In this document: piece by piece, positions 1 to 22,654 of the stretch
Layout of the letters: the number at the start of each line of letters is the position of its first letter
How positions within the stretch are numbered: position 1 is the stretch's first letter
Source of the DNA: an uncultured Eubacteriales bacterium
GTDB lineage: Bacteria; Bacillota; Clostridia; Oscillospirales; Oscillospiraceae
DNA length: 22,654 nt
Direction of reading: 5' to 3'
NCBI GenBank assembly: GCA_900313295.1
Contig: OMQS01000128.1
Coordinates: 1 to 22,654, forward strand
The notes under the pieces: model-generated
What the model was told of the DNA's origin: nothing
The model's input: the letters and a program-made list of their open reading frames with translations, nothing else
Databases searched by the model: none
Position numbers and translations under genes: made by a program

Positions 1-165
1 ACCATTCCCGTCCGCCCGGGTCGAAATCTGGCCGGCATCGTGGAGATCGCTACCATGAAAAATCGGCAGATGAAATACGGCATCAATCCGGCTCGTGACT
101 TCGTGACCCGTCTGGATCAGCATTACGATGCACTGAATGAGGCAAATCGGAGAAAGAAGCAATGA
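1..165 (+). CDS. hprK: HPr kinase/phosphorylase, C-terminal end (partial)
   Basis: The window opens inside this gene; only the last 54 residues and the TGA stop are present. The reading frame gives [20 protein letters not shown] near its start, which matches the conserved C-terminal segment of HPr kinase/phosphorylase (the P-R-P-G-R-N-L-A stretch). In Firmicutes this enzyme phosphorylates Ser46 of the phosphocarrier HPr in the cytoplasm and also removes that phosphate, setting carbon catabolite repression. The catalytic P-loop lies upstream of the window and cannot be checked. The stop codon overlaps the ATG of the glucokinase gene (ATGA), so the two are translationally coupled. The short basic tail (NRRKKQ) is unremarkable. 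Identification rests on family recognition of a short segment but is quite specific. Confidence 0.88.
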
Positions 166-1124
166 AATATATCGGCATTGACATAGGCGCCACCAATCTG
201 AAGGCCGGACTGGTGGACGAAACAGGGCAGATACTGGCCAAGCAAAAGATGAAGGTGGCGCAGATCGAATCGCCGGACTTGCTGGCTCGCCACTTAGCCC
301 GCATGACGGAGGAGTTGGCCGGAGAGGCCGGCGTGAGCGTGGACGAGATTTTTTCCATAGGTGTGGGCGTTCCCGGCGTGGTGGAGATACGCTCCGGCTC
401 TCTGCAGTATAGCTGCAACCTGCCGTTTCGCCGTGTGCCCCTGCGCCGTCTGTTTCACAAGTATATGAACAAGCCCCTTTACCTGGAAAACGACGGCAAC
501 TGCGCGGCCGTGGGCGAATACTACGCCGGCGCAGGCCGCAGCAGCAAGCGGTTTGTGACCATCACGCTGGGCACCGGTATCGGCGGCGGCATCATACACA
601 ACGGAAAGATATACCACGGTTCCAACGGCATGGCCGGCGAAGTGGGGCACATGAGCATTGAATATAACGGCCAGCCATGCCCCTGCGGGCGCAAGGGCTG
701 CTGGGAGCGATACGCCTCCGCCACAGCGCTCAAGCGGCTGACAAAGCGGGTGCTGGAGGAAAATCCGGAGAGCATCCTGCGGCAGGTGGTGGACGAAAAC
801 GAAGGCCATGTCAGCGGGCAGTCTGCCTTTATTGCCGCACGGCGGGGTGACCCTATCGGGCAATATGTATGCGATGCTTACATAGACTATCTGTGCGCCG
901 GCATTATAAATCTTGTGAATATTTTTCAGCCGGACACGCTGGCCATCGGCGGGGGCGTGAGCAATGAGCAGGACGAACAGCTGCTGTTCCCGGTGCGGCG
1001 CATCGTGGCCGAGCAGAGCATTCCCTGCGAGCCGGAACGGCGCACCCGCATCGTGAAGGCGGAGCTTGGCTCTGCCGCAGGCATGATCGGAGCAGCGCTG
1101 CTGGGGAAGAAAAAACGGATTTGA
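162..1124 (+). CDS. glcK: ROK-family glucokinase
   Basis: A 320-residue cytoplasmic sugar kinase of the ROK family, most likely ATP:glucose phosphotransferase that makes glucose-6-phosphate. The N-terminal phosphate-binding motif is visible (GIDIGATN, residues 5-12). So are the catalytic aspartate in ENDGN (Asp111), the glycine-rich loop GTGIGGGI (137-144), the EVGH sugar-binding signature (160-163) and the zinc motif CPCGRKGC (173-180). Length is normal for the family and there is no N-terminal helix-turn-helix, so it is an enzyme rather than a ROK repressor. The start overlaps the stop of hprK. That couples the kinase to the regulator of catabolite repression and suggests a role in glucose handling. 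Exact substrate (glucose versus an amino sugar such as N-acetylmannosamine) cannot be decided from sequence alone. Confidence 0.9.
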
Positions 1125-1135
1125 AGGAGCGGATT

Positions 1136-2050
1136 ATGACTTGGTATGAGCGGCTGGACAAGGCCATGGAGGAGTATTTGCCGGATCTGTCCGCAGAGCG
1201 GGACGTCCCCATGAGCCGATATACCTCTTTTCGCATCGGCGGCCCCGCGCGCCGCGTGGCTTGTCCCAAAAATCGGGAGCAGCTCGTGATCCTCATGGGG
1301 CTTGCGCAGGCGTGCGGCGCACACCCCTTTATCATAGGCAACGGAACAAATCTGCTGGTGGCAGATGAAGGCTTGGACAGGCTGATCATTCGCACGGCGG
1401 GGGAGATGAACGCCGTGAAAACCGCAGGGGAAAACATGATCGAGGCGGACGCTGGCATCTCCCTTGCCCGACTGGCGCTCTTTGCGCAAGGGGAAGGACT
1501 GACGGGGCTGGAATTTGCCCACGGGATCCCCGGCAGCCTGGGTGGTGCGATCTTTATGAACGCAGGCGCCTACGGCGGCGAAATGAAGCAGGTGGTGGCG
1601 GAGGTCACGGTGCTCACGGAGGATGGCATTCGCCGCATTCCGGCGGAGGACTGCAACTTTGGGTACCGCCACAGCATATTTTCTGACGGGAAAGCCGTCA
1701 TTTTGGGCGCAAAGCTGCGGCTGCAAAAGGGCGATCCCGCCCAGATCGGCGCAAAGATGACGGAGCTGATGAAAAAGAGAAAGGCCAGCCAGCCTTTGGA
1801 ATACCCCAGCGCCGGCAGCACCTTCAAGCGGCCGGAGGGATACTTTGCCGGAACGCTCATCCAGCAGACGGGGTTAAAAGGGCTGACAGTGGGCGGCGCG
1901 CAGGTTTCGGAAAAGCACGCCGGATTTATCATAAACAGGGGCGGAGCAACCTGCTGGGATGTTTTGTCACTGATCCGGCAGGTGCAGGACAAGGTGATGC
2001 AGGCGCAGGGCGTTTTTCTGGAGCCTGAGGTCAGGATCATAGAGAGCTGA
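1136..2050 (+). CDS. murB: UDP-N-acetylenolpyruvoylglucosamine reductase
   Basis: MurB reduces UDP-GlcNAc-enolpyruvate to UDP-MurNAc with NADPH and FAD, the second committed step of peptidoglycan synthesis. The protein has 304 residues. The FAD-binding region shows IGNGTNLLV (67-75) and GSLGGAIFMNAG (133-144). The substrate-domain signature SAGSTFKRP (225-233) carries the proton-donating serine, Ser228, and LEPEVR sits near the C-terminus. The compact form without the extra Tyr-loop insert matches type II MurB of Firmicutes. I chose the ATG at 1136 over the in-frame TTG at 1121. AAGGAG (1124-1129) sits six bases before 1136, whereas the TTG lies inside the preceding gene's stop region with no site. 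In many Firmicutes murB neighbours rapZ-yvcK-whiA, as here. Confidence 0.95.
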   Translation: MTWYERLDKAMEEYLPDLSAERDVPMSRYTSFRIGGPARRVACPKNREQLVILMGLAQACGAHPFIIGNGTNLLVADEGLDRLIIRTAGEMNAVKTAGENMIEADAGISLARLALFAQGEGLTGLEFAHGIPGSLGGAIFMNAGAYGGEMKQVVAEVTVLTEDGIRRIPAEDCNFGYRHSIFSDGKAVILGAKLRLQKGDPAQIGAKMTELMKKRKASQPLEYPSAGSTFKRPEGYFAGTLIQQTGLKGLTVGGAQVSEKHAGFIINRGGATCWDVLSLIRQVQDKVMQAQGVFLEPEVRIIES

Positions 2051-2062
2051 AAGGAGTCGGGT

Positions 2063-2920
2063 ATGGAAATACTGGTCATTTCCGGGCTGTCCGGAAGCGG
2101 AAAAAGCCGCGTGGCGGCTTATCTGGAGGATATAGGCTATTATATCGTGGATAACCTGCCGGCGGAAATGATGGTGGTTTTTGCGGATTTCTGCGCCGCC
2201 TCCAAGGGGCGCTATGACCGGGTGGCACTGGTTTACGACGTACGCAGCGGCGAGCCTGCGCAGAAGCTCATTGACGCGCTGGAGAGCATGAAGGGCGCCG
2301 GCATCAACTGCCGGATGCTGTTTCTGGAGGCGGATACCCAGTCCATCATCAACCGGTACAAGGAGACCCGCCGCACCCATCCGCTGGCCGAGGCCGGCGG
2401 GAGCGTGGCGCAGGCGCTGCAAAAGGAGCGCATGCTGCTGCAGCCGGTGCGGGATCACGCGGACTATGTGCTGGATACGTCGGGATTTTCTACCACGAAG
2501 CTCCACGCGGAGATCCTGAACCTCTTCAGCGACGCTGCCTTAGAGGACGGAATGCACGTCAACGTGCTGTCCTTCGGCTTCAAGAATGGCATTCCGGTGG
2601 AGGCAGACCTGCTGATAGACGTGCGGTTCATGCCCAATCCCTACTATATTGAGGAGCTTAAGCGCAAGACCGGACTGGACGACGCGGTGCGGGACTATGT
2701 GTTCAGCTTCAGCCAGACCAACGACTTTATGACCCGAATGAAGGACATGCTTTCGTTTTTGCTGCCGCTTTACAGTGAGGAGGGAAAGACGGTTCTGGTG
2801 CTGGCCATCGGCTGCACAGGCGGGCATCACCGGTCGGTGGCCGTTGCCCACGCTTTGGCTGAGTTCATTGAGCAGGCCGGCTATCCCGTGACGGAGATCC
2901 ATCGGGACATTACCCGCTGA
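2063..2920 (+). CDS. rapZ: RapZ/YvcJ nucleotide-binding adapter protein
   Basis: A 285-residue P-loop protein of the RapZ (YvcJ) family. The Walker A motif GLSGSGKS lies at residues 8-15 and is followed by the family's IVDNLP segment. A VYDVRSG stretch resembles Walker B, and the C-terminal domain carries the hallmark CTGGHHRSV. In Escherichia coli RapZ guides RNase E to the GlmZ small RNA and so tunes glucosamine-6-phosphate synthase. In Bacillus subtilis YvcJ is a nucleotide-hydrolysing protein with an effect on competence. The RNase E partnership cannot be assumed in Firmicutes. AAGGAG at 2051-2056 precedes the ATG by six bases. Position between murB and yvcK matches the conserved Firmicutes cluster and suggests a tie to cell-wall precursor supply. 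Confidence 0.94.
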   Translation: MEILVISGLSGSGKSRVAAYLEDIGYYIVDNLPAEMMVVFADFCAASKGRYDRVALVYDVRSGEPAQKLIDALESMKGAGINCRMLFLEADTQSIINRYKETRRTHPLAEAGGSVAQALQKERMLLQPVRDHADYVLDTSGFSTTKLHAEILNLFSDAALEDGMHVNVLSFGFKNGIPVEADLLIDVRFMPNPYYIEELKRKTGLDDAVRDYVFSFSQTNDFMTRMKDMLSFLLPLYSEEGKTVLVLAIGCTGGHHRSVAVAHALAEFIEQAGYPVTEIHRDITR

Positions 2921-2931
2921 AGGAGCGCCCT

Positions 2932-3978
2932 ATGCAAACCGATTATTATCGTGCGGCGCCGGAGAACGGGCCGAGGATCGTGGTCATCGGCGGCGGGCAC
3001 GGGCAGTCCACCCTCCTGCGGGGGCTGAAGCTATACAGCAGGAACCTGACGGCCATCGTTACCGTGGCCGACGACGGCGGCGGCTCCGGCGTGCTGCGGC
3101 GGGATCTGGGCATGCTGCCGCCGGGGGACATCCGCAACTGCATGGAGGCGCTGGCCAACGCAGAGCCTATTATGACCCAGCTTATGGGCTACCGCTTCAC
3201 GGAGGGAACCCTTGCAGGGCAGAGCTTCGGCAACCTGCTTCTGGCTGCCATTAACGGCATCATGCCCAGCTTTGATCAGGCGGTGGCGGGACTGAGTCAG
3301 GTGCTGGCCATCACGGGACAGGTTCTGCCGGTGACAAACGCCAACATCCGGCTGGAGGCTGAGTTTGAAAACGGCCGGAGGATCACCGGCGAATCCAGCA
3401 TCTGCCTGATGAAACAGCAGGAGAACTGCCGCATCCGCTGCGTCCGACTCAAGCCGGAGCACCCAAAGGCGCTGCCGGAGGCGGTGGAGGCGATCCGCAG
3501 CGCCGACCTCATTATTTTGGCGCCCGGCAGCCTCTACACGAGCATTATCCCCAATCTGCTGGTGGAGGGGATCGTGGAGGCCATGGCCGAAAGCGAATCC
3601 ATGAAGATCTACATCTGCAATGTCATGACGGAGATCGGCGAGACCGAAGGATATACCGTCAGCGACCATATTCAGGCCATCTTCAACCATTCCTGCCACA
3701 GACTATTTGACCTGTGCATGGTCAATTCCGCGCCGCTACCCCGAATCGTGGAGCAGCGATACGCAAAAGAGGGGAGCATACCTGTTTTTTGCGACGAAAG
3801 GGAGTGCGCCCGTCTGGGCGTGGAGCTGATTGCCCGCCCCATATGCGCCGTGGACAATCAGGTCATTCGCCATAACCCGGGGCACGTGGCCTCGGAGCTG
3901 ATGGCGCTGTATCGCCAGCGCACCATCCGCGTGGTGGAGGAGAGCACCGGAGCCGTGAGGAACCGGATGGAAAAGTAG
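2932..3978 (+). CDS. yvcK: YvcK/CofD-like gluconeogenesis factor
   Basis: A 348-residue cytoplasmic protein of the YvcK (UPF0052, CofD-like) family. The nucleotide-sugar binding start IVVIGGGHGQSTLLRGLK is near residue 16. The strongly conserved ADDGGGSGVLRRDLGMLPPGD and APGSLYTS segments follow. In B. subtilis YvcK is needed for normal shape and growth on gluconeogenic carbon sources; it binds UDP-GlcNAc and influences peptidoglycan synthesis and PBP1 placement. It is related in fold to the CofD transferase, but no coenzyme F420 genes are present here, so a CofD role is unlikely. The ATG has an AAGGAG site a few bases upstream, just after the rapZ stop, and whiA follows after eight bases. 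Family assignment is very secure; biochemical activity in this organism is inferred. Confidence 0.94.
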   Translation: MQTDYYRAAPENGPRIVVIGGGHGQSTLLRGLKLYSRNLTAIVTVADDGGGSGVLRRDLGMLPPGDIRNCMEALANAEPIMTQLMGYRFTEGTLAGQSFGNLLLAAINGIMPSFDQAVAGLSQVLAITGQVLPVTNANIRLEAEFENGRRITGESSICLMKQQENCRIRCVRLKPEHPKALPEAVEAIRSADLIILAPGSLYTSIIPNLLVEGIVEAMAESESMKIYICNVMTEIGETEGYTVSDHIQAIFNHSCHRLFDLCMVNSAPLPRIVEQRYAKEGSIPVFCDERECARLGVELIARPICAVDNQVIRHNPGHVASELMALYRQRTIRVVEESTGAVRNRMEK

Positions 3979-3986
3979 GAGGAACT

Positions 3987-4895
3987 ATGCAGTCGTTTGC
4001 CTATCAGGTGAAAAGTGAATTGTGCCGAGTACCGGTGCAGCGCAGCTGCTGCGCTCGGGCAGAAGCCTACGGCGTGCTGCTGTACTGCAACACGTTCAAT
4101 GCACGGGAGATCCGCATCATCACGGAAAATCCGGAGTTTGCCAAGCGGCTGCCGAAACTGTTCCACAAGGCGTTTAATCTGCGCTTTGACCGCCTGCCGG
4201 AAGAGCAGGAGGGACGGGAAAAGCTGATTTTTCAGATCACGGATCCCAGCAAGCTGGAGCGCATTATCAGCCAGTTCGGCTACGAGGCCAGGCAGGCGCT
4301 GGCGCTGCACATCAACTTCGGCGTACTGGAGGACGACTGCTGCCGCACTTCTTTCCTGCGGGGAGCGTTTCTCTCCGGCGGCAGCGTGACAGACCCCGAA
4401 AAGCGCTATCATCTGGAGCTGGCCGGCAATCACCGGCAGGCCAGTCGGGAGCTGTCGGCTCTGCTGACGGAGATGGGGTTTTTGCCCCGCATGGTCAATC
4501 GGGGCGCGGCCACGGTGATATACTTCAAACAGAGTGAGCACATCGAGGACTTTCTGACAAAGCTGGGCGCGCCGGTGGCGGCTATGGACATTATGACAAC
4601 AAAAGTGGACAAAGCCATTCGGAACGGTGCGAACCGCGCCATGAACTGCGATATTGCCAACGTCAACAAGATCCTGGAGGCGGCCACGGAGCAGCAATCC
4701 GCCATTGAGGCTCTGGCCAAAAGCGGAAAGCTGGATCGCCTGCCGGAAAAGCTGCAGCAGACGGCAAAGCTGCGGCTGGAGCATCCGGAGCTGTCCCTTT
4801 CCCAGCTGGCGGAGCTGTGCGACCCGCCGGTTTCCAAATCCTGCATGAATCACCGCATGAGAAAGCTCAACGAGGAGGCTAAAAAGATACTATGA
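3987..4895 (+). CDS. whiA: DNA-binding protein WhiA
   Basis: WhiA is a 302-residue DNA-binding protein. The N-terminal two-thirds belong to the LAGLIDADG homing-endonuclease fold without nuclease activity (for example RGAFLSGGSVTDPEKRYHLE). The C-terminus is a helix-turn-helix, visible as LSLSQLAELCDPPVSKS followed by MNHRMRKL (roughly residues 268-297). In actinomycetes WhiA drives sporulation septation. In Bacillus it affects chromosome segregation and division, and no clear regulon is known in Firmicutes. AGGAGG lies directly before the start, overlapping the end of yvcK. The stop overlaps the next gene's ATG (ATGA). Length and order (rapZ-yvcK-whiA) are standard. The expected crh or ptsH gene downstream of whiA in bacilli is absent. 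Confidence 0.95.
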   Translation: MQSFAYQVKSELCRVPVQRSCCARAEAYGVLLYCNTFNAREIRIITENPEFAKRLPKLFHKAFNLRFDRLPEEQEGREKLIFQITDPSKLERIISQFGYEARQALALHINFGVLEDDCCRTSFLRGAFLSGGSVTDPEKRYHLELAGNHRQASRELSALLTEMGFLPRMVNRGAATVIYFKQSEHIEDFLTKLGAPVAAMDIMTTKVDKAIRNGANRAMNCDIANVNKILEAATEQQSAIEALAKSGKLDRLPEKLQQTAKLRLEHPELSLSQLAELCDPPVSKSCMNHRMRKLNEEAKKIL

Positions 4896-5320
4896 ACAAG
4901 CGCGATAAATGTACCGCCGCAAGGGACTATCACAATCGGGGCTGCAACTGCGCCCAGAGCATTCTGACGGCCTTTCACGAGGAAATGGGGCTGACGGAGA
5001 AGCAATGTCTTGCTCTGACCAGCGGCCTGGGCGGCGGAATGCGCTGCGGCAGCATCTGCGGAGCCATCAGCGGCGGCATTTTGGTGCTGGGGATGTTCTT
5101 TCCCGCCGATAAAAGGCGAATGACTCAAATAACGCAGGAGTATATCCGCCGCTTCCGCGAAAGATTCGTTGACCGCGACTGCGCCGATCTGCTCAAGCGC
5201 AAGGCGCTTGCCGGCACGCAAATGGTACAGGAGCTGGGGGTAACGGATCACTGCGGCATTCTCATCGTGTCCGCTGTGGAAATTCTATGCGACTATATTA
5301 CTGAGCTTAAAGGGGAATAA
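4892..5320 (+). CDS. C_GCAxxG_C_C family redox-type protein
   Basis: A 142-residue small cysteine-rich protein. The opening pattern, with Cys at residue 7 and GCNCAQSILTAF shortly after, then a Cys in the EKQC segment, GGMRCGSICGAISGG, and later cysteines near RDCADLL and DHCG, matches the C_GCAxxG_C_C family. That family is found widely in anaerobic bacteria and is often annotated as a putative redox-active or metal-binding protein; its reaction is unknown. No signal peptide is visible, so it is probably cytoplasmic. The hydrophobic stretch SGGILVLGMFF is part of the family core rather than a clear membrane helix. The ATG overlaps the whiA stop by four bases and dnaE follows after one base, so it is embedded in the operon. 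I cannot assign a substrate. Confidence 0.85.
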   Translation: MNKRDKCTAARDYHNRGCNCAQSILTAFHEEMGLTEKQCLALTSGLGGGMRCGSICGAISGGILVLGMFFPADKRRMTQITQEYIRRFRERFVDRDCADLLKRKALAGTQMVQELGVTDHCGILIVSAVEILCDYITELKGE

Positions 5321-5321
5321 T

Positions 5322-8300
5322 ATGTCATTCGTACACCTGCATGTACATACGGAATACAGCCTTTTGGACGGCGCCTGCCGCATCCGCGACCTGCCGAAGC
5401 GCATCAAGGAGATGGGGCAGACTGCCTGCGCCATCACGGATCACGGCGTGATGTACGGCGCCATCGATTTTTACAGAGCCTGTAAAGCGGAGGGCATTCA
5501 CCCCGTCATCGGGTGCGAGGTCTATGTGGCCGCCCGCACGCGGTTTGACAAGATCCACGAATATGACGCCGAATCCCGTCATCTGGTGCTGCTGTGCAAA
5601 AATGAAACGGGGTACCGGAATCTCTCCTACATGGTGAGCCAGGCCTTTGTGGAGGGATTCTACATAAAGCCCCGCATTGATCTGGAGCTGCTTCGGGCGC
5701 ACTCGGAGGGGCTGATCGCTCTGTCGGCGTGTCTGGCCGGCGAGATCCCCAAGAGGATCCTACACGGAAACTATGAGGGCGCAAAAGAGTACGCCCTGCA
5801 GATGCAGGAGATCTTTGGGCAGGACAATTTTTATCTGGAGCTGCAGGATCACGGCATACGGGAGCAGGCGGAGGTGAACCGTCAGCTTTTGAAAATACAC
5901 AAGGAAACGGCCATTCCCATGGTCTGCACCAACGACGCCCACTACATCCGCAAGGAGGACGCCGAAAGCCACGACATTCTTCTGTGCATCCAGACCGGTA
6001 AGACTGTGGACAGCGAAAACCGCATGCGCTATGAGCCGCAGAACTTCTATCTGCGCTCCACGGAGGAGATGGAGACGCTTTTCTCAGCCTATCCCGAGGC
6101 CGTGGAGAACACCCAGCGCATTGCCGACCGCTGCCAGCTGGAGTTCACCTTCGGCAAGTACCACCTGCCGGAATTCAAGCTGCCTCCCGACTATGATTCA
6201 CCGACCTATCTACGCAAGCTCTGCAATGAGGGCTTTATCGAGCGCTACGGTACGGAAAAGGAGAGCTACCGCAAGCAGCTGTCCTATGAGCTGGACATGA
6301 TCGAGAAAATGGGCTTTACGGACTATTTTCTCATCGTTTCTGATTTTGTGCGCTACGCCAAGAGCGTGGGCATTCCGGTGGGGCCGGGGCGCGGCTCGGC
6401 AGCAGGGAGCATGGTGTCCTACTGCCTGCACATCACGGACATTGACCCCATGGAATATAACCTCTACTTTGAGCGGTTCCTGAATCCCGAGCGCGTGTCC
6501 ATGCCGGATATTGACATGGACTTCGGCGACACCCGCCGAGAGGAGGTGGTGGACTATGTCCGCCGCAAATACGGCGATGACCACGTGGCGCAGATCGTGA
6601 CTTTCGGCACCATGGCCGCCCGCGGCGCCATCCGCGATGTGGGACGGGTGATGAACATTCCTTATAACGATGTGGACGCCGTAGCCAAACTGGTGCCCGC
6701 CACGCTGCACATCACGCTGGACGAAGCACTGAAGCTGTCCAAGCAGCTCAAGGATAAATATGACACAGATCCGCAGATCCACCGTCTCATCGACATGGCC
6801 AAGGCACTGGAGGGTATGCCCCGCCACGCCTCCACCCATGCCGCCGGTGTGGTCATTACAAAGCGACCGGTGTACGAGTATGTGCCGCTGGCTCGCAACG
6901 AGGACTCTATCGTCTGCCAGTATACCATGGTCACGCTGGAGGAGTTGGGGCTGCTGAAAATGGACTTTCTTGGGCTGCGGAACCTCACGGTGCTGGATGA
7001 CGCCATCAAGATGCTGCCGGAGGGCAAGCACTTTGACCTGCTGAAGATCCCCATGGACGATCCGGAGGTCTTCAGCATGCTCACGCAGGGAAAGACTTCC
7101 GGCGTGTTCCAGATGGAATCCACCGGCATGACCAGCGTGTGTCTGGGGCTGAAGCCGCAGAGTATTGAGGACATCACGGCTATCATAGCCCTGTACCGCC
7201 CGGGTCCCATGGAGTCCATCCCTCGGTTCATCGCCTGCAAGCAGGATCCATCCCTCATCACCTATAAGCATCCGGCTCTGGAGCCGATCCTGTCGGTGAC
7301 CTACGGGTGTATCGTGTATCAGGAACAGGTCATTCAGATTTTCCAGCAGCTGGGCGGGTATTCCCTTGGACAGGCGGATATGGTTCGACGCGCCATTTCC
7401 AAGAAAAAGGCCAAGGAGATCCAAAAGGAACGGCACTCCTTCGTCCACGGCGATCCGGAGCGAGGCATCAGGGGCTGCATTGCAGGCGGCATACCGGAGG
7501 CAACGGCCGAGGCCATTTACGATGAAATATACGATTTTGCCAACTACGCCTTTAACAAGGCGCACGCCGTGAGCTATGCGGTGGTGGCCTATCAAACGGC
7601 CTACTTCAAATGCCACTATACCAAGGAATACATGGCGGCTCTGCTGACCTCGGTGCTGCACAATTCGGACAAAGTGGCTGAGTATATCGCCGAATGCCGT
7701 GACTGCGGCATCGGCGTTCTCCCGCCGGACATCAACCACTCCTTCGACGGCTTTACTGTGGAGGGGGAGAACATCCGCTTCGGATTGGTGGCCATTAAAA
7801 ACATCGGGCGCGGGTTCATACAATTGCTCACTGCAAGGCGTGACAAGGACGGCCCCTTTACATCCTTCCAGGACTTTTGCCAGCGCATGGATGACTGCAC
7901 GGATATGAACAAGCGAGCCGTGGAGAACCTGATCCGCAGCGGCGCATTTGATTCTCTGGGGGTAAAACGTTCACAGCTTGTGCAGGTTTTTGAATCGGTG
8001 ATGGACAGCGTTGCGGTCTCCCGCCGACAGAATCTGGAGGGGCAGCTGGACATTTTCAACATGGGTCACTCCGTATCCGCCATGCCGCAGCAAGTCCGTC
8101 TGCCGGATATTCCGGAGTTTTCCTCCGTGGAAAAAATGAACATGGAGAAGCTCACCACGGGGCTGTATCTCTCGGGTCATCCCATGAGCGACTATCAGGA
8201 GCTGGCCAAGGCCGCCGGCGCCACGCCCATCCACGACATTCTGGAGGATTTTGCGCAGGAGGGAGGCCCCGTCCGCTTTGCAGACGGGCAGAAGATCATC

Positions 8301-8813
8301 GTGGCCGGCGTGGTGACCTCCAACAAAACACGCACCACAAAGAACCACTCCCTCATGGCCTATGTGGTGATAGAGGACGAGATCGCTTCCATAGAGCTGC
8401 TGTGCTTCCAGCGTTCCATCGACCAGTGCGGGGCAAATATGCAGGTCAGTTTGCCTGTGCTGGTGACAGGCCGACTGTCGGTGCGGGACGAAAAGCCCCC
8501 GCAGATCCTGTGCGACACCATCTATCCGCTGGATAATCAGCAGGAGCTGCCGCAGTTTTCCGGAAGGCAACAGCAGGCGGCGCAAAATGATAAAAACGCC
8601 GTGCTGTTTCTGAAGGTCCCGGGGGTGGACAGCCCCGAATTCCAGCATATCAAGCTGGTGATGACCATGTTTGAAGGGCAGATGCCGGTGAAGATCCGCA
8701 TGGCGGACACAGGAAAGCTCTTTGGCACCTCGTGCCTGAACCATCCTGCATTTATACAGGAATGCCAGGAGTGGCTGGGGGAGGACAACGTGGTTTTGCG
8801 GAAGAAAAGCTGA
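5322..8813 (+). CDS. dnaE: DNA polymerase III alpha subunit (DnaE)
   Basis: A 1163-residue C-family replicative polymerase. It opens with a PHP domain (HLHVHTEYSLLDG at residues 5-17, later TNDAHYI). The palm domain carries the catalytic aspartates in MPDIDMDFGD (Asp396, Asp398) and in KMDFLGL (Asp548). A tandem helix-hairpin-helix region lies at about 820-900, and an OB-fold begins near residue 990 (KIIVAGVVTSNKTRTTKN). Length and domain order fit the long DnaE1-type enzyme rather than PolC, which has an inserted exonuclease domain absent here. Firmicutes usually also carry PolC, with DnaE extending primers; whether this genome does cannot be seen. A purine-rich AAAGGGG site lies seven bases before the ATG. 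The gene is last in the operon and runs into a strong terminator three bases after its stop. Confidence 0.97.
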   Translation: MSFVHLHVHTEYSLLDGACRIRDLPKRIKEMGQTACAITDHGVMYGAIDFYRACKAEGIHPVIGCEVYVAARTRFDKIHEYDAESRHLVLLCKNETGYRNLSYMVSQAFVEGFYIKPRIDLELLRAHSEGLIALSACLAGEIPKRILHGNYEGAKEYALQMQEIFGQDNFYLELQDHGIREQAEVNRQLLKIHKETAIPMVCTNDAHYIRKEDAESHDILLCIQTGKTVDSENRMRYEPQNFYLRSTEEMETLFSAYPEAVENTQRIADRCQLEFTFGKYHLPEFKLPPDYDSPTYLRKLCNEGFIERYGTEKESYRKQLSYELDMIEKMGFTDYFLIVSDFVRYAKSVGIPVGPGRGSAAGSMVSYCLHITDIDPMEYNLYFERFLNPERVSMPDIDMDFGDTRREEVVDYVRRKYGDDHVAQIVTFGTMAARGAIRDVGRVMNIPYNDVDAVAKLVPATLHITLDEALKLSKQLKDKYDTDPQIHRLIDMAKALEGMPRHASTHAAGVVITKRPVYEYVPLARNEDSIVCQYTMVTLEELGLLKMDFLGLRNLTVLDDAIKMLPEGKHFDLLKIPMDDPEVFSMLTQGKTSGVFQMESTGMTSVCLGLKPQSIEDITAIIALYRPGPMESIPRFIACKQDPSLITYKHPALEPILSVTYGCIVYQEQVIQIFQQLGGYSLGQADMVRRAISKKKAKEIQKERHSFVHGDPERGIRGCIAGGIPEATAEAIYDEIYDFANYAFNKAHAVSYAVVAYQTAYFKCHYTKEYMAALLTSVLHNSDKVAEYIAECRDCGIGVLPPDINHSFDGFTVEGENIRFGLVAIKNIGRGFIQLLTARRDKDGPFTSFQDFCQRMDDCTDMNKRAVENLIRSGAFDSLGVKRSQLVQVFESVMDSVAVSRRQNLEGQLDIFNMGHSVSAMPQQVRLPDIPEFSSVEKMNMEKLTTGLYLSGHPMSDYQELAKAAGATPIHDILEDFAQEGGPVRFADGQKIIVAGVVTSNKTRTTKNHSLMAYVVIEDEIASIELLCFQRSIDQCGANMQVSLPVLVTGRLSVRDEKPPQILCDTIYPLDNQQELPQFSGRQQQAAQNDKNAVLFLKVPGVDSPEFQHIKLVMTMFEGQMPVKIRMADTGKLFGTSCLNHPAFIQECQEWLGEDNVVLRKKS

Positions 8814-8815
8814 AT

Positions 8816-8864
8816 AAAAAAACGCAGAGGTGCAGCCTGCGCAGGCGCACCTCTGCGTTTTTTT
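8816..8864. terminator. Bidirectional intrinsic terminator between dnaE and ferredoxin
   Basis: A perfect 13-bp stem (AACGCAGAGGTGC at 8821-8833 with its complement at 8847-8859) closes a 13-base loop. It is flanked by A-rich sequence on the left and a T-run on the right (to 8864). It lies between convergent genes, so it can end dnaE transcripts on the plus strand and ferredoxin transcripts on the minus strand. Confidence 0.93.
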
Positions 8865-8874
8865 GATCTGCGGG

Positions 8875-9063
8875 TCAGTCGTCCCAGAAGATAGCCTGCA
8901 CGGGACAGGCGTCGATGGCCTCCTGCACGGCGGACTTGTTCTGCTCCGTGGTATGGCCGTAAGCCTCGGCTTTGCCGTCGGCATTTACCTCAAAGACCTC
9001 CGGCACGGTGCTGATGCACAGGCCGCAGCCGATGCAGGTGTCCTGATTCACAATGGCTTTCAT
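8875..9063 (-). CDS. Single [4Fe-4S] cluster ferredoxin
   Basis: A 62-residue acidic electron carrier. Four cysteines are positioned for one [4Fe-4S] cluster: CIGCGLC (Cys10, Cys13, Cys16) and the distant Cys53 in ACPVQAI. The second cluster motif of the clostridial 2[4Fe-4S] type is missing; the middle residues (TVPEVFEVNADGKAEAYG) are typical of the single-cluster family. It would shuttle low-potential electrons between cytoplasmic redox enzymes; the partner is not evident. AGGAGG (complement at 9072-9077) sits eight bases before the ATG and overlaps the stop codon of the upstream cupin gene. The two are therefore in one operon. The shared dnaE-side terminator ends it. Confidence 0.95.
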   Translation of the reverse strand: MKAIVNQDTCIGCGLCISTVPEVFEVNADGKAEAYGHTTEQNKSAVQEAIDACPVQAIFWDD

Positions 9064-9075
9064 GGGTTCATCCTC

Positions 9076-9399
9076 CTAAAAAATTACTACCAGCAGCATC
9101 TTGAACTGCTCTTTCCCGTAAACGGCATGAGGGTGCTTGGCGGGCATGACGATGGACTCGCCCTCGTGCACTTCATACTCCACGCCGTCAATGGTGATGC
9201 GGCCCACGCCGTCCAGGCAGGTGACAAAGGCATCGCCGCCGGATTCATGGGTGCTGATCTCCTCATCCTTATCAAAGGAAAAAAGCGTCACGCTGACAGC
9301 GTTGTTCTGCACCAGCGTGCGGCTTACGACCTGACCCGTCTGATACTGGATCTGATCCTTCAGCTTCAGCACCTCTGCAAAGGCAATATTCTTCATCAT
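9076..9399 (-). CDS. Small cupin-domain protein
   Basis: A 107-residue single-domain cupin. The first motif is reduced (STHESGGDAFVTCLDG; His51). The second gives MPAKHPHAV with His89 and His91, which leaves three histidines able to bind a metal. Proteins of this type are common in anaerobes and mostly uncharacterised; some are sensors or small-molecule-binding proteins. I cannot name a ligand. I chose the ATG at 9399 rather than an upstream in-frame ATG at 9447. An AGGAGG-type site (complement at 9409-9414) lies nine bases before 9399, and the upstream extension is not cupin-like. The gene is first in a two-gene operon with the ferredoxin, 12 bases apart. Confidence 0.85.
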   Translation of the reverse strand: MMKNIAFAEVLKLKDQIQYQTGQVVSRTLVQNNAVSVTLFSFDKDEEISTHESGGDAFVTCLDGVGRITIDGVEYEVHEGESIVMPAKHPHAVYGKEQFKMLLVVIF

Positions 9400-9436
9400 G
9401 ACTTTTGTCCTCCTGTCGTACATCGCTTTCAGTATT

Positions 9437-9489
9437 TGCAATTGCATATTATTTATTCAAATTATAACGCCGTCTTTACCAAATGAACA
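9437..9489 (-). promoter_or_regulatory. Putative promoter and palindrome upstream of the cupin-ferredoxin operon
   Basis: Reading the minus strand, a perfect TATAAT (complement at 9461-9466) lies about 60 bases before the cupin ATG. Seventeen bases upstream is only a weak -35 (TGTTCA). Just inside the predicted transcript is a perfect 10-bp palindrome, TGCAATTGCA (9437-9446), in AT-rich DNA. It could be an operator for a dimeric regulator. The -10 is convincing by sequence; the operator role is conjecture. Confidence 0.4.
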
Positions 9490-9507
9490 TAGCAAATGCA
9501 ACAAAAT

Positions 9508-9540
9508 AAAAAACCGATGGAAAGATTTCCATCGGTTTTT
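9508..9540 (-). terminator. Intrinsic terminator after the cysteine-rich protein gene
   Basis: A 9-bp perfect stem, CCGATGGAA (9514-9522) with TTCCATCGG (9527-9535), has a four-base loop. A-runs and T-runs of five to six flank it, so it could work on either strand. It starts a few bases past the stop of the minus-strand gene ending at 9545 and separates that gene from the cupin operon. Confidence 0.9.
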
Positions 9541-9544
9541 ACGC

Positions 9545-10372
9545 TCAGCGGCAGGCGCAGTAACTGCGGGTGCCGTTGTAATCCTTCGGCATTTCCACGG
9601 TGTTGGGGGGGAAGAATTCGTTCATGGGGAAGCAGACGTTTTTGAACAGGCCGCAGGGATCCTCCGGATCGCCACCGCTGCACTCCGACTGCGGGATGCA
9701 GTAGTCATAAACAGGGATCAGGAGCTGGGTATCCCGCTCCAGGCGTACCAGGGAGAACTGGCCGAGGGTTACGAAGTACCGCCTCGTTCCGGTCTGCTCC
9801 AGCACAAGGGGGCTGGCAAAGGCGGCGGAAATTGCCGCGGGGATCTCCGACACGCTGCCCTCGCAAACGCCTGCAGCGGTGCAGTCCTCCACAAGGCGTG
9901 TGTCCAGCACGATGGGATCCACCGCCTCCACCACTGCTGTGGGGAGACTGCGCTGGGGGGCGATGTTCTCCAGCGTGGTGTCAGAGGAGAACGTCTTGGC
10001 GCTGCCTTCGCTGCCAAAGAGGATGCAGCGTTTGTCAAACACGCACAGACCCTCCACCTCGGTGGAGCGGGGCGTCCCTGTGCCGACCTGCAGCGTTACG
10101 CGATAGAAAAAGCGCATATCTATGGAGTAAAACCCCCGATTAAAGGTGACAGGCTCCACATCGGTGTATACATACAGCAGCTCGGCGCAGCCGCCCTTGA
10201 TGATCTGTGAGGTGTCCAGCACCTCCAGCGCTGCTTGCGTGGGATAGAACCGCAGATCCTCGATGCAGTCTTTGTCCCTGCAGGAATCAAAGATCTTCTT
10301 GGTGTGAATACATACGGACTCTCGCACGCTGCTCAAATCGCAGACGGGGCCCGGCATTCCGTTTTCAGGCAT
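9545..10372 (-). CDS. Conserved cysteine-rich protein of unknown function
   Basis: A 275-residue protein that I do not recognise as any named family, though its opening resembles uncharacterised proteins of spore-forming Clostridia. It has 15 cysteines: Cys11, 21, 31 and 36 in the first 40 residues (CIHTKKIFDSCRDKDC), a middle group, and a C-terminal group (225, 231, 240, 247, 272, 274) ending in CACR. There is no signal peptide or membrane helix. The core is rich in beta-prone stretches (FYSIDMRFFYRVTLQV, RRYFVTLGQFSLVRLERD). AGGAGG (complement at 10381-10386) is eight bases before the ATG. It is a single-gene unit with its own terminator. The cysteine pattern and an upstream CATACACT element suggest a mother-cell sporulation or spore-coat role, as inference only. 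Confidence 0.75.
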   Translation of the reverse strand: MPENGMPGPVCDLSSVRESVCIHTKKIFDSCRDKDCIEDLRFYPTQAALEVLDTSQIIKGGCAELLYVYTDVEPVTFNRGFYSIDMRFFYRVTLQVGTGTPRSTEVEGLCVFDKRCILFGSEGSAKTFSSDTTLENIAPQRSLPTAVVEAVDPIVLDTRLVEDCTAAGVCEGSVSEIPAAISAAFASPLVLEQTGTRRYFVTLGQFSLVRLERDTQLLIPVYDYCIPQSECSGGDPEDPCGLFKNVCFPMNEFFPPNTVEMPKDYNGTRSYCACR

Positions 10373-10395
10373 CCAGATAACCTCCTATTAAGTAC

Positions 10396-10425
10396 TGAAA
10401 GAAGCCTCTTTCACTCCAGTGTATG
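10396..10425 (-). promoter_or_regulatory. Sigma-E/K-like -10 element and leader hairpin of the cysteine-rich gene
   Basis: On the minus strand CATACACT (complement at 10418-10425) fits the sigma-E -10 consensus CATACANT exactly, about 46 bases before the ATG. No good sigma-E -35 is present; an AC about 16 bases upstream would suit sigma-K. Between it and the ribosome binding site is a 7-bp hairpin, TGAAAGA (10396-10402) with TCTTTCA (10407-10413). A chance match to eight bases cannot be excluded. Confidence 0.4.
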
Positions 10426-10475
10426 CAGCCGGTGCGGCGGTGTGCGCCCGATGCTGCGGCGTCGACATTTTTCCC

Positions 10476-10504
10476 TGTACAAACGTGCCATTTTGCCGTA
10501 TAAT
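10476..10504 (+). promoter_or_regulatory. Vegetative-type promoter of the DUF4364 gene
   Basis: TGTACA (10476-10481) and a perfect TATAAT (10499-10504) are separated by 17 bases, which fits a housekeeping sigma-A promoter. Transcription would start near 10511, giving a leader of about 17 bases that contains the ribosome binding site. Confidence 0.75.
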
Positions 10505-10527
10505 AGCAGGCAGAAGGGGGCGAGAGC

Positions 10528-11052
10528 ATGGACGCTTCATTTATCCACGACAAGCTGGAGATCAAATTCCTTATTTTATATATTGCCGCCCGCGTGTCGG
10601 AACCGATCCCCATAGAGGGGATGCAGGAGCTGACTCTGTGTGACAGCGGGATAGACTATTTTTCCTTTTCCGAGTGCCTGAGCGACCTTGTGCACACGGA
10701 ACATCTGACCCTCTCTGACGGCGGATTATATGCCATCACGCCCAAGGGACTGCGCAATAGCGAGATCTGCGAGAGCAGCCTGCCCCTATCCGTGCGGCTG
10801 CTGACGGATCGCAACGTGGCGGCGTACAACCAGATGCTCCTGCGCAAAGCGCAGGTGCGCTCCCGAATCGTCCCACGGGAAAACGGAACCTACACCGTGG
10901 AGCTGCGGTTCAGCGACGATGTGGATCAGCTCATGCACTTGGAGCTGATGGCTGCCACGGAGGACATGGCCAAGGATCTGGCCGACCGATTCCAGCAGAA
11001 TCCCGAGCAGGTCTACACGAAGCTGATGGGTGCCTTATTTGACGCCGAATGA
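10528..11052 (+). CDS. DUF4364 family protein
   Basis: A 174-residue cytoplasmic protein of the DUF4364 family, which is widespread in Clostridia. The N-terminal half (IHDKLEIKFLILYIAARV through LYAITPKGLRN) has the layout of a winged-helix domain: a first helix pair, a recognition-helix-like segment around FSECLSDLVHTEHL, then a beta wing with GLYAITPKG. The C-terminal half is a mixed alpha/beta domain of unknown role. A DNA-binding function is a reasonable guess but not shown. AGAAGGGGG precedes the ATG. The gene stands alone, with its own promoter and terminator, between the divergent cysteine-rich gene and the spoIIIA operon. Confidence 0.85.
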   Translation: MDASFIHDKLEIKFLILYIAARVSEPIPIEGMQELTLCDSGIDYFSFSECLSDLVHTEHLTLSDGGLYAITPKGLRNSEICESSLPLSVRLLTDRNVAAYNQMLLRKAQVRSRIVPRENGTYTVELRFSDDVDQLMHLELMAATEDMAKDLADRFQQNPEQVYTKLMGALFDAE

Positions 11053-11082
11053 TACTATTTATTATATCCTAATAAAATTTAT

Positions 11083-11115
11083 ATTCCCGTGCCTGTTTGG
11101 CGCGGGGATTTTTTT
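11083..11115 (+). terminator. Intrinsic terminator after the DUF4364 gene
   Basis: An 11-bp stem, ATTCCCGTGCC (11083-11093) with GGCGCGGGGAT (11099-11109), has two G-T wobbles and a TGTTT loop. It is followed at once by a run of T bases to 11115. It isolates the spoIIIA operon from upstream transcription. Confidence 0.92.
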
Positions 11116-11144
11116 GCATAAAAACGGACAGCCCCTCATACATT
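11116..11144 (+). promoter_or_regulatory. Sigma-E promoter of the spoIIIA operon
   Basis: GCATAAA (11116-11122), 14 bases, then CATACATT (11137-11144). The -10 matches the sigma-E consensus CATACANT exactly and the -35 resembles KMATATT at five of seven positions, with the right spacing. In B. subtilis spoIIIA is transcribed by mother-cell sigma-E, so element and operon agree. Confidence 0.82.
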
Positions 11145-11176
11145 GAATCAGCTAAGAAAAAGGAGGCGTGATCGCT

Positions 11177-12091
11177 TTGGTGGAACGCTACGCAATCAGT
11201 CAATACGAGCAGGCGGCGCATTTATTGCCGGTGCGGTGGCAGCGCCTGGCGCTGCAGCTGCCCGACTGGCAAAAGGAGCAGGCGGAGGAGCTGCGGCTGC
11301 GTGCCGGCCATCCTATGACGGTGCTGCTGCCCCAAGGAGAGCAGACGGTAGGGAAGGACGCCGTGGTAACGCAGGGGGATCTGGAGCTTTTGTGCGACAC
11401 AGTCACCGGTTACTCCCGCTACGCAGCCGCCGAAACCATGGCGCGGGGCTACATAACCGCCAAGGGTGGCTTTCGCATCGGCCTGTGCGGAACGGCGGTG
11501 ATGCAGAACGGCAGAAACACAAATTTACGAAGCCTTTCCTCGGCGTGCATCCGCATTGCCCGCGAAATACCGAAGCTGGCAAATGATCTGGCGCCGCAGC
11601 TGCTGCGCGACGGAGCATTTTGCAGCACACTTATTATTGCGCCGCCCGGTCTGGGAAAAACCACGCTGCTGCGCGACCTTGTGCGCTGCCTGTCGGACGG
11701 GACGGACGCCGTTCCGGCTCACCGCGTTTCCCTGGTGGACGAGCGGGGCGAGGTGGCGGTTATGGTGCAGGGTCTGGCGCAAATGGAGATAGGGTGCCAC
11801 ACTGACGTGATGGACGGCTGTCCCAAGGCGATCGCCATTCCCATGCTGCTGCGCGCGGCTGACCCGCAGATCATCGCTGTAGACGAGATCACGCAGGCGG
11901 AGGATATTCAGGCCATGGAGGAAGCAGCGCACTGCGGGGTGCGCTTTGTGGCCACTCTCCACGCCGACTCGGCAGCAGATTTGCAGAAGCGGCCTCTGCT
12001 GCGAAAACTCCACAGAACACGGATTTTTGAAAAAGCCATCTGCATCCGCATTACGGACAGGCACCGCCGCTACCGCATTGAAGACCTATGA
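11177..12091 (+). CDS. spoIIIAA: Stage III sporulation protein AA, ATPase
   Basis: A 304-residue ATPase related to type II/IV secretion ATPases. It is thought to power the SpoIIIA-SpoIIQ channel between mother cell and forespore. Walker A is GLGKTT (Gly158-Thr163), preceded by IIAPP. Walker B is PQIIAVDEI (Asp236, Glu237), and LDVVDERGEV-like and ATLHAD segments are also present. The start needs judgement. AAAGGAGG followed by CGTGATC (about 11158-11172) is nearly the full complement of the 16S rRNA 3' end, so the GTG at 11168 is probably part of the ribosome binding site. I prefer TTG at 11177, ten bases past AGGAGG; GTG at 11180 is the alternative. It is the first gene of an eight-gene operon and its stop overlaps spoIIIAB. 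Confidence 0.94.
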   Translation: MVERYAISQYEQAAHLLPVRWQRLALQLPDWQKEQAEELRLRAGHPMTVLLPQGEQTVGKDAVVTQGDLELLCDTVTGYSRYAAAETMARGYITAKGGFRIGLCGTAVMQNGRNTNLRSLSSACIRIAREIPKLANDLAPQLLRDGAFCSTLIIAPPGLGKTTLLRDLVRCLSDGTDAVPAHRVSLVDERGEVAVMVQGLAQMEIGCHTDVMDGCPKAIAIPMLLRAADPQIIAVDEITQAEDIQAMEEAAHCGVRFVATLHADSAADLQKRPLLRKLHRTRIFEKAICIRITDRHRRYRIEDL

Positions 12092-12573
12092 GCGCAAAAC
12101 TGATAGGCGCGCTGCTGATCTTTGCCGCAGGTGCCCTGCTTTTTTTGCAGTGCAGGCGGCAAAGCCGCGGGGAACTTCTGTTTCTGCAGGACATGGCTCC
12201 CGCTCTGGAGCAGATGGAAGCCGCCATCCGCTTCCGCCGGCTGCCCATGCCCGACTTGCTGGCAGAGCAGACAAAAAGGCCATATTGCGGACAAGTATTT
12301 ACACAGGTAGAGCAGCACATGAAAAGCGGAAGTACTTTACAGGATTCCTGGGAGCTGGCTGCCGATGCTGTTCCATGGAAGCAGGGAAAAAGCATACTGG
12401 CAGCACTGGAACTATCGGGCGATGCACAGCGGATCGGGGACAATCTGCGTCTTGCCGCCTTATCTCTGCGGGATCTCGTCTGTCAGCTGCAGGCCGAACG
12501 GCATGAGCGGCAAAAAATGATCCTTGCGCTGACAGCCTCCGGCTGCGGGCTGCTGGTGATTCTTTTACTGTGA
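12088..12573 (+). CDS. spoIIIAB: Stage III sporulation protein AB
   Basis: A 161-residue membrane protein whose fold is related to type II secretion GspF. An N-terminal hydrophobic helix (about residues 5-20, LIGALLIFAAGALLFL) and a C-terminal helix (LTASGCGLLVILLL, ending at the last residue) bracket a helical cytoplasmic domain. The family signature is visible as ALEQMEAAIRFRRLPMPDLL. It is thought to sit at the inner face of the channel with the SpoIIIAA ATPase. The ATG overlaps the spoIIIAA stop (ATGA). Length is slightly short of the usual 170, but both ends look complete. Confidence 0.92.
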   Translation: MSAKLIGALLIFAAGALLFLQCRRQSRGELLFLQDMAPALEQMEAAIRFRRLPMPDLLAEQTKRPYCGQVFTQVEQHMKSGSTLQDSWELAADAVPWKQGKSILAALELSGDAQRIGDNLRLAALSLRDLVCQLQAERHERQKMILALTASGCGLLVILLL

Positions 12574-12582
12574 GGAGTATAC

Positions 12583-12777
12583 ATGGATGTTGATCTGATT
12601 TTCAAGATAGCCGCTGTGGGCATTTTGGTGGCCGTGCTGAACCTGGTGCTGGCGCGCAGCGGGCGGGAGGAGCAGGCCATGATGACCACGCTGGCGGGGC
12701 TGGTGGTGGTGCTGATGATGCTGGTGCGGCAGATCAGCGACCTGTTCGATCTGGTAAAATCTTTATTTTCACTCTAA
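12583..12777 (+). CDS. spoIIIAC: Stage III sporulation protein AC
   Basis: A 64-residue, two-helix membrane protein. The helices are IAAVGILVAVLNLVLA (about 9-24) and MMTTLAGLVVVLMMLV (about 33-48), joined by RSGREEQA. It fits SpoIIIAC in length, pattern and position. It is a membrane subunit of the SpoIIIA complex in the mother-cell-derived membrane around the forespore. A GAGGAG site lies about seven bases before the ATG. Confidence 0.93.
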   Translation: MDVDLIFKIAAVGILVAVLNLVLARSGREEQAMMTTLAGLVVVLMMLVRQISDLFDLVKSLFSL

Positions 12778-12781
12778 CTAT

Positions 12782-13168
12782 ATGACTGAATTGGGAAAAA
12801 TCGCTGTTTTGTGCTTGATCGGCATTGTATTGGCGCTGCTGCTGCAAAAAAACAATCCGGAACTGGCCATTCTGCTGGCCTTGTCGGTGTGCGGCGGCGT
12901 TCTGCTTTTTGGGCTGAGCCGCATAAAGGATGTCTTTGCCGTTCTGGAGCAGATGGCGCAGGCCGGCGGACTGTCCGCAGACCTGCTGGAGCCGCTGGTG
13001 AAGACGGTGGGTATCGCCCTCATCACCCACACCGGCGCGGAGCTGTGCCGCGACGCCGATCAGAAAGCCATGGCGTCGGTGGTAGAAGCAGCGGGCGCCT
13101 TCAGCGCCATTGTTGTGTCCATTCCGCTGCTGGGGATGGTGTGGGAACTGCTGCGGGGGATGCTGTGA
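12782..13168 (+). CDS. spoIIIAD: Stage III sporulation protein AD
   Basis: A 128-residue protein with several membrane helices: IAVLCLIGIVLALLLQ, LAILLALSVCGGVLLFGL and a C-terminal AGAFSAIVVSIPLLGMVWELL. The VKTVGIALITHTGAELCRDA segment is characteristic of SpoIIIAD, a homologue of SpoIIIAC with an extra part. The start codon lies five bases after the spoIIIAC stop. I see no Shine-Dalgarno sequence before it (the upstream bases are TTTATTTTCACTCTAACTAT), so translation probably depends on coupling to spoIIIAC. The stop overlaps the ATG of spoIIIAE. Confidence 0.93.
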   Translation: MTELGKIAVLCLIGIVLALLLQKNNPELAILLALSVCGGVLLFGLSRIKDVFAVLEQMAQAGGLSADLLEPLVKTVGIALITHTGAELCRDADQKAMASVVEAAGAFSAIVVSIPLLGMVWELLRGML

Positions 13169-14247
13169 TGCGAAAACTATGGATCTTGCTTATGCTATTG
13201 TGGTGCGTTGTGCCGGCCTACGGCACGGAGCTGCCCGAGGAGTTGACGGACGCGATCCCCGACAGCGCGCGGGAACTTCTGGATGTAGCTGACAAGGAAA
13301 ATGACTTTACATCTCTTAACGAGGGCTTATCCGGACTTTGGGATCGTACCTGCAAGCTGCTGGCGACCACGGTACAGGACAGTCTGGGGGGCGTGATCCT
13401 GATCCTGTCAGCTATCTTGCTGTGCTCTGTGGCAGAAGATTGTTTCGGCGCCGCCGGAGAGGGAAAAATACTGGATCCCGTGCCGCTGGCCGGCACCCTT
13501 GTGATCCTTTTGGCTGTGGGCAGCAACATGAAAAACCTCATGGGGCTGGGGGAGGAGACCATTGCGGAGCTGAACGTGTTTTCCAAAGCCCTTCTGCCCA
13601 CCCTGTCGGCCGCGACCGCTGCCGGCGGAGGCGCCGTGTCTGCCAGCGTGCGGCAGGTGGCAACGGTTTTCTTTTCAGACATTCTGATGAGCCTGATAAA
13701 CAGTCTGCTCCTGCCGCTGGTGTGGGTGTTCGTTGCTCTGTCGGCAGCGGATGCGATCCTGCCTGCCGGACGGCTGGGAGGCATTGCCGGCGGGGTGCAG
13801 AAGGCCATCACCTGGCTGCTCTCCGGAAGTCTTATTCTGTTTACGGGGTATCTATCCCTTTCCGGCGCTTTTGCATCTTCTGCAGACAGTCTGACTCTGC
13901 GGATGACCCGTTCCGCCATCGGCGGGGCAATTCCGGTGGTGGGCGGCATTATTTCCGACGCTGCGGATACGGTTCTGGCCGGAGCGGGGGTCATGCGGCA
14001 GTCCATAGGCGTTGTGGGCACGCTGACGATCTTGGCCACCTGCATTTTGCCTTTTCTTAAACTGGGGGTACAGTATCTGCTGCTGAAGCTGTCTGCTTTT
14101 TTTGCCGCCACGGTGGCGCCGACGCCGCTGGTGAAGCTGGTGGATTCTTTGAGCACAGCTTTCGGCCTGGTTTTGGGCATGACGGGGGCTGCGGCGCTGC
14201 TGCTGCTGATCTCGGTGGCCTCGTCTGTTATGGCGGTGAGTGTATGA
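13168..14247 (+). CDS. spoIIIAE: Stage III sporulation protein AE
   Basis: A 359-residue polytopic membrane protein. It begins with a cleavable signal peptide (RKLWILLMLLWCVVPAYG) and a short polar segment, then carries about seven hydrophobic helices, including VILILSAILLCSVAEDC and LLLLISVASSVMAVSV at the end. Glycine/alanine-rich stretches such as GGGAVSASVRQVATVFFSDI and AGVMRQSIGVVGTL are typical of SpoIIIAE, the largest integral subunit of the channel. The frame stays open upstream to 12811, but that part overlaps spoIIIAD. The ATG at 13168 overlapping the spoIIIAD stop gives the signal peptide and is clearly the right start. Confidence 0.94.
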   Translation: MRKLWILLMLLWCVVPAYGTELPEELTDAIPDSARELLDVADKENDFTSLNEGLSGLWDRTCKLLATTVQDSLGGVILILSAILLCSVAEDCFGAAGEGKILDPVPLAGTLVILLAVGSNMKNLMGLGEETIAELNVFSKALLPTLSAATAAGGGAVSASVRQVATVFFSDILMSLINSLLLPLVWVFVALSAADAILPAGRLGGIAGGVQKAITWLLSGSLILFTGYLSLSGAFASSADSLTLRMTRSAIGGAIPVVGGIISDAADTVLAGAGVMRQSIGVVGTLTILATCILPFLKLGVQYLLLKLSAFFAATVAPTPLVKLVDSLSTAFGLVLGMTGAAALLLLISVASSVMAVSV

Positions 14248-14723
14248 TGGATGCGTTTCGGATATGGCTCATAGGACTCATGGCGGTCTCCCTGATCCTA
14301 ACGGTGCTTTCGACCCTTCTTCCGGAGGGCAGCATCAAAAAGATCGCGGGCGTCACCGGCGGACTGGTGCTGCTTTTGACCATCCTTCGCGGTGTGAGCA
14401 GACTGGATCTGGCGGGGCTGCGCCTGTCTTATGACGACTGCGCCCAGGAGATAGACCGCCAGATGGAATCCTATCGCCTTCAAAGCAGCAGGGACATGGA
14501 ATCGCTCATACAAGCGCGGTGCGGCGCATATATATCGGAACAGGCACAGACACTCGGCCTGTCATGCAGTCCCCGTGTGGAAACGGAATGGACGGAGGAA
14601 AACATTCCCGTGCCGGTGGCTGTCACAATGGATATTCCATACCACGCAAAGCTGTCAGAGCTTATTTCGGAAAACTTAGGAATCGACGCTGAAAACCAGA
14701 AATGGGTCACATCGGAAGGGTAA
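14244..14723 (+). CDS. spoIIIAF: Stage III sporulation protein AF
   Basis: A 159-residue protein with two N-terminal membrane helices (IWLIGLMAVSLILTVLSTLL and IAGVTGGLVLLLTIL), joined by the conserved PEGSIKKI turn, and a soluble C-terminal domain. This domain has a ring-building-motif-like fold in the family and is thought to help form the channel ring. Two ATG codons in a row at 14244 and 14247 are both possible; the first overlaps the spoIIIAE stop. Membrane topology and order fit SpoIIIAF, one of the less conserved members of the operon. Confidence 0.9.
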   Translation: MMDAFRIWLIGLMAVSLILTVLSTLLPEGSIKKIAGVTGGLVLLLTILRGVSRLDLAGLRLSYDDCAQEIDRQMESYRLQSSRDMESLIQARCGAYISEQAQTLGLSCSPRVETEWTEENIPVPVAVTMDIPYHAKLSELISENLGIDAENQKWVTSEG

Positions 14724-14728
14724 ATAAC

Positions 14729-15223
14729 ATGGGAAAGGTAAGATGGAGCGAATTATGGAAAAAGTACAAATTTGTTCTGCTGGTGGTGCTGGTGGGAGTC
14801 ATCCTGATGCTTCTTCCGGTTTCCTCCAAGACGAAAGAAACGGCGGCAGGCGACTCGCAGACACCGCAGGAAGCCTTCGATCTGGAGGCAGTGGAGCAGC
14901 GCATGGAGGAAGTGCTGGGCAAGATAGATGGAGTTGGGAAGCTCCGGTTGATGCTGACGCTGCAAAGCGGAACCCGATTGACGCTGGCCGAGGATACGCA
15001 GCGGGATCAGGAGCGCACGCAGCAGGAAACGGTCACACTGAATCGGGGAAGCGGCAATCAGGAGATCGTGGTCACAAACCGTTATTATCCCGTCTATCAG
15101 GGGGCGGTGGTGGTGTGTCAGGGTGCCGACAGCAGCGCCGTGCGGCTGGCCGTCACGGAAACGGTGCAGGCACTGACCGGTCTGCCGTCAGACCGGATCA
15201 TGGTGGCAAAATGGACATCGTAA
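14729..15223 (+). CDS. spoIIIAG: Stage III sporulation protein AG
   Basis: A 164-residue bitopic protein: a basic N-terminus, one membrane helix (about residues 15-31, FVLLVVLVGVILMLLPV), a low-complexity linker, and a C-terminal ring-building domain. That domain has the family end motif YQGAVVVCQGADSS followed by VQALTGLPSDRIMV. In B. subtilis SpoIIIAG forms a large 30-fold ring in the intermembrane space. I prefer the ATG at 14729, eight bases after GGAAGG (14714-14719), over an in-frame ATG at 14702 inside spoIIIAF. The beta-hairpin part is present. Confidence 0.93.
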   Translation: MGKVRWSELWKKYKFVLLVVLVGVILMLLPVSSKTKETAAGDSQTPQEAFDLEAVEQRMEEVLGKIDGVGKLRLMLTLQSGTRLTLAEDTQRDQERTQQETVTLNRGSGNQEIVVTNRYYPVYQGAVVVCQGADSSAVRLAVTETVQALTGLPSDRIMVAKWTS

Positions 15224-15237
15224 CGGGAGGACATAGT

Positions 15238-15777
15238 ATGAAAAAAGTTTGGAAAAAGCGAGCCGTTGTGGGGGCTGTGCTGCTGTTTGTGTGCGCGGCG
15301 GTATATATGAACTGGCGCTATGCCGGCTCACTGGAGGACACCTCAAAGGTGCTGGGCGAGTCCACTCTTGTATCCGGAGAAAAGACAGGTGAGAATAACG
15401 CCAACGTCCAGCAGACGGCCAACGAAAACGACTATTTTGCCACGGCACGGCTCAGCCGCAAACAGGCACGGGACAACGCCATCAGCATGCTCAAGGATGC
15501 GTCCACGGACGAAAACGCCGACCAGTCCGTGTTGAATGAGGCATCTCAAACGCTGCAAGTGCTGGCCGGATACACCGTGGCCGAATCGCAGATTGAAAAT
15601 CTGGTCACGGCCAAGGGTTATACCGACTGCGTGGCCTTTATGGGCGCCGAAAGCATCAGCGTCGTGGTGGAGGACGAGGACGGATTGGACGCCACGGACG
15701 TGGCACGGATCATGGATATTGTGGTGCAGGAGACCGGTTATGCGCCCAATCAGATCAAGGTTCTTGAATCCGATTGA
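15238..15777 (+). CDS. spoIIIAH: Stage III sporulation protein AH
   Basis: A 179-residue bitopic protein. It has an N-terminal anchor (about residues 9-25, AVVGAVLLFVCAAVYMN) and a C-terminal domain related to EscJ/FliF ring proteins. Recognisable segments are DYFATARLSRKQARDNAISM and VTAKGYTDCVAFMGAESISV. SpoIIIAH binds forespore SpoIIQ and so joins the two halves of the channel across the septum. GGGAGG (15225-15230) is seven bases before the ATG. The frame stays open far upstream through spoIIIAG, but that is a shadow. It is the last gene of the operon. I see no hairpin terminator after it; the next promoter starts within 20 bases. Confidence 0.94.
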   Translation: MKKVWKKRAVVGAVLLFVCAAVYMNWRYAGSLEDTSKVLGESTLVSGEKTGENNANVQQTANENDYFATARLSRKQARDNAISMLKDASTDENADQSVLNEASQTLQVLAGYTVAESQIENLVTAKGYTDCVAFMGAESISVVVEDEDGLDATDVARIMDIVVQETGYAPNQIKVLESD

Positions 15778-15795
15778 CAGACGGATAAAAAAGGG

Positions 15796-15824
15796 TTGTA
15801 TTTTTCTTTGCGGGATGGTATACT
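15796..15824 (+). promoter_or_regulatory. Vegetative-type promoter of the asp23-nusB unit
   Basis: An extended -10 TGGTATACT (15816-15824) has TTGTAT (15796-15801) 17 bases upstream. A better TTGACA (15774-15779) overlaps the end of spoIIIAH but pairs only with TGTATT (15797-15802), so a second overlapping promoter is possible. This lets asp23 and nusB be expressed in growing cells, apart from spoIIIA. Confidence 0.65.
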
Positions 15825-15870
15825 TTTAAAGAATAGAAAGTATGAATTCTTTGCAAGGAGCGCTAATTCT

Positions 15871-16230
15871 ATGGCTGAAAATAAAGAGTATATCACCCAA
15901 CAGGAGGATGCCGGCGCCATCCAGATCTCCGAGGATGTGGTGGCCTCCATCGCAACGGCGGCTGCGCTGGAAACCGAAGGCGTCAGCGCCATGCTGAACG
16001 CAGCCGGCGGCGACCTCAAGCCCGCCCGCAAGATGGCCGCCAAAGGCGTTGTCATCGAGCCGGAGGAGGACGGTCTTTCCATCACGCTGTATGTCATGAT
16101 CCGCTTCGGCTTTGCCATGGCGGAGGTGGCCGGCAAGGTGCAGAAGGCTGTTCTGGCCGCGCTACACGACATGACCGGCTTCAACATTCACGCCGTGAAT
16201 GTGATGATCGGCGGCATTTGCTTTGACTGA
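15871..16230 (+). CDS. Asp23/Gls24 family envelope stress protein
   Basis: A 119-residue Asp23/Gls24 protein. The conserved beginning GAIQISEDVVASIATAAALE is followed by EGVSAM, then VVIEPEEDGLSITLYVMIRFG, and the amphipathic VQKAVLAALHDMTGF with VNVMIGGICFD at the end. Members lie at the membrane or in the cytoplasm and are linked to alkaline or envelope stress and to fatty acid kinase, but their activity is unknown. I chose the ATG at 15871, preceded by AAGGAG (15855-15860). In Firmicutes an Asp23 gene (yqhY) is commonly found just upstream of nusB, as here, so the context supports the family. Confidence 0.93.
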   Translation: MAENKEYITQQEDAGAIQISEDVVASIATAAALETEGVSAMLNAAGGDLKPARKMAAKGVVIEPEEDGLSITLYVMIRFGFAMAEVAGKVQKAVLAALHDMTGFNIHAVNVMIGGICFD

Positions 16231-16269
16231 TCCCGACAGAAAGAGAAAAGAGAAAAGGATAAAATCGGT

Positions 16270-16719
16270 ATGACACGAAATACAGCCAGAGAGATCGCCG
16301 TTCATCTTGCCTATGAACTGAGCTTTTCGGATCTTCCCGTGGAGGAGTTTTTGGATCAGCAGCTTTCGGCGGAGACCTTTTCGGAGCTTGCTCCGGAGTA
16401 TTCTCTGTATGAAGAACTGCCCAACGAGAAGCAGATGCTCTACATCCGCCGTCTTGTGAGCGGCGTAAGCGAGCATGCGGCGGAGCTGGACACCTATATT
16501 GAAAAGTATGCAAAGGGTTGGCGCTTTGAGCGCATCAGCCTTGTGGCCTCGGCCATCATGCGCGTGGCTATGTACGAGATCCTCTACATGCCGGACATTC
16601 CCCACGGCGTCGCCATCAACGAGGCGGTGACCATTGCAAAAAAGTATGACGCTCCGGAGGTCGCAAAATTTGTCAACGGCATTCTGGGCAGCTTCCTGCG
16701 GGAAGAGATCAAAGAATAA
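16270..16719 (+). CDS. nusB: Transcription antitermination factor NusB
   Basis: A 149-residue all-helical RNA-binding protein. NusB with NusE (S10) binds boxA in rRNA leaders and keeps RNA polymerase from terminating early. The first helix is TRNTAREIAVHLAYELSFS. The C-terminal half carries RISLVASAIMRVAMYEILYM, PHGVAINEAVTIAKKY and FVNGILGSFLREE, all strongly conserved. Length is usual. The ribosome binding site is a purine run about ten bases before the ATG. Many Firmicutes have folD between nusB and xseA; here it is missing and a terminator takes its place. Confidence 0.95.
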   Translation: MTRNTAREIAVHLAYELSFSDLPVEEFLDQQLSAETFSELAPEYSLYEELPNEKQMLYIRRLVSGVSEHAAELDTYIEKYAKGWRFERISLVASAIMRVAMYEILYMPDIPHGVAINEAVTIAKKYDAPEVAKFVNGILGSFLREEIKE

Positions 16720-16729
16720 GGGCGCATTT

Positions 16730-16760
16730 CAGGCAGGGCAGAAATGCTCTGCCTGTTTTT
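16730..16760 (+). terminator. Intrinsic terminator between nusB and xseA
   Basis: An 11-bp stem, CAGGCAGGGCA (16730-16740) with TGCTCTGCCTG (16745-16755), includes one G-T wobble and is capped by a GAAA tetraloop. A run of five T bases follows. The xseA ribosome binding site begins only five bases after the run, so xseA is reached by read-through or from an internal promoter. Confidence 0.85.
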
Positions 16761-16776
16761 GAGCGGAGGTGAGAAT

Positions 16777-18000
16777 TTGCTGCAGCGCATACTCGCGGTC
16801 AGCGAGGTCAATCAGTTTATCAAGCAGATCATTGAGGATGAGCCTCTTTTAAGCAGCATTCTGGTGCGGGGCGAGATCTCCAACTATAAAGTATATCCCT
16901 CCGGTCACCACTACTTTACTCTGAAGGACGGGCAAAGCGCCCTGCGCTGCGTGATTTTTGCCGGAGCGACCAGATATTTGCGCTTTCGTCCGGAAAACGG
17001 CATGAAGGTGGTGGCCGCCGGTAAAATAAGTGTTTATCCGCGGGACGGCGCCTACCAGCTCTATTGCACCCGATTGGTGTCCGACGGCGTGGGCGACCTG
17101 CATATCGCCTTTGAGCAGCTCAAGCAAAAGCTGTATGCCCAAGGGCTTTTTGCTCCCGAGCACAAGAAGCCCCTGCCGCTCTATCCCCGCTGCATCGCCA
17201 TCATCACAAGTCCCGCCGGCGCGGCGGTACACGACATGATCCGCATTCTCCGCCGGCGGTATCCGCTGAGCAAGGTGGTGCTGCTGCCGGTGCGCGTGCA
17301 GGGCGCCGAGGCTCCGCCGGAGATCGCGGCAGCCATCCGCTACGCAAATCGGCATAAGCTGGCCGACGTGCTCATCGTCGGCCGCGGCGGCGGCTCTATC
17401 GAGGATCTTTGGGCTTTCAACGAGGAGGTCGTTGCGCAGGCCATCTATGACTCTGACATTCCGGTCATTTCCGCCGTCGGTCATGAGCCGGATGTGACCA
17501 TATCCGACCTTGTGGCCGACAGGCGTGCCTCCACGCCGTCCAATGCGGCGGAGATCGTTGTGCCGGATCAGGCAGAGCTGCGGCGCAAGCTGGAAACGCT
17601 TGCTGCCCGCATGATAAAGACACAGCAGCACAAAATAGAGGTATACAGCCACCGTCTGCGGGAGCTGCAGCGCAAGCGTGTGCTGTCCGATCCTATGGCA
17701 TTTTTGCAGGATCGCAGCATGCAGCTGGATCTCACGCAGGAAAAGCTGGTTTCCGCCATGCAGCGCCATCTGGAGCAGAGCACACGCCGGTTTACCCATG
17801 CGGCGGCAGCGCTGGACGCCATGAGCCCGCTGCGCGTGCTGCATAGGGGCTACTGCGTGGCGCAGAAGGAGGACAGGACGATCCTGCGCAGCTCGCAGCA
17901 GGCAGAGGTGGGGGAGCGAGTGACCCTGCACCTGGCAGAAGGCAGCTTGCAGTGCGAAGTTATGAAAAGGGGAGAAGACCATGAAAAAAGCGACCTTTGA
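16777..18000 (+). CDS. xseA: Exodeoxyribonuclease VII large subunit
   Basis: A 407-residue subunit of the single-strand-specific exonuclease VII. It begins with an OB-fold DNA-binding domain (RGEISNYKVYPSGHHYFTLK, residues 31-50). The central catalytic domain includes TSPAGAAVHDM, the family signature VGRGGGSIEDLWAFNEE, and SAVGHEPDVTISDLVADRRA. A long coiled-coil stalk follows and an SSQQAEVGERVTL end piece closes it. I chose TTG at 16777. GGAGGTGA (16765-16772) is correctly spaced before it, while the in-frame ATG at 16744 lies inside the hairpin of the nusB terminator and adds residues foreign to the family. It overlaps xseB by 20 bases. Confidence 0.94.
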   Translation: MLQRILAVSEVNQFIKQIIEDEPLLSSILVRGEISNYKVYPSGHHYFTLKDGQSALRCVIFAGATRYLRFRPENGMKVVAAGKISVYPRDGAYQLYCTRLVSDGVGDLHIAFEQLKQKLYAQGLFAPEHKKPLPLYPRCIAIITSPAGAAVHDMIRILRRRYPLSKVVLLPVRVQGAEAPPEIAAAIRYANRHKLADVLIVGRGGGSIEDLWAFNEEVVAQAIYDSDIPVISAVGHEPDVTISDLVADRRASTPSNAAEIVVPDQAELRRKLETLAARMIKTQQHKIEVYSHRLRELQRKRVLSDPMAFLQDRSMQLDLTQEKLVSAMQRHLEQSTRRFTHAAAALDAMSPLRVLHRGYCVAQKEDRTILRSSQQAEVGERVTLHLAEGSLQCEVMKRGEDHEKSDL

Positions 18001-18217
18001 AGAGAATATGACCCGTCTGGAGGAGATCGTGTCCCTGCTGGAGCAGGGCGACGCCCCCTTGAGCGAATCCCTCGCCCTGTTTTCGGAGGGGAGCAAGCTC
18101 CTGTCCGCCTGCCAGAAGGAGCTTGACACCGCCCGCCAAAAGGTGGTCAAGCTCACAAAAGGGCCGGACGGCGCACCGGTCGAGGACGATTTTACATCCG
18201 AGGAGGACTATATATGA
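17981..18217 (+). CDS. xseB: Exodeoxyribonuclease VII small subunit
   Basis: A 78-residue helical protein. The family pattern FEENMTRLEEIVSLLEQGD, then PLSESLALFSEGSKLL and CQKELDTARQKV, is complete. Several XseB copies wrap the coiled-coil stalk of XseA and are needed for activity. The C-terminal tail is acidic. The gene starts inside xseA, after an AGGGGAGAAG site, and its stop overlaps the ATG of ispA, so all three are coupled. Confidence 0.95.
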   Translation: MKKATFEENMTRLEEIVSLLEQGDAPLSESLALFSEGSKLLSACQKELDTARQKVVKLTKGPDGAPVEDDFTSEEDYI

Positions 18218-19086
18218 ATTACGAGGAGCGCTACAGTGCCTACCAGCAAGCCATCGAAGCCTATTTGGAATCCATTTTTTCCGCTGAGGACAAGCCCTAT
18301 GGCCGGCTGCAGGAATCCATCCGCTACAGTCTGCTGGCCGGCGGCAAACGGATCCGTCCCGTGCTGACGCTGGAGTTTGCCCGTCTGGGCGGCATCGACT
18401 GGCATCTGGCCTTACCCTACGCCTGCGCGCTGGAGCTGGTGCATAATTATTCGCTGATCCACTACGACCTGCCTTGCATGGATAACGACGATCTGCGTCG
18501 GGGCAAGCCCACCAATCACAAGGTCTACGGCGAAACGCTGGCGGTGCTGGCGGGCGATGCCATGCAGCCGGAGGCTTTCCGTCTGATCCTGCAGGCTCGC
18601 GGGCTTTCGGCCGACAACCGCATTGAAGCGGCGCTGATTCTGGCCAAAGCCTGCGGCGCCGAGGGCATGGTGGCCGGACAGGTGTTGGACACGCTGTGCC
18701 ATGTTGACAGCGAGGAAGGGCTAACCACGCTCAACCGCCTGAAGACCGGCGTGATGATCTCCGCGGCAGCAGAGTTAGGCTGCGTCGCCTCCAAAATGCC
18801 CATGTACTGGCGGCAGCAGGCCGTGCTGTACGCCGAGCAGATCGGCCTCGCCTTCCAGATCCGCGACGATATGCTGGACGTGATGGGAGATGAAAACGTG
18901 TTCGGCAAGCCCATCGGCTCGGATAAGGACGAAGGCAAGATCACCTATGTGGATCTCAAGGGCTTGGAGGGCTGCGCCGAGGAAGTGGAGAAATGCACCG
19001 CCGCCGCTAAAGAAGCCATTCGCGACATTCCCGACCATGATTTCCTCTGGGAGCTGGCAGACCGCATGGTAGGCCGGAACAAGTAA
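18214..19086 (+). CDS. ispA: Polyprenyl (farnesyl) diphosphate synthase, IspA type
   Basis: A 290-residue short-chain prenyl transferase that joins isopentenyl and allylic diphosphates into geranyl/farnesyl diphosphate, feeding undecaprenyl and quinone lipid synthesis. GGKRIRPV (43-50), RRGKPTNHK, the second aspartate-rich motif DDMLDVMGD (218-226), and KPIGSDKDEGK are present. The first aspartate-rich motif is unusual: it reads HYDLPCMDND (83-92), where family members have HDDLP. The first aspartate is therefore replaced by tyrosine (Tyr84), while Asp85 and Asp90 remain. Activity may still be kept, since the downstream aspartates are intact. The gene overlaps xseB and is followed by a hairpin terminator and then the OLE RNA. 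Confidence 0.93.
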   Translation: MNYEERYSAYQQAIEAYLESIFSAEDKPYGRLQESIRYSLLAGGKRIRPVLTLEFARLGGIDWHLALPYACALELVHNYSLIHYDLPCMDNDDLRRGKPTNHKVYGETLAVLAGDAMQPEAFRLILQARGLSADNRIEAALILAKACGAEGMVAGQVLDTLCHVDSEEGLTTLNRLKTGVMISAAAELGCVASKMPMYWRQQAVLYAEQIGLAFQIRDDMLDVMGDENVFGKPIGSDKDEGKITYVDLKGLEGCAEEVEKCTAAAKEAIRDIPDHDFLWELADRMVGRNK

Positions 19087-19095
19087 ATCTACCGG

Positions 19096-19140
19096 CAAGA
19101 CCTCCTGCGCTCTGTATGCAGGAGGTCTTGTTTCGTCTTC
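19096..19140 (+). terminator. Hairpin terminator after ispA
   Basis: A perfect 13-bp stem, CAAGACCTCCTGC (19096-19108) with GCAGGAGGTCTTG (19118-19130), has a nine-base loop. The T-rich tail TTTCGTCTTCG is weaker than usual. It would separate the xseA-xseB-ispA unit from the RNA gene that follows. Confidence 0.8.
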
Positions 19141-19161
19141 GTTAGTTTTTGCATAAAACTA

Positions 19162-19190
19162 TTGTATATTTGAATGAAGTGTGATAATAT
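19162..19190 (+). promoter_or_regulatory. Promoter of the OLE RNA gene
   Basis: TTGTAT (19162-19167), 17 bases, then TAATAT (19185-19190) preceded by TGA, an extended -10. An overlapping TGTGATAAT reading is also good. The predicted start, seven to eight bases on, falls at about 19197-19198, exactly where the closing stem of the RNA begins. That agreement supports both calls. Confidence 0.75.
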
Positions 19191-19197
19191 AAGTAAT

Positions 19198-19860
19198 TAC
19201 TGAATGACGGTGCAGTATCCTAGTCAGATCTGCCGTCTTGTAAGAGGGGCCTAAAAATCCCTTAAAGGGCACAACTGTGAAGCCTCTGGTGCTTGCTTCT
19301 TACGCCCAGTTTGGGGTGGGTGCTGGAGGGAGGCGCGGCCAAATACCGCGCCTGCAAGAGTAGGGCGCCTTCCAATGGCATGGAAGACCCGACCCTGCTT
19401 TTGTGGAGACCTGATCTTGTGCGCAGGCGTACTCCCATAGTGGTCAAGCGACCTGTGTACGAATCAGATTGAGAACCTGCAATGCGGTGCTACCCAGCCG
19501 TTTGGCTGCAAACGCTGTGTGCAGAGTAGCCTGCCTTGCGTGGAGCGGGTGGATTAGGGAGCCAAGCGGAAGCGTCCCCGGCCAGGGAAGTTCTCCGATA
19601 TTCCTCTGAAACCCCCTCTGCAAAAGAGGCTAAGAGATGGTCTGACTGCAGTGGAAATCACCTAGGCTGTCCCACAAAGGGCGCCGATGAGGTTGCAGTG
19701 CGGACTAAGTGGCAGTCGGGTATTGCGGCCGGTAACACCGCAGCTCGGGTTTTAATGGGAAACCGCCTGATCGGCAACGAGAGGTAACCCGTGGGGAAAT
19801 CCAACCCGTACCTAAGCCGTAAGATTTATCATCGACGCTGCCGTCATTCAGTACTTTTTT
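19198..19860 (+). ncRNA. ole: OLE RNA (Ornate Large Extremophilic RNA)
   Basis: About 660 bases between ispA and oapA carry no credible protein and look like one large structured RNA. Its ends pair: TACTGAATGACGG (19198-19210) is the exact complement of CCGTCATTCAGTA (19841-19853), a 13-bp closing stem followed by a T-rich tail. Internal hairpins can be seen. AGGCGCGG pairs with CCGCGCCT (19331-19338/19346-19353). An 11-bp helix with two wobbles (19355-19365/19393-19403) encloses CTTCCA/TGGAAG (19369-19374/19381-19386). CCTCT pairs with AGAGG (19615-19619/19625-19629). Size and placement between ispA and oapA-dxs are those of OLE RNA, a class of about 600 bases known from extremophilic and anaerobic Firmicutes (Rfam RF01071). 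In B. halodurans it forms a membrane ribonucleoprotein with OapA, tied to ethanol, cold and magnesium stress. Base-by-base match to the consensus was not possible. Confidence 0.9.
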
Positions 19861-19887
19861 ATAATTTTTTTAAGTGAGGGATCACTG

Positions 19888-20433
19888 TTGGCTGACCACG
19901 ATAAAAGCAAGAAAACAAGGGATCATTGGCCGCTGCGCGTTTTTCTGATCGCAGTTTCTCTCTCCGCCGTAATGAGCTTTTGCTCATCTGCGGCGCTGGA
20001 GGACAGCGGTATATGGATCCCCATTTTGGTTTTGGCTATTTTCATCGCGTTGGGCATCGTGTTCGATATGATCGGCGTGGCCGTCACGGCGGCTGACCCG
20101 AAGCCCTTTCATTCCATGGCGGCTCACGGGGAAAAAGGCGGTCGGGAGGCCATTCGGCTGCTGAACATGTCCAATAAGGTCTCCTCGCTGTGCAATGACG
20201 TGGTGGGCGACATCTGCGGCATCGTCAGCGGCTCCACCGCGGCGGTCATCGTCACGGAGCTGCAGCGCAGCTTTTCCACCACCACGATCCTCATTTCCAT
20301 CGGCACCACGGCGCTTATATCCGGTCTCACCATCGGCGGAAAGGCTCTGTTTAAGCGCGTCGCCATTGAGGACAGCACCAAGGTGGTGTACCGTGTCGCC
20401 CGTATTATGAATGCGTTACATCTGTTCCGCTGA
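19888..20433 (+). CDS. oapA: OLE RNA-associated membrane protein OapA
   Basis: A 181-residue integral membrane protein with four likely helices: about 17-36 (RVFLIAVSLSAVMSFCSSAA), 42-66, 106-124 and 132-152. Conserved-looking parts are FDMIGVAVTAADPKPFHSMA (59-78), where charged residues lie in or near a helix, and NKVSSLCNDVVGDICGIVSG (96-115). Basic residues cluster at the N-terminus, in the loop and in the C-terminal part (KALFKRV, YRVARI), suitable for RNA contact at the membrane. Size, topology and position directly after the RNA and before dxs identify OapA, the protein that anchors OLE RNA to membranes in B. halodurans. The start is TTG at 19888 with GAGGG seven bases upstream. Function here is inferred from the family. 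Confidence 0.9.
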   Translation: MADHDKSKKTRDHWPLRVFLIAVSLSAVMSFCSSAALEDSGIWIPILVLAIFIALGIVFDMIGVAVTAADPKPFHSMAAHGEKGGREAIRLLNMSNKVSSLCNDVVGDICGIVSGSTAAVIVTELQRSFSTTTILISIGTTALISGLTIGGKALFKRVAIEDSTKVVYRVARIMNALHLFR

Positions 20434-20447
20434 CGGAGGAGTTTGCG

Positions 20448-22307
20448 TTGATTTTAGAAAAGATCCGAGATCCGGAAGATATAAAAAAACTGAATGACGA
20501 GCAGGTGGAGCAGCTCTGTCGGGAGCTGCGGGCGTTCCTCATCCGGAGCGTGGCCAAGACCGGCGGACACTTGGCGTCCAATCTGGGCGTGGTGGAGCTG
20601 ACAGTAGCCATCCATCGGGTGTTTGACACGGCCAGGGATCGCCTGGTCTTTGACGTAGGGCACCAGTGCTATTCCCATAAAATATTAACCGGTCGGCAGT
20701 CGCTTTTTCACACTTTGCGGCAGTTGGGCGGTCTTTCCGGCTTTCCGAAGCCTTATGAAAGTGTGCACGATGCCTTTGTGGCCGGCCACGCCTCCAATTC
20801 CGTGTCGGTGGCTCTGGGCATGGCGCACGCCAGAACGCTGCTGGGGCAAAACTACAATGTTTTGGCGCTTATCGGCGACGGAGCCATGACCGGCGGCCTC
20901 AGCTTTGAAGGACTTAATGATGCCGGAGCCTCCGGCGAGCCGATGATCGTCATTCTCAATGACAACGGCATGTCCATCGAGGCGAATGTGGGCGGGCTTA
21001 GCCGCCACCTTTCTCGGATCCGCTCCGAGGAGGGGTATAATAATTTCAAAAAATGGTATAAAGAAAAGCTGCAGGGGGATTCTCCCGCCAAGCAGAATCT
21101 TTATAAGGTCAGCTCTCATGTGAAGCACTGGCTCAAGAGCAATCTGCTGCCGGAGAGCACCATGTTTGAAAAAATGGGCTTTTCCTACATGGGACCTGTG
21201 GACGGCCACGACGTGCAGAAGCTGACGCAGATGCTCACTTGGGCGAAGCAAAAAAACGAGCCGGTACTGCTCCATGTGCTCACGGAGAAGGGCAGGGGCT
21301 ACCCCTTTGCGCAGCAGGAGCCGGAGCGCTTCCACGGCACGCCGCCCTTCGACGCCGCCACCGGAAAGCCTTTGCGGGAGCCGTCCCGTTCGTTCTCCGA
21401 TGCTTTTGGGGAGGAACTGCTTGCTCTGGCCAAGCAGGATGAACGTATCTGTGCCATCACGGCCGCTATGACCTCCGGCACCGGCCTGTCCGCCTTTGCC
21501 AAGGAGCTGCCGAGCCGCTTCTTTGACGTGGGCATTGCGGAGGGGCACGCTGTGGCTATGGCCGGCGGCATGGCCAAGCAGGGTCTGATCCCTGTTTTCG
21601 CCGTGTATTCCAGCTTTCTCCAGCGCGGCTTTGACATGCTCATCCACGACATTTCTCTCGACCGTCTTCACGCCGTTTTCTGCGTAGATCGCGCGGGTCT
21701 TGTGGGGGCAGACGGGCAGACGCATCACGGCTGCTTTGATATAGGTTTCCTGTCGGCCATACCGGACATGGCCGTGCTGTGCCCCGCCAGTTTCAGCGAG
21801 CTGCGAAGTATGCTTCGGTATGCCATTTATAATACAGCAGGCCCTGTCGCCGTTCGATACCCGCGGGGCGGTGAGCAGGCATATACCGCTTGCAGCGATC
21901 CTGTATGCTTTCTGCAGCTGCGCGATGGGACGGATTTTACCATTATATCTTATGGCATTCTGATTAACGAAGCCCTTCGGGCGGCGGAACTGCTGGCAGA
22001 AAAGGGCATTTCCGCCCGTGTCATCAAGCTCAACCGTATTTCTCCCCTGCGGGAGGATGAGGTGGCTCAAATGCTGGGCGGTGCCAAGCGTTTGCTGGTG
22101 CTGGAAGATTGCATTGCCGCCGGCTGTGTGGGCGAAAAAATAGCCTGCCTGGCAGCGCAGACGGGCAGTACGCCGGACAAGCTGCTCCTGAAAAACTGCG
22201 GCGCCCGTCTGCCGAATGAGGGCAGCGTGGAGCAGCTCTATCACGCATTGGGTTTGGATGCCGCCTCGGTGGCCGCATCCATTGAGGAGGTGCTCCATGA
22301 GCAATAA
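20448..22307 (+). CDS. dxs: 1-deoxy-D-xylulose-5-phosphate synthase
   Basis: A 619-residue thiamine-diphosphate enzyme that joins pyruvate and glyceraldehyde-3-phosphate, the first step of the MEP isoprenoid pathway. Visible are GHLASNLGVVELTVAIH, the DVGHQCYSHKILTGR segment, the cofactor motif GDGAMTGG (Asp144) with NDNGMSIEANVGGLSRHL, and in the second half DVGIAEGHAV, DRAGLVGADGQTHHG and RYPRGG. Length is normal. The start is TTG at 20448, seven bases after GGAGGA (20435-20440). With ispA upstream, two isoprenoid genes flank the OLE-OapA pair, as in other OLE-bearing genomes. The 3' end overlaps the next gene. Confidence 0.96.
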   Translation: MILEKIRDPEDIKKLNDEQVEQLCRELRAFLIRSVAKTGGHLASNLGVVELTVAIHRVFDTARDRLVFDVGHQCYSHKILTGRQSLFHTLRQLGGLSGFPKPYESVHDAFVAGHASNSVSVALGMAHARTLLGQNYNVLALIGDGAMTGGLSFEGLNDAGASGEPMIVILNDNGMSIEANVGGLSRHLSRIRSEEGYNNFKKWYKEKLQGDSPAKQNLYKVSSHVKHWLKSNLLPESTMFEKMGFSYMGPVDGHDVQKLTQMLTWAKQKNEPVLLHVLTEKGRGYPFAQQEPERFHGTPPFDAATGKPLREPSRSFSDAFGEELLALAKQDERICAITAAMTSGTGLSAFAKELPSRFFDVGIAEGHAVAMAGGMAKQGLIPVFAVYSSFLQRGFDMLIHDISLDRLHAVFCVDRAGLVGADGQTHHGCFDIGFLSAIPDMAVLCPASFSELRSMLRYAIYNTAGPVAVRYPRGGEQAYTACSDPVCFLQLRDGTDFTIISYGILINEALRAAELLAEKGISARVIKLNRISPLREDEVAQMLGGAKRLLVLEDCIAAGCVGEKIACLAAQTGSTPDKLLLKNCGARLPNEGSVEQLYHALGLDAASVAASIEEVLHEQ

Positions 22308-22654
22308 GACCCGACTGGACGTGCTGCTCACAGAGCGCGGCCTGCTGGACTCCCGCCAGAAAGCCCAGGCCACCATCATGTCCGGCATCGTTTTTGTGGA
22401 CGGCAAGCGCGTCGACAAGGCGGGGACAATGGTTTCCAACGATTCCAATATCGAAATTCGCGGCACAACGCTGAAATATGTCAGTCGGGGCGGCCTGAAG
22501 CTGGAAAAAGCCATGCAGACGTTTCCGCTGCATCTGGAAGGAAAGGTCTGCGCCGACATCGGCGCATCCACAGGCGGCTTCACAGACTGCATGCTGCAAA
22601 ACGGCGCTAAAAAAGTCTACGCCGTGGATGTTGGATACGGCCAGCTGGACTGGA
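22297..22654 (+). CDS. tlyA: TlyA-type rRNA 2'-O-methyltransferase, N-terminal part (partial)
   Basis: The first 119 residues of a TlyA family protein; the gene runs off the window. It opens with an S4 RNA-binding domain (TRLDVLLTERGLLDSRQKAQ, then FVDGKRVDKAG). The FtsJ/RrmJ-like methyltransferase core begins with KYVSRGGLKLEKAM, the SAM-binding loop ADIGASTGGFTDCML, and VYAVDVGYGQLDW. TlyA proteins methylate ribose in 16S/23S rRNA in mycobacteria. Many Firmicutes members (YqxC) are uncharacterised and are often mislabelled hemolysin. The ATG overlaps the dxs 3' end by 11 bases, with GAGGAGG upstream inside dxs. It sits in the same dxs-tlyA order as in bacilli and clostridia. Confidence 0.93.
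   Translation, partial: MSNKTRLDVLLTERGLLDSRQKAQATIMSGIVFVDGKRVDKAGTMVSNDSNIEIRGTTLKYVSRGGLKLEKAMQTFPLHLEGKVCADIGASTGGFTDCMLQNGAKKVYAVDVGYGQLDW

Follow-up and report, generated by a model that had tools for sequence, protein, structure and literature searches.

The window analyzed here is a 22,654-nt stretch of contig OMQS01000128.1 (assembly GCA_900313295.1) from an uncultured Eubacteriales bacterium of the family Oscillospiraceae, and it holds an ispA-like gene, a long noncoding stretch, an oapA-like gene and dxs in this order. The initial annotation had assigned the noncoding stretch between ispA and oapA-dxs to the OLE RNA class, and had proposed a covariance-model search with the Rfam model RF01071. 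An Rfam cmscan of the whole window returned RF01071 as the single match, at 19191-19860 on the forward strand (410 bits, where the gathering score is 50; E 1.9e-117); it covers positions 1-616 of the 616-position model, and together with the Pfam support for ispA and dxs and the adjacent OapA-like gene it bears out both the class and the genetic context. The features of the locus, in window coordinates, are:

18214-19086, forward strand: ispA-like polyprenyl synthetase gene, upstream of OLE (PF00348, E 2.8e-51)
19161-19166, forward strand: weak -35 element ATTGTA, with 2 of 6 positions matching
19180-19188, forward strand: possible extended -10 (TGTGATAAT) upstream of OLE, from a looser scan and short of its 'strong' class
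19191-19860, forward strand: OLE RNA (ole gene), full length, by the RF01071 match
19198-19210, forward strand: 5′ arm of the closing stem P1, TACTGAATGACGG, exact 13-bp complement of 19841-19853
19250-19260, forward strand: L4 region CCUAAAAAUCC, loop of the A-A dimer bridge B1, probable placement from the OLE model alignment
19274-19282, forward strand: J4a/5, likely bulged strand of the kink-turn (A84 C85 - UGU - GA - AG), in H. halodurans numbering drawn from the available text of PMC9723947
19283-19329, forward strand: P5 stem-loop, from the predicted fold and the Rfam alignment
19331-19353, forward strand: clade-specific hairpin filling J5/6, AGGCGCGG - CCAAAUA - CCGCGCCU, 8 bp, by fold, insertion, covariation and occurrence in one clade
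19354-19403, forward strand: P6 stem-loop, abutting the hairpin with no free joint in the predicted fold
19403-19410, forward strand: J6/7 GUGGAGAC, non-bulged strand of kink-turn 1b, with a GGAG-type core kept in 87/87 clade members
19580-19583, forward strand: GGCC of loop L9.3, symmetric kissing loop (dimer bridge B3, after the text of PMC12286853)
19841-19853, forward strand: 3′ arm of P1, CCGTCATTCAGTA, exact complement of the 5′ arm, followed by a U-rich run
19888-20433, forward strand: oapA (OLE-associated membrane protein A, CNNM-like), downstream of OLE, by a Pfam CNNM match
20448-22307, forward strand: dxs, downstream of oapA (PF13292, E 8.4e-115)

Farther upstream of ispA are genes for the exonuclease VII large subunit, NusB and an Asp23-family protein, and spoIIIA sporulation genes, among which the SpoIIIAF match scores under its cut-off. 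The OapA-coding gene adjoins OLE, and its Pfam score for CNNM (E 1.8e-5, 24.9 bits) is under the 28.4 cut-off. An 83-aa TTG frame (19536-19787) is the only ORF of at least 80 aa lying wholly within OLE, and a protein-coding or read-through reading of 19191-19860 was rejected on the full-length RF01071 match. Judged from the sequence, we regard the identification as OLE as practically certain. One OLE match was found in the window genome, a 1.39-Mb assembly that is 77% complete. Of the bacterial RNAs for which no biochemical function is known, OLE RNAs are to our knowledge among the largest.

A sampling of 398 genomes across the phylum showed OLE in 284, and a search of 99 relatives' genomes within the order showed it in 52; both searches used stricter filters, by which weak matches are lost. 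Within the window's genus, 27/32 genomes (its own included) carry OLE, one each, and the five misses are assemblies at most 81% complete; genomes from other families of the order have it in 20/38 cases. Its distribution in the window's family (f1) is patchy, with 5/29 genomes of the other genera against the 27/32 of the window's genus. Most of the best 80 of at least 565 loci of OapA relatives belong to MAGs whose titles name Oscillospiraceae, Oscillibacter or Clostridia, and to judge by these titles a number are of gut or rumen origin. An OLE alignment was obtained for 79 of the 80, although for L045 and L060 it was only a short end fragment. The nearest OapA relative among the matches listed is 93% identical in both OapA and OLE. 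The initial annotation had called the class described and this representative possibly new, which stands with the qualification that a 93%-identical OLE, from the uncultured Oscillibacter MAG L002, is already public; with such a relative and the many OLE RNAs known (2,822 hits in Bacillota according to the available text of PMC11332333), the class is well known and this member is new but unsurprising. The host setting, which had been presented as unusual for the class, is less so, as the same text already records OLE in gut-dwelling anaerobes.

In the remaining locus, L066, no OLE lies within the fetched stretch around oapA. That this might be an OapA without OLE was rejected, since the genome of L066, G492, holds OLE; OapA and OLE are apparently about 5 kb apart on one contig there (assuming that the two contigs are identical), with spacing alone differing, and an 879-aa open frame lies upstream of this oapA. 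In a search for OLE on mobile DNA, no phage match was found, and the only match in the plasmid collection was L237:11992-12656 of Pusillibacter faecalis NZ_AP023421.1. This 504-kb record is labelled a conjugative plasmid and has dxs, argR, recN and tyrS around OLE; a secondary chromosome or a mislabelled piece of the chromosome seems more likely than a conjugative plasmid.

For the comparisons below, 201 OLE pieces were reduced to 179 by duplicate removal, in which the short fragments L045 and L060 fell out, and the L066 OLE, lying outside the fetched stretch, was left out of the counts. Kink-turn strands were scored in 167 of the 179, with L021 and L057 being incomplete and ten phylum sequences missed by the regular expression; on rechecking, all ten show both strands. 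The 87 sequences of the window's clade are 12 from the family and 75 from the OapA search (the "OapA set"), the latter being picked by OapA similarity to the window rather than at random, while the phylum sequences are the top OLE-model scorers plus about one hand-picked per family among the matches listed.

The exact pairing of the two ends that had been pointed out initially is confirmed at 13/13 positions (19198-19210 with 19841-19853), although the P1 end arms stand unpaired in the Rfam consensus. We scored the best ungapped end duplex in 161 of the 167 sequences (the others being without the 5′ anchor or enough flank), using as controls either a shuffled 5′ arm or 3′ ends swapped among sequences, and the mean score was above both controls in each group: 9.64 vs 5.82 (shuffled) and 6.98 (swapped) in the phylum (n=59), 8.04 vs 4.85 and 5.90 in the OapA set (n=71), 8.18 vs 5.21 and 5.61 in the window's family (n=11, window included), and, weakest, 6.70 vs 5.43 and 6.01 in other families of the order (n=20). 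The predicted fold of the 670-nt RNA has an energy of -281.9 kcal/mol (z -7.06 vs 20 dinucleotide shuffles), and besides the J5/6 hairpin the RNA carries insertions of 15 and 19 nt relative to the Rfam consensus.

Of the 159 OLE loci with enough upstream DNA, 90 have a sigma-70-type -10/-35 pair ahead of the conserved 5′ CGCAGTA, with a minimum of 5 of 6 matches at -10 and of 9 of 12 overall (family 7/11, OapA set 37/69, order 12/20, phylum 34/59), compared with 5 to 10% in base-shuffled controls. The window's OLE, with its extended -10 and poor -35, is not among the 90, and a separate promoter scan of the window found no promoter upstream of OLE. Within the clade, the -10 begins 25-26 nt upstream of CGCAGTA in 32/44 cases, a spacing that would put the transcription start near the base of P1. 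A promoter of OLE's own, if true, would add to the polycistronic transcription known in Halalkalibacterium halodurans, where the text available of PMC12265935 describes the cluster as transcribed into one polycistronic RNA. The U-run after P1 was considered as an intrinsic terminator and rejected: TTTTT follows P1 in only a minority of each group (5/11 in the family, 16/71 in the OapA set, 5/20 in the order and 18/59 in the phylum), so this reading is not general.

The best-studied region of OLE has two mutually exclusive kink-turn models. According to the portions of these papers available to us, Lyon et al. (2022; PMC9723947) placed OapC on a kink-turn formed by J4a/5 and J5/6, the kink-turn seen in the cryo-EM dimer joins J4a/5 and J6/7 (Kretsch et al., 2025; PMC12286853), and Wencker et al. 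(2025; PMC12054373) named them k-turn 1a and 1b, treating both as relevant and bS21 as favoring 1a. OapC binding to the H. halodurans RNA is weakened by U84A and not by U84C in the text of PMC9723947, and 1a therefore fits H. halodurans better than 1b. The P4a region, near J4a/5, is also where OapA binding was mapped (PMC12265935, in the part available). The bases that we scored as the 1a strand (UU-AA-GG after P5) are our reading of the available text of Lyon et al. on the Rfam consensus. A clade whose OLE sequences rule out one model while the OapC gene is kept would be a natural test between the two folds.

What is new here is the predicted hairpin in J5/6, a feature absent from the initial annotation, the class itself being well described. 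The usual J5/6 is a UUAAG strand; in the window J5/6 begins GAGGCGCGG, and the hairpin is largely an insertion relative to the Rfam consensus, so that the predicted fold runs from P5 through the hairpin to P6 and J5/6 keeps a single unpaired base. OLE was found in six genera of the family, and all six have the hairpin (with only four contiguous outer pairs in L098); it is also carried by the OLE RNAs of the cultured Oscillibacter valericigenes (L033) and Pusillibacter faecalis. There are 40 distinct arm pairs among the 87 sequences, and 88.9% of the cells are paired, against 77.1% (sd 1.6, maximum 83.9%, 2000 trials) when the 3′ arms are dealt anew, a shuffle that takes no account of relatedness and in which part of the two outermost columns is held constant by the 3′ anchor motif; the 5′ anchor was moved by one base for sequences starting GAAAG or GAGAG. 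Almost all unpaired cells (29/31) are in the three innermost of the seven columns, where stem lengths differ. In a midpoint-rooted tree of 99 OLE RNAs, for which J5/6 was left out of the alignment and which took in a hand-chosen 19 of the 87 hairpin sequences, the 19 carriers form one clade with a local support of 0.989, and in the clade placed next to them with a weak support of 0.447, 5/6 tips have the 1a strand. The literature text that we searched makes no mention of OLE in Oscillospiraceae/Oscillibacter or of a J5/6 hairpin, though the hairpin may be drawn in a consensus figure. A reading of the inserted hairpin as a new kink-turn (GA ... UGCGGA flanks) was rejected, because the window has UGCAAG instead and many relatives do not keep these flanks either.

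Outside the order, the J5/6 strand of 1a, U(1-2)[AG]AG, is present in 58/60 sequences plus 10/10 rechecked (68/70), falling to 7/20 in other families of the order and 0/87 in the window's clade; these are counts of a strict regular expression, by which L189, L175 and L183 are without 1a, with L189 and L175 holding UAAGG 1-2 bases further on. The J6/7 strand of 1b, [GA]GAG[AG]C, is present in 60/60 plus 10/10 rechecked (70/70) outside the order, in 18/20 in its other families and in 87/87 in the clade, and C85, which both kink-turns require, in all 167/167 scored OLE RNAs. The GGAG that 1b requires opposite C85-NNN-GA is found in the window as part of J6/7. The second C-helix pair of 1b (position 84 with -2n) is kept in 50/60 phylum, 16/18 order and 33/87 clade sequences, and is not formed in the window, where A84 is opposite A. 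Among the phylum sequences that have the 1a strand, 51/58 keep the second pair of 1a. A second change specific to the clade might have been loss of the bS21 site. This was rejected: CCUCC occurs in 0/87 clade members, but in only 12/60 phylum and 0/18 order sequences too, and since the mimic is rare outside the clade its absence does not discriminate.

The OapC (YbxF) candidate of the window genome is an 82-aa frame beside rpsL-rpsG, whose best PDB matches are YbxF (E 2.9e-11) and which scores under the cut-offs of the NCBIfam L7Ae-like models. OapC adjoins rpsL in the best 30 loci of the OapC search (in two of them, at contig ends, rpsL is cut) and in six further genomes checked, and three OapC frames for which the search had indicated an internal stop proved to be open over the whole domain. 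Among the OLE-bearing relatives, OapC was found in 38/52 and not found in 14/52, and it is present in 16/47 relatives without OLE. In the window's genus, 21/27 OLE-bearing genomes have it; in the other genera of the family it occurs in 8/24 OLE-lacking genomes and was not found in 4/5 OLE-bearing ones. OapC also occurs in relatives without OLE, and finding it in the clade is therefore no more than suggestive. The window genome also has a bS21 gene. OapA is the only CNNM match found in this 77%-complete genome, and the same CNNM search found no MpfA there, which is in line with the anticorrelation of OLE and MpfA reported in the text available of PMC11332333. A search of the 77%-complete MAG for OapB, run with no positive control, came back empty, and infA, the neighbor of OapB in the genus, was not found there either; the OapB region is therefore probably missing from the assembly. 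The genus-mate G018 has a frame, flanked by map and infA, that matches PDB 7k9b (OLE-associated protein B, E 1.8e-7).

We compared the RNA with the OLE systems described in the literature, as far as the text available to us covers them. It resembles the full-length RF01071 type (PMC11332333) in the whole consensus, the oapA-dxs-ispA context, the L4 and L9.3 loops, J6/7 and C85, and differs in having the 8-bp hairpin for the UUAAG of J5/6 and the 15- and 19-nt insertions. With the H. halodurans OLE and its k-turn 1a (PMC9723947, PMC12054373) it shares J4a/5 and C85, and the OapC and bS21 genes are present in the window genome; unlike that RNA, it is without the J5/6 partner strand, has A for U at 84, and no CCUCC anti-Shine-Dalgarno mimic was found in its P6. 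The cryo-EM OLE dimer with k-turn 1b, whose source is given as Clostridium acetobutylicum in PMC12286853 and as H. halodurans in PMC12191101, has the J6/7 GUGGAGAC, the L4 A-tract and the GGCC of L9.3 in common with the window, whereas the window has the extra P5-P6 hairpin and leaves the second C-helix pair unformed. OLE variants 1 (TANB77) and 2 (RF39) of PMC11332333 have non-extremophile gut-associated hosts, as here, but they shorten P7-P9 or are without P7 and P8, whereas the window aligns to the whole model, with insertions rather than losses.

By analogy with these systems, the OLE of the window most likely dimerizes, forms a membrane RNP with the adjacent OapA, and takes part in stress responses. 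Bridges B1 and B3 are described in the cryo-EM structure (PMC12286853, available text), and the presence of the corresponding contacts here, the L4 A-tract and the GGCC of L9.3, fits dimer formation; we infer both the dimer and the membrane location from these known OLE RNAs. As read from primary structure and gene content, this is an OLE RNA with a J5/6 hairpin, in which the 1a strand is lost and the 1b strand retained, in a genome with an OapC gene. The explanation that we favor, as probable though well short of assured, is that it is a functional full-length OLE of a clade that cannot form k-turn 1a, and that OapC, if bound, should use 1b. The J4a/5-J6/7 region of the clade would then be without the switch into the J5/6 kink-turn 1a of H. 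halodurans, because the strand that 1a needs is replaced by the covarying hairpin between P5 and P6. OapC, if it binds this OLE, would sit on the J6/7 k-turn 1b, where the sheared-pair strand and the C85-G pair are unchanged, so that which kink-turn OapC reads is here inferred from the strands present. The class role would be carried out in this clade with no P6-to-1a rearrangement.

The hairpin could also be a neutral expansion of a tolerant joint in an ordinary OLE, and so be silent on the choice of kink-turn. J5/6 does vary in other families of the order, two of which have, by eye, unrelated hairpins at the same place (L082/L083 and L187), along with short altered joints; against this, J5/6 is near-invariant outside the order (58/60 plus 10/10), and the clade is missing the 1a strand in 87/87 with compensatory changes in the hairpin, and we consider neutrality unlikely. 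Somewhat less credible to us is that neither kink-turn is used in the clade, OapC having left the OLE complex and kept only another role. Such a departure would suit the 54/87 clade members in which the second C-helix pair of 1b is unformed, as well as the other genera of the family, with OapC in 8/24 OLE-lacking genomes and not found in 4/5 OLE-bearing ones; it would leave unexpected the conservation of C85 and the J6/7 core in 87/87, since a free motif need not be kept, and it sits poorly with the OapC of most OLE-bearing genomes of the genus.

K-turn 1a might still form from the GA-GG that lies partly in the hairpin and partly just 5′ of it, with the hairpin opening on OapC binding. After P5 the window reads GAGG, and G2n-A1n-G(-1n) is possible if two J4a/5 bases are left out, but many clade members have GAAG, which sets A opposite C85, and the hairpin must melt, making this improbable. 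The least plausible reading by far is a decayed, non-functional copy: its 410 bits are under the scores of many other genomes (up to 582.9), yet the RNA is full length and next to oapA, has 93% identity with that of a related MAG, and carries a covarying hairpin.

If the favored reading of a clade restricted to 1b is extended to the class, the OapC/bS21-driven P6/1a switch would not be general to OLE, and 1b would be the more general OapC site, with 1a lineage-specific or secondary. This proposal, which follows from one clade of gut bacteria whose OLE has a hairpin that would block 1a and keeps the 1b strand, we advance tentatively, as one that could well turn out otherwise. Two OLE RNAs of another family in the order, L191 and L194, have neither the 1a nor the 1b strand by the regular expression, so 1b is not universal either. 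Because the clade has lost the 1a strand, retained OapC, and includes the cultured O. valericigenes and P. faecalis, the question is directly testable.

The L191 and L194 OLE RNAs (family f6) are long and divergent, at 718 and 784 nt; the GGAG strand of J6/7 was not found in either, and a group II intron match lies just downstream of the L194 OLE. At J4a/5 (19272-19279), the palindrome CAUCGAUG, common elsewhere, is replaced by CAACUGUG in the window and in many clade members.
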